Under the pieces are notes generated by a model that saw nothing but the letters and a program-made list of their open reading frames with translations, had not been told where the DNA came from and made no database searches. A DNA stretch of 64,000 nt from Candidatus Bathyarchaeota archaeon A05DMB-2 (GTDB lineage: Archaea; Thermoproteota; Bathyarchaeia; Bathyarchaeales; Bathycorpusculaceae): NCBI GenBank assembly GCA_018475625.1, contig JAAKEZ010000012.1:1-64000 (forward strand). Reading direction: 5' to 3'. Below, one piece after another: positions 1-64,000 of this stretch. Positions within the stretch are counted from its first letter, which is position 1. Each line of letters begins with the position of its first letter. The translations under genes and the position numbers were made by a program.

Positions 1-49
1 AAGTCGTAACAAGGTGGCCGTAGGGGAACCTGCGGCCGGATCACCTCCT
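1..49 (+). rRNA. 16S ribosomal RNA, 3' end (partial)
   Basis: The first bases match the universally conserved 3' end of small-subunit rRNA: AAGTCGTAACAAGG at 1-14 and the terminal GGATCACCTCCT at 38-49, which carries the anti-Shine-Dalgarno sequence. The rest of the gene lies before the window. No spacer tRNA and no 23S gene follow; the next gene is leuS on the opposite strand. Confidence 0.97.
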
Positions 50-330
50 AAGTAAGCGCTGCTTGCTGGAGGGGCAAGGAAGCGGCATTAACGTCAAGGC
101 CCAGACACATGCGAATTTTTGTAATTTGGGTCTTTTTGTGCGCGGTTAAGTGCTATTTGTTGCGGTGAATTGCTGGTAAGACTTGCAGAACTGACCTGAC
201 ATTTTGTCTATAGTCTTGCTGCAAATAATTTTGGGGCCTCTGGTGGCTGCCCATCCTCTAAAGAGAAACGTCTATCTCAAACTCGAGGAGTTGTATTCTT
301 TGTCCGTTTTAATCTGAAAAATGTGGATGT
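50..330 (+). other. 16S rRNA 3' flank, no gene
   Basis: This stretch separates 16S rRNA from the convergent leuS. It holds two T-rich runs near 116-121 and 131-138 that could act as an archaeal oligo-T terminator for the rRNA transcript. I see no tRNA, no start of 23S rRNA and no convincing ORF. The first 40 bases are G-rich and may form part of a 16S processing stem whose other half lies before the window. Confidence 0.5.
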
Positions 331-3213
331 TTATTCTATGTAGATTGCTGGTTGGTAGGGCATCGCAAACGCAGCGCGGTGTTTGGGGTCGTAGCGTTCT
401 TTGTCGTCTTCGCTGTAAACTTCTATCTCAGCGTTGAACCGTTCTTTCAGGAAGCCAATCGCGTCCGCGATGACTTTCTTCTCATTTATCGTTTGGATTT
501 TCAGCATGTTGAGTTTTCTCTCGTTAGGCACCTTGTTCAATGTCTTTATCAATCGCGGAACGAGGGCGGCAGTCTCTTTCATGTGTGGTCGCATGTCAGG
601 GTCAGCGGCAAGCTCTTTCATTACCTCGTTGATTTTCGCTTCGCCCGCTGCGGCTTTCTCCAGGACTTTCAGGTAAACTTGCCATTTCCATGAGGCAGCC
701 GTGTAGTAGCATGCGCGTTTGGGCGTGATTTTGGTGGCTCTCAGGATGTTAAGCGTGTCCTCAACCAAGTCTGTTACGAGATTTTCCTCTTCCTCAGCCG
801 CTACATCTACCTTGCTCTCGTCTACTTTGGGCCATTGGGCAACGGAAATGAATCCCTTTTCGCCTGTGCGGCTCCAGAGTTCCTCGCATATGTGCGGCGC
901 AAACGGGGCAAGCAGCCTAAGCCAAACCAGCAAAGCTTCGCGAACCGCCAAAGCTTCTGTCTTGCCCTTGCGTTGGATGTACCAGCGGATGTCGTTCCAA
1001 ACCTCGAACAGCGCCACTTGCAATGCCGTCCTCGTTTTCAACTCCTCAAGCGCAGCCGTGACCTCGCCAATCCGTCGCTGCATCCTGCCCAGAAGCCACC
1101 GCTCTAAAGAAGTGTCCTCTGCAACCCTTGCTTTCGCCAAGATGTCATCCGCAAAAACCAGCAGCGAATCCAGCTTGCCCTGCACGTCGGCGACGTTTTC
1201 GCTTCTCCAGTCTGGGTCATCCATCGCCTCGGCACCGAGGAGCAACGCGCATCGGGCGGCGTCGGCGCCGTACCTCTCAACCGCGCCCTTCATGGTTATG
1301 AAGTTGCCTTTCGACTTGTGCATCTGCTTTCCTTCAATCATCAGCATGCCGTTCACTCCGATAGCGCGTGGCCAATGCTCACGTGGAAACAGGGCGGCGT
1401 GGTGGAAGATGCAGAAAGTCAGGTGGTTCGGCACCAGTTCCTTAGCGGAAACGCGGAGGTCAATGGGGTACCAGTAAAGGAACTCCTCGCGCATTTCCCT
1501 GAGTAGTTTAGCCGCTAATCCCGAGGTTTTGCTGACTGCTTCAGCTTCTCTATTGCCGAAGAAGATGTAGTCAAACACTTCAGACGTGAGTTGCTCAGGC
1601 TCTATGCTGCGTTCTCGTATGTGCTTGTTTATTGTGTAGAACGCCATGTAGATGGTGGAGTCGCTGAGGGTTTCAACAATCCAGCCCTTGCTCCACGGCA
1701 GCGGTGTTCCGAACCCTGTGGTTCTGGCGCAAGCCCACTCCTTCAGCCAGTCGATAACTGTTATGAACCATTGTCTTGCGGCGTCAGGGTAAACCGTCAT
1801 CTGAGCGACTGCTTCTTTGGCTTTTTCCTTCCACTCGGCATCGGAGTATTTTAGGAACCATTGGTCGGAAAGTATCTTGACTATGCACGGTGTCATGCAT
1901 CTGCAAACCACGGGTTCAGGCAAATCGTACATACTGTCGGCGACGCCGAGCTTCTTGAAGTCCCGAATGAGCACGTCTTTCACTTCCCTGACCGTTTTCC
2001 CCGCATAAGGTCCACAGTTCTGCTTCAACACACCTTCGTGGAACTCCTTCTTGTACAGCGCTTTCGTGGCTTCATCCGCCCGCAGGTCATGCTGATTTTT
2101 TACACCCATCTGCTCCACAATTTCCACCGCTGGAAACTCGCCAAACCCCTCCACCCGAATCAAGCTGATGGGCTTAATCCGCTTAACCACTTCAGGGTCC
2201 ACACCGAAGTCACGCAGCACCTCAGGCTTCTCCTGCAAATCCTTCAGCGCCAACCAGTCATACGGCGCATGAGCCGGAACGCTGTACACTACGCCAGTCG
2301 CCTGGTTCGCGTCCACAAACCAGCCTGGCAGAATCGGAAACTTGACTTTAGTCAACGGATTCTCGAAGCTCTTGCCGATGAGTTCTCTGCCCTTTAGCTC
2401 TCGCTGCACCTCCACCTTTCTTTCCTGCTCCTTGAGCTTCGCCGCGGCTTCCCGGCTGATTATCCAGCGTTCCCCATCCACCAGCGCCTCAAAGTAAGTT
2501 GCGTCTGGGTTTATCCACATATTCGTCACGCCGTAGATCGTCTCAGGTCTGAAAGTCGCCGCGGGCAAGAAAGTGCCGTTGTCCAGCTTGTACTTTATGA
2601 GCGTGTACTCTTCAGGCGTGACGCCTTCACCTACCTGCCGGTCATGGTCGCCTGTGGGGCTTTTATCCTTTGGACACCAGACGACCGGATGCGTCCCCCG
2701 CGTAACGTAGCCCTTCTCTTTCAGTCGCATGTACTGCCACGTTATGAACTTCTGGTAAGTGGGCATCACCGTGTTGAATTCCCTCCGCCAATCAACCGAG
2801 AAGCCGATGCGCTTCGCAGCCAAGCGCCCCTCACTCGTATAGTACTGCGCCATGTAAAACGGGTCCACAAACCGCTTCAACTCCTCCTCCGGCACACCGT
2901 CAACCTCGCGTAGAACGCGAATGTACTCTGCATCGCCCTTCGCAACGCGTTCACTCGCGCCCAGCAGCGGTTGCCCAGTCCAGTGCCAAGCCCACGGCCA
3001 AAGCACGTTGAAGCCCTGCATCCGCTTGAACCTTGCGTAAGCGTCAACACGCGTGGCTGTGAACGTGTGACCCACGTGCAGGGGCCCGTTCATGTATGGG
3101 TATGGAAACGTCACAAAAATCTTCTTTCGCTGGGGGTCGGGGTCAGCCTCGAAAACGCGGGCTGCTTCCCACCGCTTCTGCCACTTCTCCTCGATTTGCT
3201 TGGTCTGGCTCAT
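331..3213 (-). CDS. leuS: leucyl-tRNA synthetase (archaeal type)
   Basis: Charges tRNA-Leu with leucine in the cytoplasm. It is a class I synthetase with the HIGH-box variant HVGH at residues 46-49 after a FPYPYMNGPLH lead-in, a long editing (CP1) insertion, and an MHKSK form of the KMSKS loop near residue 630. The C-terminal part is the anticodon-binding and archaeal extension region. Length of about 960 residues is normal for archaeal LeuRS. An in-frame Met 21 codons upstream exists, but homology begins at MSQTKQIEEKW, so I place the start at 3213. The gene converges on the 16S rRNA and is divergent from the prenyl synthase gene with a gap of about 100 bp, which must hold both promoters. 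Confidence 0.96.
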   Translation of the reverse strand: MSQTKQIEEKWQKRWEAARVFEADPDPQRKKIFVTFPYPYMNGPLHVGHTFTATRVDAYARFKRMQGFNVLWPWAWHWTGQPLLGASERVAKGDAEYIRVLREVDGVPEEELKRFVDPFYMAQYYTSEGRLAAKRIGFSVDWRREFNTVMPTYQKFITWQYMRLKEKGYVTRGTHPVVWCPKDKSPTGDHDRQVGEGVTPEEYTLIKYKLDNGTFLPAATFRPETIYGVTNMWINPDATYFEALVDGERWIISREAAAKLKEQERKVEVQRELKGRELIGKSFENPLTKVKFPILPGWFVDANQATGVVYSVPAHAPYDWLALKDLQEKPEVLRDFGVDPEVVKRIKPISLIRVEGFGEFPAVEIVEQMGVKNQHDLRADEATKALYKKEFHEGVLKQNCGPYAGKTVREVKDVLIRDFKKLGVADSMYDLPEPVVCRCMTPCIVKILSDQWFLKYSDAEWKEKAKEAVAQMTVYPDAARQWFITVIDWLKEWACARTTGFGTPLPWSKGWIVETLSDSTIYMAFYTINKHIRERSIEPEQLTSEVFDYIFFGNREAEAVSKTSGLAAKLLREMREEFLYWYPIDLRVSAKELVPNHLTFCIFHHAALFPREHWPRAIGVNGMLMIEGKQMHKSKGNFITMKGAVERYGADAARCALLLGAEAMDDPDWRSENVADVQGKLDSLLVFADDILAKARVAEDTSLERWLLGRMQRRIGEVTAALEELKTRTALQVALFEVWNDIRWYIQRKGKTEALAVREALLVWLRLLAPFAPHICEELWSRTGEKGFISVAQWPKVDESKVDVAAEEEENLVTDLVEDTLNILRATKITPKRACYYTAASWKWQVYLKVLEKAAAGEAKINEVMKELAADPDMRPHMKETAALVPRLIKTLNKVPNERKLNMLKIQTINEKKVIADAIGFLKERFNAEIEVYSEDDKERYDPKHRAAFAMPYQPAIYIE

Positions 3214-3315
3214 GAAACCTGTTGAATTAAGCCGTAAGCTATTAAGAGTTTTGCTTACGCTCACGTGCAATGCCACCTAAAAAAAGAAATACCTGGTGAA
3301 AACATAAGTGGAAGC

Positions 3316-4320
3316 ATGAGTTCAGAATCAGACCTGACGGAGCAGGTCACAGAAATCATCGAACGGAAAGGAAGAGGCGCCATTGAGAAAGCCCGAAGCG
3401 AAATCCTATTGATGCGGACTCATGGCGGAGAAGTCACTTCCGCTTTGGCGTACTTCGCAAAAGTAACCCTTACGGGAGGCTTGCCTGTTTTTCCAGTCTT
3501 GCTCACGCTTTCATGCGAAGCCGTCGGCGGAAAAAACACGGAGAAAACAACCGCTGTAAGCGCGGCTTTGACGCTTATGGCTGGAGCGGCAGACATTCAC
3601 GATGACATTATCGACCAGTCTAAAGTTAAGTATTCAAAGAAAACGGTCTTCGGAAAATTCGGCGGGGCTGTGGCGCTCCTTGCAGGCGACGCGCTTCTCA
3701 TCCAAGGCTCAACGCTTCTGCAACAAGAATGCGAATCCCTCACTCGAAAACAGCGAACTGCTATTTTGGCTCTGATACCTGAAGCCTTGTTCGAAATCAG
3801 CAACGCAGAAGCCAAAGAAGCACACTTGATGAAGAGTCTCGACGCGAAACCCGAAGAATACCTTGAAATAATTAGGATGAAAGCAGTGGTTCCTGAATTA
3901 CACTGCAAAATCGGAGCCATCATGGGAAACGCCAGCAAAGCAGATGTCGAAGCACTGGGCAGTTATGGCAGAACTTTTGGCGTAACATCGCTTGTAAGAG
4001 ACGAGTTTGGCGATCTCTACGAGTACCCTGAACTGGTAAACCGAATAAAAAACGAGTGCTTGCCTCTTCCCGTGCTGTATGCCCTTCGGAACCCAAAATT
4101 AAGGAGCGAAGTCAAAGCCTTTATTGAAAGCGGAAATTTTGAGAGAAAGATATTGAACAGGTTGAAGAAGCTGGTTCTTGAATCTAAGCAAGTTGAAGAG
4201 CTTAGACAGGACCTGAATCGTATGGTGACTGCTGGGGTGAACTGTTTGGAAACAGTGGGCAACAATACACAATTAAAACTACTAAAGTCACTACTTAAGG
4301 TAACGACGGCATATGTGTGA
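3316..4320 (+). CDS. polyprenyl synthetase family protein (GGPP synthase-like)
   Basis: All-alpha isoprenyl diphosphate synthase family, which extends allylic diphosphates with IPP for archaeal lipids. The first aspartate-rich motif is intact as DDIID at residues 96-100, preceded by LMAGAADIH. At the place of the second DDxxD motif the protein reads DEFGD (residues 229-233), and the following region up to LPLPVLYAL is family-like. The spacing fits the family, but the substitution of the second motif leaves chain length and even activity open; it may be a regulatory or divergent paralogue. An in-frame Met at 3265 would give a poorly conserved extension overlapping the leuS promoter, so the ATG at 3316 is preferred. 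Confidence 0.8.
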   Translation: MSSESDLTEQVTEIIERKGRGAIEKARSEILLMRTHGGEVTSALAYFAKVTLTGGLPVFPVLLTLSCEAVGGKNTEKTTAVSAALTLMAGAADIHDDIIDQSKVKYSKKTVFGKFGGAVALLAGDALLIQGSTLLQQECESLTRKQRTAILALIPEALFEISNAEAKEAHLMKSLDAKPEEYLEIIRMKAVVPELHCKIGAIMGNASKADVEALGSYGRTFGVTSLVRDEFGDLYEYPELVNRIKNECLPLPVLYALRNPKLRSEVKAFIESGNFERKILNRLKKLVLESKQVEELRQDLNRMVTAGVNCLETVGNNTQLKLLKSLLKVTTAYV

Positions 4321-4516
4321 AGAAGTGACTCGTTCTACCACCAAGAGGAGTATCTCGCGAATTTCCGCGCTTTTGCCATGCCTTTTCCCTTCTCGATCTG
4401 TATTTATGTACTACATTTAGGCTTAAAAGCTTTGCGTTTTTGTATATTTGTAATACAGTTTTTCACTTCCTAACCCTTAATTTGCAGTTTGCGACAAGTC
4501 AACGTATGCGATAACG

Positions 4517-5743
4517 ATGCCTAGGAACGTGTTTGCCAACACAGTAGGGGTTAGCCTGAAAGTCGCAGTAGTGAACATTGTTTTAGTAGCTAACGCGCTC
4601 ATCTGGTACTTTTACGCATTCGAATTCCTGTTGAACACGGTTACGGCAGCACATTATTCTGTTCCGAACAAACTTGCCGTTTTCGGAGCTGACTTTTTAG
4701 GAATCGCTGCGACAGCCCTCTTTGGGTCGATTCTAATTTACAAGTTCGGTCGCCGCATCCACTTTCTTCTTTACTGGATGCTTTCAGGAGTACTTTTGTC
4801 TCTGATTCCAGTCACCGTTGATATCACAGCGTTTCCTCTTCTGGTGGTTTTTTCAACACTTGTCGGAGCGTACTTTGGTTTAGGTATGCCAATATGCATG
4901 GGATACTTCGCGGCGTCAACAGAAGCCGGGAACCGCGCAAGATTAGGCGGACTGACTTTTCTCTGTGTCTTCCTAGGCTATTTCCTTTTAGGCAGCATAG
5001 GCATTGAAGGAATCGTCCTCAACGCTATAGCTCTCGCCCTTTTCAAGCTTGGTGGCTTTGTGGTTCTGTCTTTCCTGAAACCTGAGGAGAAATATGCTAA
5101 CAAACGGGACCAATTAGCATACGGTTCAATTTTTCAGCACCGGGCATTCCTCTTGTATTTCGTTCCATGGCTCATGTTTGCAGTAGTGAACTACACTGCA
5201 GTGCCTATCGTAAACAAAATCTTTCCACATAATTTTGTTGAGCTCTCTGTGATAATTGAAAACGTGACTGCTGGAGTTTTCGCCGTGGTTTTAGGGTTTT
5301 TCGCAGATTTTATCGGAAGAAAACGGTTAATTTTAACCGGATTCTCCCTTCTGGGCGTGGGTTACGCGTGCCTTGGATTGTTTGTAGGCAATATTTACGG
5401 TGGGTGGTTCTATACAATTGCTGACGGCGTTGCGTGGGGCGCATTTTACACGATATTCATCATGACCATCTGGGGCGACCTAGCGCATGAAAAAAGCAGC
5501 GAAAAATACTACGTTATTGGCAGTTTACCTTTTCTCTTTTCAAATTTTATGCGCCTCTCAATAAGCACGTACATTGAAGAAATATCTGTTTCAGCCGTGT
5601 TCTCTTTTGCCAGCTTCTTCCTTTTCTTAGCCGTCTTGCCGTTAATGTACGCCCCTGAAACCTTGCCTGAAAAAAACATCAGAGATAGAGAACTCAAAAT
5701 TTACGTTGAAAAAGCCCAAAAGATCAGGGAAAAATACTCTTAA
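4517..5743 (+). CDS. MFS transporter
   Basis: A 408-residue integral membrane protein with about twelve hydrophobic helices in two six-helix halves. The MFS loop signature is visible in the second half as FFADFIGRKRL (about residues 260-270) and in weaker form as YKFGRRIHF in the first half. The substrate cannot be read from the sequence. The gene ends 26 bp before a peptide-modifying-type radical SAM gene on the same strand, so the two are probably cotranscribed and the transporter may export the product of that enzyme or import its substrate. The start has a roughly 195-bp upstream intergenic region that includes AT-rich TATA-like stretches. Confidence 0.82.
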   Translation: MPRNVFANTVGVSLKVAVVNIVLVANALIWYFYAFEFLLNTVTAAHYSVPNKLAVFGADFLGIAATALFGSILIYKFGRRIHFLLYWMLSGVLLSLIPVTVDITAFPLLVVFSTLVGAYFGLGMPICMGYFAASTEAGNRARLGGLTFLCVFLGYFLLGSIGIEGIVLNAIALALFKLGGFVVLSFLKPEEKYANKRDQLAYGSIFQHRAFLLYFVPWLMFAVVNYTAVPIVNKIFPHNFVELSVIIENVTAGVFAVVLGFFADFIGRKRLILTGFSLLGVGYACLGLFVGNIYGGWFYTIADGVAWGAFYTIFIMTIWGDLAHEKSSEKYYVIGSLPFLFSNFMRLSISTYIEEISVSAVFSFASFFLFLAVLPLMYAPETLPEKNIRDRELKIYVEKAQKIREKYS

Positions 5744-5769
5744 AGGAGTGTTCGCTTTACAAGCAAGTC

Positions 5770-6894
5770 ATGTTCTTCCACGTTGTCCTCACGACTGAAT
5801 GCAATTTGCAGTGCAGGTACTGCTTCGGCGAGGCGCTTGAGGATTTCGACGAAGACTTCGCCGGCTTGAACGTGGACTACGCTCTGCCGAAGAAGGCAGA
5901 CTACGATTTCGCGCTGCTTGCAAAGCTTTGCAGGCGAGACCCTGACTGCGTTTTAACTTTCTACGGCGGTGAGCCACTCCTCTGCATTGACGAGATCAGG
6001 CAGATAATGGACACGGTGAAGCCGCGGCACTTCCTGATCCAAACAAACGGCTTGCTCCTCGACCGCTTGCCAGCCGAGTACGTTAACCGTTTCCACACCA
6101 TCCTCGTTTCCGTAGACGGCGATGAGGCTTTAACTGACTATTACCGGGGAAAAGGCACGTTCAGGAAGGTCATCAACAATATGAAATTGATAACGCGAAA
6201 CGGGTTCAGCGGCGAACTGATCGCGAGAATGACGGTGATGGAGCAAACAGACATCTACAAGCAGGTTCGATGGCTCCTTGAGAACAAAGAATTCACTTTT
6301 TCCAGCGTGCACTGGCAACTTAACGCGGGCTTTTGGGGAAACGACTACCAACGGCGAGACTTCAAGCACTGGAGCGAAACCAGCTACGTTCCCGGCATCG
6401 AGAGGCTCGCGCGGTTCTGGGTTGACCAGATGCAAACACGAGGCACCGTCCAAAAGCTGTACCCCTTCTTAGGCATAGCCAACTCACTCTTAAATGGAGA
6501 GAGAAATAGTCAGCTCCGCTGCGGCGGCGGATGGATAAACTACGCCATCCAAACCGACGGCAAAATCATCCCATGCCCAACCATGTGGGGGATGAAAGAC
6601 TACTACCTCGGACACATAAAAGATACGAACCCGCTTGAACTCAGAAAGCTTTCCGTCACTGAACCCTGCAGCGGCTGCGATATAATGGGCGTCTGCGGTG
6701 GGCGCTGCCTCTACGCCAATGTAACGAACAGGTGGAGCAGGGACGCTTACGCGCAAGTTTGCAGCACGGTGAGACGCTTGGTGAAAGCAGTTGAGGCTGA
6801 GGTTCCGCGCATAAAGCAGTTAATCAACGATGGCAAACTGCGCCTAAGCGATTTTGAGTTCGTGAAGTATAACGGCTGCGAAATAATCCCATAA
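5770..6894 (+). CDS. radical SAM/SPASM peptide-modifying maturase-like enzyme
   Basis: N-terminal radical SAM site CNLQCRYC (Cys11, Cys15, Cys18) binds the SAM-cleaving 4Fe-4S cluster, followed by the YGGEPLL strand and the DGDE segment of the partial TIM barrel. The C-terminal third has a SPASM-type cysteine set: RCGGGW, IIPCPT, EPCSGC, GVCGGRC and a final QVC, able to hold one or two auxiliary clusters. The N-terminal sequence MFFHVVLTTECNLQC resembles the archaeal AF1577-type family of putative peptide-modifying enzymes (recalled, not searched). No obvious precursor peptide is seen nearby. It sits 26 bp after the MFS gene. ATG start at 5770. Confidence 0.87.
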   Translation: MFFHVVLTTECNLQCRYCFGEALEDFDEDFAGLNVDYALPKKADYDFALLAKLCRRDPDCVLTFYGGEPLLCIDEIRQIMDTVKPRHFLIQTNGLLLDRLPAEYVNRFHTILVSVDGDEALTDYYRGKGTFRKVINNMKLITRNGFSGELIARMTVMEQTDIYKQVRWLLENKEFTFSSVHWQLNAGFWGNDYQRRDFKHWSETSYVPGIERLARFWVDQMQTRGTVQKLYPFLGIANSLLNGERNSQLRCGGGWINYAIQTDGKIIPCPTMWGMKDYYLGHIKDTNPLELRKLSVTEPCSGCDIMGVCGGRCLYANVTNRWSRDAYAQVCSTVRRLVKAVEAEVPRIKQLINDGKLRLSDFEFVKYNGCEIIP

Positions 6895-6923
6895 ATTTTT
6901 ATCGCATCCGCTAGATGCGGGTC

Positions 6924-7530
6924 ATTTGCGTTTTCTAAAGTAGGCAATGCCATCCTTTTGGAGCACGTATTCGAACCCTGTTTCCAGCAGCTTGAAAATT
7001 CGTGTTCGTAGAATGCTGAAGTCGATTTCGGCTGGAACCGCCTTTGCGCCGGATTTCGCCAGGACTTCTTCGGGTTTTTTCTGAGGGCGCGGCTGGGAGT
7101 TTTTTTGATTGAGATGTCTCTGCCGTTGCCGTCGAGTGTGAGGGAGGCTCGTAGTTCTTCACTCTTTCTTCGCTCTTCAATTCGATGCCCCTGCATGTTT
7201 GTCCAGCCTAGTCTGCGGTCTGTTTCGGCTTGATTTTTTCGATGCCGAGGATGACTTCCGTGGCGTCGTTGGAGACTTTTATGTTCCAGACGCGTTTTAT
7301 GAAGTAGTCAACTGTATATTTCACGCTAATTCTGATGATAGGTTCGTAGTGTTTGTCGATTGAGGCGATGGCTACTTCTTCTGGTTTGGTTCGGAGTAAA
7401 CCGTATTTGGCGAGACTTGGCTTTTGAGGTTTTCAGCGGTTAACTTTATCACTTCTGGATCCACGAGGGTTTCATAAAAGATTGTTTTTCTAGCGATGAT
7501 TTTTTTCTTCGAATGATTATTTCGGTTCTG
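6924..7530 (-). pseudogene. decayed hypothetical protein gene
   Basis: Protein-like sequence can be read on the minus strand only by switching frame. From the 5' side: KKKIIARKTIFYETLVD at about 7500-7450, then a shift into EEVAIASIDKHYEPI and KVSNDATEVILGIEKIKPK, a TAG stop at about 7212, then GIELKSEERVKNYE, another shift to SLTLDGNGRDISIKK, and a third shift to EEVLAKSGAKAVPAEIDF and KLLETGFEYVLQKDGIAYF, ending at a TGA near 6924. At least three frame changes plus one stop indicate a dead gene, or dense sequencing errors. The original product, roughly 190 residues, is not recognised. The last part lies against the convergent radical SAM gene. Confidence 0.6.
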
Positions 7531-7711
7531 ATTAGGCAATTATCACTATGTTTGGAACGTGAACGGTTTCTATCAAGGTAAAACCCATCTAAACGCTTCA
7601 CGTATGATGGCTAATATTAGTTATGAATTCTGAACCTGAATAAGAAGTAAGCTTTACTCTCACGGTTTTCTGTTGCGTAGCAGACTTTGGATTCTGGAAC
7701 AAGTTTGGCAA

Positions 7712-7722
7712 AAACTTTTATA
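7712..7722 (+). promoter_or_regulatory. TATA box for a leaderless gene
   Basis: ACTTTTATAC lies about 24-27 bp before the ATG at 7739. This is the normal archaeal TATA-to-start distance, so the transcript probably begins at or within a few bases of the start codon. It is the reason for choosing 7739 over the longer in-frame start at 7673, which would lie upstream of the TATA box. Confidence 0.55.
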
Positions 7723-7738
7723 CAAAAGCCATTGTCAC

Positions 7739-8398
7739 ATGATTGGTGAAATAAAAAATGGTTCAGAACGCAAGTGGAAAAAAGTTGTCAGTAGAACGAT
7801 AACAATCGCTTTAGGCGCCATATGTATTGTGCTCGCAGCAGTACTGGTTATCGCTTTGGTGTTGTATACACCAATGGTGGCTGACCAGCAGTCGTCAGAT
7901 TTGCAGGCGCAGTTGGCGGACAAGGATAGCCAGATTGCGTCTTTGACTTCGCAGGTTTCATCGCTGGCTGCGCAAGTAGCTTCACTTCAAAACAGTCTTG
8001 ATCAAAGTTACAGTGCCAGCGAGGTGCGAGACTTGCTTGGAAATTACTCACAGCAGATCGTAAACTACGAGGCTATAATCAGTTTAAGCAAAAGTGTATA
8101 TTTGGCACAAAATGCGCCAGTAACTATGGGTGTAGGTGGTACAGCTTCAATATTCAGCGATTACTTGGGATACGCTGGATACGTTGGGGTTCAGGTGGAA
8201 TCAAATTCTAGCACAACATACGCAAGAGTGATGTACACGTTGCCTGTGACCGAACAGATTTTTGATTACAACGTGACGGTAGGAGCAAGCGGATTAGCAG
8301 TTTTTCCCGTGTTGCCAGGACCCATATCGGTTGAAGTTGGTAACATGGAGCCGATTGACATCGTCAACGCAACAGTGACAGCAATTTACTACTACTGA
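7739..8398 (+). CDS. membrane-anchored coiled-coil surface protein, hypothetical
   Basis: Residues 1-16 are charged and cytoplasmic, followed by one strong transmembrane helix (about 17-43, ALGAICIVLAAVLVIALVL). Next is a heptad-rich coiled coil (about 48-85, with repeats of the type LTSQVSSLAAQVASLQ) and a C-terminal beta-rich domain of about 120 residues with several NxS/T sites, consistent with an exposed domain outside the cell. The protein ends in IYYY. No enzyme motif is visible. The ORF can be extended to 7673, but the TATA box at 7712-7722 argues for the ATG at 7739. Confidence 0.65.
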   Translation: MIGEIKNGSERKWKKVVSRTITIALGAICIVLAAVLVIALVLYTPMVADQQSSDLQAQLADKDSQIASLTSQVSSLAAQVASLQNSLDQSYSASEVRDLLGNYSQQIVNYEAIISLSKSVYLAQNAPVTMGVGGTASIFSDYLGYAGYVGVQVESNSSTTYARVMYTLPVTEQIFDYNVTVGASGLAVFPVLPGPISVEVGNMEPIDIVNATVTAIYYY

Positions 8399-8472
8399 TT
8401 CTTCTCATTTCTTTGTCCAGCAAAATAAAAAAAGGATTTTTACTGCGTAGCCTCGAAAACTGATGTTTGTTT

Positions 8473-8631
8473 TTTCTTTAGCCCCCTATTTAAAGGAGTT
8501 TCGTGCAGCGCCAGCGTCTCTGCGGGTAGACCTATCCCTTCTACTCGTTTTCTGCAGCGAATATTACTATTAGGCACTGGCATGCTTGTTTGTCAAGAAA
8601 CCTTGATTAATGCTTCCGGCGCTTTGTCAAA
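8473..8631 (+). repeat. dispersed non-coding element, copy A
   Basis: This shares four ordered blocks with 17292-17443: a CTTTAGCCCCCT block at about 8475-8487, CTGCAGCGA at 8552-8560, TTGTCAAGA at 8590-8598 and GGCGCTTTGTCAAA at 8618-8631, with similar spacing. A TATA-like CTATTTAAAGG lies just after the first block, so the remainder could be a transcribed small RNA. No ORF is shared between copies. The intergenic region 8399-8973 otherwise contains nothing I can support; the two overlapping ORFs at about 8610-8920 look spurious. Confidence 0.5.
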
Positions 8632-8973
8632 AATATTGGCAAAACCTTTTTGGCACTAATTTCTCCGGTATGTTTTTGGGAACACTGATGAGGAAAACAG
8701 CGGTAACAATAACACTTATCCTTGTCATCTTAGCAACGTCATGTTTTGCTGCTAAATGCCTACTCTCTATAGGGCACTTTATTAGTAAAGAAGTCACCGT
8801 CATTATCCATCTTTGTTGCACTTCTGGTTTCGGCGTTGTAAAAAATGTTGGGCTATGCAAAAATTTAACGCGCCAGTCACGCGACATACATCCGCCACCC
8901 TGACATTTTTTCGACCGCATAACGGCAAAATATTTTAATCCTTAGCGCTGTTAGAATAGCTGAGGAGAACAGA

Positions 8974-9207
8974 ATGCCGAGAGCTTTTGTGCTAATAAAC
9001 GTAGAGTCAGGTTCCGAAGACGAAGTGCTGAAAGAACTGAAGATGATAGAAGGCGTGGAGGAAGCCTACTTTTCCTACGGAGTGTATGACATAATCACCA
9101 AAATCAGAGCCGAGACCATGGAGAGATTGAAGGATATGGTGACCCGCCGAATCCGAGCGCTCGTCAAAGTGCGGTCCACGTTGACGTTGATAATGATGGA
9201 AGAATAG
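8974..9207 (+). CDS. stand-alone Lrp/AsnC ligand-binding (RAM) domain protein
   Basis: 77 residues made only of the alpha/beta RAM domain found at the C-terminus of Lrp/AsnC regulators: strand AFVLINVESG, helix DEVLKELKMIEGV, strand EEAYFSYGVYDIITKI, helix TMERLKDMVTRRI, strand VRSTLTLIMME. There is no DNA-binding domain. Such proteins typically form dimers or octamers that bind amino acids or similar ligands and may pair with full-length Lrp proteins. A good ribosome-binding site (GAGGAGAA) precedes the ATG and a TATA-like AAAATATTTTA lies at about 8925-8935. Monocistronic. Confidence 0.9.
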   Translation: MPRAFVLINVESGSEDEVLKELKMIEGVEEAYFSYGVYDIITKIRAETMERLKDMVTRRIRALVKVRSTLTLIMMEE

Positions 9208-9306
9208 CGCCCTTATCCAAGTTGTTGCACGCATGCAATTTTCCTACCTCTTTTCTAATATAGCGCTCATTTTGCGGAACACTGGAAACAAGTTTGATGC
9301 AAAGCC

Positions 9307-9849
9307 TTAACGATGATTCACAGCGACAATCAGCTTAGCCAAGTGCTCCTTAATCTCAGCCTTAATACCCATAGCTGAAAAATACTCTTCAATGAAGATT
9401 TTTACGAATTTCTTCGGAAGCTCCGAGCCCAAAATCAACGTAAAATCGCTTTCCGAGTTCTTAGTCATCCTAAACAAGTTGCAGGTCTCAAGTCGGGATA
9501 AAAGTTCCTCCGCAGTATGCACCTCATTCTTCAACTGCTCCGCGTGGGAACGAGCCACTTCTCTGTGACTGCGCCAAAACTTGTTCTCTTCGGTGCAGGA
9601 TTCAACTAGGCTCAGGAAGAGAAGCCAGTGGTCAACATCCAAAATAACGTGCTCGCCGCTGGAAAGCAAATTCAAGTAGTCAAATGTCTTTTTTCTCTGA
9701 GCAGAATCCCAGAGCGCTTTATTCTCGTTGTAGAAACGCAGCGCACGCCGCATGAGTTCGCTCTGCGATAGCTCGGTTTCTTCGCTGAGTTTTTCCAGCA
9801 GGTTGGCTGTTGACTGATCAAAAGCAACTGTTATTCTTGTCGGGTTCAT
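9307..9849 (-). CDS. ribbon-helix-helix (CopG/MetJ-type) transcriptional regulator
   Basis: The N-terminal 45 residues form an RHH DNA-binding domain (strand RITVAFD, helix TANLLEKLSEE, helix SQSELMRRALRFYNE). The remaining 130 residues are an uncharacterised, mostly helical and acidic/basic domain, conserved in archaeal relatives as I recall, with a C-terminal IFIEEYFSAMGIKAEI segment. It lies 23 bp after the Lrp gene stop on the same strand with a good RBS (AGGAGAA), so it forms a two-gene regulatory operon with it. The repeat upstream of that operon could be its own operator. Confidence 0.8.
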   Translation of the reverse strand: MNPTRITVAFDQSTANLLEKLSEETELSQSELMRRALRFYNENKALWDSAQRKKTFDYLNLLSSGEHVILDVDHWLLFLSLVESCTEENKFWRSHREVARSHAEQLKNEVHTAEELLSRLETCNLFRMTKNSESDFTLILGSELPKKFVKIFIEEYFSAMGIKAEIKEHLAKLIVAVNHR

Positions 9850-9872
9850 CAGGTTTTCTCCTACTCCACGTT

Positions 9873-10322
9873 CTATAGTTTTATTCTGAAGTCCTCTTTA
9901 ACAGCGCTGAATGCAACGTTAGTGACTGTTCTCCTGACTGACGGCATAGCCAGCAAGCCTTTGATGAAAACGTTCAAGCTGTTCCTGTTCTTGAATTTGC
10001 TAATCACAACATTGTCATAGTCGCCAGTGATGTCATAAACTGCGATAACGTTTGGTGTTTTGGCGATTTCGGTCTCCACTTCCATGATATGTTTGCCCTC
10101 AGTTTGGACCAGCACAAGCGCGGTTAAGCTGTAGCCAAGTTTAGTCCAGTCGAGAATTACTGTGTAACCCTGCAGCACGCCCCTTTTCTGCAGGTTTTTG
10201 ACATGGTTGAACACCGTGCCAACGGACAATCGGAGTTTCATCGCTATCTTGTTGTAGCTTAACCAGCTGTTTTCTTGCAGCAGATTAAGGATTCGGACGT
10301 CTATGTCGTCAAGGTTTTCCAT
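9873..10322 (-). CDS. Lrp/AsnC family transcriptional regulator
   Basis: Full-length Lrp. The N-terminal winged helix-turn-helix (about residues 1-50: LDDIDVRILNLLQENS then SVGTVFNHVKNLQKRGVL) is followed by a RAM ligand-binding domain (about 62-145), with the GDYDNVVISKF strand near the ligand pocket. An in-frame Met lies five codons upstream, but GAGGGCGG sits at ideal spacing before the ATG at 10322, so that start is chosen. First gene of an operon with the RHH regulator. The promoter region 10360-10396 has a TATA-like CTTAAATA and a 21-bp-phased direct repeat, suggesting autoregulation. Confidence 0.9.
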   Translation of the reverse strand: MENLDDIDVRILNLLQENSWLSYNKIAMKLRLSVGTVFNHVKNLQKRGVLQGYTVILDWTKLGYSLTALVLVQTEGKHIMEVETEIAKTPNVIAVYDITGDYDNVVISKFKNRNSLNVFIKGLLAMPSVRRTVTNVAFSAVKEDFRIKL

Positions 10323-10367
10323 CGTAACCGCCCTCATGTCTCAAGGTTTAGCGTTAAACTGTCGTTC

Positions 10368-10395
10368 AAGCATTTAAGGAAGTTATTTAAGCATT
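10368..10395 (-). promoter_or_regulatory. phased direct repeat at the lrp-rhh operon promoter (candidate operator)
   Basis: AAGCATT occurs at 10368-10374 and again at 10389-10395, exactly 21 bp (two helical turns) apart, and lies over the minus-strand TATA-like element CTTAAATA and the expected transcription start. Regulators binding one face of DNA at two-turn spacing would occlude the promoter. It may be bound by the Lrp or the RHH protein of the same operon; which one is not known. Confidence 0.4.
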
Positions 10396-10567
10396 CCTCC
10401 ATAAAAACAGAACATACGTACACGTTATAACAGATAAAAGCGGTAAAACTTGACAAATGACAAAAAAGCAAATTTTAGTCATCCGCACGCCAGACAAAAA
10501 GCCACAGGCACAAATCATATAGCACAACGAATCCAAATAGTAACGCGGAAATGGTGAACGCCACCAA

Positions 10568-11791
10568 ATGCAAAGATCCTACTCGCGCTTATTAGGCATA
10601 ATCGGCAAGCCCAACACGGGCAAATCCACCTTCTTCAGCGCCGCAACTCTGGTGCCAGTTGAAATCGCAAACTACCCCTTCACCACGATAAAACCCAACC
10701 GCGGCGTTGGCTACGTCAGAACACCATGCGTCCACCAAGAATTCCAAGTCAACGACAACCCAAAAAACAGCATCTGTCTAAACGGCATACGCCTCATTCC
10801 AGTCGAACTTATCGACGTAGCTGGCATCGTCCCAGGCGCTTGGGAAGGACGTGGATTGGGAAACCAGTTTCTCGATGAAATTCGCCGAGCAGACGCCCTC
10901 ATCCACATAGTAGACGCTTCCGGCGGAACAGACTGCGAAGGACGTCTATGCAAACCTGGTGAACACGACCCGCTGGAAGACGTGCAGTTTCTCGAACGTG
11001 AAATAACCATGTGGATGGCAACCATAATCAAAAAAGACTGGCAAAAACTCGCACGGACAGCCGAAGCCGAATCCAAAGAAATCTACAGCATGCTGGAAGA
11101 ACGCTTAAGCGGCTTAGGCATAAAACGCAGTCACATCTTCGAGGCTACCAGAAACACAAGCCTGAACGCTGACAACCCCACCTCATGGAGTGAAGAAGAC
11201 CTCCTGAAATTCGTGGACGCACTCAGACGAGTTTCGAAGCCGATGCTCATAGTCGCCAACAAAATAGACTTGCCAAACGCCGAGGCAAACGTCGAACATC
11301 TAAAAAAGCTCGGTTACACCGTTATACCCTGTAGCGCAGAAGCTGAACTGGCGCTGCGAAGGGCTTCTGAGAAACAACTCATCGACTACACGCCAGGCGA
11401 CTGCAACTTCAAAATCCTCGAACAAGCCAAACTGTCCCCAAGCCAAATAAAAGCGTTAGAAACTATACGCGAACGTGTACTCCTCAAAAACGGCTCCACA
11501 GGAGTCCAAGACGCCATAAACATGGCATACTTTAAACTCCTAAAAATGATAACCGTCTACCCAGTGGAAGACGTGGAGCATTTAGCTGACCACAACGGCA
11601 AAGTGCTCCCGGACGCTTACCTCGTACCTTACGGAATAACTGCGCGCCAATTCGCTTATCTAATTCATACGGAGCTCGGTGAAAGCTTCATCTACGCTGT
11701 AGATGCACGGCAGAAGAAAAAAATCGGTGAAAACACTGTTCTACGAGACAGAGATGTCATTTCAATTGTAAGCGCCAAAAAACGAGCCTAA
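10568..11791 (+). CDS. YchF/Obg-family GTPase with TGS domain
   Basis: Ribosome- or RNA-associated P-loop NTPase. G1 is GKPNTGKS (residues 13-20), the switch region has NYPFTTIKPN, G3 is in ELIDVAGIVPGA, and G4 is NKID (about 232-235). The C-terminal 85 residues form a TGS domain (from about residue 315, TVYPVEDVEH...). Length of 407 matches archaeal members of the family (MJ1332 type). NKID at G4 predicts GTP preference, unlike bacterial YchF (NxxE), which uses ATP. It is divergent from the Lrp operon and convergent with the cis-prenyltransferase gene, with a 4-bp gap. Confidence 0.93.
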   Translation: MQRSYSRLLGIIGKPNTGKSTFFSAATLVPVEIANYPFTTIKPNRGVGYVRTPCVHQEFQVNDNPKNSICLNGIRLIPVELIDVAGIVPGAWEGRGLGNQFLDEIRRADALIHIVDASGGTDCEGRLCKPGEHDPLEDVQFLEREITMWMATIIKKDWQKLARTAEAESKEIYSMLEERLSGLGIKRSHIFEATRNTSLNADNPTSWSEEDLLKFVDALRRVSKPMLIVANKIDLPNAEANVEHLKKLGYTVIPCSAEAELALRRASEKQLIDYTPGDCNFKILEQAKLSPSQIKALETIRERVLLKNGSTGVQDAINMAYFKLLKMITVYPVEDVEHLADHNGKVLPDAYLVPYGITARQFAYLIHTELGESFIYAVDARQKKKIGENTVLRDRDVISIVSAKKRA

Positions 11792-11795
11792 CCTG

Positions 11796-12578
11796 TCACG
11801 TGCCATATCGACGTTTGCGCGTTTGAAAAGTTCGGATAGCTCGCAAGAGATCTATCAGGCGGAAGTCAGGCCAGTAAACATCCAAGAAGACAAGTTCACT
11901 GTATGCAGATTGCCAGATCAGAAAGCCGCTCAACCTTTCTTCGCCTGAGGTTCTGATGATCAAGTCGGGTTCTTGATTGGGCATGTGCGCTGTGTACAAG
12001 TATTTTTCAAAAGTTTTCTCGTTTACGTCGTCAAGTGTTAATTCGCCCTCTTTTACCTTCTCCGCGATGGTTTTAGCTGCATCAACGATCTCGGCTCTGC
12101 CACCGTATGCAAAAGCGAAATTCAAGAACTGATTGTCATAATTTTCCGTGGCTTTCTCTACTTCCGCAATTAGACGCTGCAAGCTCTCTGGCAACAGGTT
12201 TACTCTGCCGATGACTTTAACATGGACTTTGTTGCGGTGGATGCGCTCGTCAGTCAAGAGCTTTTGAAACTTTTCTTCAGCAAGCCGCATAATCTCCTTG
12301 ATTTCCTCTGAGGGACGCTTGAAATTCTCCGTTGAAAACGTGTAAAGTGTCATGAATTTGACGTCGAGTTTCTGGCACCAATCCAGAAGTTGCTCAACTG
12401 TTTCTGCGCCTTTTCTGTGACCTAACCAAGGGTTAAGTTCTTGTTCCGAAGCCCACCGCCTGTTTCCGTCTAAGATTATGGCGATGTGTTCCGGTTTCGC
12501 GCCGTTCTTTACCTGAATCCAAAGCCATTTTTCATACAGCTTGTAAACGCCGAGGATTGAGAGAAGTTTCTTAAGCAA
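11796..12578 (-). CDS. uppS: cis-prenyltransferase (undecaprenyl/dolichyl diphosphate synthase)
   Basis: Adds IPP units in cis to an allylic primer to make the dolichyl-type carrier used for glycan assembly. The catalytic P-loop IAIILDGNRRWA has Asp37 and Gly38-Asn39-Arg40, followed by GHRKGAE and the TLYTFSTENFKRP segment. The C-terminal part carries EPDLIIRTSGEERLSGFLIWQSAYSELVF and the FLDVYWPDF block typical of the family. 260 residues is normal for archaeal members. The carrier it makes would serve the glycosyltransferases at 17.6 and 30.1 kb. Confidence 0.95.
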   Translation of the reverse strand: MLKKLLSILGVYKLYEKWLWIQVKNGAKPEHIAIILDGNRRWASEQELNPWLGHRKGAETVEQLLDWCQKLDVKFMTLYTFSTENFKRPSEEIKEIMRLAEEKFQKLLTDERIHRNKVHVKVIGRVNLLPESLQRLIAEVEKATENYDNQFLNFAFAYGGRAEIVDAAKTIAEKVKEGELTLDDVNEKTFEKYLYTAHMPNQEPDLIIRTSGEERLSGFLIWQSAYSELVFLDVYWPDFRLIDLLRAIRTFQTRKRRYGT

Positions 12579-12719
12579 TAAGTGAACCTCGCACTTTCAA
12601 GGCACAATAGCATCGTTCGACTGCCATACCAGAGTTAAAAACCTTAACTGTTTCAATTAAAGTTTGCTGTACTCAAAGTGAAAAGCCCTCCTTCATCGTT
12701 CATGACAGGTTAGAGTATT

Positions 12720-13964
12720 TTACGTCCCTTTCGCGTTTTCCTTTTTGTCGGTGGCGTGTGCTCTTTCTCGGAACTCATCTTCCTTTTCTTTGTTCTCCAA
12801 GAAGAAATCTTTAGCTGACCTGTGGACGATGAATATGACTAGAACCGATGCTATGGCTATGAGTATGCCAACGATTATTTCGTAAACTAAATTAGAGAAG
12901 ATCGGGTCGCTGAAGCCGATTCCAGGCTTGAAAAGGATGTCTGCGGTACCGTTGAGAATCCAGCGGAACCAAGCTACAGACACAATTAAGGCTACGTTTC
13001 GCAAAAGTCGCACATCTCGTTCGAAGTACAGGCGTATGCTTCTGCCGAAGAGTCCGATGATGATTCCCACGATTAGGAGGTCTTCGACACCTTTAATGAA
13101 GAAACCCGCTATTGTTGGGAGAGCGGCAATCCATTCCGCAGTGTTATTTAGCACCGGCGCGTTGGCGCTTGCGTTGGCTACTCCGAGGTAAACGCTTATG
13201 GCTACGCAAAGGATTCCAGCGATGATGGCGTAGTTGGAGATTTGCACGGGCAACGGAGGCGGCGAATATTCTTTAGCCCACTTGTACAGGTTTCTGACTC
13301 CTCTGTCAACGCCGAAGCCTTTGATGAGCAAGCCGCAACCTAGAATAAGAATTATGGCTAAGAGATACGTGCTGCCGGATACGCCGACTATGGAGAGAAT
13401 TGCGTAAAGGAAAAAGAGCAGACCCGGGATGCCCAGAGCTATGCGTGCGTACCGGGGGTTTTCCCAGATGAGTTTCAGGTACCGTGAGAAAAGCGCTGCG
13501 GTTTCCTCGATGGATTCGCTGTGCTTAACAACTATTCTTCTAACAGATGACACGGGCACTCTAGACTGCACCAGCGGCAAAACTGCTTCATCCGAGTAGC
13601 CATCGGTGACCAGAATGACTTCGGTGGCACTGAATGAATTTTGCAGAGTGCTTAGTTCGGCAACCAGTTTCCTGTCCGCGCCAACTCCCCCAAGTTCCGA
13701 GCCGGAAATCGTTGCTACTTCGAAAATTTCTTCTGTTTTCCTTTCACTTTGCAGGCGGTCGTACAAGCGGACTGCTTCAAACATTGCGTTGGCGTCTGGT
13801 TCTTCAGGATCTCGCAGGGCTAAGGATACAGCAGCGTCCAAGTTTGCGGTTCTGCCGAGGAGAGGCGTTTTTATCCCTGCTTTTACCTCGATATCACCGT
13901 CTCTGTCAACGCATAAGATTAGGATACGCTTCTGCGTTTGCTGCTCACTCTGTTTTTCAATCAT
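12720..13964 (-). CDS. DUF373 family membrane protein
   Basis: 414 residues. The N-terminal soluble domain (about 1-165) has RILILCVDRDGDI near the start and DPEEPDANAMFEAVRLYDRL, the hallmark of archaeal DUF373 proteins. The C-terminal half has about six transmembrane helices. The function of the family is not established. It precedes a group of minus-strand genes including the cis-prenyltransferase, separated by about 140 bp, and follows the COG1340 coiled-coil gene by 36 bp, so it may share a transcript with it. Confidence 0.9.
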   Translation of the reverse strand: MIEKQSEQQTQKRILILCVDRDGDIEVKAGIKTPLLGRTANLDAAVSLALRDPEEPDANAMFEAVRLYDRLQSERKTEEIFEVATISGSELGGVGADRKLVAELSTLQNSFSATEVILVTDGYSDEAVLPLVQSRVPVSSVRRIVVKHSESIEETAALFSRYLKLIWENPRYARIALGIPGLLFFLYAILSIVGVSGSTYLLAIILILGCGLLIKGFGVDRGVRNLYKWAKEYSPPPLPVQISNYAIIAGILCVAISVYLGVANASANAPVLNNTAEWIAALPTIAGFFIKGVEDLLIVGIIIGLFGRSIRLYFERDVRLLRNVALIVSVAWFRWILNGTADILFKPGIGFSDPIFSNLVYEIIVGILIAIASVLVIFIVHRSAKDFFLENKEKEDEFRERAHATDKKENAKGT

Positions 13965-14000
13965 TCATTTTCTGTTTCCTATTTGTCTGATAGGGCAACT

Positions 14001-14885
14001 TTAATCTTGCGTTTCTGAGTCCGGTTCGTCTTCTTCCGCGAGCAGTTGGAACTCGTGCCAGCTTAGTTTTTCTCCTCGTTGAAGTTTGTTTCTCGCTTGG
14101 GACTCGAGGTTTTCTTTGAGAGCTTGTTCCGCCATCTTCCTTTTATCTTCATCCTCTTTGCGCCTAGCTTCTTGGAGCATTCTTTTCTGGGCAATTAGCC
14201 TTTTAACTTCTTCACGCAGGGGTTTTGCTTGTTCCCTTGCTTGAACGTACATTGCGTGGATGTTGTCAGCTTCGGCTTTGATGTTTTTTGCTTGGTCTAT
14301 TTTGGCAAGCATTTTTGCGTGTAGCTCTTGACTTTTCTGGGCGGCGTCCACAAGCTCATGATGTGCTGCGTCTGCGTTGGTTTCCAGAGTCTTCAGTTCT
14401 TTCCGTAGCTCCGCGATTTTCTTGTTTTGAAGGTCGATTTTCCTGTAGGCGCTTAGCTGTGTTTCGAGACGTTTGACTTCTTCCACTAGGCTTTTTTCCT
14501 CTTGCAGGTCAAGTGTTGTTGTTTGGATTTTCCATTCTATGGCTTGCAGCTCTTTTTCCAGTTGTGCACGGCTTTTTTTAGGCGTCTTCTTTTTCAGTTC
14601 GTTGATTTTTTGGCTATAGACTTTTATTTCCTCGATGATTTTGCCGTTTCGGTCTCGTGCGTTGTCCCGCTGCTGTTTTAGCGCTTTAACTTTCTTGTTT
14701 AGGCTGTCGCGTTCGGCTTTTAGCTCGTTTATTTCGTTACGTAGTTTTCTGAATTGTTCATTAAGTTTATCCCGTTTTTCGATGTGCCCTTTCACTTCAA
14801 GGTCTGCCTTGGCGAGTTGCTCTTTTAGCTTGGTGAGTTGTTGGTCGATTGCTGCGATTTCGTCTGTTTTTCGTTGCGTTGCCAA
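14001..14885 (-). CDS. archaeal coiled-coil protein (COG1340 family)
   Basis: 294 residues, almost entirely heptad-repeat coiled coil, very rich in Lys, Glu, Gln and Leu from residue 5 to about 265. The short C-terminal segment KLQRGEKLSWHEFQLLAEE is typical of the archaeal COG1340 group. There is no signal peptide, membrane segment or ATPase domain, so it is cytoplasmic and probably structural or scaffold-like. Its role is unknown. The DUF373 gene follows 36 bp later on the same strand. Confidence 0.85.
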   Translation of the reverse strand: MATQRKTDEIAAIDQQLTKLKEQLAKADLEVKGHIEKRDKLNEQFRKLRNEINELKAERDSLNKKVKALKQQRDNARDRNGKIIEEIKVYSQKINELKKKTPKKSRAQLEKELQAIEWKIQTTTLDLQEEKSLVEEVKRLETQLSAYRKIDLQNKKIAELRKELKTLETNADAAHHELVDAAQKSQELHAKMLAKIDQAKNIKAEADNIHAMYVQAREQAKPLREEVKRLIAQKRMLQEARRKEDEDKRKMAEQALKENLESQARNKLQRGEKLSWHEFQLLAEEDEPDSETQD

Positions 14886-15040
14886 TAGTTTTCCTCTGCG
14901 CGGTTTATAATAATAGCATTGCGGCTTTCAAATTAATATTGGTTTCAGACATGTTTATGCATATTAACGGTGCATTTTCCCTTTTTTGGTATTATAAGTT
15001 TTAATAGTATGTTGATTAATGTCTTAGCGAGAGACAAAAC

Positions 15041-15451
15041 ATGAAGTACAACTACGATGAACTGCTGAAACGAGCCACTTCGCAATTGCCAGAAGTTTCG
15101 CTGAAGCAGGAGCGGTTGGAGTTACCGAGATTGCAAATTAACACGGTCGGCATGCGCACCATAATCTCCAACTTCAAGGAAGTAGCTGACGTGATGGATC
15201 GTGATCCACAGCACATCCTTAAGTTTTTAACGCGGGAAATGGCGACGGCGGCAACTTATCATGAGGGCAGAGCCATTTTTCAAGGCAAATTTCAACGCGA
15301 CAGCTTCGAACGTTTGCTGCAGCGGTACATGGAGAGCTTCGTGAATTGTCCAGTCTGCAAGCGCCCAGACACCAACATAGTTAAGGAAAAACGCTTGTCT
15401 TTCCTTGTTTGCAACGCGTGCGGCGCAAGGTCGTCTATAAAGCAACTATGA
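15041..15451 (+). CDS. eif2b: translation initiation factor aIF2 subunit beta
   Basis: Subunit of the heterotrimeric aIF2 that brings initiator tRNA to the small ribosomal subunit. It is 136 residues long, with an N-terminal helix (YDELLKRA) that contacts the gamma subunit, a central alpha/beta domain (about 30-100, including NFKEVADVMDRDPQHILKFL), and a C-terminal zinc ribbon with Cys103, Cys106, Cys124 and Cys127. The DUF424 gene begins five bases after its stop codon, an arrangement I recall from other archaea. Confidence 0.97.
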   Translation: MKYNYDELLKRATSQLPEVSLKQERLELPRLQINTVGMRTIISNFKEVADVMDRDPQHILKFLTREMATAATYHEGRAIFQGKFQRDSFERLLQRYMESFVNCPVCKRPDTNIVKEKRLSFLVCNACGARSSIKQL

Positions 15452-15455
15452 GAGG

Positions 15456-15776
15456 GTGTCCTTAAACTTGGAAGTGTACGTTAATCTGAAGAAAGTGGGA
15501 AGGAATGTACTTTTGACCATCTGCGATTGCGAGATGCTTGGCAGAACCCTGAAAGAGGGAAAAATCGTTTTCCACGTTAAAAACGAGTTCTACAACGGCG
15601 GAAAAGTCAGCGTTGATGAGGCATTAGACATGATTGAGAACTCAACGATAGTGAACATGGTGGGAAAAAACTGCGTTGAAAAAGCCATATCGAAAGGCTA
15701 CGTGCATCCAGAAGCGGTGTTGCACATCGAAGGTGTTCCTCACGCGCAGATTGTCAAACTAAGTTTTTCAAGTTGA
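15456..15776 (+). CDS. DUF424 domain protein
   Basis: 106 residues with the features of archaeal DUF424: LLTICDCEMLGRTLKEG near residue 20, then FYNGG, the AldMIENSTIVNMVGKNCVEKAISKGY block and a hydrophobic C-terminal strand. The start is GTG at 15456, with AGAGG overlapping the end of aIF2-beta. Tight linkage to the aIF2-beta gene suggests a translation-related role. This is inference from context; the biochemical role of the family is unknown to me. Confidence 0.88.
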   Translation: MSLNLEVYVNLKKVGRNVLLTICDCEMLGRTLKEGKIVFHVKNEFYNGGKVSVDEALDMIENSTIVNMVGKNCVEKAISKGYVHPEAVLHIEGVPHAQIVKLSFSS

Positions 15777-15896
15777 TACAGCGTCACTTGGTACGTGACT
15801 GGGCAGACTGTGTGTTATGATAAACCTTTTTTAACGGTTGGTTATCTACATCTATTTCTGTGTCATGTCCGGGGCGATGTAGGAAGAAAATAAGCG

Positions 15897-17243
15897 ATGA
15901 GAATAAGTCTGTCTAAGCGTGTTCTTGCCGGAATATGCGTTGCTGCGCTGGTTCTGGCAGCCGTCAATACCTACCTTATATTCACCTTGAACATTGCATT
16001 ACAGGAAGCTGCCCACGATTCAGCGTTTGACTACGTGGTTTTCCAGGATGGCGGCACGTACAAAGCAAAGAACCAGTTGACTGGTTCTGTGGACATCGCT
16101 TCAGACAACGCTTCGCAGGTGTTAGCGCAAGCGTTAGCCAAGGGCAACACGGTTTACATCAAACCTGGCAATTACACGCTGAGCCAAGACGTTCAGGTGC
16201 TTAACAAGGAGAACGCGAAGATAACGGGCGATAGCGCGTACATAATCGGCAACGGCAAAACCTTAACCTTGAAAGGCGACGATTACACTCGTTCACAGAA
16301 TAACCTAATTTCAGGGTTAACCATAATCAACGGCACGGTTAGAATTGAGAATTCTTTCGGAACAATCCTGTCCAATATGCAGTTTGAAAATTGCGGAACG
16401 GCGCTTGAATTTGCAAACACGGCAACCTGGAGCGAAGGCACGAAAATCGAGGATTCACGGTTCATCAACTGCACTGCGGCAATCGTCTTCAGGACGCCAA
16501 CAGGCAACGCAACAGGCTCTTACGCCAGCACTGAAATCAGACGTTGCTTTTTCAATCTTCTTGACAATTCGGTGGGCATATCTGTGCAGCGACTAGCGGA
16601 ACTGTCTGACAGTCAGCTGCAGGATGTGCGGATGTGGATGGGTGAAAACGGATTCGTGAAAAACCAGACTGGTCTCTTGCTGGATGGTTCGATGCATCAG
16701 ACGCTGCTGTTTGGCATGGTCTTTGAATCTTTCGCAGATTACCCTGAGGACTTGTACGCCATATCACTGGGCGAAACCTCCATTACACCGCCAATTCTCG
16801 CAGGCGGCATCAGCTTCCTAGGCAACTGGACAGCCCGAATTCACAATCCACACGGCAAATGGATTGCCGGAGCAGGCAGCGTTTTCCGACAGGAGAATTT
16901 GAATGTTCCTGTCGGCGTTAGCGGGCAGTATGGGTCAACGGTGAATATTCAGATGCGTCCGCAAACGATTACGAGTTTTAAGTCTATGATACAGGTTCAG
17001 GGCAGCTTCGCAAGCAACGAAACCATCACCGTCAGGTTCCGCTTGGAATTTGTCGACAACACAATCTCGCCGAGCGTGGAAAAGACCTTCACCAACGGTA
17101 CCACGGCTTGGCTGAGTGACGATGACATTCTGAGGCTTTTTCCGTCGCAGAGTATAATCTGGGCAATCCTTGTCGACGCAAAAGCAAGCGTAGCTTCGAC
17201 AGATGCAACTGTCAAAATCAGCGTTTACGGAACAGTCACATAA
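15897..17243 (+). CDS. exported right-handed parallel beta-helix protein
   Basis: N-terminal membrane anchor or signal (residues 8-33, RVLAGICVAALVLAAVNTYLIFTL). Next is the segment ASQVLAQALAKGNTVYIKPGNYTL, typical of pectate-lyase-like beta-helix proteins, then repeating rungs (ISGLTIINGTVRIENSFG, LSNMQFENCG, IEDSRFINCTAAIVF). The last 110 residues form a separate beta-sandwich-like domain. Many NxS/T sequons suggest glycosylation at the cell surface. It could bind or cleave polysaccharide, but no catalytic signature is evident. Monocistronic. Confidence 0.78.
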   Translation: MRISLSKRVLAGICVAALVLAAVNTYLIFTLNIALQEAAHDSAFDYVVFQDGGTYKAKNQLTGSVDIASDNASQVLAQALAKGNTVYIKPGNYTLSQDVQVLNKENAKITGDSAYIIGNGKTLTLKGDDYTRSQNNLISGLTIINGTVRIENSFGTILSNMQFENCGTALEFANTATWSEGTKIEDSRFINCTAAIVFRTPTGNATGSYASTEIRRCFFNLLDNSVGISVQRLAELSDSQLQDVRMWMGENGFVKNQTGLLLDGSMHQTLLFGMVFESFADYPEDLYAISLGETSITPPILAGGISFLGNWTARIHNPHGKWIAGAGSVFRQENLNVPVGVSGQYGSTVNIQMRPQTITSFKSMIQVQGSFASNETITVRFRLEFVDNTISPSVEKTFTNGTTAWLSDDDILRLFPSQSIIWAILVDAKASVASTDATVKISVYGTVT

Positions 17244-17291
17244 TGCATGATTTTTAGATTGATGTATGCGGTTGGGACGGTTGCGTGAATT

Positions 17292-17443
17292 TTCTCTTTA
17301 GCCCCCTTCAATATACTATATAAGTAGTTCTGAAGGCGCTACCTCTGCTCTAGAGCGCCCCTCCACTCGCGTTACTGCAGCGACGTGCCAGTTATGCTAC
17401 TTGTCAAGAGTTTTTAGCTGGGAATGCCAGGCGCTTTGTCAAA
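17292..17443 (+). repeat. dispersed non-coding element, copy B
   Basis: Second copy of the element at 8473-8631, with the blocks CTTTAGCCCCCT (about 17295-17307), CTGCAGCGA (17375-17383), TTGTCAAGA (17401-17409) and GGCGCTTTGTCAAA (17430-17443) in the same order. A TATA-like CTATATAAG follows the first block, as in copy A. Between the TATA box and the second block is a perfect 6-bp stem, GGCGCT (17335-17340) with AGCGCC (17354-17359). The rest of the intergenic region 17244-17605 holds nothing I recognise apart from an AT-rich promoter candidate near 17512. Confidence 0.5.
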
Positions 17444-17605
17444 GCACTTGTTTTCTTAGTTAACCATCAAGGTTAGTTGTTCATGGTGATATTCTACTTG
17501 GTTGTTCGGAAGATATAATAACGATGTGTCTGCTATTAAGCCGCGAACTAGCTGTTAGGAGTTGGAAAGACATCGCAGTCACCGGACAAAGAATGTAAAA
17601 GTTCT

Positions 17606-18970
17606 GTGCTGTTTAGTGGCGGCAAATGGCAGACTCTGAGGAGCATGGTCGTAAATCATTCTCCGCTTATTGGAATTCTGCTGGGCTCAGCGTTGCTATC
17701 GATTTCTCTGGGACCTTACTCCAGCTGGGATTCGCTGACGGAATTCGCCGCAGCCTCGGGCGTGGTCAAGTGGGGCTTCCCATATCTCACTTATGGAAAT
17801 TTGATTAACATGCAGCCGTTCGGGTTTTACGTTGACGCTGTTTTCTTGAAGATTTTTGGCGTGTCATACGAAACAGCGGTGGCGGTGACGACCATGTTTG
17901 CGGTTGGATGCGTTTTTCTCACCTACAAGATAGGCGACGTGCTTTATGGACGACGCACCGGGTTGTTTGCGGCTGCGCTGTTTGCTCTTACTCCATGGCA
18001 CGTGATAATGTCGCGAGTTTTTCTTATAGATGTGCAGTGCCTCTTCTTCAGCCTGCTTTATCTGCTCGTGGGAATTTGGGCAATACGTAGAGATTCTAAC
18101 AAACTCTTTTTTGCTGCTGGCGTCATTTTCGGGCTTGCACTTCTGACAAAACTTTTCGCCGTGTTCATGCTGATTCCCCTCGTTCTCTTCTACATTTACT
18201 CGAAACCGAAAAACCGAACTCGCGTTTTGACGGCGTTGCTTCTCTTCATTTTGCCTGCCGCCTTTATCCAGTATTTGTGGTATGAACCAATCTCAGGACG
18301 CAAATTAATTTCTCTGCTTAACCACGACGATTTCGGCTCATTCCTACCCATCGGATTTGTTCCCTCACCCACCTTTAGTTTGAATTTTCTCAGCGAATCC
18401 TTAGGCATCTTCTTCATCTTGGGATTTTTCTTCTCATTAGCGCTCTCGTTCTTGCAGAAAAAACATTTTTCGAAGACTTGGGTTTTTGACAGCGCCTTTT
18501 TCGCCTCCATTGTAGGAGTTGTTGGCTTTAACACTTATCTGGTTCTAGGCAATAATCTGCTGGTGCCATACGTTAACTCGATAAAATACGATTACCTCAC
18601 TTTGCCTTTGTTCTGCCTAATCGCGGCTTCCTCCGCCAAGAAATGCTCTCTGTTGTCGCGGCAGAAAGTCCCCGGAGCAAAACGGCGTGAACTGGTATTG
18701 TTTTTCGCCGCAATAGGTCCTTACCTGCTTTTGATGTCGATGATTTTCAACTTTATGACAATAGTTGTGACGTCAGGATACGAGTGGCTGTCTTTCGATG
18801 TACCTGGCGGACTAAGCTATTCATTCGACAAACTTTCCCCGGTTCTAAACAGCAGCCACATTTGGACAGTTCAGTTTTCAGCGTTCCTGTTAATTCAGTT
18901 TAGTCTTCTGTGGGCTAACCGAGGCAGATTAGAAGCGCTATTTGCATCGCCTAAAAGCATAGTGAATTAA
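17606..18970 (+). CDS. membrane glycosyltransferase, GT39/ArnT-like
   Basis: 454 residues with about eleven predicted transmembrane helices. The first extracellular loop has the acidic pair in WDSLTEFAAAS and the segment YLTYGNLINMQPFGFYVDAVFLKIFG, matching the lipid-phosphate-dependent GT-C layout (PMT/ArnT-type). GRRTGLFAAALFALTPWHVIMSR is the typical third-helix region. It would move sugars from dolichyl-phosphate carriers onto proteins or lipids outside the membrane; acceptor and sugar are unknown. The GTG at 17606 gives the longest frame; an ATG at 17645 is a reasonable alternative because the first helix starts after it. Confidence 0.8.
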   Translation: MLFSGGKWQTLRSMVVNHSPLIGILLGSALLSISLGPYSSWDSLTEFAAASGVVKWGFPYLTYGNLINMQPFGFYVDAVFLKIFGVSYETAVAVTTMFAVGCVFLTYKIGDVLYGRRTGLFAAALFALTPWHVIMSRVFLIDVQCLFFSLLYLLVGIWAIRRDSNKLFFAAGVIFGLALLTKLFAVFMLIPLVLFYIYSKPKNRTRVLTALLLFILPAAFIQYLWYEPISGRKLISLLNHDDFGSFLPIGFVPSPTFSLNFLSESLGIFFILGFFFSLALSFLQKKHFSKTWVFDSAFFASIVGVVGFNTYLVLGNNLLVPYVNSIKYDYLTLPLFCLIAASSAKKCSLLSRQKVPGAKRRELVLFFAAIGPYLLLMSMIFNFMTIVVTSGYEWLSFDVPGGLSYSFDKLSPVLNSSHIWTVQFSAFLLIQFSLLWANRGRLEALFASPKSIVN

Positions 18971-19080
18971 TCAAACTACTGAGCGACGAACTCACGGGCG
19001 TTTAACTTGGTTGATTACCTTCAAAAATATAAAGGTAGACTGCACCATACTATCAAGGCAGTTCAGAGGCTTCCTCACTC

Positions 19081-20691
19081 ATGAACAAGGAAATTAAATA
19101 TGTGCTAATTGCAGCCTTAGCTTTCCTGCTTCTGGCAACGACATATCAGTTTCCCAGCGCTACAGCTCAAGCAGACTTTTGGATTGACCGCGCACCTATG
19201 CCGACTGCCCGAGCAGGACTTGGTGTAGCGGTTGTAAGCGGAAAGATATACGCAATTGGAGGCTTAAACAATAACACCTACCTCAACGTCAACGAAGAAT
19301 ACGACCCAGCCACAAACACGTGGGCAACTAAGGCGCCTATGCCAACTGCTCGAAGCGGTTTCGCCGTAGCAGTCTATGACAGGAAAATCTACGTGATAGG
19401 TGGCACAACAGGAGACAGCAACTCCAGCTCCTCGGGATTCACGGGAGCAGTCGAAGTTTATGACCCCCAAACTAACACGTGGAAAACTAAGACGTCGATG
19501 CCCACGCCTAGGGCAGACCTTTCCGCAGAGGTTGTGGATGGAAAAATCTACCTTATAGGCGGAAAAAAATACTTGGCCTTCGACCCCTACTACACGGAAA
19601 GTGACGCCAACGAGGTTTACGACCCAGTCACAGACTCTTGGACTAACAAAACCGCGTTGCCGACCGCCACCTTCGGTTACGCCTCCGCAGTGGTCGACAA
19701 CAAAATATACATCATCGGAGGCGGGACACAATTCTGGCAGAAATTCGACTTAACCTATGTAAACGCCAACCAAGTTTACGATCCCGCAAACGACAAGTGG
19801 AGCAACGCAGACACGTTCAGCCCCCCTGGCAGCTACATGGCTGCCGCGGCAACCAGCGGCATCGACGCGCCCAAGAGAATTTATGTCGTAGGAGGATTTG
19901 TCTTATCAGACTACAGCAACACCACCCACGTGTATGACGCAGGACGCAACACTTGGGGCACCAGCACGCCCATGCCGACCCCCCGCATTTATCTTGGCTT
20001 GGTCGCCGTGAACGATTTATTATACGCTATAGGCGGGTTTTATAATAATACGTGGCTAAACATAAACGAGCAGTACACGCCGCCTGGATACGGAACCGTG
20101 CCACCAGAGTTGCATGTGCTGTCTCCGGAAAATAAAACACACAGCTCGGTTCAATTGGTTTTCACCACAAACAAGGCAACAGATTGGATGGGCTACAGCT
20201 TAGACAACAACGCAAACGTAACGATTACGGGCAACGTGACTTTGGCGGGGCTGTCTCAAGGCGCTCACACCATAACCGTCTACGCCAACGACTCCCGCGG
20301 GAACGTCGGTAAGTCTGACGCTGTCCAATTTTCTGTGGACTCCATGCCCCCTAACATTCTAATTCTGTTTCCAGAGAACAAAACCTACGACACAACCGAC
20401 ATCAAATCAGTTTTCACCGTGGACGAGCCCGTGAAGTGGATAGCGTACAGCTTAGATGGAAAAGAAAAAGTAAACGTCACCGGAAACATAACCTTGCCTG
20501 CACTGTCTGAGGGCTCACACAGCCTGACGTTTTTCGCTGAAGATAACTATGGAAACATCGGGGCATCCGAAACAGTCTACTTTACCATACAGCTCTTCCC
20601 AACAGTCCTCGTGATAGCCATAATTACCACAGTTGTCATTGCGTCTACGGCGAGCTACCTGTTCCTGAAGCATAGAAGAAAAATAGTTTAG
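19081..20691 (+). CDS. exported kelch-repeat protein with C-terminal membrane anchor
   Basis: A signal peptide (residues 1-28, ending SATAQA) is followed by about six kelch blades with repeated units of the form MPTARAGLGVAVVSGKIYAIGG and YDPATNTW (about 35-335). After that come two Ig-like domains in tandem (about 340-420 and 425-505), each with the SPENKT/FPENKT start and TGNVTL/TGNITL core. A C-terminal transmembrane helix (about 510-530) ends in a basic KHRRK tail. The protein should sit outside the cell with the propeller exposed, probably for binding. A TATA-like ATATAAAGG lies at about 19026-19034. Confidence 0.88.
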   Translation: MNKEIKYVLIAALAFLLLATTYQFPSATAQADFWIDRAPMPTARAGLGVAVVSGKIYAIGGLNNNTYLNVNEEYDPATNTWATKAPMPTARSGFAVAVYDRKIYVIGGTTGDSNSSSSGFTGAVEVYDPQTNTWKTKTSMPTPRADLSAEVVDGKIYLIGGKKYLAFDPYYTESDANEVYDPVTDSWTNKTALPTATFGYASAVVDNKIYIIGGGTQFWQKFDLTYVNANQVYDPANDKWSNADTFSPPGSYMAAAATSGIDAPKRIYVVGGFVLSDYSNTTHVYDAGRNTWGTSTPMPTPRIYLGLVAVNDLLYAIGGFYNNTWLNINEQYTPPGYGTVPPELHVLSPENKTHSSVQLVFTTNKATDWMGYSLDNNANVTITGNVTLAGLSQGAHTITVYANDSRGNVGKSDAVQFSVDSMPPNILILFPENKTYDTTDIKSVFTVDEPVKWIAYSLDGKEKVNVTGNITLPALSEGSHSLTFFAEDNYGNIGASETVYFTIQLFPTVLVIAIITTVVIASTASYLFLKHRRKIV

Positions 20692-20716
20692 GAAAACGCG
20701 GTTATCTTTCCGACTT

Positions 20717-21316
20717 TTAACCGAGTGAAGGCGTTCTTTCTCTTTTAGGCATTATTATCGCTTGACTTTGAGTTCCATAAATGACGCTTTTTCCTTCGAG
20801 AAACAATTTGCCCACGAGCGCGCAGGTCACGGCGTCAAGCTCATGTTCGCTCATTTGACTGGTTAGCCCTTTTAAGCCTGCTTTTTCCAAGCCCTCTTTC
20901 AGCTTGTCGAGTCCACGCTGCTTTCTAGGAATCCCTAGAATGTCTTGGGCTCCTCCAGGATAAACCTCGATCACCGTGAAGCCCCTTTTCTCAAGGGTTT
21001 CTCTCAGCCTTATGCCTCGCTCGGTTAGTTTCCTCATGGGACCCAGCGTTATCGGGAAAAACTTTATCCCTCGTCGCAAAAGCTCCCTGTCGCATTCTCT
21101 CAAGTGAATGCTTGTCCGTTCCTCCATTGACTTTCTTCCTGGCGGAAGACTTAAGGGCGCGTCGATGGCGACTACACGGGGTTTGGTAGCTTCGATTGCT
21201 TGCAATATTTCTTGGTCTGTGTAGATGAGCAAGGTCTCCGCTGTTATGCCGTTGAGGATGCAGAATCCTGTGGGTCTTTTTTCGACCCCTGCCAAATCCA
21301 AGCCAATTATGGGCAT
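20717..21316 (-). CDS. DUF429 family protein, RNase H-like fold
   Basis: 199 residues. The N-terminal IIGLDLAGVEKRPTGF has the first acidic residue of an RNase H-like fold, with a second strand VVAIDAPLSLPPG and, near the C-terminus, SEHELDAVTCALVGKLF providing further acidic residues (Glu/Asp). These are the hallmark segments of DUF429. The fold suggests a nuclease, but activity of the family is not established to my knowledge. It lies upstream of nothing on its own strand; THEP1 is 190 bp away on the same strand. Confidence 0.88.
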   Translation of the reverse strand: MPIIGLDLAGVEKRPTGFCILNGITAETLLIYTDQEILQAIEATKPRVVAIDAPLSLPPGRKSMEERTSIHLRECDRELLRRGIKFFPITLGPMRKLTERGIRLRETLEKRGFTVIEVYPGGAQDILGIPRKQRGLDKLKEGLEKAGLKGLTSQMSEHELDAVTCALVGKLFLEGKSVIYGTQSQAIIMPKRERTPSLG

Positions 21317-21506
21317 GCCGTCTCAACTATTATTTATCTGCGACTGGTATTATAGTTCTTCCACAAACGTTTTTTCAGCATGATTTGCGCTGGTTTTGAT
21401 TTTCACCAGTGTTTGTGTGGCGCTTCGGGGTATTTTGAACTGTGGCGAACCACGTGTAGAGATGAGGTTTTCCCAAAGAAAGCAAAAGGGCTGTGCTTGC
21501 TTCCTT

Positions 21507-22049
21507 TTATTTGAGAGATTCGGCTGTTTTTTCAGTGATTGTTTTAGGCAGTTCATCTCTGTTTTCATATGTGACCTTAAATATCTCTGAGTCTTCGCGA
21601 TTTTTTGCTTCGCTTATCAGCTTGTCCCTAGCTTTCCAGTGGATGATGGCCAAGACAGATTTGCGGCTGTTTAGGGCTTTCTGCGTGGCTTCCTTGAACT
21701 TTTCTGAGAACAGTTCCATGGGGCCAATTTCGTCTATGGCTGTGATGTCGCATTTTTCCACAGCGTTCGTAACCGCCTTCGCGCCGACTGCGTTGAGGTC
21801 TTCCATGTTCACGCGGTATTTGCCGACCCGTGGACCCGTTTTTTGGTTGATGTGTGCTAGCCAGCCGCGCCCCCCGCTGTTCAGGTCCAGAATTTCGAAG
21901 CCTACTCGCGTTCCACTTTCTCGCACTTCACGGCTTATCATGCCGCCTACACTGTACCCTTTCTCTTTCAGCGCGTTAACTGCCTTCGCTAAGACGGTGG
22001 TTTTCCCCACGCCAGGATTGCCTGTCAAGAGCAGCACACGCTTCCGCAA
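21507..22049 (-). CDS. THEP1-type nucleoside-triphosphatase
   Basis: 180 residues. Walker A is GNPGVGKT (10-17), the strand YSVGGMISREVRESGTRVGFEILDL follows, and Walker B plus catalytic Glu lie in ITAIDEIGPMEL. This is the conserved archaeal NTPase family (THEP1) that hydrolyses NTPs in vitro; its cellular role is unknown. It is divergent from trm1, with about 80 bp holding both promoters. Confidence 0.93.
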   Translation of the reverse strand: MRKRVLLLTGNPGVGKTTVLAKAVNALKEKGYSVGGMISREVRESGTRVGFEILDLNSGGRGWLAHINQKTGPRVGKYRVNMEDLNAVGAKAVTNAVEKCDITAIDEIGPMELFSEKFKEATQKALNSRKSVLAIIHWKARDKLISEAKNREDSEIFKVTYENRDELPKTITEKTAESLK

Positions 22050-22129
22050 ACCAATTGCACCTGATAGACCAGAAGTCTAATATGTCCATAAATTTCTTCT
22101 CTCTAACTCAGCGATAGAAAGGCACAACC

Positions 22130-23344
22130 ATGGCGGAACCAGAATTCAAACCGGATTATCCAACGGAAATAGTGACGGAAGGTAAGGTGCACGTTTTAGT
22201 GCCGCGGCTCGAGGCGTACAGGAAGGAGCCTTCTGACTATGCACCGTCTAAAGCACCCGTGTTCTACAACCCTGTCATGGAGCTGAACCGCGACTTGGCT
22301 GTTTTGGCGTTTCAGGCTTATCAGCGCAGGGTGAACCGCGACATTGTCATCTGCGAACCCTTAACCAGCAGTGGCATTAGAGCCGTCCGCCTAGCCACCG
22401 AAGTCCACGGCGTCAAGCAAGTGGTGGCAGCCGACATCAACGAACGCGCCTACCAGCTCGCAAAACACAACATACGCTTAAACGGGGTTGAGGAACGCGT
22501 GGTGTTGGAGCACATGGACGCCAACTGCCTCCTAAGCTGCCACGGCGCCCCCCACCAGCGATTCGATGCGGTGGATGTTGACCCGTTCGGTTCGCCCGTG
22601 CCCTTCTTGGACTCGGCAGTCCGCGCTCTGCGAAACAACGGTATTTTGGCTGCAACCGCAACCGACATGGCGCCGCTGTGCGGAGTACACCCAAAAGCTT
22701 GCGTTCGCAAGTATGGCGGAAAACCGTTGCGCACCGAGTACTGTCATGAACTCGCGGTTAGGCTGTTGGCTGGATGTGTCGTGGCGACTGCGGCGCGGCA
22801 GGATATTGGCGCACGCTTCTTGTTCAGTCACTGCAGCAACCATTATATTCGAGTCTACGCGGAAATCAGCTACGGCGCGAAAAAAGCCGACGACAGCCTG
22901 AAACAGACGGGTTTCGTGTTGCATTGCTTCAACTGTCTGCATCGAGAAACCGCACGGAACACCTTCGTAACAGCGAAGTGCCCTGAATGCGGCGCCGCTA
23001 TGGATTGGGCGGGACCACTGTGGCTGGGAAAAATCTTCGACGCAGAGTTTTGCGAGTCGGTGGCGGAGGAAAACAGGCGGGTGGCGTTGCGGAACGGTGC
23101 CCGAATCGCCAACCTCTTAGCTTTAGCCAGTGACGAGGCTAAAGCGCCTCCCACATACTACGTACTCGACAAAGTCAGCAACAAACTTGGGTTGCCCGTG
23201 TCTTCCGTGGCTGAGATGCTCAGAAGCCTGCGCGATAACGGTTTCAAGGCTGCCCCCACACATTTCAATTCTCGCGGCATCAGAACCGACGCGCCCGCCC
23301 TGTTCATGCAGAATCTGCTAAGGAAAACAGTAGCCAACACCTAA
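22130..23344 (+). CDS. trm1: tRNA (guanine-26-N2) dimethyltransferase
   Basis: Methylates G26 of tRNA using SAM. The N-terminal segment has VTEGKVHVLVPR and the VFYNPVMELNRDLAVL block. The Rossmann core has EPLTSSGIRAVRLA and the catalytic motif DVDPFGS (residues 149-155), followed by ATDMAPLCG. The C-terminal part has cysteine pairs CFNCLHRE and CPECG forming the zinc site. 404 residues is a normal length. The tRNA-Trp and tRNA-Ala genes in this window both have G at position 26, a fitting substrate. Confidence 0.96.
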   Translation: MAEPEFKPDYPTEIVTEGKVHVLVPRLEAYRKEPSDYAPSKAPVFYNPVMELNRDLAVLAFQAYQRRVNRDIVICEPLTSSGIRAVRLATEVHGVKQVVAADINERAYQLAKHNIRLNGVEERVVLEHMDANCLLSCHGAPHQRFDAVDVDPFGSPVPFLDSAVRALRNNGILAATATDMAPLCGVHPKACVRKYGGKPLRTEYCHELAVRLLAGCVVATAARQDIGARFLFSHCSNHYIRVYAEISYGAKKADDSLKQTGFVLHCFNCLHRETARNTFVTAKCPECGAAMDWAGPLWLGKIFDAEFCESVAEENRRVALRNGARIANLLALASDEAKAPPTYYVLDKVSNKLGLPVSSVAEMLRSLRDNGFKAAPTHFNSRGIRTDAPALFMQNLLRKTVANT

Positions 23345-23449
23345 CTTCTTCCAAGCCATGCTCAAGCCGGCTGTTCTGCTCGGGAACACTTTTGTTCTTC
23401 AGGGAGAATTATTAGGCTCATCTGCATATGTTGAGGGCGGTGATAAACC

Positions 23450-24235
23450 GTGAAAATTGAAAAAAAGCTGATAGCATTCAGCATCCTCGCCATAACAATT
23501 GGAACAGCATCAATCGTACCCTTAGCGTTCTTTATGTCTCCAGCTAAAGCTCAAACAACCGATGACATACCCTGGTTTAACGTTGATGTAGTTTACGCTT
23601 CATGGAACGCAACTAGCAAAGACGACGCAAGTGGATACATCGACGGAATTGGACCTATTTATGACTCGATATCTTACAGCTCAACATATTTAGTAGTACT
23701 CAACTATTCTGTTAATCCTGCCGCAATAGATGTCCTTGATAATGCTAGAGTAGAATACTATCAACTGCAAGTCTATTCAGACATAGGACAGATTGAAAAT
23801 GTGACAATATTCTTTGGTGCCAACTGCAAGGACGACATTGATCCAACGCCTTCCTTCCACTTTGTGCGTCCAGGCTGGTTTAACACAACCACAAGCGGCG
23901 GTGGCACGTTCATAAGGAAATTCAACGGAACCTTGGTCAGTAGTTTAGCTAATGGCTTAGGTTTAACTGGCACAAGCGGCGGCTACTCAAGCAATTCCTT
24001 TAAAAATACCACATTGCCTCAGGAATTCCTGAGCATTCAAAATGCCGACAAATTATACATTGACGTACGCAGACTCGGCTACATCACATTCGACGGCAAC
24101 TCCACCATAATAACACTTGCAAGCAACGAAGTTATTCAACACATAGAGTTGACTAAGAGCGGCGATCAATTCGTCTATGGCACGTTACCTCAAAGTCTAT
24201 CTCAAGTTCCAACCGTCCCACAGCAGAAGCCTTAG
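23450..24235 (+). CDS. secreted protein of unknown function
   Basis: 261 residues with a clear signal peptide (about 1-35, IAFSILAITIGTASIVPLAFF ending SPAKAQ). The mature part is beta-rich, with YVVLNYSVNPAAIDVLDNARVEYY-like strands, several NxS/T sites and a final proline/glutamine tail without a membrane anchor. GTG start. I do not recognise the domain. The next gene, a membrane-bound winged-helix protein, begins 12 bp after its stop, suggesting the two work together as a secreted ligand or sensor and a membrane transcription factor. Confidence 0.68.
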   Translation: MKIEKKLIAFSILAITIGTASIVPLAFFMSPAKAQTTDDIPWFNVDVVYASWNATSKDDASGYIDGIGPIYDSISYSSTYLVVLNYSVNPAAIDVLDNARVEYYQLQVYSDIGQIENVTIFFGANCKDDIDPTPSFHFVRPGWFNTTTSGGGTFIRKFNGTLVSSLANGLGLTGTSGGYSSNSFKNTTLPQEFLSIQNADKLYIDVRRLGYITFDGNSTIITLASNEVIQHIELTKSGDQFVYGTLPQSLSQVPTVPQQKP

Positions 24236-24246
24236 GTGCAACAAAC

Positions 24247-24708
24247 GTGGCTAACGAGGAGCTTGAAGGAAACACACTAAACGTTTACGCATACATTGTT
24301 CATAAAGGCAAGCCAGTCGGCACCAGAGACGTCACAAGAGGCGCAAACCTTAGCAGCCCTAGCGTGGCGCACAGGCACTTGCAGAAACTCGAAGACCTTG
24401 GCTTAATCGAGAGAAACCAGTACGGAGATTATGTGCTGAAAGAAAAGACAAGCGTCAGCGGGCACATATGGGTTGGCAAAAACCTTGTGCCGAGGCTGAT
24501 GTTCTATTCCTTCTTTTTTATGGGCGCCTTCAGCGCAGAAATCGCTCTTATCTTGCTCTCCTGCGTTGTCGGCAGCGTAGCTATCGATGCGAGTTTTCTT
24601 TTTTTGACAGGAATGACGTTGGTGGCTATGATTCTTTTCCTCGTTGAAGGGACGCAGTTGCGCAGGAAAATAAATCCCAAAACCCGCGCGGATAACCCTG
24701 AAAAATAA
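24247..24708 (+). CDS. membrane-anchored winged-helix transcriptional regulator
   Basis: 153 residues. The first 70 form a winged helix-turn-helix: TLNVYAYIVHKGKPVGTRDVTRGANLSSPSVAHRHLQKLEDLGLIERN, with a short wing. Two transmembrane helices follow (about 80-105 and 110-135) with a basic C-terminal tail. The layout is that of a one-component regulator tethered to the membrane. GTG start at 24247, 12 bp after the secreted protein gene, so probably cotranscribed with it. Confidence 0.8.
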   Translation: MANEELEGNTLNVYAYIVHKGKPVGTRDVTRGANLSSPSVAHRHLQKLEDLGLIERNQYGDYVLKEKTSVSGHIWVGKNLVPRLMFYSFFFMGAFSAEIALILLSCVVGSVAIDASFLFLTGMTLVAMILFLVEGTQLRRKINPKTRADNPEK

Positions 24709-24777
24709 CCCTCTGGCATAAGGCCATAAAAGTTTAAGAGCAGAAGCCATGTAGTCTAAAGCAAAGAGTTGTCACTC

Positions 24778-25590
24778 ATGAACGACAAGATTGCAGTAGT
24801 AGGCGCGGGAATGATGGGCGGAGCCATAATCAAAAGCCTCATCAAAAGTGGATACAAGGGCAAAATCACCGCGGTCGACATTCAGCCCGAAAGGCTACAA
24901 GAGCAAGAAAAGCTTGGCGTAGCCGTGACCACGGACCCGCGGAAAGCCGCCGGCGACTCCGACATCATCTTCATTGTCGTCAAACCCAACGATATGGAAA
25001 AAGTCCTGAAAAACATCAACCACGAGACCAAAGGCAAGCTGGTAATCTCCGTAGCTGCAACCGTCCCGCTCAAATTCGTGAAAAAATTCATACCCGAAGC
25101 CAAAGCCGTCCGAATCATGCCCAACGTTGGTGCACTGGTGCAAGCGTCTTACACGGCGTATTCATGCGACCCGAACGTAACCGCTAAGGACAAGGAGAAA
25201 GTTAAGGCTTTGCTGAACATGATGGGCATATGCGAGGAAGTTGACGAGAAGTATATGGACGCTATAACTGCCCTGAGCGGTAGCGGGCCTGGATACCTCT
25301 CCATAATAATCGAAGCCCTCATGTACGCGGGACTAAAAGTTGGCTTACCCAGAAACATCGCCCTGTCCAGCTCAGCGCAGACCGTCCTCGGAACTGGAAA
25401 ACTCGTCATCGAGCTACAGGAGCACCCAGCCAAGATAAAAGACATGGTTACCACGCCGGGTGGAACAACAATCGAAGCCATATACGAGCTTGAAGGTAGT
25501 CAAATCAGGCAGTCGCTCATGCGTGCCGTCGAAGAAGCAGCCAAAAAAAGCCAACAAATCCGCGAAAAGCTTGGCTTCAACGCAGAATAG
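24778..25590 (+). CDS. proC: pyrroline-5-carboxylate reductase
   Basis: Last step of proline synthesis, reducing pyrroline-5-carboxylate with NAD(P)H. The Rossmann motif VGAGMMGGAI is at residues 6-15, with VDIQPER after the second strand and VVKPNDM. The C-terminal dimer and substrate domain has ALSGSGPGYLSIIIEAL and MVTTPGGTTIEAIYELE. 270 residues. A TTG three codons upstream (24769) is possible, but the ATG fits family starts better. The HAD gene follows closely. Confidence 0.95.
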   Translation: MNDKIAVVGAGMMGGAIIKSLIKSGYKGKITAVDIQPERLQEQEKLGVAVTTDPRKAAGDSDIIFIVVKPNDMEKVLKNINHETKGKLVISVAATVPLKFVKKFIPEAKAVRIMPNVGALVQASYTAYSCDPNVTAKDKEKVKALLNMMGICEEVDEKYMDAITALSGSGPGYLSIIIEALMYAGLKVGLPRNIALSSSAQTVLGTGKLVIELQEHPAKIKDMVTTPGGTTIEAIYELEGSQIRQSLMRAVEEAAKKSQQIREKLGFNAE

Positions 25591-25606
25591 TGCAGGCTTC
25601 GCCGAA

Positions 25607-26266
25607 ATGTTCGAAACGGTCATTTTCGACTGGGACGGAACCCTCGCCGACACTAGGCTAGCAGTCGTGGCGTCGTTCCAGAAAGCCCTCAAAGAAATCA
25701 ACTGCAACATAAGCGACGAGTTCATCGAGCGCCGCATCGGAACAGGCTCAGCAGAAACCTTCAGAGAAATCCTGCGCTCCACAAAAACACCTTTCGACGA
25801 GGCGTTAATCAAGCGTCTCGTGGAGAGGAAGATTCAAACCGAAATTGAACTCGCCAGTTGGGTCAAACTGTTCCCGGGCGCACTGGCGCTTCTGGAGGCG
25901 TTGCAGGGAAAGATCAGGCTGGGCTTGGCTTCCATGAACAACCGCCGCGTCATCACCCACCTTCTTAACCAGATGAGCATTCGCAGTTATTTTGACGCTG
26001 TGCTCACAGCCGACGACATTGCCCATTCAAAGCCTAACCCTGAAATCTTTCTGAAGTGCGCATCCCAGCTTAAGAGTGCGCCGGACAAGTGCGTGGTCGT
26101 GGAGGACTCGATTTTCGGTGTGAACGCCGCCAAAGCTGCAGGAATGAAGTGCATCGCAGTGCTGACGGGTGTCTACGGTGAAGCAGAGTTGGAGAAGGAG
26201 AAGCCCGACTTAATCGTGAAGTCGTTAACGGAGAAAAGCCGCATCATCAGCTTTGTTCTCGCTTAG
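25607..26266 (+). CDS. HAD family hydrolase (phosphoglycolate phosphatase-like)
   Basis: 219 residues. Motif I DWDGT has nucleophile Asp8 and Asp10, motif II is in LGLASMNN, the conserved Lys is in HSKPNPEIF, and the acidic motif is VVEDSIFG. A helical C1 cap lies between motifs I and II. Substrate is unknown; small phosphate esters are typical. The frame is open upstream into proC, but the ATG at 25607 starts the domain at MFETVIFDWDGT. Starts 16 bp after proC, likely the same transcript. Confidence 0.9.
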   Translation: MFETVIFDWDGTLADTRLAVVASFQKALKEINCNISDEFIERRIGTGSAETFREILRSTKTPFDEALIKRLVERKIQTEIELASWVKLFPGALALLEALQGKIRLGLASMNNRRVITHLLNQMSIRSYFDAVLTADDIAHSKPNPEIFLKCASQLKSAPDKCVVVEDSIFGVNAAKAAGMKCIAVLTGVYGEAELEKEKPDLIVKSLTEKSRIISFVLA

Positions 26267-26356
26267 TCCGAAATTAACGCTGTTGCTGTGCCCGTACAGT
26301 CACATAGTTTTAAAAATTTTCCTCAACACAAAGAGTCTTGTTCCAAAATATCAGAG

Positions 26357-26635
26357 ATGAAAAGAGACATGTTGAAGGAAATACTTAAAGTGAAGGGGGC
26401 AGTCCCGCAGGTTTTCCAAGTGCTGCTGTTAGGCAACGACGCAAGTCAAGACGTTGAAGTTGAGGAAAACGAGCAAGTTGACTTCCTGCGAATCCAGGAG
26501 CACCTAAACCGGGGCGGTTCGGTCTTTATCACCAGCAAACGTTCGCAAAAGATTGCGCCGCCCAAACCGCAGAAGGCGCCGCGAAAAAATAGGGGTACAG
26601 TGAAGGCTACCGCCTTTTATTTTGACCATATATAA
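26357..26635 (+). CDS. small hypothetical protein
   Basis: 92 residues, not recognised. The N-terminal part MLKEILKVKGAVPQVFQVLLLG is helical and amphipathic; the middle is acidic (VEVEENEQVDFLRIQEHL); the C-terminal part is strongly basic and proline-rich (KRSQKIAPPKPQKAPRKNRG), followed by a hydrophobic end. This could bind nucleic acid. An AT-rich TATTA-type promoter (AGTTTTAAAAATTTT, about 26306-26320) lies about 40 bp before the ATG, which favours this start over the longer frame from 26288. Confidence 0.5.
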   Translation: MKRDMLKEILKVKGAVPQVFQVLLLGNDASQDVEVEENEQVDFLRIQEHLNRGGSVFITSKRSQKIAPPKPQKAPRKNRGTVKATAFYFDHI

Positions 26636-26648
26636 CGCTACCACTTAG

Positions 26649-26888
26649 TTACTTGCTTCTAGAAGATTCTTTCATAAAGGTTATCTGGGAATCTCCGTAA
26701 CCTCAACTGAGGGAAAGGAGACGCGAGAGGACGGACTGGTTTCTATCAGTCAAGCGACTTGTGAGCATGGAAAGCAGAGGCGGTACACGCAGACAAGGTT
26801 TGATGTGCTGAACGGTTTTGAAGTCGTCTTGACAAGGTGTATAAACTGCCACAAAATTCTCGCCATGGAAGTTAAGAAAATCAAGTAG
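26649..26888 (+). CDS. small zinc-site protein without a normal start codon
   Basis: The open frame runs from after a TAG at 26646 to a TAG at 26886-26888 and encodes a coding-like C-terminal half: TCEHGKQRRYTQTRFDV, then CINCHKILAMEV and a basic end. CxH and CxxCH could bind one zinc ion. There is no ATG, GTG or TTG before the cysteines; CTG at 26685 or 26736 are the only near-starts, the latter after a GGAAAGGAG. A TATA-like ATATATAACG sits at about 26628-26637. It may use a non-canonical start or be a gene that lost its start. The region 26889-27322 holds nothing I can support. Confidence 0.35.
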   Translation, partial: LLASRRFFHKGYLGISVTSTEGKETREDGLVSISQATCEHGKQRRYTQTRFDVLNGFEVVLTRCINCHKILAMEVKKIK

Positions 26889-27322
26889 CCTTCTCGTGTT
26901 TTGCTTTATGAACGTATAGTGGCGCCTCTTTAACGTGCGGTGCTGAAAAACCCGAAATATCCTTTAAATGCCTTCGGCGCAACGGTCATAATAGTTAAAG
27001 TGTGTGACCCCAACCCGACTTTTCAAACCGCTTAAGCTGTCATACAGCCACACCAAAAATGTAAAAAGACACTAATCCAGAAGGAACTGAAGCAACGCTA
27101 TTGAAACCACAAACATTAGTATCCAGAGCAGAATTAGAGAAATTGCCCGCGTTCTCAGTTATCCCCAATCTTATGCAAGCTTTTTTCACCTTTCAAACTT
27201 CGAACTGTAGGGATTGCATGCTGCAAAGATCTCACATTTTTCTACTCGGACACTGAGGAATAAACACTGCGGCGTTTCTGCGTGGTTATAGACTTATGTT
27301 CTAGCGCGAGAGTGTATTTCGT

Positions 27323-28162
27323 ATGTTTCGTGTGGAAACAATGAACTGGAAGGATTTTCATTTTGCAGTCCAACTTTCCAACACCATGAATTGGAACATG
27401 ACGGTGGATGATTTCAAGTTGGCAACAACGCTTGAGCCTGAAGGATGCTTCACCCTCCTTTATGGTTCTGAGCGGGTGGGCATAGCCACGACGGTGAGTT
27501 TTGGCAAAGTCGGCTGGTTCGGCAACCTGATTGTTAGGCCAGAATATAGGAGAAAGGGCGCTGGAAGCTTTCTGCTGAGGCATGCGCTGGACTACTTAAA
27601 GGACGCAGGTGTGGAGACAGTTGGGCTTTACGCTTACCCTCACCTGATTAAGTTCTATGAAAGTTTCGGTTTCAACGTTGACGAGGAATTTCTTGAGTTA
27701 CATTGCAAACCACTGTCCCGCATAACGCCTGAAACACCAAGGAAAATTCAAAGGCAGGATGTCGAAGCCGTAATTGATTTTGACAGCCAGTGCTTTGGAG
27801 CATGCAGAACCAAACTGTTGGAGTACCTCTTTCGGAAAAAGAAGAATTTGTGCTACTTCTCCGCTGATGATAACGGCGTCAGAGGATATATCGTGGCAAA
27901 GATTTTCGACGGAATGTCTGAGGTCGGTCCACTGGTGTGCCGCAGAAAACATGTTGATGACGCTGTGACGCTTCTAGAGACAGTCTTAAGCAAGTTGAGG
28001 GAGTTTAACGTTTTCATGTGCGTGCCGGGAAAAGAGACCTCGCTTGTCGAGTGGCTATTTAAATCAGGGTTTCGCAGTGATTTTCAGGTGACAAGAATGT
28101 TTTTAGGTCCAGCCGTTGCATCAAACTGCTTATACGTGGCGGAATCTCTGGAAAGAGGATGA
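27323..28162 (+). CDS. GNAT family N-acetyltransferase
   Basis: 279 residues. The N-terminal GNAT domain (about 1-135) has the acetyl-CoA loop in IVRPEYRRKGAGSFLLRHAL and the typical FYESFGF near its end. A second domain (about 140-275) looks like the C-terminal half found in two-domain GNATs (YitH/Acetyltransf_18 type), with DFDSQCFGACR and VGPLVCRRKHVDDA. Substrate unknown. First gene of a tight operon: the 450-aa gene follows after 6 bp. The frame overlaps a spurious antisense ORF. Confidence 0.85.
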   Translation: MFRVETMNWKDFHFAVQLSNTMNWNMTVDDFKLATTLEPEGCFTLLYGSERVGIATTVSFGKVGWFGNLIVRPEYRRKGAGSFLLRHALDYLKDAGVETVGLYAYPHLIKFYESFGFNVDEEFLELHCKPLSRITPETPRKIQRQDVEAVIDFDSQCFGACRTKLLEYLFRKKKNLCYFSADDNGVRGYIVAKIFDGMSEVGPLVCRRKHVDDAVTLLETVLSKLREFNVFMCVPGKETSLVEWLFKSGFRSDFQVTRMFLGPAVASNCLYVAESLERG

Positions 28163-28168
28163 TGCCGC

Positions 28169-29521
28169 ATGCCTGACGACCTATGCCGCAAACTATTAGA
28201 GGATTTTCTCAGAAGCTCTTGGACCTGTGTGAAGGACACTGTTGAAGCGCTCTCCGGCTTCAGCGACGTGAGAAAAGTGGTTTTTTTTCGGTTCAGGAAT
28301 GGAAGAAAGGTTGAGCAAACTTTTGAGGGAACGCATTTCTTTCTGAGGAGCTCCGTTGAGTACTCAAACCCGCAGCTGACTGTAGAGGAAGTGCAAGGCA
28401 TCATAGGTGCACGCATGATCGAAGTCTGCGGAAACCACTTTCACGCTTACGGCTTGAAAGAACCAGACAACACTGATTTTGATGAAATATGCGAGGCGCT
28501 GAAAAAACCACCTGCAGGTCTTATTGTGCCGTTTCTGCTTAACACTGACGATATAGAGCCAGACCGTTACTCTATGAACCCAATGAGAAAATCGATCGTT
28601 ACCAGCGGGCAAAGCGCTATTCCAGCCGCCTACGTGAAGCCAGAGCCATTAGCCATAGACAAGCAGTTCTTAAGCAAGTATGAAGGAAAATTGCTTTCGA
28701 AAAGCGAAGCCGAACTCATAAACACTCACCACGCAAACGCCAAAGACTCTTACTTGGACTTCGTGGACTCTGTGAAGTACGCTGAGATGGAGGAATTCTC
28801 GCGAACCTTCGGGATTGACTTGTCGCTTCCCGTATTGCGGATGCCGTTAACCACCTTGCAGGCAGAAAGCACGGATAGTTTGCTGCATCACATAATCCGC
28901 GGGGCGCACAGGGACTACGAAGCAGTTAGCCAAGCGTACTCGTGCATGGGCAGGAGCATGACGAAGAGAACAACGTTGCTGACGGTGCCGCACTCGAAGA
29001 ATGGTTACGGTTCCAAACGTGCAGCCCGAGGTAGACTCCACTTCAACGAGGCAAAACTGGAAAGCGTACACGTTAAATACGAGACCACGCCGCTTTACCC
29101 GAACTCCGTTGACCCAGACGACGTTAGCATCGCAGAGGCTGAAGACGATTTCACTGTAGCAGGCGAAAAGCTCGTTCAGTACAGCTTCAGGGAAACGCCT
29201 TCTTCCCCGCAGTTCTTCCTCTACTCTTTAGGTTCGCCTGAAAATGGCGTGGTGTGGCATGGCATAGGAGCGTACGCCGCGCCGCAGTTACTGCACAGTT
29301 ACGTTTCCGTGCACAGCGCCTGCATGAAGTGGCTAATCAAGGATTTGAAGGATATATACGGAGTGAAGACGAGTGTGCCGATGCAGTTTAACCTTGCACC
29401 AGAAGGCATGTGGGTTCATCCTGTATACCACAACATCGACGCCAGCATAGGCACCGTGGGGGACCCGTCGGAGCTGGTTCGCAGGGGCATGAAAATCGAG
29501 CACCTTTCAGCCTTCAAGTAG
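28169..29521 (+). CDS. 450-residue protein of unknown function
   Basis: Not recognised. It is soluble, with no signal or membrane segment. The N-terminal 150 residues are alpha/beta (EDFLRSSWTCVKDTVEALSGF, then VVFFRFRNGRKVEQ). The middle has many histidines (NTHHANAKDSYLDFVDS, LLHHIIRGAHRDYE), and a basic motif SKNGYGSKRAARGR follows TLLTVPHS. The C-terminal third is beta-rich with NGVVWHGIGAYAAPQ and FNLAPEGMWVHPVYHN. The histidine and acidic clusters would suit a metal site. It sits between a GNAT and an HExxH gene with gaps of 6 and 12 bp, so all three are very likely one operon. Confidence 0.7.
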   Translation: MPDDLCRKLLEDFLRSSWTCVKDTVEALSGFSDVRKVVFFRFRNGRKVEQTFEGTHFFLRSSVEYSNPQLTVEEVQGIIGARMIEVCGNHFHAYGLKEPDNTDFDEICEALKKPPAGLIVPFLLNTDDIEPDRYSMNPMRKSIVTSGQSAIPAAYVKPEPLAIDKQFLSKYEGKLLSKSEAELINTHHANAKDSYLDFVDSVKYAEMEEFSRTFGIDLSLPVLRMPLTTLQAESTDSLLHHIIRGAHRDYEAVSQAYSCMGRSMTKRTTLLTVPHSKNGYGSKRAARGRLHFNEAKLESVHVKYETTPLYPNSVDPDDVSIAEAEDDFTVAGEKLVQYSFRETPSSPQFFLYSLGSPENGVVWHGIGAYAAPQLLHSYVSVHSACMKWLIKDLKDIYGVKTSVPMQFNLAPEGMWVHPVYHNIDASIGTVGDPSELVRRGMKIEHLSAFK

Positions 29522-29533
29522 GAGGCAAGGGCG

Positions 29534-30064
29534 ATGAACTGGCTGGATTACGTAGCGTTTAGGGCATTGCGGTTGTTCAGAAGGCTGCCTTTAAATAAGA
29601 TAGTAGGACTCGGAGCTTCCACCCGCACATTCGCGGATTACTTTAAGGGCTTCGAAAAAGTGCCAGCGGTGCGCGGCATTTTCGGCGATAAAACAGAAGA
29701 AGTTCTGCGCAACCTCAAAGTGGATATCACGTGGTTCAGCGGGTACATGTTCGTCAACAACGCCAACGGGCATCTCGTCATAAGCGCGCCGTACCTGCAC
29801 GACGGCGACAAGGTGGACATTTACTTGGACCTAATCCATGAGCTATATCACGTCAAGCAGCACATGGAAGGGAAAGAACTCTTCGACAACCGCTACAATT
29901 ACGTGGATAGACCCACGGAAGTTGAAGCGTACCGTTACACCGTGCAGGAGGCTCGGCGCATCGGTCTCAGCGACGAGAGAATATGCGACTACCTCAAAAC
30001 CGAGTGGATGAGCGACCAAGACCTGAAGCGGCTTGTGAAAGCCGTCAGCGTCAAATGCTGCTAG
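29534..30064 (+). CDS. HExxH-motif putative metalloprotease
   Basis: 176 residues. HELYH at 102-106 is a zincin-type HExxH motif, in the context DLIHELYHVKQHMEGKELFD. The following PTEVEAYRYTVQEARR offers a Glu as third zinc ligand, as in gluzincin-like minimal peptidases. There is no signal peptide, so it is probably cytoplasmic. Last gene of the GNAT/unknown/HExxH operon. Its stop overlaps the convergent glycosyltransferase gene by 4 bp. Confidence 0.72.
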   Translation: MNWLDYVAFRALRLFRRLPLNKIVGLGASTRTFADYFKGFEKVPAVRGIFGDKTEEVLRNLKVDITWFSGYMFVNNANGHLVISAPYLHDGDKVDIYLDLIHELYHVKQHMEGKELFDNRYNYVDRPTEVEAYRYTVQEARRIGLSDERICDYLKTEWMSDQDLKRLVKAVSVKCC

Positions 30065-31245
30065 ACGCCAAGTGCTTCATGATAAACCTGCAACATTTTC
30101 CGCGCGCAAATGTCCCACGCAAAATTTTTCGAAACAAACTCGCGTCCCCTATGCCCCATCTGCTTTCGCAGAGAATAGCTGGACAGTAGCTTAATGAGAG
30201 CATCGGACAGTTCGCGGCTGCTGGGCTTTACAAGCAGTCCGGTCTCTCCATCTAACATTGCTTCGGGGACTCCGCCCACTTTGAAGGCTACAACGGGTTT
30301 GGCAGTTGCTTGCGCTTCCAACAAAGCTATGCCTTGGCCCTCTTGGATTGATGGGAGAGCAAAAACGTCGGCGCAGTTGTACACGGCGGGCAGCACGTTT
30401 TCTTTCACGTCTCCCAAGAACACGAAATTTCTTGACAGGCAGATTTTTTTCAAGTAAGCCTCAAGATGTCCTCTCAGAGGTCCGTTTCCAACTATTACAA
30501 AGATTACGTTAAACTCCTTGACTACGCGTTTGGCGGCTTCGACCAGATAAGGCAAACCCTTTCTTGGTATCAATCTGCCCACGAAGAGGACGCAGAGCTT
30601 GTTGTCTATTCCGATTTGATGCTTGATTTTTTCTAAGCTGCCGAACGGCTTGTATCTTTGTGGGTCCACACCGTTTGGCACCACCTTTATCTTCGTGGGA
30701 TCTACACCGTAGAACTGGCTTATCTTCTTGGATGAGTATCGGCTGACGGTTACGATTACCGTGGCATTTCGGGCTGTTTCTCCTTCGCTTCTTGCAAGTC
30801 GGTACATCATGAGGTTAGCGAGTTTATCCCTGACTGTCATGGAGCCGCTTTGGAACGACTGCGCATACTCATCCGCCAAAACGCCATGAATCGTGTGTAT
30901 GAACGGTTTCTGGACGCTGTGCTTCTTGAGAGCTTTCTGGAATCCGTAGCCGCTCACTGTGTGTGCCTCATAGATGTCTGCTTCAACGGCGTCGGCTGCT
31001 TGGGCGAGGGACCTGTTGAAAAACCAGTTGTCCGCTGGGTAAAGCGCGTCTGTGGAGAAGCAGGGAACAAGGTGCAGTTCGTTTATCGTGGTGGGCTTTT
31101 TGAAGCCTGCTTTGGTGCCGCTGTAAACCGTTATGTCAATTTCGCCACGCAATCGGTGGGCTGTTTCAACTATGCGGCGTTCTACGCCTCCGAAGTACAG
31201 GTGTGGTGGTTGCGTGTTGAAGACGGCTAGGCTTATTTTTTTCAT
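30061..31245 (-). CDS. glycosyltransferase family 4 (GT-B fold)
   Basis: 394 residues. The N-terminal Rossmann domain starts SLAVFNTQPPHLYFGGVERRI (the GG of family 4). The second domain has VLFVGRLIPRKGLPYLVEAA, IVGNGPLRGHL, and the EGQGIALLE form of the E-x7-E motif that contacts the nucleotide-sugar, then AFKVGGVPE and DGETGLLV. It is cytoplasmic and may add sugars to lipid-linked glycans or polysaccharide. It stands alone on the minus strand, with a long non-coding region upstream. Confidence 0.93.
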   Translation of the reverse strand: MKKISLAVFNTQPPHLYFGGVERRIVETAHRLRGEIDITVYSGTKAGFKKPTTINELHLVPCFSTDALYPADNWFFNRSLAQAADAVEADIYEAHTVSGYGFQKALKKHSVQKPFIHTIHGVLADEYAQSFQSGSMTVRDKLANLMMYRLARSEGETARNATVIVTVSRYSSKKISQFYGVDPTKIKVVPNGVDPQRYKPFGSLEKIKHQIGIDNKLCVLFVGRLIPRKGLPYLVEAAKRVVKEFNVIFVIVGNGPLRGHLEAYLKKICLSRNFVFLGDVKENVLPAVYNCADVFALPSIQEGQGIALLEAQATAKPVVAFKVGGVPEAMLDGETGLLVKPSSRELSDALIKLLSSYSLRKQMGHRGREFVSKNFAWDICARKMLQVYHEALGV

Positions 31246-31448
31246 TTGTTCCCCCTTTTTTCGAGGCGGCTGTGGCGGTTTGATTATCCTTTTAGCGCGT
31301 TTAGGTTATGTTAAATTTGCGCTTCGCAGCGGCTGGTGCTGACGTGTGATTTTTGTCTATACCCACCTTATTTAAAGTATAAATGGGCTGCATGTTTCCT
31401 GCGGAGCGCCGTGTGCTGTTTTTCTGCATGCTTTTGGGCTGTTTTTGC

Positions 31449-31540
31449 GCCAATAGCGACCTCTCCCCCTCGTTTTTTGCTGGAACGCTGTGCCAATAGA
31501 CCTCTCCCCTCTATAGTTTCTGCAACGAACTGCTAATAGG
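31449..31540 (+). repeat. tandem pair of about 42-bp degenerate repeat units
   Basis: Two adjacent units begin with GCCAATAG at 31449 and 31492. Each continues with ACCTCTCCCC, then TCGTTTTTTGC or TATAGTTTCTGC, then AACG. Similar units occur inside element copies A and B (8530-8560 and 17353-17384) and at 58857-58945. The approximate consensus is TAG-ACCTCTCCCCTCTA then GTTTCTGCANCGA. There is no coding potential. It may be a small RNA module or a protein-binding array. Confidence 0.4.
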
Positions 31541-31613
31541 CTCCTAATAGGCGGCAAATATGACGGGCTGCCAATGCGTCGGGCGTAAAGAATAGCCCTG
31601 AAGCGGTTCAGGC

Positions 31614-31734
31614 TGGCTCTCTGGCTTTCACCTCCCATACGAGTTTCACCGAGAAAACCGAGGCACGCGTTCCTTAAGAACCCTCACTAAATTTATTAAT
31701 TCACAAATTTGCCAATTTGCTAAGAAATTTACAG
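31614..31734. repeat. direct repeat flanking the toxin-antitoxin pair, copy 1
   Basis: Closely similar to 32436-32542. The two copies share GCTGGCTCTC, GGCTTTCA, CCCATACGAGTTTCACC, AAACCGAG, CCTTAAGAACCCTCAC and AAGAAATTTACA in the same order and orientation, with the main length difference in an AT-rich stretch. Copy 1 lies after the toxin gene and copy 2 before the antitoxin gene, so the module is bracketed. Confidence 0.75.
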
Positions 31735-31810
31735 GGCTTTTTGATGGTGCGGAGCTATCTGCAGGGAAGAATCTTTGACAAGTCGCGAATCTTGTAAGTC
31801 GGTGAGAAGT

Positions 31811-32140
31811 TCAGGTTAGGATGTATAGTTCCGCGATTTTGTGGTTTATCGCTTTTTTGGTTTTGGTGCCGACTTCGCCGATTTCTCCGACGATTAGGCT
31901 TTTTGATATGGTTGCGACCTTGTCGAGTTTTATGGCTGATGTGAGTTTAAGTCCAGTTCGTTTGAATTCTGGGTGTTTTTCGTCGATGATTATGTCTGTG
32001 GCTTTTGGTTTTTCTGTTCTGGAGGATATGAAGGCGGCTACAACGTCTTTTTCGCCTTCGTAAAGAACGAGTGCGGGTCTTAGTTTGGTTGCTGTGAGGT
32101 CTGTGAATGGAAAGGGGATGAGAACGATTTTTCCTTTCAA
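31811..32140 (-). CDS. MazF/PemK-type toxin
   Basis: 109 residues. The N-terminal GKIVLIPFPFTDLTATKLRPALVLYE is the hallmark of PemK/MazF endoribonuclease toxins (conserved Arg-Pro-Ala-Leu-Val strand), followed by AFISSRTEK and the LKLTSAIKLDKVATISKSLI block. The family cleaves mRNA. The toxin overlaps the upstream antitoxin gene by 4 bp (ATGA), the usual translationally coupled layout. Confidence 0.9.
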   Translation of the reverse strand: MKGKIVLIPFPFTDLTATKLRPALVLYEGEKDVVAAFISSRTEKPKATDIIIDEKHPEFKRTGLKLTSAIKLDKVATISKSLIVGEIGEVGTKTKKAINHKIAELYILT

Positions 32141-32340
32141 CTGAAGCTTACCTTTGTTTTAATGTCTTTAACTGTGTATATGTCTGGTTCTTTCTCGAGG
32201 AAATCCTTAAGCGACTTCTCCGCCAGAGCCATGAGTGCCAGAGTTTCTTTTTCTTCGATTAGCACGTCGATTTTCTTGTTTAATTCCGAGAGCAGATTCT
32301 TAATCTCTCTCAGGTCAACTTCAATCGTCATGTCCTTCAA
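32137..32340 (-). CDS. antitoxin partner of the MazF/PemK toxin
   Basis: 67 residues, with a heptad-rich N-terminal half (LREIKNLLSELNKKIDVLIEEKE) and an acidic C-terminal tail that would wrap the toxin (LEKEPDIYTVKDIKTK). The family is not certain, but position and overlap make the role clear. The start is TTG at 32340 or ATG at 32331; a TATA-like ATTAAATAAC about 25 bp upstream makes a nearly leaderless transcript likely. Confidence 0.75.
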   Translation of the reverse strand: MKDMTIEVDLREIKNLLSELNKKIDVLIEEKETLALMALAEKSLKDFLEKEPDIYTVKDIKTKVSFS

Positions 32341-32362
32341 ACACTATTTGGCTTCCAGTGTT
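32340..32362 (-). promoter_or_regulatory. inverted repeat between TATA box and antitoxin start (candidate operator)
   Basis: AACACT (32340-32345) and AGTGTT (32357-32362) form a perfect 6-bp palindrome with an 11-bp spacer. It lies between the TATA-like sequence at 32362-32371 and the antitoxin start codon. This is where toxin-antitoxin complexes typically autorepress their own promoter. Confidence 0.4.
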
Positions 32363-32435
32363 ATTTAATGATTGTTGCGAAAAACTAATGTAGACTGTTG
32401 TTTGGAATAGGCTACCTCCCTTAAATACCATAATA

Positions 32436-32542
32436 GCTGGCTCTCCGGCTTTCAGTTCCCATACGAGTTTCACCAAAAAAACCGAGACAAAACAGCCCCT
32501 TAAGAACCCTCACGAAATTCACCAGTTTACCAAGAAATTTAC
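32436..32542. repeat. direct repeat flanking the toxin-antitoxin pair, copy 2
   Basis: Second copy of 31614-31734, lying upstream of the antitoxin promoter. It begins AGCTGGCTCTCCGGC and ends AAGAAATTTACA. It is shorter than copy 1 by about 14 bases in the AT-rich part. Confidence 0.75.
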
Positions 32543-32566
32543 AAAATAATAGCTACTCGGAAAAGA

Positions 32567-32878
32567 CTATAGCCTCCTTATATGTAAGGTGGAGACGCCC
32601 ACTAAAATTGCTTCTTTTTCTGTCGGTCCCCCAGTATCGACACATACATATCTAGCAGCCAATGGATCAACTTCAGGCACATAATAGATTTTGGATAAAT
32701 CGGTTATTAAGCCGTTCGTCTTTTCAACCTTGTTTATGACTTCACGCTTGGTTTCATTATAAAATACTTGCGGCAAAAAGACTATGACGAGTACCATAAG
32801 CGTTTTCCGAAACCTTTTGTCGACCTCTCGCCCGAACTGAAAAAGCGGGGTCTTTTCAGGTGAGACTGACGACGCCAT
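32567..32878 (-). CDS. small hypothetical membrane protein
   Basis: 103 residues counted from the ATG at 32878, which has an AGGAG just upstream and a TATA-like TTAAATTTTT about 40 bp upstream. A short N-terminal part is followed by a hydrophobic segment TLMVLVIVFLPQVFY that may cross the membrane, then a soluble region with TDLSKIYYVPEVDP and YVCVDTGGPTEKEAILVGVSTL. Not recognised. It lies just outside the direct repeat that brackets the toxin-antitoxin pair. Confidence 0.45.
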   Translation of the reverse strand: MASSVSPEKTPLFQFGREVDKRFRKTLMVLVIVFLPQVFYNETKREVINKVEKTNGLITDLSKIYYVPEVDPLAARYVCVDTGGPTEKEAILVGVSTLHIRRL

Positions 32879-33085
32879 AACACTCCTACATCGGACAAAC
32901 GTCCGCAAACGGAAAAAATTTAATCATTCTTTGGCTGGAATGGGGCGTCATTTTGGTCTCTCTCGCTTCGGCGCGATACCTTTTTTGCGAATGCATTCTC
33001 GCGCCTGCAGAAAAAGGCTCAGGCTCGGAAGCTTAATGCTTTTATATATTATCTCCTTGTATTTGCGGGTATGCTGGGATGAAAG

Positions 33086-36000
33086 TTGACTGCTGAACTC
33101 TTCGCCGATAACAGCCAAGGTCTTGCATCAGATTATCGCCCGCTTGACTTGGAACAGGAAATCCGCGAGTTCTGGGAGAAAAACAACATCCGCGGCAAAC
33201 TGGAGCTGCTGGAAAAAGGCGCCAAGGGCGTTTTGGGCTACGTTGAGGGACCGCCCACCCTGAATGGAATCCCGCATATCGGACACGCACGTGGGCGCGT
33301 GATGAAGGACATCCGCTACCGCTGGAAAACTATGCAGGGTTACTACGTACCTTTCTGGGCGGGCTGGGACTGCCAAGGCTTGCCCGTGGAACTGGAGGTT
33401 GAGAAGCTCTTAGGCGTGAAGAACAAGCGGGAACTGCTGGAGCGCGTGGGCGAGGAACGCTTCATTGAAGAGTGCAAGAAAGTCATCATGAAGTACCACC
33501 GCGAGTGGGTGGAATCCGACAGGCGCCTAGGCATATTCATCAACCAGGATAAGGCTTACTGGACGTACCGTGACGAGTACATCGAACGCGAATGGCAGTA
33601 CCTCAAACGCGCCTGGGACCAAAACCTCCTCGAAGAAGGACACTACGTGGTGGCTTACTGCCCTGGCTGCCAAACCAGCCTGAGCAGCGCTGAAGTGGGC
33701 TACGAGGGCAGCTACAAGGAAGTGGAAGACCCTTCGCTATACTTCAAATTCAAGGTGACGGGCAGCCAGAACACGTTCTTCCTCGTCTGGACGACCATGC
33801 CCTTCACGATTATAACCGACACGATGCTGGCAGTCAAACCCGACGCCGAGTACGTTAAGGTGCGAGTCGGCGAAGAAGTCTGGATAATGGTGCGGCAGCG
33901 CGTGGAGCCAGTCATGCAGGAACTCGGCATAACCAAGTACGAAATCACCGACGCCATGCCGGGCAAAAGCCTAGAAGGCACGCGCTACGATTACCCGCTT
34001 AAAGACCTGATTCCGAAACAGGCGGAACTGGAAAAGCAGAATCCACTGGTGCACACGGTCATCGGCGAAGACTTCGTGGACGTAGACACGGCAACGGGCG
34101 TGGTTCACCTGTCACCTGGAAACGGCGAAGAGGACTTCTGGGCGGCGCAGAAGCGCAAGGTACCGGTGTTCGCGCCCTTCGACGACGAAGTCAAATTCAC
34201 CGCAGACGCAGGCGTGTTCAACGGCGTTTTCGCTAGAGACGCAGACTACCCCGTGGTAGAAGAACTGCGCAACCACAACGCCTTCGTCGAAGTCAAGAAG
34301 ACGAAGCATGAGTACCCGACCTGCTGGCGTTCACACCACAAGCTGGTGTGGCTGGCACGGAAAGAATATTTCCTCAGAACCGACAAGATAAACAGCAAAG
34401 TCCTTGAAGCCGCGGAGAAAGTCCAGTACTACTTCGCAGAGCCCAAAAATCGCTTCCTCTCATTCCTAAAAGAGGGCAAGCCGTGGTGCATTTCCCGAGA
34501 ACGCGTCTGGGGCACGCCCTTGCCCATATGGACTTGCAATGAGTGCGGCGAGAAACGACTGGTCTCCAGCAAGAAAGAGCTTGTAGAATCCGCTTTGGAG
34601 CCTGTTCCAGCCGATTTCGAGTTGCATAAACCGTGGGTGGACCGCGTCACGCTCAAGTGCCCCAAGTGCGGCGGCACCATGCGGAGGGAGGATTACGTGT
34701 TGGATACGTGGCATAACAGCGGCGCCTCGCCGTACGCGCGGTTCACGAACGCTGAATTTGACAGGTTCGTGCCCGTTGATTTCCTCACGGAAGGCATAGA
34801 CCAGACGCGGGGCTGGGCAAACTCGCTACTACTGGAATATGTCATACTCACGGGCAAGCCCGAACCGCCCTACAGAGCGTTCCTGTTCCAAGGGCTGACG
34901 CAGGACGCGAGGGGCAGGAAGATGAGCAAAAGCCTCGGCAACGTGGTGGAAACCAAAAAGCTTCTGGACAAGTACTCGGCGGACGTGTGCCGGTTCTACA
35001 TGATGCGCAAATGCGCGCCCATAGACTTCATGAACTTCGACATGCAAGAGCTTAACCGCCGTCCGTATCAGGTGTTGTCCACGCTTTATCACTTGAGCAG
35101 GTTTTTCCTTCAGAACGCCGAGTTCGACAAGTTCAACCCAGCAAAGTTCAGTTTAGACTGGGCTTTCACCGCAGGCCAGCTTAAGGACGCGGACAGGTGG
35201 CTGTTGTCGAAGCTGCAGGCGATAATAGAGGAGCACACGCTTAGGCTGGAGAGGTGCGAGTTTAACGCTGCCGTGGCGGTCTTGGAGGGCTTCGTTATCG
35301 AAACGTTGAGCAGACTCTACGTGCCTATGATAAGGAAAGAACTTTGGACGGACGACCCAGAAACTCTTGAGAGACGACAGACCATCTACGCCGTGCTTCA
35401 TCACACGCTACGGACGATTACGCTGCTGTTCAATCCAGTCACGCCCTACCTCAGCGAGGCGCTTCACCAGAAAATCTACAGGCGACTCAACCCGAAACTG
35501 GCTGAGTCCATAAACCTCGAAGGCTGGCCCGTTCCAGACGAGAAAATGCGCGACAAAGCCCTCGAAGAACGGTTCGAAACCTTGTTCAAGTGCATATCTC
35601 TGGTTTACGCGGCTAGGCAGCAGGCTAAACTGAAGCGGAGATGGCCACTGTCGAAGATTGTTGTGGTTGCACCGCAGAAAACGACTGAAGCCCTGAAAAA
35701 CGCCGAGGAACTTTTCTTAGAGCTGACCAACGTTAAAGCGGCGGAGTACGCGGAGCAGGTGCCCGAGTACGTCGGAGGCGAGAACTGGGTTTCCGCCACC
35801 GAAGGCGACGCACTCGTGTTCGTGAACGGGCAACGCGACGAAACCCTGCTCGGCGAAGGACTCATGCGCGATTTGGCGCGTCGTGTTCAAGCTCTGCGGA
35901 AGGAAATGGGTTTCGTGCCAACGGATGTTCTGGACGCAGCGCACATCGCCGAACTTGACAAGGAGAGCAGGGACCTTTTGGAATCGTACTTGGAGGAGAT

Positions 36001-36115
36001 GGCGGAACTGGTGCGCGCCCGAAAAGTGTACCTGCACGACAGCCGCAGCGAAGTGGAAGCAGACTGGCACGAGTCGGAACTCGACGGAAAACGCATCTAC
36101 ATCAACATCCACTAG
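33086..36115 (+). CDS. ileS: isoleucyl-tRNA synthetase
   Basis: Charges tRNA-Ile. Class I synthetase with GIPHIGHARG (HIGH at residues 64-67), WDCQGLPVE and FWAGWDC typical of IleRS, the editing domain with TTMPFTIITDTMLAV, two zinc-type cysteine pairs (CPGCQ and CNECG...CPKCG), and KMSKS at 612-616 in GRKMSKSLGN. Length 1009 fits archaeal IleRS. Both upstream ATGs (33071, 33079) run into early stops, so the in-frame TTG at 33086 is the likely start. A tiny zinc-finger gene follows 11 bp after the stop. Confidence 0.96.
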   Translation: MTAELFADNSQGLASDYRPLDLEQEIREFWEKNNIRGKLELLEKGAKGVLGYVEGPPTLNGIPHIGHARGRVMKDIRYRWKTMQGYYVPFWAGWDCQGLPVELEVEKLLGVKNKRELLERVGEERFIEECKKVIMKYHREWVESDRRLGIFINQDKAYWTYRDEYIEREWQYLKRAWDQNLLEEGHYVVAYCPGCQTSLSSAEVGYEGSYKEVEDPSLYFKFKVTGSQNTFFLVWTTMPFTIITDTMLAVKPDAEYVKVRVGEEVWIMVRQRVEPVMQELGITKYEITDAMPGKSLEGTRYDYPLKDLIPKQAELEKQNPLVHTVIGEDFVDVDTATGVVHLSPGNGEEDFWAAQKRKVPVFAPFDDEVKFTADAGVFNGVFARDADYPVVEELRNHNAFVEVKKTKHEYPTCWRSHHKLVWLARKEYFLRTDKINSKVLEAAEKVQYYFAEPKNRFLSFLKEGKPWCISRERVWGTPLPIWTCNECGEKRLVSSKKELVESALEPVPADFELHKPWVDRVTLKCPKCGGTMRREDYVLDTWHNSGASPYARFTNAEFDRFVPVDFLTEGIDQTRGWANSLLLEYVILTGKPEPPYRAFLFQGLTQDARGRKMSKSLGNVVETKKLLDKYSADVCRFYMMRKCAPIDFMNFDMQELNRRPYQVLSTLYHLSRFFLQNAEFDKFNPAKFSLDWAFTAGQLKDADRWLLSKLQAIIEEHTLRLERCEFNAAVAVLEGFVIETLSRLYVPMIRKELWTDDPETLERRQTIYAVLHHTLRTITLLFNPVTPYLSEALHQKIYRRLNPKLAESINLEGWPVPDEKMRDKALEERFETLFKCISLVYAARQQAKLKRRWPLSKIVVVAPQKTTEALKNAEELFLELTNVKAAEYAEQVPEYVGGENWVSATEGDALVFVNGQRDETLLGEGLMRDLARRVQALRKEMGFVPTDVLDAAHIAELDKESRDLLESYLEEMAELVRARKVYLHDSRSEVEADWHESELDGKRIYINIH

Positions 36116-36126
36116 GAGAGGCACAC

Positions 36127-36303
36127 TTGACTGAAGAACAAAACTCGAACCAGCACTTCAAATGCCCCTACTGCGCCTGCGTGTTCCTGACAAAGGCGGA
36201 TTTGCAGAGGCACCTGAACTGCTTCGGCGACGCCAAAGAGGAGCACGCGGACGCTTACAGGAGAACCCACGGCAGAGTAGAACACGGCTACAGCGGAGAA
36301 TAA
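36127..36303 (+). CDS. 58-residue zinc-finger protein
   Basis: TTG start at 36127 with a strong GGAGAGG ribosome-binding site that spans the end of ileS. The protein has CPYCACVF then ADLQRHLNC, that is, a C2H2/C2HC-type zinc finger (Cys-x2-Cys and His-x3-Cys), followed by a charged, His-rich tail (EEHADAYRRTHGRVEHGYSGE). It is probably cotranslated with ileS. The function is unknown; RNA or tRNA binding is plausible by context only. Confidence 0.75.
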   Translation: MTEEQNSNQHFKCPYCACVFLTKADLQRHLNCFGDAKEEHADAYRRTHGRVEHGYSGE

Positions 36304-36372
36304 GCGTCTTCAATCGGAACCGAAAGCTCTAAATTCTCTTGCTGAGGTCTCTTTTCAGAACAAAATCTGAAC

Positions 36373-36450
36373 GGGCTGGTAGATCAGTCTGGTATGATCG
36401 CCGCCTTCGCAAGGCGGAAGCCGCGGGTTCAAATCCCGCCCAGTCCACCA
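36373..36450 (+). tRNA. tRNA-Ala (anticodon CGC), CCA encoded
   Basis: A full cloverleaf can be drawn: acceptor GGGCTGG with CCAGTCC, D stem GATC/GATC, anticodon stem CCGCC/GGCGG with loop TTCGCAA giving anticodon CGC at 36408-36410, variable AAGCC, T stem GCGGG/CCCGC with loop TTCAAAT, discriminator A and an encoded CCA. The acceptor pair G3-U70, the alanine identity element, is present. There is no intron. It lies between the ileS operon and the convergent nitroreductase gene. Confidence 0.97.
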
Positions 36451-36461
36451 CCAACACTGTT

Positions 36462-36974
36462 TTACCAGCGGTCGTAATGAACAATCTCTTCTAAGGGCTT
36501 TCTATCAGCAACTGGGCCTTTCTGCTCCGCTGGATAGCCCAGCGGCGTCAACGCGACCACCCGAACCTTCTGCGGGATGCCCAGCGCCTCTTTTACTTTT
36601 TCTTCGTTGAACGCGCCTATCCAGCAGGTGCCCAGCCCCAACTCGCGGGCGACGAGAACCATGCTTTGCAGGGCGATTGCCACGTCCACTTTCCAGTATT
36701 CTTCGCCGTCCTGCCTCGACCACGATTTTTCTGGAAGCGCGCAAGCCACAATTATCGCGGGAGCATCCACGAACCATCTTCGGTTGTACGCTGTAAACAG
36801 TCTTTCTCTGGCTGCCTTGTCCGTAACAGCTATAAAGTGCCAAGGTTGTTGGTTCGCGGCGGAAGGCGACAGCCTGCCTGCCTCCAAGACTTTTACCAAC
36901 TTTTCTTTCTCCACTGCCCTCTCTTGGTACGCTCTTATGCTTCTTCGCGTTTGTACAGCTTCAAAAACATCCAA
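36462..36974 (-). CDS. nitroreductase family flavoprotein
   Basis: 170 residues. The N-terminal AVQTRRSIRAYQERAVEKEKLVKVLEAGRLSPSAANQQPW is the FMN-binding start of nitroreductases, the middle has the AIALQSMVLVARELGLGTCWIGAF helix, and the C-terminal part has LTPLGYPAEQKGPVADRKPLEEIVHYDRW. It reduces small nitro- or quinone-like or other electron acceptors using NAD(P)H; the natural substrate is unknown. The start has a 210-bp upstream region. Confidence 0.94.
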   Translation of the reverse strand: MDVFEAVQTRRSIRAYQERAVEKEKLVKVLEAGRLSPSAANQQPWHFIAVTDKAARERLFTAYNRRWFVDAPAIIVACALPEKSWSRQDGEEYWKVDVAIALQSMVLVARELGLGTCWIGAFNEEKVKEALGIPQKVRVVALTPLGYPAEQKGPVADRKPLEEIVHYDRW

Positions 36975-37198
36975 CTGGAATCACCTTATTCAGAGTTATC
37001 GCGCAGAACCAAATAATCTTATCGTAAAGACTGGTGAAAATCGAGACATAAAGGAGTGGTGAAAAAGGCGGTTTGCATAGTTTATCAAGTTTACGCTTAG
37101 CTATGCTTCGACGGTGATCCTTTCCTCGCCTATCGGCGCCACCGGGTCAAGCTTCACCGTCACCTACTTAGCAAGCAACTAAGGCACAAAAGCATGTT
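36975..37198. other. intergenic region with a short coding-like remnant
   Basis: On the minus strand, 37163-37101 reads VTVKLDPVAPIGEERITVEA and then stops. This looks like the C-terminal end of a protein, but nothing before it in any frame continues the reading. It may be the relic of a deleted gene. No RNA gene or other feature is visible. Confidence 0.25.
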
Positions 37199-38266
37199 TC
37201 AGCGAAGGCTCTTCGCTTTTTCGTAGGCTTTCGCCATGCCTTCACTGGTCAGTACTCCGACAACCTTATCGGGTGCTTCGCGGTCAAAGGCGGGTAGCAG
37301 GTCGATTTTTTCTCGATTCATCACCTTGTAGGCTTCAAGGACAGATTCATCTTGAAGAACTCGGATACATTTTAGCGGCATCTGCCCCACTGTTAGATTG
37401 GCTCTATCCTCGGGCTTGATTTTCATTATCTCATCCCAGCTTACGACTCCTTGGAAGATGCCTTCTTTCTCCACCAGCGCGTCGTGGTACCGCGCCTTGA
37501 ACATCACTTCTACAGCTTCTGCGAGGGTAGTTTCAGGCTGCACCGCGCCTGCTTCGGTCTGCATGACGTCTTTAACTCGTACCGTCGCTAAATTGGTTGA
37601 GACTATGGTTTGCTCTGCTTCCTCGCTTGCGCCAATGTAAATGAACACGCCGATTAAGATAAGCCAGAAATCGTAGAAGACGCCTACCACGACCATGGCT
37701 ATGCCGAAGAGCCTGCCGATGTAAGCGGCGTATTTGGTGGCATCTGAAAACTTCATCCGCTCCGCCAGCAAAGCCCTGAAAACTCTTCCGCCGTCCATGG
37801 GAAAAGCTGGAATCAGGTTAAACGCGCCAAGAATAAAGTTCAAAACCGCCAAGTCCAAGATTAGGTTTCCCGCGGTAGCAATTGAAGGCGCAAGCGTCTC
37901 CACCGGCGCCTTCACTGAGATAAGCTGATTCAAGCTTAGGAGAATGGCGCCGACAGCGAAACTCATGAGCGGACCAGCAATCGCCAACCGCCATTCAATG
38001 CTCGGCTTTTCCGGGACTTCCTCGATTTCTGAAACTCCGCCTATCGGGTAGAGCACGATTTTGCGAACCTTGATTCCGTAATGCCTCGCCACAACCGAAT
38101 GCGCGAGTTCATGGAAAACCACAAACACGAAAAGAAAGACGATGAGGAGAAAAAGGTATAGGGCTGGATAAAAAAGAATGAACACGGCGCCCATCAGCAG
38201 CATGAACGTGATGTGCAGTTCGATGGGGATGCCCCATACTGAACCAATTTTAAAAGAATATCTCAT
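37199..38266 (-). CDS. site-2 protease family (M50) membrane metalloprotease with CBS domains
   Basis: 355 residues. The first 215 form a membrane region with the zinc motif HELAH at 52-56 (FHELAHSVVARHYG) and the second motif PMDGGRVFRAL near residue 155. The last 130 are a pair of CBS domains (from DVMQTEAGAVQPETTL onward), which often bind adenosine nucleotides and may gate the protease. It cleaves membrane proteins within the bilayer. Target unknown. Monocistronic. Confidence 0.93.
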   Translation of the reverse strand: MRYSFKIGSVWGIPIELHITFMLLMGAVFILFYPALYLFLLIVFLFVFVVFHELAHSVVARHYGIKVRKIVLYPIGGVSEIEEVPEKPSIEWRLAIAGPLMSFAVGAILLSLNQLISVKAPVETLAPSIATAGNLILDLAVLNFILGAFNLIPAFPMDGGRVFRALLAERMKFSDATKYAAYIGRLFGIAMVVVGVFYDFWLILIGVFIYIGASEEAEQTIVSTNLATVRVKDVMQTEAGAVQPETTLAEAVEVMFKARYHDALVEKEGIFQGVVSWDEIMKIKPEDRANLTVGQMPLKCIRVLQDESVLEAYKVMNREKIDLLPAFDREAPDKVVGVLTSEGMAKAYEKAKSLR

Positions 38267-38396
38267 AAGATATGAAGAAAAGCGCTGACATTTAAGGTTT
38301 CCAGACTAAAGCACGAACAGATAAACGTGATAAACTGACAAACTCAACAGGAAAAGGTGGCATTTTTAGGTTGGCTTCGAAAAGAATTGGTAGAGG

Positions 38397-38909
38397 TTAG
38401 TAATCTGGCAGTATGTTTACAGCAGCCACGATTGAAGTCATGGAACTTTCTACGCCTGCAATATGTTGTATTGCTGAGACTAACGTTTCGAGTTCGGCGG
38501 TGTCTGCAGCTTTCAAAGAGCATATAACGTCGAAGGGTCCGAAAACGCTATCGGCTGAGAGCACTTCTGGAATGGAAAGCAAACTTTTCCTGACAGTTTC
38601 CAAGTTTTTGGGTTTAGTGTTCAAGAAGACAAATGCATATGGTTTTTCAGCAAGTTTCGGTCCCTCAGATACCACTATCAGTGTAATCGTTTTTGTGATT
38701 AAATCATCTTCTGCGCCGATCATTCTGATAGGGTCGAACCATTTCTCTTTAAATTCTTCAATATTTTTCAAATCGTTGAATTGAACAACTATGTCGATAG
38801 GACCGAACATTAGGAAAATGTCTCTCTGGTCAACGAACATTTTCAGCAAAGCTTTCAAGACCGTCATGTAGCTTCCAGGTTTGCAGGTTAAACCCATATA
38901 AGCCTTCAT
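38397..38909 (-). CDS. tandem RAM-domain (Lrp/AsnC ligand-binding) protein
   Basis: 170 residues made of two RAM-like domains (about 1-85 and 88-170), each with the pattern strand-helix-strand-strand-helix-strand: AYMGLTCKPGSYMTVLKALL...DIFLMFGPIDIVVQF and AFVFLNTKPKNLETVRKSLL...ADSVFGPFDVICSL. There is no DNA-binding domain. It starts 6 bp after the flavoprotein gene that precedes it and so is part of the NfnAB-like operon; it may sense a metabolite for that operon's enzyme or gene control. Confidence 0.85.
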   Translation of the reverse strand: MKAYMGLTCKPGSYMTVLKALLKMFVDQRDIFLMFGPIDIVVQFNDLKNIEEFKEKWFDPIRMIGAEDDLITKTITLIVVSEGPKLAEKPYAFVFLNTKPKNLETVRKSLLSIPEVLSADSVFGPFDVICSLKAADTAELETLVSAIQHIAGVESSMTSIVAAVNILPDY

Positions 38910-38915
38910 TCTTTT

Positions 38916-40427
38916 TCACTCCAAAGTTTGATAGTTTTGCTTGTTCTTAGGTTTTTCCTTCTTCCAGGGAAGAAGCCAGTGAGTTACATCCTTGACCTCG
39001 AAAGTGTCTGAGGCTTGAATTGGCTTAACCCTATTTAGATATTCGTGTATCGCGTGTGCGGCTTTCTTGCCTGCGCTCATGGCGCTTATGACTGTTGATT
39101 CTCCTGTGGTCACGTCGCCGCCGGCGTACACACCTCTTAGGCTAGTTTGCCCAGTTGCCTCATTGACAATGATTATGCTTTGTTCTGTGGTTTTTAGTCC
39201 ACTTGTAGTGCTCTGAATTATTGGGTTGGGTGTTCTTCCCACTGCCACGATAACAGTGTCAACTTCCATGATGTTGGAACCAGGAATCGGAATCGGTTTG
39301 CACCTTCCCGATTCATCACGCTCTCCTAACTTCATGCGAACGTATTCTATTGCCTTCACGCGACCTTGTTCGTTTCCAAGAAAACGAGTGGGAGAAACTA
39401 AATAATGGAATCTGATTCCTTCCTCTTCTGCGTTTTCTATCTCCTCTGCTCGTGCTGGTATTTCTTCTCTTGATCTGCGGTAAAATATTATGACTGACTC
39501 TGCTCCTAAACGTAGGGCAGTTCTAGCGGAGTCCATAGCAACGTTGCCCCCACCGATGACTGCGACTCTTTTTCCAACTCTAATCGGCGTATCAACCGTT
39601 GGGAATTTGTAGGCTTGCATAAGGTTGACTCTTATCAGAAATTCGTTTGCCGAGTAGATTTCGCTGAGGTTTTCTCCGGGAATACCAAGGAATCGGGGTA
39701 ATCCCGCCCCTGTTCCGAGGAAAACAGCCTTAAACCCGCTCTTTAGCAACTCGTCAATCGTGAACAATCTGCCGACCATTGCGTCGGTTTGAAACTTGAC
39801 TCCCAGCTTGCTGACGTACTCAACTTCTTGTTGAACTATGCTTTTTGGCAGTCTGAACTCTGGAATCCCGTACACAAGAACTCCGCCTGCCACGTGGAGC
39901 GCCTCAAAAATCGTCACTTGGTGTCCGAGTTTAGCTAGCTCAGCCGCTGCTGTTAATCCCGCTGGTCCCGCTCCGACAACAGCAACTTTTTCCCCTGTAG
40001 GCTTGGTTATGGGGACGTTAACTCCTCTTTCTCGTTCAAGGTCCGCCACAAACCTTTCAAGCCGCCCGATTTCCAAGGGGTCGCCCTTCTTGCCTAACAC
40101 GCAGAATTTCTGGCATTGTTCTTCTTGAGGACAAACGCGGCCGCATACTGCGGGCAAGCTGTTCTTTTCCTTTATTTTCAGGACTGCCGCGATGTACTGC
40201 TTCTCCTTGATTAGCTTTACGAATGCGGGGATGTCAATTCCTACGGGGCATCCTTTAACGCATTGCGGATTCGTGCATGCAAGGCAGCGTGAAGCCTCCA
40301 TTAGGGCCTCTTCTTCAGTATAACCTAAAGCCACTTCTTCAAAGTCGCGTGCTCTTACTTTCGGGTCTCTTTTGGTCATTGGTACTCGTTGCCAACGGCT
40401 CCGTAACACTTTTTCGCTGCTTACCAT
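38916..40427 (-). CDS. NADPH-dependent glutamate synthase small-subunit-like flavoprotein (NfnB/GltD type)
   Basis: 503 residues. The N-terminal Fe-S part has CLACTNPQCVKGCPVGIDIPAF and CGRVCPQEEQC for two 4Fe-4S clusters. FAD binding is at VVGAGPAGLTAAAELA and the second nucleotide site at VIGGGNVAMDSARTAL, with a C-terminal VYAGGDVTTGEST. It pairs with the next upstream gene, an FAD/NAD plus 2Fe-2S subunit, as in NfnAB or sulfide dehydrogenase. NfnAB couples NADH and reduced ferredoxin to NADP reduction. Overlaps that gene by 7 bp. Confidence 0.93.
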   Translation of the reverse strand: MVSSEKVLRSRWQRVPMTKRDPKVRARDFEEVALGYTEEEALMEASRCLACTNPQCVKGCPVGIDIPAFVKLIKEKQYIAAVLKIKEKNSLPAVCGRVCPQEEQCQKFCVLGKKGDPLEIGRLERFVADLERERGVNVPITKPTGEKVAVVGAGPAGLTAAAELAKLGHQVTIFEALHVAGGVLVYGIPEFRLPKSIVQQEVEYVSKLGVKFQTDAMVGRLFTIDELLKSGFKAVFLGTGAGLPRFLGIPGENLSEIYSANEFLIRVNLMQAYKFPTVDTPIRVGKRVAVIGGGNVAMDSARTALRLGAESVIIFYRRSREEIPARAEEIENAEEEGIRFHYLVSPTRFLGNEQGRVKAIEYVRMKLGERDESGRCKPIPIPGSNIMEVDTVIVAVGRTPNPIIQSTTSGLKTTEQSIIIVNEATGQTSLRGVYAGGDVTTGESTVISAMSAGKKAAHAIHEYLNRVKPIQASDTFEVKDVTHWLLPWKKEKPKNKQNYQTLE

Positions 40428-41320
40428 GCTCCGATTCCTCCTTCATGGAATTTTATCGCGCATCTTTCTTCCCATGAATATCCTCTAAGTCGTTTCACAA
40501 TTTCATCAAAATCGACTATTGACGCGTCAAATTCTGGTCCATCAACACAGGCAAACTTTGTTCTGTCTCCCACGGTGACGCGGCACGCGCCGCACATGCC
40601 CATTCCATCGATCATTATGGGGTTTAAACTAACTATAGTTTTTATTCCGTAGGGTTTTGTGACCTCCGCTGTTGCTTTCATCATTAGGGGCGGTCCTATG
40701 GCGTATATGATGTTCGGGAGGACTCCTTTTTGAAGGATTGTTTTCAGCACTTCACTCACGAAGCCTTTATGCCCTTTTGACCCATCGTCGGTGGATATGT
40801 AGAGTTCATCTGCCACCTGTCTCATTTCATTTTCGAGTATGAGCATTTCCGCGTTTCTGGCGCCTACTATGGCAATAATTTTGTTTCCCGCTTCTTTTAA
40901 TGCCTTGGCTATTGGGTATGCTGCAGCTGTTCCGACGCCTCCAGATACGATGGTTGCTGTGGAGTAGTTTTTTATGTCGCTTGGGTTGCCAAGGGGGCCT
41001 GCGATGTTCAAGATTTTATCTTTTACTTTGAGGGCGCCAAGTTTCTTTGTTGAGACGCCGACTTCTTGGAATATTAATGTGATTGTTTCCTTGGCTTTAC
41101 TCCATTTGACCAGTGTTAGCGGAATTCTTTCTCCTTGTTCATCTATTCTCAATATTACAAACTGGCCGGGTTTGGCTTTTTTAGCTATTTCGGGAGCGCA
41201 GACCTCGATGAGTTTTACTTGTGGCGCTAGTTGTTCTTTTTTGGTTATTCTGTTTGTGTTCGATAGGTCGTCGCAGCAAGGTTTATCGTGGAATGTTGAG
41301 TTTGATAACGTGACTTCCAT
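40421..41320 (-). CDS. FAD/NAD-binding and 2Fe-2S subunit (NfnA/DHOD-B/sulfide dehydrogenase type)
   Basis: 299 residues. FAD domain GQFVILRIDEQGERIPLTL, NAD domain with TIVSGGVGTAAAYPIAKAL, and a C-terminal 2Fe-2S site in GMGMCGACRVTVGDRTKFACVDGPEF. With the downstream subunit it forms an NfnAB-like, possibly electron-bifurcating complex in the cytoplasm. A strong GGAGG RBS precedes the ATG at 41320. First gene of the three-gene operon with the tandem RAM protein; the promoter carries the inverted repeat at 41341-41359. The exact enzyme (Nfn, Sud or another relative) cannot be fixed from sequence alone. Confidence 0.9.
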   Translation of the reverse strand: MEVTLSNSTFHDKPCCDDLSNTNRITKKEQLAPQVKLIEVCAPEIAKKAKPGQFVILRIDEQGERIPLTLVKWSKAKETITLIFQEVGVSTKKLGALKVKDKILNIAGPLGNPSDIKNYSTATIVSGGVGTAAAYPIAKALKEAGNKIIAIVGARNAEMLILENEMRQVADELYISTDDGSKGHKGFVSEVLKTILQKGVLPNIIYAIGPPLMMKATAEVTKPYGIKTIVSLNPIMIDGMGMCGACRVTVGDRTKFACVDGPEFDASIVDFDEIVKRLRGYSWEERCAIKFHEGGIGAW

Positions 41321-41340
41321 AATAGAGCCTCCATAACACC

Positions 41341-41359
41341 GTTATATGCATAATATAAC
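41341..41359 (-). promoter_or_regulatory. inverted repeat in the Nfn-like operon promoter (candidate operator)
   Basis: GTTATAT (41341-41347) and ATATAAC (41353-41359) form a perfect 7-bp palindrome with a 5-bp spacer about 20-40 bp before the first start codon. A TATA-like TTTTATATG at about 41370-41378 places the transcription start inside this palindrome. A related but imperfect half-site pair continues at 41363-41375. Confidence 0.4.
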
Positions 41360-41529
41360 TTTGTTATAGACATATAAAACTTTCTCAAACCTAAAACCTA
41401 CCATTCCTGCATGCAATAGACACCTAACAAGTTTTAGGCAGAACGCAGATGGTAACCAACAGCACCCCAAAGTCATAGTTTACAAAACACAAAAAATGGT
41501 GGGGCTGGCCGGATTTGAACCGACGACCT

Positions 41530-41559
41530 TTACCCGGAAACAGTCGTTTGGCCGTTCCT
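41530..41559 (-). other. tRNA-Trp intron 2 in the variable loop
   Basis: 30 nt must be removed between the anticodon stem and T stem to give a normal 5-nt variable loop AGGTC. It can fold as a small hairpin with AAAC/GTTT around GACT and an outer CGG/CCG. A strict 4-bp bulge-helix-bulge is not obvious, so exact splice points cannot be set. Confidence 0.6.
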
Positions 41560-41565
41560 ACGGGT

Positions 41566-41631
41566 TTCTCTAAGACCGCTCCAGAATTTCGTCATTCCTC
41601 TGGGCGAGGTCAGCAAACCCGTGCTTGCTTT
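41566..41631 (-). ncRNA. tRNA-Trp intron 1, candidate box C/D methylation guide
   Basis: In archaea the tRNA-Trp intron at 37/38 often acts as a guide for 2'-O-methylation of nucleotides 34 and 39. Here ACGGGTTTG sits immediately before a box D'-like CTGA. It pairs with tRNA nucleotides 35-43, placing C39 at the fifth base before the box, the known rule. A box C'-like ATGACGA (41595-41589) is followed by TCTGGAGC, complementary to the anticodon loop (31-38). No clear final CTGA box D and no canonical box C are seen, so the second guide is less certain. Confidence 0.5.
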
Positions 41632-41820
41632 CTGGAGCCCGTCGTCATGCCTGCCTAGACTACAGCCCCATTTTAGGCATAGAGCAAATATTGAGCCCGC
41701 AAACATAAAAACGTAACCCCCTCTCAGGCAAGGCATAAGCAAATAAGTCCAGAACTTGAATACACCAAAGCATGAACGCCCACGTGGATTTTCATAATCT
41801 ATTTCGAGAAAACTGCAGGT

Positions 41821-42114
41821 TCAGCATCGTTTCCACCTGACATTTGCCTGAACTGCAACGGGAAATCGAAAATCGACGCATCCGAGGACAACTTGACGCA
41901 AAACTTGCTCAACAGTACATGCACAGATTCAGGTTCACGCCGCCAGAAGAGCTCAGAAACGCAAAATCCATTAGGCTGCATCCGCTGCCAAGCTACCTGC
42001 CCAGAAAACAAGCCGTTCTTGCATCAGATCGGGGAAACTGCAGAATTCGACGAGGAAAGCCAAAGCTTCTATCGAATGGCACGTCACGCGCACAAATACC
42101 TTCTTCAACAATAG
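41821..42114 (+). pseudogene. remnant of a 4Fe-4S protein (epoxyqueuosine reductase-like C-terminus)
   Basis: The open frame ending at the TAG at 42112 reads FPPDICLNC, then NPLGCIRCQATCPENKPFLHQI and ETAEFDEESQSFYRMARH. CxxCxxxCP with ENKPF and the acidic helix resemble the double-cluster C-terminal region of epoxyqueuosine reductase-like Fe-S proteins (recalled). The expected second cysteine series (CxxCxxC-x-A-CP) is missing, and there is no start codon or N-terminal part. Frame-shifted fragments of the same segment are open in the other frames. It lies between tRNA-Trp and 5S rRNA. Confidence 0.5.
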
Positions 42115-42290
42115 ACAAGATGAATTTGCTCATCCTGACAGACTAATTGGATGAGTTGCCCCGCAACCTATCCACGCTTCTGAAATCTCAAACACTCAAA
42201 TCTTAAGTGCACTCAAAAAAGCGTTCGCTCAACCTCTCTCCCATAAGCAAGAAGCGAAAGGTTAATGAAGGGAAGCTCATGAGATATGCT

Positions 42291-42414
42291 GGGTTTGCCG
42301 GCCAAAGGGCGCGGGTCCCACCTGATCCCATTCCGAACTCAGAAGTTAAACCGTGCTCCGTTCCCAGTTGTAGTGTGGTCTTCGGCCACGTGAACCTGGG
42401 AAAGCTGGCAGCCC
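42291..42414 (+). rRNA. 5S ribosomal RNA
   Basis: About 124 nt with the 5S hallmarks: GGGCGCGGGTCCCACCTGATCCC, TTCCGAACTCAGAAGTTAAAC, and TGTGGTCTTCGGCCACGTGAACCTGGGAAAG, with the terminal helix formed between GGGTTTGCCGG (42291 on) and CTGGCAGCCC (42405-42414). It is alone: no 16S or 23S is adjacent, and a TATA-like GGTTAATGA about 30 bp upstream suggests its own promoter. The DUF1512 gene follows on the same strand. Confidence 0.93.
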
Positions 42415-42496
42415 ACTTTAACGGCAGAAAATATAGAGTGAAGTTAGCTAAGATTTATAACTAAGTGCTAATAGTTTTTGGTGAAGTGGTGAAAAA

Positions 42497-43600
42497 GTGG
42501 CCTTTATTCCTAGTGGCGATGTAATATCGCAAATAATCTACGCAGCAAGCATACTGTTATTCGTAGTGTTCATGCTGTATGGGCAACGAATCCAAATGTA
42601 CGTGATGATTAGGGAAGTTGAAGCGTCTCTTTACAAGTTGAAGTTCATAAAGGAAGAAGGGCGAAAGATCGCTATAGAGACCATAAAAGAAATCGGCAAA
42701 CCCCAAACCGATCCCTCTGCAAGAGTTGACCGTTACTTGGAGTATTTCACTATCTCCCCGCAGAGTATGGATCCAGCAGGCATAGTTTACAAGCTGGACC
42801 ACATACTCGACGTAAGGGATACCCGTCTTAAGGATGAAGTAAAAATAATGGCGCCCGGCAGCGACGAAGTCCAGGTGAACAATCTCGAGAATACTTTGGA
42901 AGCGGCTATGGCGCTTAATTTCATCTACAAAGTTGTACGTCACTACTACATCCAAGGCAAAAAAACGCTAAGCCTCTACGTCATAATGCAGCTACAGATG
43001 ATATTGCCTCTCGTTATGAAAGAAGCGGAGGCGTATGCAAGCGCGCTTAAAGCGTTCGCTTACGGTCAGCCAATAGGAGACGGCGCGGGTCCGTTGGTTG
43101 CAGCTAAACTTATGCATGGCTATGAAACGCGCAAACTGCCTAAAGACTGTGTGGTGGCAACTGTGCCCATAGAAGGGCGCACCGCTTTCATCATAAAGGC
43201 TGAAGGCCCAGGCGGCAACGTAGGCAAGCCAGGCGACGCAGTGCAAACTATCATCGAGGAAAACGAAGGAAAGATTGCCAATGTTATAATGATTGACGCT
43301 GGCCTGAAGCTTGAAGGTGAAGGAGTCGGCGAGGTTGCAGAGGGAATAGGCGCGGCAATCGGGGGACCTGGTGTTGACCAGTACAAGATTGAAGAGACAC
43401 TCGTGAAATATCACATTCCAATCAACGCGGTCATCATCAAAGAGGACATAGGCGACGCGGTTTCTCCCATGCGCAAGGAAATTTCAGACTCAGCTGACAA
43501 AGTCATCGAACGAGTGAAAAACGTTATCCTTGAAAGGACAAAGGAAGGCGACAAAGTCATCATCGTCGGCGTGGGCAACACCATAGGAATCGGGCAATAG
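42497..43600 (+). CDS. DUF1512 family membrane protein
   Basis: 367 residues. One N-terminal transmembrane helix (about 9-30, IIYAASILLFVVFMLYG) is followed by a long soluble domain with AYGQPIGDGAGPLVAAKLM and the GPGGNVGKPGDAVQTI segment, typical of DUF1512 proteins of archaea. The C-terminal part ends in VIIVGVGNTIGIGQ. The function is not known. GTG start at 42497. The next gene, a membrane zinc-ribbon protein, starts 15 bp later, so the two are an operon. Confidence 0.9.
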   Translation: MAFIPSGDVISQIIYAASILLFVVFMLYGQRIQMYVMIREVEASLYKLKFIKEEGRKIAIETIKEIGKPQTDPSARVDRYLEYFTISPQSMDPAGIVYKLDHILDVRDTRLKDEVKIMAPGSDEVQVNNLENTLEAAMALNFIYKVVRHYYIQGKKTLSLYVIMQLQMILPLVMKEAEAYASALKAFAYGQPIGDGAGPLVAAKLMHGYETRKLPKDCVVATVPIEGRTAFIIKAEGPGGNVGKPGDAVQTIIEENEGKIANVIMIDAGLKLEGEGVGEVAEGIGAAIGGPGVDQYKIEETLVKYHIPINAVIIKEDIGDAVSPMRKEISDSADKVIERVKNVILERTKEGDKVIIVGVGNTIGIGQ

Positions 43601-43615
43601 GAGAGGAGAAAAAGA

Positions 43616-44032
43616 ATGACTGAAAACGATCAATCGTCCACAACAGCCAGTAGAATCTCAACCTATATGTTAACGATAGTGCTGATAATCTTGGCGCTGT
43701 CTATAATGGCTCTTCTGTTCGCCGTCAGCGCATTTGTTGTAGGGGACCAAGTTGTGGCTGGATACTTGCTGATTATAGGTTTCATAACCATGGGTTTATC
43801 GACTTACTTGCTGCTACAATCGCGGAAACGCGTAGCAAACTTGAAGATTGAAGCACCGAAGATTATGACAACCATCGAATGCATAAAATGCGGGCTTAAA
43901 AGCGTCAGAGAGTTCCAGCGCGGCGACTACGTCTACAAAGAACTGGACAAGTGCCAAAAATGCGACGACAAAATGACCATAACCGCCATCTACAAAGAAG
44001 TCAAAGAAAAAGAAAAAACCTACAACGTCTAA
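43616..44032 (+). CDS. membrane protein with C-terminal zinc ribbon
   Basis: 138 residues with two transmembrane helices (about 18-45 and 48-68) and a cytoplasmic zinc ribbon: CIKCGLKSVREF and CQKCDDKM. Charged tail KEVKEKEKTY. Not named in any family I know, but I recall it as a regular neighbour of DUF1512 genes. It overlaps the end of the convergent methionine aminopeptidase gene by 4 bp. Confidence 0.75.
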   Translation: MTENDQSSTTASRISTYMLTIVLIILALSIMALLFAVSAFVVGDQVVAGYLLIIGFITMGLSTYLLLQSRKRVANLKIEAPKIMTTIECIKCGLKSVREFQRGDYVYKELDKCQKCDDKMTITAIYKEVKEKEKTYNV

Positions 44033-44934
44033 GTTAAAACTTCACAGCCGTCCTCAGTTATGAGCACCGTGTGCTCGGCTTGAGTCACGTTTTTTCTGCT
44101 AACTTCCACGAACACAGGATACGCCATAAGCGTTTTTGAATCGAGCAGATGCTTGAAGGCTTCGCGGTGCTTGTCTCTTGGCACCACGTCTTTCAGCCAG
44201 CGCTCAGCAAAAGGCAGGCTTTTAAAATTATCCTCGATGTACTTCAGCATTTTTTTGGCGTAAGGATCTTTCTGAGACTTAGCTTTAACTAGGCGGAAGA
44301 TGGTGGTTTGCGGGCTATCTTCAACTCGACCTACCGCTTCTGGCGTTGTAACGAACGGCTCTATGGCGAATACTTCCCCTGTCCTGACCTTTGTGAACGA
44401 GATTTGCTGGACGTTAGGAATAGAGGTGCCCGCGTGGATCAAATATCTCCCAACAGAGTGCCCCGTCAAGTTTGAAATCGGCTTAAACCCGCGGTTTTTT
44501 ATGGTTTGCTCGATTATCTCACCGATTTTTGACACAGACATCTCACCGTGAATGCTGTCAATGGCGGCCTTCAATGCTTGTTCCGCCGCGTTCTGCATAC
44601 TTCTATATTCTGGGTTGAAGCAGGCCGTGAAAGCAGTGTCGGTGACGTAGCCGTCAACGTGAACGCCCATATCCACTTTCACTACGGCTTTTTCAGGTAT
44701 TCTCCGCTCGTCGTTGGGAGGTGACGTATAGTGAGCGGCTACTTCATTGATGGAGACGTTGCAGGGGAATGCGGGTTTGCCGCCTTTCTTGCATATGAGC
44801 GCTTCAGCTTTTTCGCAGACATCGATTATGGGCATGTTTTCGTGAACAAATTGGCGCATTTCTTCTCGTGCTTCGCGGAGAATCTTCCCTGATAATCGGA
44901 ATTTTTCCAGTTCTTCTTTGTCATAAGAGGGCAT
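44029..44934 (-). CDS. map: methionine aminopeptidase, type II
   Basis: Removes the initiator methionine from new proteins. Metal ligands are visible as VKVDMGVHVDGYVTDTA (two Asp), GHSVGRYLIHAG (His), the FAIEPFVT Glu and the final EHTVLITEDG Glu. The helical insertion of the type II enzyme lies between the last two (about 200-265). About 301 residues, normal for archaea. The TTG two codons upstream is possible; the ATG at 44934 is more likely. Confidence 0.95.
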   Translation of the reverse strand: MPSYDKEELEKFRLSGKILREAREEMRQFVHENMPIIDVCEKAEALICKKGGKPAFPCNVSINEVAAHYTSPPNDERRIPEKAVVKVDMGVHVDGYVTDTAFTACFNPEYRSMQNAAEQALKAAIDSIHGEMSVSKIGEIIEQTIKNRGFKPISNLTGHSVGRYLIHAGTSIPNVQQISFTKVRTGEVFAIEPFVTTPEAVGRVEDSPQTTIFRLVKAKSQKDPYAKKMLKYIEDNFKSLPFAERWLKDVVPRDKHREAFKHLLDSKTLMAYPVFVEVSRKNVTQAEHTVLITEDGCEVLT

Positions 44935-45038
44935 CAACAATCGCCATTCCGTTTCTGCTCGCTTGAAATTTTTATGTCTCCTCTATAGGGCGAAAGCTGC
45001 TTAAATGCGTACTCTCTTTTTCCGCAGTCCATGCGTTT

Positions 45039-45590
45039 TTAGGGCTTGTAAATTTTGAGGTCGAGGACTGCGAAGTTGTTTCCGCCCGCGTGATACAGTA
45101 GCCGCGCCGATTCCAAATTATACCTTTCTGTGAAGACGCCCATATTTGCGTATGCTGCAAGGATTTTGCCGACGAAGACAGTGTGATCTCCAGTTGTGAA
45201 TTGGCGGTCCACCGTGCATTCTAAGTGTGCTACACATTCTTTTATCGCTGGGGCCCTCACCTTCTTGGCTGGAATCGGGGTTAAGCCTGCTTTTTTGAAT
45301 TTGTCGAAACTTCTTCCGCTGAAACTGCCACAGGCATAGGTCGCCTGCAACAGCTCAAGTGTGGGAACGTTGACGATGAACTCTTGGGACTCCTCGATGA
45401 GCGTGTGCGAAAGGCGCTTGGGCGAAACGCTGATTGCGACCATCGGCGGGTCGTTGGAGGTGGGCATTGCCCATGCAAGAGTGGTGGCATTCGGTTTTCC
45501 TGCTTTTCCCATGCATGAAACGATGACAGTGTGCATGGGATGAAGGAGCCTGTATGAATATTGGGAGTTGACATCGATTTTTCCAGACAT
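45039..45590 (-). CDS. flavin reductase-like domain protein
   Basis: 183 residues of the FMN-binding split-barrel type: LLHPMHTVIVSCMGKAGKPNATTLAWAMPTSNDPPMVAISVSPKRLSHTLIEES, then EFIVNVPT, GSFSGRSFDKF, VAHLECTVDR and TTGDHTVFVGKIL. This is the flavin reductase/flavoredoxin family that binds FMN and passes electrons. Partner unknown. Monocistronic, between map and trpS. Confidence 0.93.
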   Translation of the reverse strand: MSGKIDVNSQYSYRLLHPMHTVIVSCMGKAGKPNATTLAWAMPTSNDPPMVAISVSPKRLSHTLIEESQEFIVNVPTLELLQATYACGSFSGRSFDKFKKAGLTPIPAKKVRAPAIKECVAHLECTVDRQFTTGDHTVFVGKILAAYANMGVFTERYNLESARLLYHAGGNNFAVLDLKIYKP

Positions 45591-45766
45591 AACATTTCAT
45601 CTCTACTTAACTTTGTTTTCCATGACTGCGATTGGCTCTCGTCACTTATTTTTCTTTCTTTAATTGCCACCAATAACTGCTTTAACCAGGATTCTTTTTG
45701 GCCTGCTCTTAGCAAAGGCTGCTTTAAATGAGGGCTTGAGTCTGCTCTCCGAGTAGATAGGCAAAG

Positions 45767-46873
45767 CTAGCGCTTTATGTGGTATTGGTCGATTACGTCT
45801 TTGGCTTTTTCGCGGCGTTCCCGATGCTGCTCGAGAAACTTGTTGAGCTTGGCTGTTAAATCGGTTTTGCATTCGCCGCAGAGCAGCTCGCCCGTTTTGC
45901 ACCTGTGCTCCCTTTCAGCCAGCTTCTTGTCGCTTTCCTCGAAGAGGTAAAAGTAGTACTGGAAGATGCTGCACACAGTGGGGTCGGCACCCGTTTTTCG
46001 CTGTTCCGCCGCGGTTCCTTTGCCGCCTGTAAAAGCGTTCCAGATTTTCCGCTTCACCAACTCAGGCGGGTCCATGGTAAATATGCTTGTTTCAGGCATG
46101 GAGGCGCTCATTTTTCCCCCCGCGCCCAAACCTGGAAGGAAGCGGCAGTGGATTTGCGCAGGCTTGTAGTAGCCGAGCTTCTGAGCCACGTCGCGAGTAA
46201 CCCGCCAGTATGGGTCTTGGTCTATGGCTGCTGGAATGAGTGCAGGCACGTTTTCGCCAGTCAACTTCGCATGGATGAAGCACGGCGCAGCTTGCAGGGC
46301 TGGCCAGAAAACCCAGCCAATGTTGGTGCTGTCTTGGAACCCGAAGGTTGCGCGTGCAGTTGAGTAAGTGATGCGTTTCGCGACTTCCAGCGTCAAATCG
46401 TAAAGCAAGTCAATGTCCTGCACGTCGTAGATGATGAATGTGTTTTCAGGCTTAAACCCCAAAGCAATCAGGTCAAGGGCGTTCTCGTAAGCGTACCTGC
46501 GCGTCTGCTCCAAGCTCGCCTCATCTTCCACAAGGAACTTTTCGTCATCGGTTAACTGGAAATAGAGCCGCGTGCCGAATTTTTCCTGCATGTGCAACGT
46601 GAAAATCCACGGCACAAGGTGCCCGATATGCACGGGTCCTGACGGCCCTCTACCCGTGTACAAAACGAACTTGATTCCCTTATCATAGAGGTCGAGCACC
46701 GTGTCCAAGTCGCGGTGGGAGAAGAAGATGCGCCTCTGAAGCTGAAGGTGCAGTTTGTTCGTGTGTGCGGCGATTTTGTCAAGCAACTCATCTGTTAGCG
46801 GCTGGGTGCCGAACTCGCGGATTAAGCGTTCGTAGTCTACTTTGCCCTTTACTTCCCAGGGCGTGACAACCAT
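45767..46873 (-). CDS. trpS: tryptophanyl-tRNA synthetase
   Basis: Charges tRNA-Trp, whose gene lies about 4 kb away. Class I synthetase with GRGPSGPVHIGHLVPWIF (HIGH box), YFQLTDDEKF, and a KMSAS loop (GGKMSASMPETSIFT), as in archaeal and eukaryotic TrpRS. The C-terminal part has GELLCGECKTDLTAKLNKFL. The ATG at 46873 is chosen because a GGAG sits 8 bp upstream; in-frame starts at 46903 and 46915 would add a short non-conserved leader. Confidence 0.96.
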   Translation of the reverse strand: MVVTPWEVKGKVDYERLIREFGTQPLTDELLDKIAAHTNKLHLQLQRRIFFSHRDLDTVLDLYDKGIKFVLYTGRGPSGPVHIGHLVPWIFTLHMQEKFGTRLYFQLTDDEKFLVEDEASLEQTRRYAYENALDLIALGFKPENTFIIYDVQDIDLLYDLTLEVAKRITYSTARATFGFQDSTNIGWVFWPALQAAPCFIHAKLTGENVPALIPAAIDQDPYWRVTRDVAQKLGYYKPAQIHCRFLPGLGAGGKMSASMPETSIFTMDPPELVKRKIWNAFTGGKGTAAEQRKTGADPTVCSIFQYYFYLFEESDKKLAEREHRCKTGELLCGECKTDLTAKLNKFLEQHRERREKAKDVIDQYHIKR

Positions 46874-46979
46874 CTCATTTTCTCCAGCGTTGGGCGAAAC
46901 CATCTGAATCACCAAACCTTTTTGACAGGAAAGAATCTATGAAGGCATATATCTCTTTTCGCAGAGCAACGGGGTATAA

Positions 46980-48230
46980 TCACTTCTCTTTCCATCGCGT
47001 TACAATGGCACCCACAATTATGAAGACCACAGCAAGCATAGCAACTATTGCCATGTTTATGTATGTGCCTTCAGGGTTCTGGTAAATCATCGCATGTTTG
47101 AGTCCTTCAGAGACGTATGTCAATGGTAGAGCTTTCGAAACTGTCTGCAAATAACTGGGCATTATTTCCATTGGGAAATACGTTCCCGACAAGAACATCA
47201 TGGGGAAAGCTATTGCGTTGCCAATGGCTGATGCGGCTTCTACATCTTTTATGAAACCTGACAACGCCATGCCCATGCCTGAAAACATTATTGAACCCAA
47301 TAGAATCAGAGCTATCGAAAGAGCGTCAGGTATCACGCGGACATTAAAAACCACCCAGCCGAGAGCAATCATAATCCCCGCCAGCATTAGGTTTAAGAGA
47401 GTTTGACAGAGAACATTGCCTACCACCCAATCAATCTTGGTAAGCGGGGTGAGTGACAAACGCTTTATGATGCCTCTTCGCTTGAATTCTGTGGTAGTAG
47501 CCGTCAAAGCGATTATGCCGTTAGTCATTATGAAAGCTGCTGTGATGCCAGGAATGTAGAAATCCACGTTGCTATAACGTTTGGTCGTTACTGATGCTTC
47601 GTTGAATTCTACAACGTTTTCTGCACCTATGAGTTCATAGTTGAATGCGTTCACCACGCTCATGACTATGCTTTTCACCATTGCTGCAGACTGGTCGGCG
47701 GGGTCAAGCATAATTGTCAAAGAGGCTTTTGTGTCAGGGATTGATGCGTTGAGCTGCTGCATCTGCGAAAGACCCTGTGAAATAGCTGCGTTTTGTTTAT
47801 CAGTCATGTAAGGCTCAAAATACGTGACAGTGTCATAGATTATGCCTATTCTAACTTTGAGTGTGCCATTAAGCAAGTCGTCTTGGAAGCCTTTAGAGAT
47901 TACCAAGATGCGTATGTTGCCGCCTAACGGGCCAAGCTTGTCGCGAACGTACTCGGTGGCGTTTGCGTCTGCGGGGATATCGCTTATTGCAAAGGTTTCA
48001 GTGCTGTTCAACGCTTCAATAAACGCTGTTGAAATCTCTGTTGGCTGCCCAGAAGTGTTTGTGTCGAGGTTTTGCACGAAAAGGCTGTACTGTGCTGTTC
48101 CGCCGATTCCCGAAAAGATTGCACCAAACACCAACAATAGCAGCACGGGGAACAATATGCTGAAGAAGAGACCTGAACGGCTTCGTATCCAGTTCTTGGT
48201 TACGGCTTTGAATATGGTAAAAGCTTTCAC
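46980..48230 (-). CDS. ABC-2 type transporter permease
   Basis: 416 residues: an N-terminal transmembrane helix (about 18-40), a large extracytoplasmic domain (about 45-230), then five helices (about 235-415), the DrrB/YhgE-like ABC-2 layout. It forms an exporter with the ATP-binding protein encoded just upstream, with start and stop overlapping by 4 bp (ATGA). The substrate (lipid, drug or polysaccharide) is not evident. Confidence 0.9.
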   Translation of the reverse strand: MKAFTIFKAVTKNWIRSRSGLFFSILFPVLLLLVFGAIFSGIGGTAQYSLFVQNLDTNTSGQPTEISTAFIEALNSTETFAISDIPADANATEYVRDKLGPLGGNIRILVISKGFQDDLLNGTLKVRIGIIYDTVTYFEPYMTDKQNAAISQGLSQMQQLNASIPDTKASLTIMLDPADQSAAMVKSIVMSVVNAFNYELIGAENVVEFNEASVTTKRYSNVDFYIPGITAAFIMTNGIIALTATTTEFKRRGIIKRLSLTPLTKIDWVVGNVLCQTLLNLMLAGIMIALGWVVFNVRVIPDALSIALILLGSIMFSGMGMALSGFIKDVEAASAIGNAIAFPMMFLSGTYFPMEIMPSYLQTVSKALPLTYVSEGLKHAMIYQNPEGTYINMAIVAMLAVVFIIVGAIVTRWKEK

Positions 48231-49162
48231 TGCTTCAGTTCCCCCTCTTCGGTTATTATTCCGCCAGTGATTTTGAGGAAAACATCCTCTATTGTGGGCG
48301 TTTGAATCTCAATGTCTCTGCCAACTTTCATGTCAGTTAAGGTTGCCATGACCCGCCAAAACTCCTCAGCATCATCTATCTTCACCAGTATGTCACCGTT
48401 GCTGTTCAAGCTAACCTTATCATATTTCTTCTGAAGTAAGCCTGCAAGCGCCTCGTCTCCTCCGCGGATTTTCAGAATTTTTAAGCCGCCGTACTGGGCG
48501 ATTAACTCTTGAGGTGAGCCAATTGCGGCAATCTTGCCTTTGTTAATGATTGCAACTCTGTCGGCTAACATTTGGGCTTCTTCCATGTAATGCGTGGTGA
48601 GAAACACTGTTTTGCCTAGCTTCTTCAGGTTCGTAATTACCGCCCAAACATCTCTTCTCGCTTTAGGGTCAAGTCCCGTTGTTGGCTCATCCAAAAATAT
48701 GAGCTGCGGGTCGCTGACTAAGGCAGCTGCAACCCCAACTCTCTGCTTCAAACCTCCAGAAAGATTCTCAAATTTTTCGTTAGTCTTATCCTCTAAGTCA
48801 AGCAGTTTAATGATTTCCATGACGTCAAGGTGCTTCTCGTACATGTCGCCAATTAACTCGATGTTTTCCTTAACCGTAAGCTTGTCTAAGGCGCTGAATT
48901 CTTGAGGTAACGCGCCTATTCGCCTCTTGATTTCGACAACGTCGCTGTTACGAGTTACTTCGTACCCGAAGATGCGCGCGGTGCCGCTGGTCAGCGGTCT
49001 TATGCACTCAAGAATCTCAACGGTTGTGGTTTTTCCAGCGCCGTTGGGACCTAGGAACGCGAACACTTCTTCTTCATGGACTTTGAACGAAATCCCATCG
49101 ACAGCCCGTAGCTGTCCATATTGTTTAACTAAAGTGTCGACTTCCACAACTGGCTTAGCCAT
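48227..49162 (-). CDS. ABC transporter ATP-binding protein
   Basis: 311 residues. Walker A GPNGAGKTTT (36-45), signature LSGGLKQRVGVAAAL, Walker B LIFLDEPTTGLD, and switch His in VFLTTHYMEEAQ. The C-terminal 80 residues are the DUF4162-type extension found with ABC-2 exporters. It powers the downstream permease. The RBS is GGGAG just before the ATG. Confidence 0.95.
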   Translation of the reverse strand: MAKPVVEVDTLVKQYGQLRAVDGISFKVHEEEVFAFLGPNGAGKTTTVEILECIRPLTSGTARIFGYEVTRNSDVVEIKRRIGALPQEFSALDKLTVKENIELIGDMYEKHLDVMEIIKLLDLEDKTNEKFENLSGGLKQRVGVAAALVSDPQLIFLDEPTTGLDPKARRDVWAVITNLKKLGKTVFLTTHYMEEAQMLADRVAIINKGKIAAIGSPQELIAQYGGLKILKIRGGDEALAGLLQKKYDKVSLNSNGDILVKIDDAEEFWRVMATLTDMKVGRDIEIQTPTIEDVFLKITGGIITEEGELKQ

Positions 49163-49263
49163 TCTCCCTTCTCCTAAAACTACCCGCGGAATATCTGTAG
49201 CTTCGAATTTAAAACTTGCGAGGCGCGCAGGTTAAGCTATATGCAGGTAACTATGGACAGCGG

Positions 49264-49506
49264 CTATTCGCGGCTTTGCGATTGCTGGCTGTAGATGATG
49301 GTGGATTTTCCCTTTTCCCTCATTTCTAAGTTGTGCTCCATGGTGAAAGCTTTTAAAAAGTTACGCGAATGCTCATTAGGAACCCATTTAAGATGTAGCT
49401 CAAACTCTTCTGAATCCGCGTCGCCTTTCTCTCCGATGCTGCGCAGGATAATGTTGGAGCAAAGGCTTCCGGAACGTGGGCATGAGGTGTGGGCTTTTTT
49501 TTAATT
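49264..49506 (-). pseudogene. possible gene remnant
   Basis: The minus-strand frame ending at a TAG (49264-49266) reads SNIILRSIGEKGDAD, EEFELHLKWVPNEHSRNFL and KAFTMEHNLEMREKGKSTI, which looks like real protein. It runs back into a TAA at about 49509 with no ATG, GTG or TTG start before the conserved-looking part; an ATG in the next frame (about 49480) suggests a frameshift. Not recognised. The rest of 49163-49767 shows nothing I can support. Confidence 0.3.
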
Positions 49507-49767
49507 AACAAAAATTTCTTGCCTTTTCAATCGCTGGCGACAATTTATAAAAATAGTGCAAACTGAGCTTTATGTGTTCGTGACTGTATCGTGTCAGTCA
49601 ATAGTGGAATTTCAATTTTTTGAGGAAGCTTTTCGCAGCAAGTCAGTTTCCAAAAATCCCTGTATTTTAGATGTTCTTGTTGCTTTTAAAATTTGAATGC
49701 CATGCCAAGTCAAGATTTGTTTGGGTTCGGATAAAAGCTGAAATAGGGGCAGAAACAGGATACGCTT

Positions 49768-50160
49768 ATGTGGTGTTTGCGCTGTGGCGACTGCTGCACA
49801 GAAACCGAAATGCTGCTTTCCAGAGGGGACATTGAACGTTTAGAAAGAAATGGTTATCCGCGAGAGTTTTTCGTGCTGTTCGACAGAGAAGGCTACGCTA
49901 AACTGCGCAACCAGCACGGGCACTGCGTTTTCTTCAACGTTGAAGCTCGACGGTGCAAGGTTTATGAATCTCGTCCTCTGGGCTGCCGTCTTTACCCAGT
50001 GATTTATGATGAGGAGAAGGGAATTGTTGTGGACGAAGTTTGCCGAGCCCAAAACAAATTCAGCGAGAAACTGCTGGAGCGGAAAGGCAAGAAGGTGCTT
50101 AGGCTTTTGAAGCGGATTGACGCGGAAGCTGAAGGCAGGCGTAACATGCAGCAGTTTTAA
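49768..50160 (+). CDS. YkgJ-type cysteine-cluster (Fe/Zn-chelating) protein
   Basis: 130 residues. CLRCGDCCTETEM at the start, then a conserved strand CVFFNVEARRCKVYESRPLGCRLYPV and a last EVCRAQN: the eight-cysteine pattern of the YkgJ/UPF0153 family, thought to bind Fe-S or zinc. Function unknown. Monocistronic; TATA-like sequence upstream is weak. Confidence 0.9.
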   Translation: MWCLRCGDCCTETEMLLSRGDIERLERNGYPREFFVLFDREGYAKLRNQHGHCVFFNVEARRCKVYESRPLGCRLYPVIYDEEKGIVVDEVCRAQNKFSEKLLERKGKKVLRLLKRIDAEAEGRRNMQQF

Positions 50161-50337
50161 GCAAATGAAAGATGCTTGAGCTACACTCAGCCTAGTGGAG
50201 TTGTTGAGTTTCGCGGAAAATATTGAAATCACTGCTCATTTTTGCAGATGCTACTGCGTTTTCAGCGTAAAACAAAGTTTAAACGTTAATCCTTATTTTC
50301 CTGTTTAACATATACTACAAGTAGAGGAAAGTATCAC

Positions 50338-50706
50338 ATGAGCATGCAACATCCGCGGATAACAAGAGAGAAAAAAACCATCAGCGTCATGGTCCACATA
50401 TACTGCCATGGACACCACCAGACAAAAGGCGACGCGCTGTGCCCCGAATGCACCGAATTTTTATCTTACGCGTTCACGAGACTGGACAAATGCCCATTCC
50501 AAGAGCACAAATCCACATGCGGCAAATGTCTGGTGCACTGTTATCAGCCTGAGATGCGGGAGAAAGTGAAGAAGGTCATGCGGTACGCTGGTCCACGCAT
50601 GCTTCTGCACAGTCCAAGTTTGGCGCTGCACCACGCGTTTGACGGACGCAAGAAGCCGCAAACAATAGCGGAATTCAAGAAGTGGAAGGCTCAAAACCAA
50701 GCCTGA
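50338..50706 (+). CDS. nitrous oxide-stimulated promoter (YgbA_NO) family protein
   Basis: 122 residues with the family pattern TREKKTISVMVHIYCHGHHQTK, LCPECTEFLSYAFTRLDKCPF, KSTCGKCLVHCYQPEMREKVKKVMRYAGPRML, with cysteine and histidine residues that would bind a metal cluster. In bacteria the YgbA family is induced by nitrosative stress and linked to iron-sulfur repair. The role in archaea is not known. Confidence 0.9.
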   Translation: MSMQHPRITREKKTISVMVHIYCHGHHQTKGDALCPECTEFLSYAFTRLDKCPFQEHKSTCGKCLVHCYQPEMREKVKKVMRYAGPRMLLHSPSLALHHAFDGRKKPQTIAEFKKWKAQNQA

Positions 50707-50878
50707 TCAGCACAATTTTTCAATATGTTATCTCAAGACAACGCTGCTTTCATGTGGTGTGTTCTTAAATTCCTTCACTCTAACTTTTCAAGAAAACTTG
50801 CAGCTACATTAGCTAGAAGAATGTTAAATCTTATTAAACTGAACCGTTCAAAAATAAATTAGTCTGAAGGGTAAGAAT

Positions 50879-51943
50879 TTGTACCCGAAAACGGGTCAAA
50901 GCCCTCTTCCAGTCAACCTCATCCGCCTCGTAGCCATCGTGTTAGTGATCATGCTGCACGCGTCCGGTGAACCGCCAGCCAACGACCTACAAGAGATGAT
51001 GTACTGGTTGACGACAACAGCTTACAACTCCTTCGCCGCAACCTGCGTACCCTTGTTTGTTATTTTAAGTGGTGCTTTGCATCTTCAGCCCTCTAAAGTT
51101 AACGAGCCCATAAAAGTTTTTTTAAAAAAACGGTTTAACCGCATCGGCTGGGCGTTTATGTTCTGGACCGCAGCATACTTCGCATGGAGGTACTTCGCCA
51201 ACCACGAGGTCCTAACTTTAAATTCAATAGTTCAGGGTCTGTTGTCTGGCGCCTACATTCACATGTGGTTTCTCTACCTTATCGCTGGCTTGTACTTGAT
51301 TACACCAGTTTTGCGTTTGATAACAGCCCACGGCGAACGTCACCTTCTCAAGTATCTTTTGGTGCTGTGGTTCTTAGGCACAGCTGTTGTGCCCCTTCTT
51401 CAATTGACTAGAGTGTATGATTTGTCCATGATTCAGGTTAACGTGTTCGTTTTCGGCGGATGGATAGGCTACTATATCTTAGGAGTTTATCTGCAAAAAG
51501 TGCAACTGCGTTCTTTAATTCTATATGGGCTTTTAATCTTAGGCTTCGCTTGGACGATGATCGGCACCTTTCTAGTCACCTTTCCTTTCAACTCTTTAGG
51601 ACGATACTATTTCTTCTACGACTCTTTGACCATAAACATGATAACTTCCACCGTTGCATTGTTCCTCATTTTAAGCAAGCACAAGCCTGACTGGCCAGGA
51701 AACAATCACCCTCATTGCAACCGCGTCGTTCAAGCGATCAGCGCAAACATTTTGCCAATTTACCTTTTTCACTATATGATTCTGGAATCGCTTCAACGCG
51801 GATACTTCGGGTTCAAAATAAGCCTCACAATACTGGACCCAATAGTCGAGGTGCCACTTATCACAGTAGTTACGCTCTTCATCACTCTCGGGTTAATCCT
51901 TTTCATGAAAAAAGTGCCCGTTCTGAAGAAAATTATCGGATAG
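50879..51943 (+). CDS. acyltransferase family 3 membrane protein
   Basis: 354 residues with about ten transmembrane helices. The N-terminal region has NLIRLVAIVLVIMLHASGEP, with the conserved Arg and the active-site His of acyltransferase_3 proteins. Such enzymes O-acetylate or acylate sugars of surface glycans. The start is TTG at 50879; an AT-rich TATA (AAAATAAATTA, about 50850-50860) about 25 bp upstream suggests a nearly leaderless transcript. Confidence 0.85.
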   Translation: MYPKTGQSPLPVNLIRLVAIVLVIMLHASGEPPANDLQEMMYWLTTTAYNSFAATCVPLFVILSGALHLQPSKVNEPIKVFLKKRFNRIGWAFMFWTAAYFAWRYFANHEVLTLNSIVQGLLSGAYIHMWFLYLIAGLYLITPVLRLITAHGERHLLKYLLVLWFLGTAVVPLLQLTRVYDLSMIQVNVFVFGGWIGYYILGVYLQKVQLRSLILYGLLILGFAWTMIGTFLVTFPFNSLGRYYFFYDSLTINMITSTVALFLILSKHKPDWPGNNHPHCNRVVQAISANILPIYLFHYMILESLQRGYFGFKISLTILDPIVEVPLITVVTLFITLGLILFMKKVPVLKKIIG

Positions 51944-52031
51944 CACTCCAGAGCATTCGTGCAAAGTTTTTCTCGTTTGGCTATATGTCGTTACTTCTGA
52001 TTGAATAATTGGGTATTAATTTTATTACCCT

Positions 52032-52062
52032 TTAAGTTGTGAAAATTTTATATACAACTTAA
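52032..52062 (+). promoter_or_regulatory. 9-bp inverted repeat bracketing the TATA box of the PQQ-propeller gene
   Basis: TTAAGTTGT (52032-52040) and ACAACTTAA (52054-52062) form a perfect palindrome with a 13-bp spacer that contains the TATA box TTTTATATA. The arms are 22 bp centre to centre, two helical turns, on either side of TBP. The start codon is at 52117, with GGAGAG before it. Confidence 0.55.
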
Positions 52063-52116
52063 CTGAAAATGGGTGCCCGTACACCTTAGTGTGTATTAAA
52101 AATAGGAGAGAGAAAA

Positions 52117-52476
52117 ATGGGAAAAAGCAAAACTACAGCAGCGATAGCTATGCTACTGATATTGACCTTCGCTATTTCACTCGTTACTTTACCAACTGCT
52201 AACGCGCAGAGCACGATGAAGACTTATGCTTTCATTGGTGCCATACCTAACCCGGTTGGTGTTGGTCAAGAAGTTCTGCTTCATGTGGGGATAACACTGG
52301 CGCTGCAAGACGTATCTATGGGTTGGGAGGGCTTGAGTGTCACGATTGAAAAGCCTGACGGCACTACCGAGACGCTTAGTGATATTAGAACTGATTCCAC
52401 AGGTGGAACAGGCAGAACATTTGTTCCTAACATACCCGGCAACTACACTTTACAGACGCATTTCCTGAACAGGTGA
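52117..52476 (+). CDS. N-terminal part of a PQQ-propeller surface protein, cut by a frameshift
   Basis: 119 residues with a signal peptide (about 1-30, ending NAQS) and an Ig-like domain (GAIPNPVGVGQEVLLHVGITLAL, VTIEKPDGTTE, GGTGRTFVPNIPGNYTLQTHF). The reading frame then ends in LNR-stop, while shifting by one base at about 52464-52472 gives HFPEQVTTSTKQGRM, continuing into the next frame. Family members I recall read FPEQ here without interruption. This is therefore the 5' part of one gene broken by a one-base deletion, a sequence error, or a site of ribosomal frameshifting. Confidence 0.8.
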   Translation: MGKSKTTAAIAMLLILTFAISLVTLPTANAQSTMKTYAFIGAIPNPVGVGQEVLLHVGITLALQDVSMGWEGLSVTIEKPDGTTETLSDIRTDSTGGTGRTFVPNIPGNYTLQTHFLNR

Positions 52477-54689
52477 CAACTTCTACTAAGCAAGGGCGCA
52501 TGGTTCCAGTGGGTACAGTGATGCTGGCGAGTGACAGTGAGAAACTAATTCTTGTTGTACAGGAGGAACCTGTAAAGTATTATCCAAGCATGCCGCTTCC
52601 AACCGAATACTGGACTCGCCCCATAGACCCACAGCTCAGAGAATGGTCAGTGATCGCGGGAAACTGGCTGTATTGGTCCCCTCGTAACCTGTACGCTCCT
52701 TACAATGAAGGACCAGAAACCGCACACGTATTATGGGCAAAACCGCTAACGACAGGAGGTCTCGTCGGAGGATCATTAGGTGAACCAGCATTAGAAGCTC
52801 TTGGCTATCACGGTTTCGAAGAGGGTGATGCGTACGAAGGCAAATTTGGCGGACGATTTGGTGGACCAGTAATTCTTGGTGGAAAATTTTACTACGAGAA
52901 ATATGCTAGCCCTGACAAGTACAAGGAAACTGTTTGTGTGGATCTGCGTACTGGTGAAGAGCTATGGTCTAGAGTCATGCTAAACAACCTGACGATAAGC
53001 TTTGCTCAACTATTGTACTGGGATACCTATGATTACCACGGCGTTTATGACTACTTGTGGGCTGTGGGTGACGCTGGCACGCGTACCCTTCTAGGTCTTC
53101 CTTCAACTGCAGGCACTATTTGGTGCGCGTTTGACCCTTTCACTGGAGACTTTGTATACGCCCTCTATGGTATTCCTTCGGGCACCAGAGTATACGGTCC
53201 TAAAGGAGAAATCCTCTACTATACCTTCAACCTCGCCGCTGGCTATATGACTCTGTGGAACTCAACTAACATACCGCAGTTGTACGCAAGCACAACATAC
53301 CCATCTATGGGATGGGGTCAATGGCGACCCATGGGCAAGGTTATCAACGCGACCGCCGCAATCGTATCGCCTACTACACCACTGGGCTTAGCTGGCTATA
53401 CGTGGAACAAGACAATCCCAACGGGTTTGCCTGGAAGTGTTCAAGCGGTCCTTGACGACAGAGTAGTTGGCGCACGGATAACACAGACTGAGGTCAATTT
53501 ATGGGCTTTCAGCTTGAAACAGGGGCAAGAAGGCTTTTTGCTGTTCAACAAAACTTGGAAGGCACCAGCTGAATGGGCTGAAGGCAACGTAAGCGTAAGC
53601 TTTGGCGCCATTAGTTCACAAGGCAAGGATGGCGTTTTCACTCTGTGGGCAGCGGAACTTACAAAACATTACGGCTTCAGCGCTGAAACAGGAGATTTTC
53701 TATGGGAAACCGATTCTGAGCATTACTTGAACACGTGGGTCGGCACAGTACGCTATATCGCTTACGGCAGGCTCATCTCATCTGGCATTAGCGGAATAGT
53801 ATACGCCTACGATCTCAAGACAGGCAAGACTGCTTGGACCTATCACGCCAATGACCCCTACCAAGAAATCTTGTGGGCTAATGATTGGTGGATGCGACCA
53901 GTGTTCATCACTGACGGAAAAATCTACTTGGGACATCTTGAGCATTCTCCTATAGATCCAAAACCACGCGGTGCACCATTCATATGCCTAAATGTTACAA
54001 CTGGTGAGGAAATATGGCGGGTGAACGGTTTGACTCGTCTAACCTATTGGGGCGGAGGACCCGCACTTATCGGCGACAGTGTTATAGCGACGATGGATAC
54101 GTATGACCAGCGCATATATGCCATAGGCAAGGGACCAAGCGCAACCAGCGCATTAATCAGAAACAACGTTGTTACTGAAGGAAATTACGTATTGATAGAA
54201 GGTACGGTGACTGACATTTCACCGGGAACAGAAAGCTACGCCTTGAGGGCTCGTTTTCCAAACGGTGTTCCTGCTGTTTCTGACGAGTGCATGAGCGACT
54301 GGATGTTGTACGTGTATAAGCAGTTTCCGCGTCCTTCGAACGCGTCCGGTGTTGAAGTCTCGATAGATGCGATTGACCCTAACAACAACTTTATCCACCT
54401 CGGCACAGCCACAAGTGATGCTAGCGGGTTCTACAGTTTTGCATGGGAGACTCCGCCTGTTCCAGGCAGGTACACGATAATCGTAACCTTCGGCGGTTCA
54501 AAAGCCTACTATGCCTCGTTCGCGGAGACCGCTGCAATAGTGACAGAAGCACCTGAAGCAACACCCGAACCCACGCCTACACCTGTATCAATGGCTGAGC
54601 TGTACTTTATGCCTATGTCAATCGCCATAATCATTGCAATTGTCGCAGTTGGCGCTGTCATGATGCTGCTGTTCAGAAGACGACCATAG
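52473..54689 (+). CDS. PQQ-like beta-propeller surface protein, main part
   Basis: 738 residues. Begins VTTSTKQGRMVPVGTVMLASDSEKL and the signature YYPSMPLPTEYWTRPIDPQLREW, then propeller blades with VYAYDLKTGKTAW, ICLNVTTGEEIW, IYAIGKG (about 60-570), a domain with ATSALIRNNVVTEGNYVLIEGTV, and a C-terminal Ig-like domain. A proline-rich linker (PEATPEPTPTPVS) leads to one transmembrane anchor and an RRRP end. Exposed at the cell surface. GTG overlapping the upstream stop could restart translation, but homology runs across the junction. Confidence 0.88.
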   Translation: MTTSTKQGRMVPVGTVMLASDSEKLILVVQEEPVKYYPSMPLPTEYWTRPIDPQLREWSVIAGNWLYWSPRNLYAPYNEGPETAHVLWAKPLTTGGLVGGSLGEPALEALGYHGFEEGDAYEGKFGGRFGGPVILGGKFYYEKYASPDKYKETVCVDLRTGEELWSRVMLNNLTISFAQLLYWDTYDYHGVYDYLWAVGDAGTRTLLGLPSTAGTIWCAFDPFTGDFVYALYGIPSGTRVYGPKGEILYYTFNLAAGYMTLWNSTNIPQLYASTTYPSMGWGQWRPMGKVINATAAIVSPTTPLGLAGYTWNKTIPTGLPGSVQAVLDDRVVGARITQTEVNLWAFSLKQGQEGFLLFNKTWKAPAEWAEGNVSVSFGAISSQGKDGVFTLWAAELTKHYGFSAETGDFLWETDSEHYLNTWVGTVRYIAYGRLISSGISGIVYAYDLKTGKTAWTYHANDPYQEILWANDWWMRPVFITDGKIYLGHLEHSPIDPKPRGAPFICLNVTTGEEIWRVNGLTRLTYWGGGPALIGDSVIATMDTYDQRIYAIGKGPSATSALIRNNVVTEGNYVLIEGTVTDISPGTESYALRARFPNGVPAVSDECMSDWMLYVYKQFPRPSNASGVEVSIDAIDPNNNFIHLGTATSDASGFYSFAWETPPVPGRYTIIVTFGGSKAYYASFAETAAIVTEAPEATPEPTPTPVSMAELYFMPMSIAIIIAIVAVGAVMMLLFRRRP

Positions 54690-54929
54690 CCTGCCAACAG
54701 CCATCAAAACTACTTTCCCTTTTTTTAGTTTTGTTATATTTTTTATCAAAATAGTTGAACAAAATAAGAGGAAAGAGAATGAAAGGGTAGGACTTCGAGT
54801 TTTCACTTTATTGCGCCTTCAGGACCCAGTAAACCTGTTTCTTGTTTGCTCGTCACTTGCTCGATTCAATACCCGCCATGTTCAACTCCGAGATTGGCAA
54901 GAAGCGATAATGATAGTGAGTTATTTCCG

Positions 54930-55229
54930 TTATTTGCGGTAGTTCTTTATAGGCGCCAGCGGTATGGTGAAAGTCTCCAAAACCCCTTCAATCAAGCGGA
55001 TTCTGTCTCCGACGAAATGCAAAGCGTTAGCGTTGGTGTCGGCTTGAAACAGAATAGCGAAATCCCATTCACCAAACACTTGGTAGGCTTCCTCAAGCTT
55101 CACGCCTTCGATAGGCGATTCACCAAACTCCATCAAAGGCTCATACAGTTTCGCAGCCATGTTTGGGCTCAACTTAATCATAACCAGATATTTCTGAACA
55201 GTTTTCTCCATAACAACACCGACACTCAT
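54930..55229 (-). CDS. small RAM/GYD-like ligand-binding protein
   Basis: 99 residues: MEKTVQKYLVMIKLSPNMAAKLYEPLMEFGESPIEGVKLEEAYQVFGEWDFAILFQADT, with a strand-helix-strand-strand order that matches GYD or single-domain RAM proteins. No DNA-binding domain. Small-molecule sensing or an alpha/beta-barrel dimer role is likely. The in-frame Met at 55211 is an alternative start. The longer plus-strand ORF over this gene is not credible. Confidence 0.6.
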   Translation of the reverse strand: MSVGVVMEKTVQKYLVMIKLSPNMAAKLYEPLMEFGESPIEGVKLEEAYQVFGEWDFAILFQADTNANALHFVGDRIRLIEGVLETFTIPLAPIKNYRK

Positions 55230-55453
55230 CTAAGACGCTTCCCACTAAAAAGCTTGACGCTAAGAGCCAACCATGCAATCCACGGTAGAGTTTCTTTACA
55301 CGTTTTCCTCAGCATTTTAAGTTATTTATAGAGAGGCTATTAGTCTTTTTCACACGACAGTTACACATCATTGCATCAGCATGCTTTTATTTGCGACGTA
55401 AGAACTATGCATAACGAACGTAGCGATTCACGATAACGAAGGGCACATGAAGC

Positions 55454-56980
55454 ATGGTCGAGCTTAGAGCGCACGAACAAAAAATCCTCTCCGCTCTGGA
55501 AAAGTTTGGCGGAACAGCCACAGTAGAAGAACTCATCGCCGAATGCGGTTTTCCAGACGCTGCCGTAATGCGCGCAGCACTGACGCTGAAAGAAAAAGAC
55601 CTCGTAAAAATCTACGCGGAACAGCAAACCCAACTCAGGTTAACCAGCGAAGGCGAACATCACGCCAAAAACGGCTTACCTGAACGCAGACTAATCAAAG
55701 CCATAGCAGCGCTTGGCGGAGCCGCAAACCTAAACCAAGCCGCAGAGAAAGCAGGCTTAGAACCGCAGTTCAAACAAATCGCGCTTGGCTGGGCAATCAG
55801 GAAAAAATGGGCAATCTACGACTCAGCAACTAACACAGTCCGCATAGCAGACCCACGCTTGCATCAGGTCGTGATTCCAGAAGAAAACGATGAAGCCCTA
55901 CTTACATTCCTCAGCGCCCGACAACAAACCACACTTGGAGACTTGACACCAGAACTTCAGTCAGCCGTGGAAACCCTCAAAAAGCGCAAGCTGCTCACCG
56001 TTGAGCCGAAGACCAAACGTAAACTCGAAATCACACATGCAGGCTTACACGCCGCAACTCGCAGAGCTACCGCAGCAGAAATAACGCAGCTCACACCTGA
56101 ACTCATAATCACGGGCAAATGGCGAAATGGCAAGCTACAAAAATACAACATCCAAGCCCCAGTAGCCAAAACCTGGCCTGGAAAAAAACATCCCTACCTC
56201 AGCTTCCTCGAAGAAGTCCGCATGAAACTCGTCCAACTCGGCTTCAAAGAAATGACTGGAACCAACGTGGAAACCGCTTTCTTCAACTTCGACGCCCTGT
56301 ACACGCCCCAAGACCATCCCGCACGCGAACCATCCGACATCTACTATGTTAAAAGCCCAGTTTACGGCGACATCAGCAAGTACAAAACTGCCGTGGAACA
56401 CGTTAAAGAAACGCATGAGAACGGTTGGAAAACAGGCTCCACAGGATGGCACAGCACATACTCCATACGCGAAGCAGAACGCCTGATTTTGCGCGGGCAC
56501 GGCACATGCCTCAGCGCACGCACGCTCCTCAGCAAAGACCTCGAATTGCCAAGCCGATACTTCTCCATCGCACGCGTTTACAGACCAGAAGTCATCGACA
56601 AAACACACCTCAGCGAATTCAATCAAGTTGAAGGCATCGTGGTCGATGAGCACTTAACGCTCAGGGACCTGTTGGGCGTCTTGGAAAAGTTCGCCCGTGA
56701 AATCGCCGGAGCAGACAAAGTCCGCTTTAAGCCCGATTACTTCCCGTTCACGGAACCCAGCGTCGAGTTAAGCGCTTACAAGGAAGGCTACGGCTGGGTT
56801 GAGTTCGGCGGCTCCGGAATTTTCCGTCCAGAAGTCACGTTGCCTTTGGGCGTGCAGGTTCCCGTTATCGCTTGGGGTTTGGGTGTTGACCGCTTGTTCA
56901 TGATGCGTGCAGGCATCGACGATATCCGCTGCATTTTCAGCCAAGACCTTGATTGGCTTAGGAGGAAACAGGTGGCTTAA
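55454..56980 (+). CDS. pheS: phenylalanyl-tRNA synthetase, alpha subunit
   Basis: 508 residues, class II. The N-terminal 200 residues are archaeal winged-helix tRNA-binding domains (ILSALEKFGGTATVEELIAECG). Motif 2 is in RYFSIARVYRPEVIDKTHLSEFNQVEG, and motif 3 is in GYGWVEFGGSGIFRPEVTLPLG ... WGLGVDRLFM. Pairs with pheT directly downstream (2-bp gap). Charges tRNA-Phe. Confidence 0.97.
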   Translation: MVELRAHEQKILSALEKFGGTATVEELIAECGFPDAAVMRAALTLKEKDLVKIYAEQQTQLRLTSEGEHHAKNGLPERRLIKAIAALGGAANLNQAAEKAGLEPQFKQIALGWAIRKKWAIYDSATNTVRIADPRLHQVVIPEENDEALLTFLSARQQTTLGDLTPELQSAVETLKKRKLLTVEPKTKRKLEITHAGLHAATRRATAAEITQLTPELIITGKWRNGKLQKYNIQAPVAKTWPGKKHPYLSFLEEVRMKLVQLGFKEMTGTNVETAFFNFDALYTPQDHPAREPSDIYYVKSPVYGDISKYKTAVEHVKETHENGWKTGSTGWHSTYSIREAERLILRGHGTCLSARTLLSKDLELPSRYFSIARVYRPEVIDKTHLSEFNQVEGIVVDEHLTLRDLLGVLEKFAREIAGADKVRFKPDYFPFTEPSVELSAYKEGYGWVEFGGSGIFRPEVTLPLGVQVPVIAWGLGVDRLFMMRAGIDDIRCIFSQDLDWLRRKQVA

Positions 56981-56982
56981 CT

Positions 56983-58683
56983 ATGCCCACGATTGATGTT
57001 GACTTAGGCGAGTTGGAGAAGCTTCTGGGCGTTGTGTACCGCGGTGACGTGGAGAAGCTGGATGCTGATTTGGCGTTTGTTAAGGGCGAAGTGAAGCTCT
57101 ACAACCGGCAAGAGGGCATTGCAAGCATCGAGATTAAGGACACGAATCGTCCTGACCTTTGGAGCGTTGAAGGCTTGGCTAGAGTGCTTCGCGGCTACCT
57201 TGGCATTGCAAAGGGGCTTAAGGAGTACGTTGTCGGCGAGTCTGTGGTGGATGTCTCCGTGGATTCGCGGCTCAGAACCATTCGACCATTCATGGGATGT
57301 GCAGTTGTCAAGAACGTTGCTTTGTCGGATACGGTGATTCGTGGGCTCATGCACCTGCAGGATAAGCTTGACCAGACTTACGGCAGAAACCGGCAAAAAA
57401 CCTCCATTGGGCTTTACGATTACAGCTTGATTGTTCCGCCGTTGAGCTATAAGGTTGTGAAGCCTGAAGCGGTGAGGTTTGTGCCGTTGGGCTTCAGTGA
57501 GTCGCTGAGTCTTGCGGAGATTCTGGAGCAGCATCCGAAGGGAATCGAGTACGGCAGCATCGTGAAGAGCCATGAGGTTTACCCGATAATCATGGATTCA
57601 CATAACAAGGTGCTGAGTTTTCCGCCCATAATTAACTCGAACGATTTGGGACGCGTGACGGCGGAAACGCGTGACGTGCTTGTGGAGGTTACGGGAACCG
57701 TGCATGAGACAGTGCTTAACACTTTGAAGCTTGTGGCTTTGGCTTTGGCGGACAGAGGTGGCAGGGTTTTTGCGGCGACTGTGCGGTATGAATCTGACGG
57801 TTTAAAGGTGGTTACTCCTGACTTTCGAAGTCGATTGGTGGAGTTAAACGTGGATTACACGAACAAGATTTTGGGTTTGCGGCTCTCCGCGAAACGGATT
57901 GCGGAGCTGCTGCTGACTGCGGGGTTCGGCGTGGAATCGGTCAGCGTTGAAAGCGTTGGGGTTTTGGTCCCTTGCTACCGTGTGGACGTGATGCACCCCG
58001 TGGATTTGGTTGAGGATGTCGCCGTTGCTTACGGCTACAACAACATTGCACCTGTTTGGCGTGAGTTGCCTACAACTGGCTGCGTGAAGCCTGAGCAGCG
58101 TTTGCTGGATGTTGCGCGTGAGTTGCTAGTTGGGCTGGGTTTCCAAGAGGTTTTGACGTATAACTTGACGAATCCTGAGACGCTGTTTGACAGGATGAAC
58201 TGTGAGAAAACGCGGGTTGTGGAAGTGGCGAACCCCAAAGTGGTGACGATGACGTGTCTGCGGAACTGGCTGTTGCCCAGCTTAATGGAGTTCCTCAGCA
58301 GCAACCAGTCGGTGGAGTTTCCGCAGCGAATCTTCGAGTTGGGCAAAGTTACGCTGCTGGACGAGTCGAAGGAGACAAAGACGCGCGATGAGGATTGGCT
58401 TGCGGCAGTCACATCGCATTCGGCGGCTGGCTTCACCGAAATCAAATCCGCTTTGGACACGTTTTTCATGAACTTCGGTGTGAACTGGCAAATACGTGAA
58501 ACGGTGCATCCGAGCTTTATTGAGGGAAGGGTTGGCGCGGTGATGGTTAACGGTGTAGAGGTGGGTGTGGTTGGTGAGGTTTATCCGGGTGTGCTTGAGG
58601 CGTGGAAACTGGAGAATCCTGTGGCTGCTTTCGAAATTAACCTGGAGAAAATAATTAAGAACAAACAAGGCAAACTGGGCTAG
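56983..58683 (+). CDS. pheT: phenylalanyl-tRNA synthetase, beta subunit
   Basis: 566 residues, the archaeal/eukaryotic form. It begins PTIDVDLGELEKLLG, with DTNRPDLWSVEGLARVLRGYLG, then a B3/B4 region including IEYGSIVKSHEVYPIIMDSHNKVLSFPPIIN, and B5 with VPCYRVDVMHPVDLVEDVAVAYGYNNI. It lacks the bacterial EMAP-type N-terminal domain. It is the editing and structural subunit. The next small ORF starts 7 bp after its stop. Confidence 0.96.
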   Translation: MPTIDVDLGELEKLLGVVYRGDVEKLDADLAFVKGEVKLYNRQEGIASIEIKDTNRPDLWSVEGLARVLRGYLGIAKGLKEYVVGESVVDVSVDSRLRTIRPFMGCAVVKNVALSDTVIRGLMHLQDKLDQTYGRNRQKTSIGLYDYSLIVPPLSYKVVKPEAVRFVPLGFSESLSLAEILEQHPKGIEYGSIVKSHEVYPIIMDSHNKVLSFPPIINSNDLGRVTAETRDVLVEVTGTVHETVLNTLKLVALALADRGGRVFAATVRYESDGLKVVTPDFRSRLVELNVDYTNKILGLRLSAKRIAELLLTAGFGVESVSVESVGVLVPCYRVDVMHPVDLVEDVAVAYGYNNIAPVWRELPTTGCVKPEQRLLDVARELLVGLGFQEVLTYNLTNPETLFDRMNCEKTRVVEVANPKVVTMTCLRNWLLPSLMEFLSSNQSVEFPQRIFELGKVTLLDESKETKTRDEDWLAAVTSHSAAGFTEIKSALDTFFMNFGVNWQIRETVHPSFIEGRVGAVMVNGVEVGVVGEVYPGVLEAWKLENPVAAFEINLEKIIKNKQGKLG

Positions 58684-58690
58684 GTGTGCC

Positions 58691-58819
58691 GTGTTCTTGA
58701 AGGAAGGAAACGGTGAATCCGAAGAAATGCAGGACGAGAAGTTGGGGAAAGAAGAGGAAAAGAAGAAGGCGCGCTTAAGGAAGCGTGGACCATACCGGAA
58801 AGCGCACGCAGACTGGTAA
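58691..58819 (+). CDS. 42-residue basic peptide following pheT
   Basis: GTG at 58691 begins a frame with KEGNGESEEMQDEKLGKEEEKK, then KKARLRKRGPYRKAHADW and a stop. Acidic first half, strongly basic second half. It is directly after pheT with no terminator, so probably cotranscribed. It could also start at the ATG at 58721 or the TTG at 58697. Unknown function; RNA binding is plausible from charge. Small size makes it uncertain. Confidence 0.45.
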   Translation: MFLKEGNGESEEMQDEKLGKEEEKKKARLRKRGPYRKAHADW

Positions 58820-58839
58820 AACTGTGCGGCTCCTTATTG

Positions 58840-58960
58840 TAGCACCGTCTGCTCTGCGGGTAGTCCCCCTCTCATCTACTGTTTTTTAACATGTTTGGCG
58901 GTTTCTGCGTCAATATCGACCATCCCTCCATGTTTCTGCATCGTTTACCTTGTTATTTCT
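58840..58960 (+). repeat. degenerate repeat units related to 31449-31540
   Basis: Two units: TCTGCGGGTAGTCCCCCTCTC, ATCTACTGTTTT (about 58852-58888), and GCGTCAATATCGACCATCC then CATGTTTCTGCATCG (about 58907-58944). They match the consensus seen in the copies at 8521-8560, 17350-17384 and 31449-31540. The rest of 58820-59109 has no gene. Confidence 0.35.
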
Positions 58961-59109
58961 TGTTCGGGCTTAGTGATGCTCTGCTTGGTCATAATTCCCC
59001 TATTAGACTAGAGACAAAAAGCTTACACGATACCTGTTGCCTCGAATTTTTTGTCCGCCTTTCGAAAACATAAATTAATTAGCACTGAAAAGGCAATGTA
59101 GCATCACAT

Positions 59110-59955
59110 GTGCACGCGGAGACAGTTGAAAGCTTGAAGTCTAATTTGCCAGCAGCCAGCGCCGAGCGGATTCATAAGGCGAACATTGCAGTGCACCGTT
59201 TCGAAGCCGCCTACTACGAGCTTTTCCACCCAGAAGTTTACGGCACGCAGGAGCAGAAACGCATAGAATCCACGCTAAATAGGGTCAACGCCCTCGTGGA
59301 CGATAACAAGCATAAGGCGCTGGACTTCGGCGCGGGCACGGGAAACCTGACGGATAAACTTCTCGCCATGGGTTACACAGTGACCGCCATCGACATCTCA
59401 GCGGAGATGTGTCAGATTTTGCAACGCAAACACAAGCAATCCCTGCAAACCAAACGATTGGCAGTCATTAACGCACCTATAGAAGATGCACGTTTCAGCA
59501 TGGGTGAATTCGACTTAATCTGCGGCTACTCTGTGCTGCACCACCTCCCTGACTACGAAGACTCCCTTCGCAGGCTGTCGGTGTTCCTGAAAAAGGGCGG
59601 TGTGATGTATCTTGACCATGAAGCGTCTCCGTTTTACTGGAAGGATGAGCCGAACTTTTTAGCGAACTTTGTTAAGAACGCTTACTTTCATTCCAACCCG
59701 CTGATTAACAGCCTGCACTTCCAAGTCATCGGCGTCAAGTTCCCTTCGCTTGACTACACGCTTTCGGATTACTGGCACAAGAAAGAACACCCGCTGGACC
59801 ACCAGAAAATCGAGCAGGTCTTCAAAACCGAGCACTTCCAATTCTTCAAACGAACGGACTATCACCTTAAGGGAACGTGGGTTTTCAACCCTCTCTACCC
59901 ATTGTACAGGCGCATCTGCCGCCCTGAAATGAGCTACTGGATAGCCAAAAAATAG
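59110..59955 (+). CDS. class I SAM-dependent methyltransferase
   Basis: 281 residues. Motif I KALDFGAGTGNLTDKL, then VTAIDISAEMCQIL, and motif IV FDLICGYSVLHHLPDYEDSLRRL, followed by GGVMYLDHEA. The C-terminal part has LDHQKIEQVFKTEHFQFFKRTDYH. Substrate unknown, perhaps a lipid-linked or small-molecule acceptor. GTG start at 59110; an AT-rich ACATAAATTAATTAG at about 59070 is the probable TATA region. Confidence 0.9.
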   Translation: MHAETVESLKSNLPAASAERIHKANIAVHRFEAAYYELFHPEVYGTQEQKRIESTLNRVNALVDDNKHKALDFGAGTGNLTDKLLAMGYTVTAIDISAEMCQILQRKHKQSLQTKRLAVINAPIEDARFSMGEFDLICGYSVLHHLPDYEDSLRRLSVFLKKGGVMYLDHEASPFYWKDEPNFLANFVKNAYFHSNPLINSLHFQVIGVKFPSLDYTLSDYWHKKEHPLDHQKIEQVFKTEHFQFFKRTDYHLKGTWVFNPLYPLYRRICRPEMSYWIAKK

Positions 59956-60049
59956 CATCCTCCTCACGCCCAGCGCTTCACGCAGGACAGCCATTTTGCA
60001 AACGAATTTAAATACGCCGCAAAAGCTACATTAACCTTAGGTAAAAACC

Positions 60050-61537
60050 ATGAAAGTGCTCCTAATCAACCCGCCGCAGACTTTCTATCCGGGCTCAGAC
60101 CCGCCCGCAGGCAACCTTCCACTCGGGTTGATGTACATCGCCGCCGTGCTGGAAAAAGCCGGCTACAAACCGGAGATTCTGGACGCTTTCATGACCGAGC
60201 CTCACTTTCATAAAGTCGGCGACATACTCGAAGTCGGCATGCCCTACCAGAAGATACGCGAAGAAATCCGCCGAAGAAAACCCGACATCGTAGGTATCGC
60301 CAACCCGTTTACGTGCCAAGCCGAGAACGCTGTCAAAGTCGCCGACATCGCCAAAGAAGTAGACTCAGATATTCTGACCGTTGTGGGCGGTCCGCATACT
60401 ACCGTTGTGCCGCTGAAATTTTTAGCGGAAGCCCCGAACGTTGACGTCGCCGTGGTCGGCGAAGGCGAATACACCATGCTCGACATCGCCGCGTACTATG
60501 AGGGAAAAAAGAAGCTAAGCGACGTGCAGGGAATAGCCTACCGCGAAAACGGCACGCCGACGCTGACCGCGCCTAGACCGTTCATTGAAGATTTGGATGA
60601 GCTTCCTTACCCCGCTTATCACTTGGTGGACATGGAGCAGTACCTCAGTCCAGAGAAGATTGAGTACCGCAGCTTCAAAGACCGTGCTATATCCATGATA
60701 ACCAGCAGGGGCTGCCCCTTCAACTGCAACTTCTGCTCGGTGCACCTGCACATGGGCAAACTGTTTAGGGCGCACTCCCCAGAATACGTCATCGCGCACA
60801 TCGAGTACGTTATCGCCAAGTACCGTGTTAAGACCATTTTCTTTGAGGACGATAACCTCACGCTGGACAAGAAGCGTTTCGAAACCATCTGCGACAAAAT
60901 GATCGAAAAGGGCATCCGGTTCAAGTGGGAAACGCCTAACGGCATAAGAGCCGATTATCTCACCCGCGAGCTTCTGCGGAAGATGCAGCGGTCAGGCTGC
61001 CAAAGCATCATATTCGCCATAGAATCCGGAGACCAATACATTTTGGACAACATCATCCAAAAAAGCCTCAAACTGGATGACGCCATCCGAGTCGCTAAAA
61101 CCTGCAGAGAAATAGGCTTGTCCGCATCCGCCTTCTACATCATAGGGTTCCCCGGCGAGAAACGCGAGAACATGATGAAAACCGTGAACCTCGCCCTTCG
61201 CCTCAAGCGGGAATACGACTTGGGCATGCTCCTGCACGTCGCCACGCCCCTGTACGGCACCAGACTCTACGAGGAATGCAGAGACAAAGGCTTCGTACGG
61301 GAGAACTTGACCTCGCGGGACTTCGCCACGGTAAGGCAGACACACGGCATGCCCCTGATTAGGACGGATGATTTCACGCCTGCTGAGGTGAAAGAAATCG
61401 CCATCCAAGCGTTCAAGGCATACAAACGGCTGTCGCTCATCAACTACATGAAGAACCCAAGGAAAACAGTGAAAGCAGCGCTGAGCTACCCCAAAATCGT
61501 GACCAAATTCATTAACGACTATATAGGCAGACAATAA
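60050..61537 (+). CDS. B12-binding radical SAM enzyme
   Basis: 495 residues. N-terminal cobalamin-binding domain (about 1-150: VLLINPPQTFYPGS, LGLMYIAAVLEKAGY, DIVGIANPFTCQAENAVKVADIAKE, TVVGGPHTTVVPLKFL, VVGEGEYTM). The radical SAM core begins at ISMITSRGCPFNCNFCSV (CxxxCxxC near residue 226) and contains FFEDDNLT and IIFAIESGDQ. Enzymes of this type methylate or rearrange unreactive carbons. Substrate unknown. It lies downstream of the methyltransferase gene (94 bp) and may act with it. Confidence 0.92.
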   Translation: MKVLLINPPQTFYPGSDPPAGNLPLGLMYIAAVLEKAGYKPEILDAFMTEPHFHKVGDILEVGMPYQKIREEIRRRKPDIVGIANPFTCQAENAVKVADIAKEVDSDILTVVGGPHTTVVPLKFLAEAPNVDVAVVGEGEYTMLDIAAYYEGKKKLSDVQGIAYRENGTPTLTAPRPFIEDLDELPYPAYHLVDMEQYLSPEKIEYRSFKDRAISMITSRGCPFNCNFCSVHLHMGKLFRAHSPEYVIAHIEYVIAKYRVKTIFFEDDNLTLDKKRFETICDKMIEKGIRFKWETPNGIRADYLTRELLRKMQRSGCQSIIFAIESGDQYILDNIIQKSLKLDDAIRVAKTCREIGLSASAFYIIGFPGEKRENMMKTVNLALRLKREYDLGMLLHVATPLYGTRLYEECRDKGFVRENLTSRDFATVRQTHGMPLIRTDDFTPAEVKEIAIQAFKAYKRLSLINYMKNPRKTVKAALSYPKIVTKFINDYIGRQ

Positions 61538-61614
61538 AACAACAAAATCGCCCTTCAGGTGAAAAATAAACATCATTGCTCAAACCTAAAGCGGCCATTA
61601 GAAGGCGAAAATAA

Positions 61615-62370
61615 ATGAGGCTAAGCCTATCCAACGGAATCTTCTCCAAATACAGCTTAGACGAGAACCTGACTGCCATTAAACGGTTAGGCTTCGAGAA
61701 TTTGGAGTTTAACATGAAATCCGTGGAGGAGAACGATGAGGATTCCGTTTACGCCGCGAAGGAGCTTATTGACGCGCTTGGACTGCACTGTTTGACTCTA
61801 CACGCTGCCACGCTGCACGTGAAAAACGAGAGCGAAATCCCGAAAGCCATCTACTACGGGCGCGTGTCGGCGGATTTCGCCAGCAAACTCTCAGCCCCCG
61901 TGCTCGTGATCCACTCCAACGTCTCACGCAAGCTGCCGGAAAAACTTCGAAACAAGTTTATGAAAGAGATTTTCAGGAAAGTAGGTTCCTATGCGGAAAG
62001 CTTGGACCTCAGACTTGCCTTGGAGAACCTTTCATACGCGTCAAGCGGCTTCGGCAAGAACGTCGCAGAACTCGAAGAAGTCCTGAGTGTAATAGATGAA
62101 GGGACAGTGGGCATAACCTTGGATTTTTGCCATGCTGAAACTTCAGGACAAACACACAGTCTTCTTGAAAAATACCACAGTAAACTCTTCAACGTCCACA
62201 TAAGCAACAGAGCACACAAACCTTTCGTCGTGGAAACTCCCAGCCTGAAAACTTTCCTCACAAAACTTCAAGATTACGGCTACAGCGGATCATTAACCAT
62301 AGAGCTCAGCAGCAAATGCGCAATTGCAGAAGTTCAGAAAACCAAAGCAGTTCTGGAAAAGCTGGTTTAA
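61615..62370 (+). CDS. sugar phosphate isomerase/epimerase-like TIM-barrel protein
   Basis: 251 residues of the AP endonuclease family 2 (xylose isomerase-like TIM barrel): MRLSLSNGIFSKYSLDENLTAIKRLGFENLEF, LVIHSNVS, LALENLSY with the metal-binding Glu, ITLDFCHAE (Asp/His), NVHISNRAH and a final LTIELSSK. Metal ligands for Zn or Mn are present. It may isomerise a sugar or be a divergent endonuclease IV; it lacks the full endonuclease IV motif set. 78 bp after the B12/radical SAM gene. Confidence 0.85.
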   Translation: MRLSLSNGIFSKYSLDENLTAIKRLGFENLEFNMKSVEENDEDSVYAAKELIDALGLHCLTLHAATLHVKNESEIPKAIYYGRVSADFASKLSAPVLVIHSNVSRKLPEKLRNKFMKEIFRKVGSYAESLDLRLALENLSYASSGFGKNVAELEEVLSVIDEGTVGITLDFCHAETSGQTHSLLEKYHSKLFNVHISNRAHKPFVVETPSLKTFLTKLQDYGYSGSLTIELSSKCAIAEVQKTKAVLEKLV

Positions 62371-62430
62371 TAAGGCGAAACCAGCATAAAGCAGGCAAAT
62401 TAATCTAAGAAGGGTTGTGGAGGTGACCAG

Positions 62431-62574
62431 ATGACTCAAGTTGGAGAAATATACCTTTGCAAAATCTGCGGGAACTCGGTAGAGGTTGTTGCGGCTGGCG
62501 CTGGAAGGCTTGTGTGTTGCGGGCAACCCATGGAACTGATAGGCAACATAGATGATGACGAGGATGAAGCTTAG
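62431..62574 (+). CDS. 47-residue desulforedoxin-like iron protein
   Basis: ATG at 62431 with GGAGGTGA before it. Sequence [18 protein letters not shown], then [11 protein letters not shown] and a DDDEDE tail. Cys-x2-Cys and Cys-Cys form the FeS4 centre of desulforedoxin or the N-terminal domain of desulfoferrodoxin. It should take part in oxygen-stress or electron transfer. It precedes the cupin gene by 60 bp. Confidence 0.88.
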
Positions 62575-62633
62575 CCAACCCCATCCCGTAAAGTTAAAAA
62601 CACTCAACGAGCGTTATTACGGAGGCGATTGAA

Positions 62634-62894
62634 ATGAAGCCCAAAGTCAAGAAACCGACCTCTCAAGAGCGGCGAGAAGCTGAATCGTGGCCCATCTGGG
62701 AGAAAGAAGAATCAACTTTCCCATGGGAATATGATGAGCAGGAAACCTGCTTGATTCTTGAAGGCAAAGCAGTCGTGAAATGTCCTGAAGGAACCGTGGA
62801 GTTTGGTGCGGGCGACTACGTCGTATTCCCGCAGGGGCTCAGATGTACGTGGGACATAAAGGAGAAAATTAGGAAACACTACAAGTTTGGGTAA
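62634..62894 (+). CDS. small cupin domain protein
   Basis: 86 residues: WPIWEKEESTFPWEYDEQETCLILEGKAVVKC, GAGDYVVFPQGLRCTWDI. This is the minimal cupin fold seen in DUF861/EutQ-like proteins. The usual first metal His is replaced, so metal binding is uncertain. RBS GGAGGCG precedes the ATG. Role unknown; sugar or small-molecule binding is typical. Confidence 0.85.
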   Translation: MKPKVKKPTSQERREAESWPIWEKEESTFPWEYDEQETCLILEGKAVVKCPEGTVEFGAGDYVVFPQGLRCTWDIKEKIRKHYKFG

Positions 62895-62918
62895 ATCACC
62901 CCTCGTCTCGGCATCGGT

Positions 62919-63015
62919 TCATGAACGGAGAATTGCACCCAGTTTTTCCAAGTAGTCAAACATCACGCAGTGTCCTTTTCCTTCAAAGATTTCCAGCTTC
63001 GCGCCGGGGCTACCT
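62919..63015 (-). pseudogene. truncated alpha/beta-hydrolase C-terminus
   Basis: The minus strand reads SPGAKLEIFEGKGHCVMFDYLEKLGAIL and then TGA at 62919-62921. This is the C-terminal end of an alpha/beta hydrolase, with the catalytic His in GKGHCVMF. No upstream part exists: coding sequence stops at about 63015, where a short AT-rich sequence leads into the integrase gene. It is a gene cut by a rearrangement next to a recombinase. Confidence 0.65.
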
Positions 63016-63041
63016 TTCCCCTATTGTAATTTATACCGTTT

Positions 63042-64000
63042 TTAGTGTGGTGTCGTTGTTTCTGCGGTGATTTCTTGTTTGAGCTTCTGCTTCAATGCTT
63101 TAAGCAACGTGTCCACGTGGTCTTGGTCATGGCTTGTTTTCGCGCCCGCTGTTATCACGGTTCTATGAGGCAATGATAGCGCTTTTTCGGTCAAGATTTC
63201 CTCAGGGTTCAAACCTAAAGCTCTAACCATTTCCTTCAGCATCTCCACTCTGCTGGGCTTCGTCTTAGGCTTCACGCACACGCCTGAAGCGGCGTAAACG
63301 CCCCTCAGGAACTCAGTGCCCTTCATCTGAATATCATGATACGTGCTTATGGTGTGACCCATCATGTACTCGATGTAGTCTGTTTGTACGCCTAACGCTG
63401 CCATCTGCGTCCTGAAGAACTTACGTATGCTGTGCGGTCTCATGGTGTAGCGTCTTCCAACCTTGCTTCCCAGCAGTCCTGCTTGAGCCATAAGCCTGTG
63501 CAGCACGTTATAGACCTGGGACGGCGTCAGCGGCTTAACAATTTTGGAGTGTTCGTCGCGTATCAGCGGCGACTCGCCGTCAAAGCTTTCAGGCGGGATC
63601 TTGTTGGGTAATCCGCCGTTTCTGCGTGCCTCCAAATACGCTTTCAAGTAGTCCGCGGCTTCTTTTCCTATGAAGGTGTCGTAGTCATGGTATTTCCCCT
63701 TGGTTATCGTCGCCTCCACGTGAATGTGGAGTGGCGCCGTGCCTCTTTCCAAGTCGTGTCTCACGTGCCTGTAGCGAAGTTTGCACAGGGTCCCGATTCT
63801 GAAGGCACCAAGCGCAAGCATTGAAACGATGACTTTGCCTCTCACGTCCGCCAGGTCTATGAGCTGGGCGATTTCTTCAGGTGTGGGCGCTCGGTCTCGG
63901 CTTACAACGTACTTGCGGAACTTGTACGGCAGCGACAGGCTTAAGCCGTTTACCCTGAAGAAGGTTTTAACGGCTTTAACGCAGTTGGCTATGTGGCCTG
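63042..64000 (-). CDS. tyrosine recombinase/integrase (5' end beyond window)
   Basis: The frame is open to the window edge, beyond the Met at 63845, with N-terminal sequence AVKTFFRVNGLSLSLPYKFRKYVVSRDRAPTPEEIAQLIDLA upstream of it. Catalytic residues: Arg in GAFRIGTLCKLRYRHV, His-x-x-Arg in PHSIRKFFRTQ, His in MGHTIS, and Tyr in LRGVYAASG. The C-terminal 70 residues are an extra tail. It is a phage- or plasmid-type integrase rather than the short XerA. Probably one end of an integrated element lying beyond the window. Confidence 0.88.
   Translation of the reverse strand, partial: GHIANCVKAVKTFFRVNGLSLSLPYKFRKYVVSRDRAPTPEEIAQLIDLADVRGKVIVSMLALGAFRIGTLCKLRYRHVRHDLERGTAPLHIHVEATITKGKYHDYDTFIGKEAADYLKAYLEARRNGGLPNKIPPESFDGESPLIRDEHSKIVKPLTPSQVYNVLHRLMAQAGLLGSKVGRRYTMRPHSIRKFFRTQMAALGVQTDYIEYMMGHTISTYHDIQMKGTEFLRGVYAASGVCVKPKTKPSRVEMLKEMVRALGLNPEEILTEKALSLPHRTVITAGAKTSHDQDHVDTLLKALKQKLKQEITAETTTPH

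Follow-up and report, generated by a model that had tools for sequence, protein, structure and literature searches.

How can a tRNA be made from a gene in which two introns leave a middle exon of only 6 nt, and in which that exon supplies one strand of the anticodon stem? The question is raised by a tRNA-Trp(CCA) gene in the stretch of DNA analyzed here (the window, 64,000 nt of contig JAAKEZ010000012.1 from Candidatus Bathyarchaeota archaeon A05DMB-2). We computed its structure, its splice motifs, their conservation, covariation, and mutual exclusion, and the enzyme genes of the host. The scheme that best accounts for the data, to which we assign a probability of about 0.82, is that two BHB introns would be removed in the order intron 2, then intron 1, by an (alpha-beta)2 endonuclease and RtcB, with a putative box C/D guide lying inside intron 1.

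The whole precursor occupies positions 41497..41669 of the minus strand, on which all features given below also lie, and its CCA end is encoded. Exon 1 (41632..41669; 38 nt) holds positions 1-37 and ends in CUCCAG (anticodon CCA, G37). It is followed by intron 1 (41566..41631; 66 nt) at position 37/38, by exon 2 (41560..41565), whose 6 nt ACCCGU are A38, C39, C40, C41, G42, and U43, by intron 2 (41530..41559; 30 nt) at position 43/44, and by exon 3 (41497..41529; 33 nt), which comprises the variable region AGGUC, the T arm, the acceptor strand, A73, and CCA. A run of six U's directly 3' of CCA (41491..41496), seen by eye only, is a possible transcription terminator. The elements of tRNA-Trp are all recognizable (acceptor GGGGCUG/CAGCCCC, T arm GUCGG UUCAAAU CCGGC, and anticodon loop CUCCAG^A, where the caret marks the cut). 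Run without its intron option, ARAGORN found no tRNA in the precursor and none in either half-spliced form; once both introns were removed, it called a tRNA-Trp(cca) of 77 nt. A covariance model, proposed as a check when the gene was first described, likewise recognized it, the Rfam tRNA model matching positions 41500-41669 at 37.5 bits, above its cut-off.

These results bear out the first-pass annotation, which had read the gene from its sequence as a tRNA-Trp with two introns and a tiny middle exon. The size given there, 6-9 nt, reflected an ambiguity that arises from an AGG direct repeat at both junctions, and exon 2 comes to 6 nt when both strands are cut, by rule, behind the second base of the bulge. 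The splice product is fixed independently, because relatives that lack intron 2 (L173-L176 among others) read CCCGT-AGGTC at the junction. That annotation had the structure; it did not have this intronless junction, the box C/D guide, or the relatives whose tRNA-Trp genes carry three or four introns, which are described below. On sequence grounds, the gene is a tRNA-Trp with two putatively protein-spliced (BHB) introns, which would be cut and joined in cells.

We defined a BHB as a 4-bp central helix flanked by two 3-nt bulges and cut after the second bulge base, and we found this arrangement at both introns, with 3-nt bulges at either site. For intron 1 in the window, the outer helix is ACGGG/CCCGU, the central helix is CUCC/AGAG with 3 of 4 pairs, and the bulges are AG^A and AA^A. 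Across 78 distinct sequences of intron 1, the central helix is CUCC/NGAG-like with 3-4 pairs, and the bulges are in every case AGA and either AAA or, rarely, AUA. For intron 2, the central helix is ACCC/GGGU with 4 of 4 pairs, where A38-C41 pair with the intron strand GGGU (41532..41535), the bulges are GU^A and AA^A, and the inner helix is GGAA/UUCC; in the window no adjoining outer helix was seen, which makes the motif one of the relaxed type. The CCC/GGG pairing, the GUA 5' bulge, and the A[AGT]A 3' bulge are kept in 61/61 distinct sequences of intron 2, all of which have at least 3 central pairs, and A38 pairs with U in 35 of them. An alternative motif for intron 2, CCCG/CGGG with bulges UAG and UAA, was rejected; ACCC/GGGU is preferred because the alternative would make the variable loop two bases too long and because ACCC/GGGU fits all relatives. 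Furthermore, the first four pairs of the inner helix of intron 2 change on both sides (GC, AU, CG, and UA), which is covariation: on average, 3.93 of 4 pairs form, against 3.26 (maximum, 3.48) when the 3' strands were dealt out among the sequences in 2,000 shuffles, a null that ignores relatedness.

Next, we looked into how the two motifs (BHB1 at intron 1 and BHB2 at intron 2) relate to each other. C39-C41 are used twice, in the outer helix of BHB1, which is the anticodon stem, and in the central helix of BHB2, so that the two motifs exclude each other because both need the CCC of exon 2. With each motif forced on the full precursor and energies computed for naked RNA at 37°C, the BHB2 fold was better than the BHB1 fold in 52/52 genes, by a mean of 4.5 kcal/mol. 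When intron 2 was taken out, BHB1 lay 0.2 kcal/mol above the optimum in the window and cost 3.8 kcal/mol on average over the 52 genes. In the window, the probability of the anticodon stem was 1.00 in the mature tRNA, 0.57 once intron 2 had been taken out, and 0.00 both in the precursor and when only intron 1 was missing. Over the 52 genes, it averaged about 0 in the full precursor and only 0.14 without intron 2; the latter mean is low because guide sequences in intron 1 compete, sequestering both sides of the anticodon arm. RNP binding or action in trans may thus be needed for BHB1.

On this basis, we infer from the folding models that intron 2 would leave first and intron 1 second. Intron 2 would form its relaxed BHB through A38-C41 and the GGGU at its 3' end, the (alpha-beta)2 endonuclease would cut it out, and RtcB would join the ends. 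With intron 2 gone, CCCGU would be free to pair with ACGGG (positions 27-31) as the outer helix of BHB1, and the rebuilt anticodon stem would allow intron 1 to be removed in a second step. As an archaeal tRNA-Trp box C/D intron, intron 1 would direct 2'-O-methylation of C39 before or around its own removal. It has been stated for archaea that, where introns lie close together, one may have to be removed before the next BHB can form (PMC8450103). The earlier argument that a split anticodon stem calls for ordered splicing thus gains the mutual exclusion and the preference for BHB2 in 52/52 genes, and the order itself is what the folding leads us to expect. Support for "intron 2 first" is good where it is taken to constrain BHB1 and weaker where it is taken to describe the whole pathway.

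The order might instead be free, or might begin with intron 1, with the anticodon stem and BHB2 exchanging readily. BHB2 still forms in silico after intron 1 is removed (mean probability, 0.79; window, 1.00), and a relaxed BHB1 lacking its outer helix is conceivable because (alpha-beta)2 enzymes accept relaxed motifs. However, the outer helix of BHB1 requires CCCGU, the mean stem probability in the 52 full precursors is near zero, and in none of them does BHB1 reach the stability of BHB2; we therefore regard a free order as unlikely.

The ordered scheme calls for an endonuclease that accepts a relaxed BHB, and a search of the genome for its subunits, as suggested in the first-pass annotation together with its prediction of broad specificity, recovered two splicing endonuclease paralogs, on contigs C102 and C8. 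The alpha paralog aligns over its length with Aeropyrum pernix 3P1Z_B, with the catalytic His in EHAPY (HAP(Y/F)) and a Lys at the K44 position; this lysine of the crenarchaea-specific loop (CSL) is needed for the broad specificity of the A. pernix enzyme (PMC6379350). The beta paralog aligns best with the alpha4 enzyme of Methanocaldococcus jannaschii (1A79) and has Thr in place of the catalytic His. The genome thus encodes what defines an (alpha-beta)2 enzyme, namely, two paralogs of which one is catalytic with the CSL lysine and one is without the full triad, and a gene for RtcB is present as well. From these genes, alpha plus beta is predicted to be a broad-specificity endonuclease capable of relaxed BHB cleavage. 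It shares with the A. pernix type (PDB 3P1Z) the CSL and Lys44 equivalent in alpha and a beta subunit whose His is replaced, whereas in sequence the host beta comes closest to 1A79 of M. jannaschii.

We then asked how widely the arrangement occurs. Archaeal matches to the double-intron pattern fell in records named Bathyarchaeota, Bathyarchaeia, or wider names that cover them, which suits the earlier placement of multi-intron tRNAs in some TACK archaea, the host itself being a member of the Bathyarchaeia; bacterial matches to the DNA pattern were, from their record titles, taken as chance. Both introns are shared by the genome from the same genus and by most of the genomes examined from the host's family. 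Among 85 tRNA-Trp genes parsed in detail, intron 2 is present in 69 and absent in 16. Intron 2 was probably gained or lost more than once, because some genomes of the host's own family are without it (L208, L211, L214, L215, L222, and L233). The extra 30 nt do form a hairpin in the variable region, as they would if they were a long variable arm that is retained, but their 3' end pairs with C39-C41 in every relative, so that a retained arm and the anticodon stem would be rivals for the same bases, their bulge sequences are almost fixed, and relatives without them have a normal 5-nt AGGUC, which leaves this reading next to no credit.

A decayed pseudogene, with a working tRNA-Trp hidden in the missing few percent of a host assembly that is 96.4% complete in 110 contigs, is hardly credible, since every tRNA element is intact, CCA is encoded, identity within the genus is 99%, and introns and splice motifs are kept over dozens of genomes, large contigs included. 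Another intact tRNA-Trp gene, which would have counted against the two-intron gene, was not found among the 43 tRNA matches of the host's 96.4%-complete genome. Chance or assembly error was rejected because a genome of the same genus, at 99% identity, and dozens of other Bathyarchaeia have both introns again. Two program calls were also set aside: an ARAGORN "tRNA-Trp" in L036 of the host's own genome is a tRNA-Arg(CCG) with a misplaced intron, and an Rfam tmRNA match at the coordinates of our gene scored 22.3 bits, below the cut-off of 47, and covered the acceptor and T arm only. Elsewhere, two assemblies each carry two tRNA-Trp genes, G013 on contigs C15 and C35 (L234 and L052) and G181 on C15 and C18 (L242 and L243); one of the latter pair is of another family's type and is possibly contamination.

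Other RNA genes of the host were noted along the way. A tRNA with a CAU anticodon (L022:1-110, G000:C90) repeats the design of intron 2 of tRNA-Trp: its variable region is interrupted at about 45/46 by an intron of 22 nt that ends in CCAG, and this CCAG pairs with the CUGG strand of the anticodon stem. A second tRNA (L039, G000:C37:26855-26949), named Ser(GGA) by ARAGORN and probably Gly(UCC), is seemingly interrupted near 25/26. The 3' end of a 16S rRNA gene lies at the edge of the window (1-51), a separate 5S gene lies at 42294-42413, and no 23S rRNA match was obtained in the window at Rfam cut-offs; the rRNA genes look unlinked.

Archaeal tRNA-Trp introns nest a box C/D RNA and have a median length of 65 nt (PMC4090602), and the one in Haloferax guides modification of C34 and U39 (PMC7994747). 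In intron 1, the conserved element ACGGGUUU (41615..41622) is a candidate C39 guide, complementary to AA^ACCCGU, that is, to the end of intron 1 and exon 2; this 8-nt complementarity is found in 70/85 genes and makes a third claim on exon 2. A candidate box D' (CUGA) was placed by hand count at 41610..41613, and by the same count the fifth base upstream of it pairs with C39; its form is CGGA in 42 and CTGA in 31 of 78 distinct introns (CKGA). A candidate box C' (AUGACGA) follows at 41589..41595, with ATGA[AC]GA in 75/78 distinct introns. The element UUCUGGAGC (41578..41586), whose complement GCUCCAGAA spans the 5' splice site, is a candidate C34 guide, with 8-10 nt of complementarity to the anticodon side in 85/85 genes. 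Antisense elements to C34 and to position 39 are thus both present; for C34, agreement with the fifth-base rule depends on accepting a degenerate D box, the box after this guide being GUCU in the window. No recognizable copy of the terminal box C (RUGAUGA) was seen in intron 1. A gene for fibrillarin is present in the genome. Intron 1 is a probable guide for 2'-O-methylation of C39; for C34 the claim is weaker, because the terminal box C is unrecognizable and the box after the guide is GUCU. The intron shares with those of Haloferax volcanii and Pyrococcus (sR50) the 37/38 site, a length of about 65 nt (here, 66 nt), and antisense elements to C34 and 39 (PMC4090602, PMC7994747). In contrast to them, its target at 39 is C rather than U, D' is often CGGA, the terminal box C is unrecognizable, and a second intron 6 nt downstream competes for the same target.

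Taken further, CCCGU may act as a pairing switch, which the C/D guide, BHB2, and the anticodon stem (BHB1) would occupy one after another, so that methylation and both splicing steps would follow an enforced sequence. In relatives this would have grown to four introns, and no tRNA gene known so far would be more interrupted. We put this forward tentatively, as a possibility short of an even chance.

Four-intron tRNA-Trp genes, with introns in the D loop and at 28/29, 37/38, and 43/44, were found in fifteen searched genomes (G038, G044, G048, G050, G054, G057, G101, G102, G103, G105, G115, G117, G118, G182, and G183; loci L126, L188, L193-L197, L200, L202, L203, L181, L182, L187, L244, L245, and L073). 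Their exons measure 17, 12, 9, 6, and 33 nt, and each of the 21 parsed loci, some of them duplicates of the same contig, yielded tRNA-Trp when spliced in silico. The motif of the D-loop intron is CUAG/CUAG with CC^A and AA^A (cut set by hand), and that of the 28/29 intron is GACG/CGUU with AC^A and AA^G. One such gene lies on a contig of Bathyarchaeum tardum M17C-73-01 (L126). A different tRNA-Trp, in L062 (G022:C33) and L112, combines the introns at 37/38 and 43/44 with one more near 25/26.

The published maximum is three introns per archaeal tRNA gene (PMC8450103, PMC4033280). The phrase "four introns" in combination with archaeal tRNA was not found among the matches listed, and coverage of the literature was incomplete, so that priority is not established. 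The multi-intron tRNAs of Thermoproteales (Pyrobaculum and Thermofilum) have in common with ours several BHB introns per gene, at 37/38 and at other, noncanonical positions, whereas here the lineage is Bathyarchaeia, C39-C41 of a 6-nt exon are used by both BHBs, and some relatives have four introns. That archaeal tRNAs can have several introns, that these can be removed in order, and that the tRNA-Trp intron can hold a C/D RNA was known before. New are the 6-nt exon used by both motifs, the wide occurrence of this exon in Bathyarchaeia, and the tRNA-Trp genes with four introns in 15 relatives.

Standard tRNA finders can overlook or misname multi-intron genes of this sort. The four-intron relatives, which include the named species Bathyarchaeum tardum, exceed the published maximum of three. 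The shared 6-nt exon offers a clean, testable case of a splicing order enforced by competing base pairs and, possibly, of guided methylation coupled to splicing. Moreover, tRNA-Trp is apparently single copy in this organism, so that UGG would be unreadable unless the splicing problem is solved.
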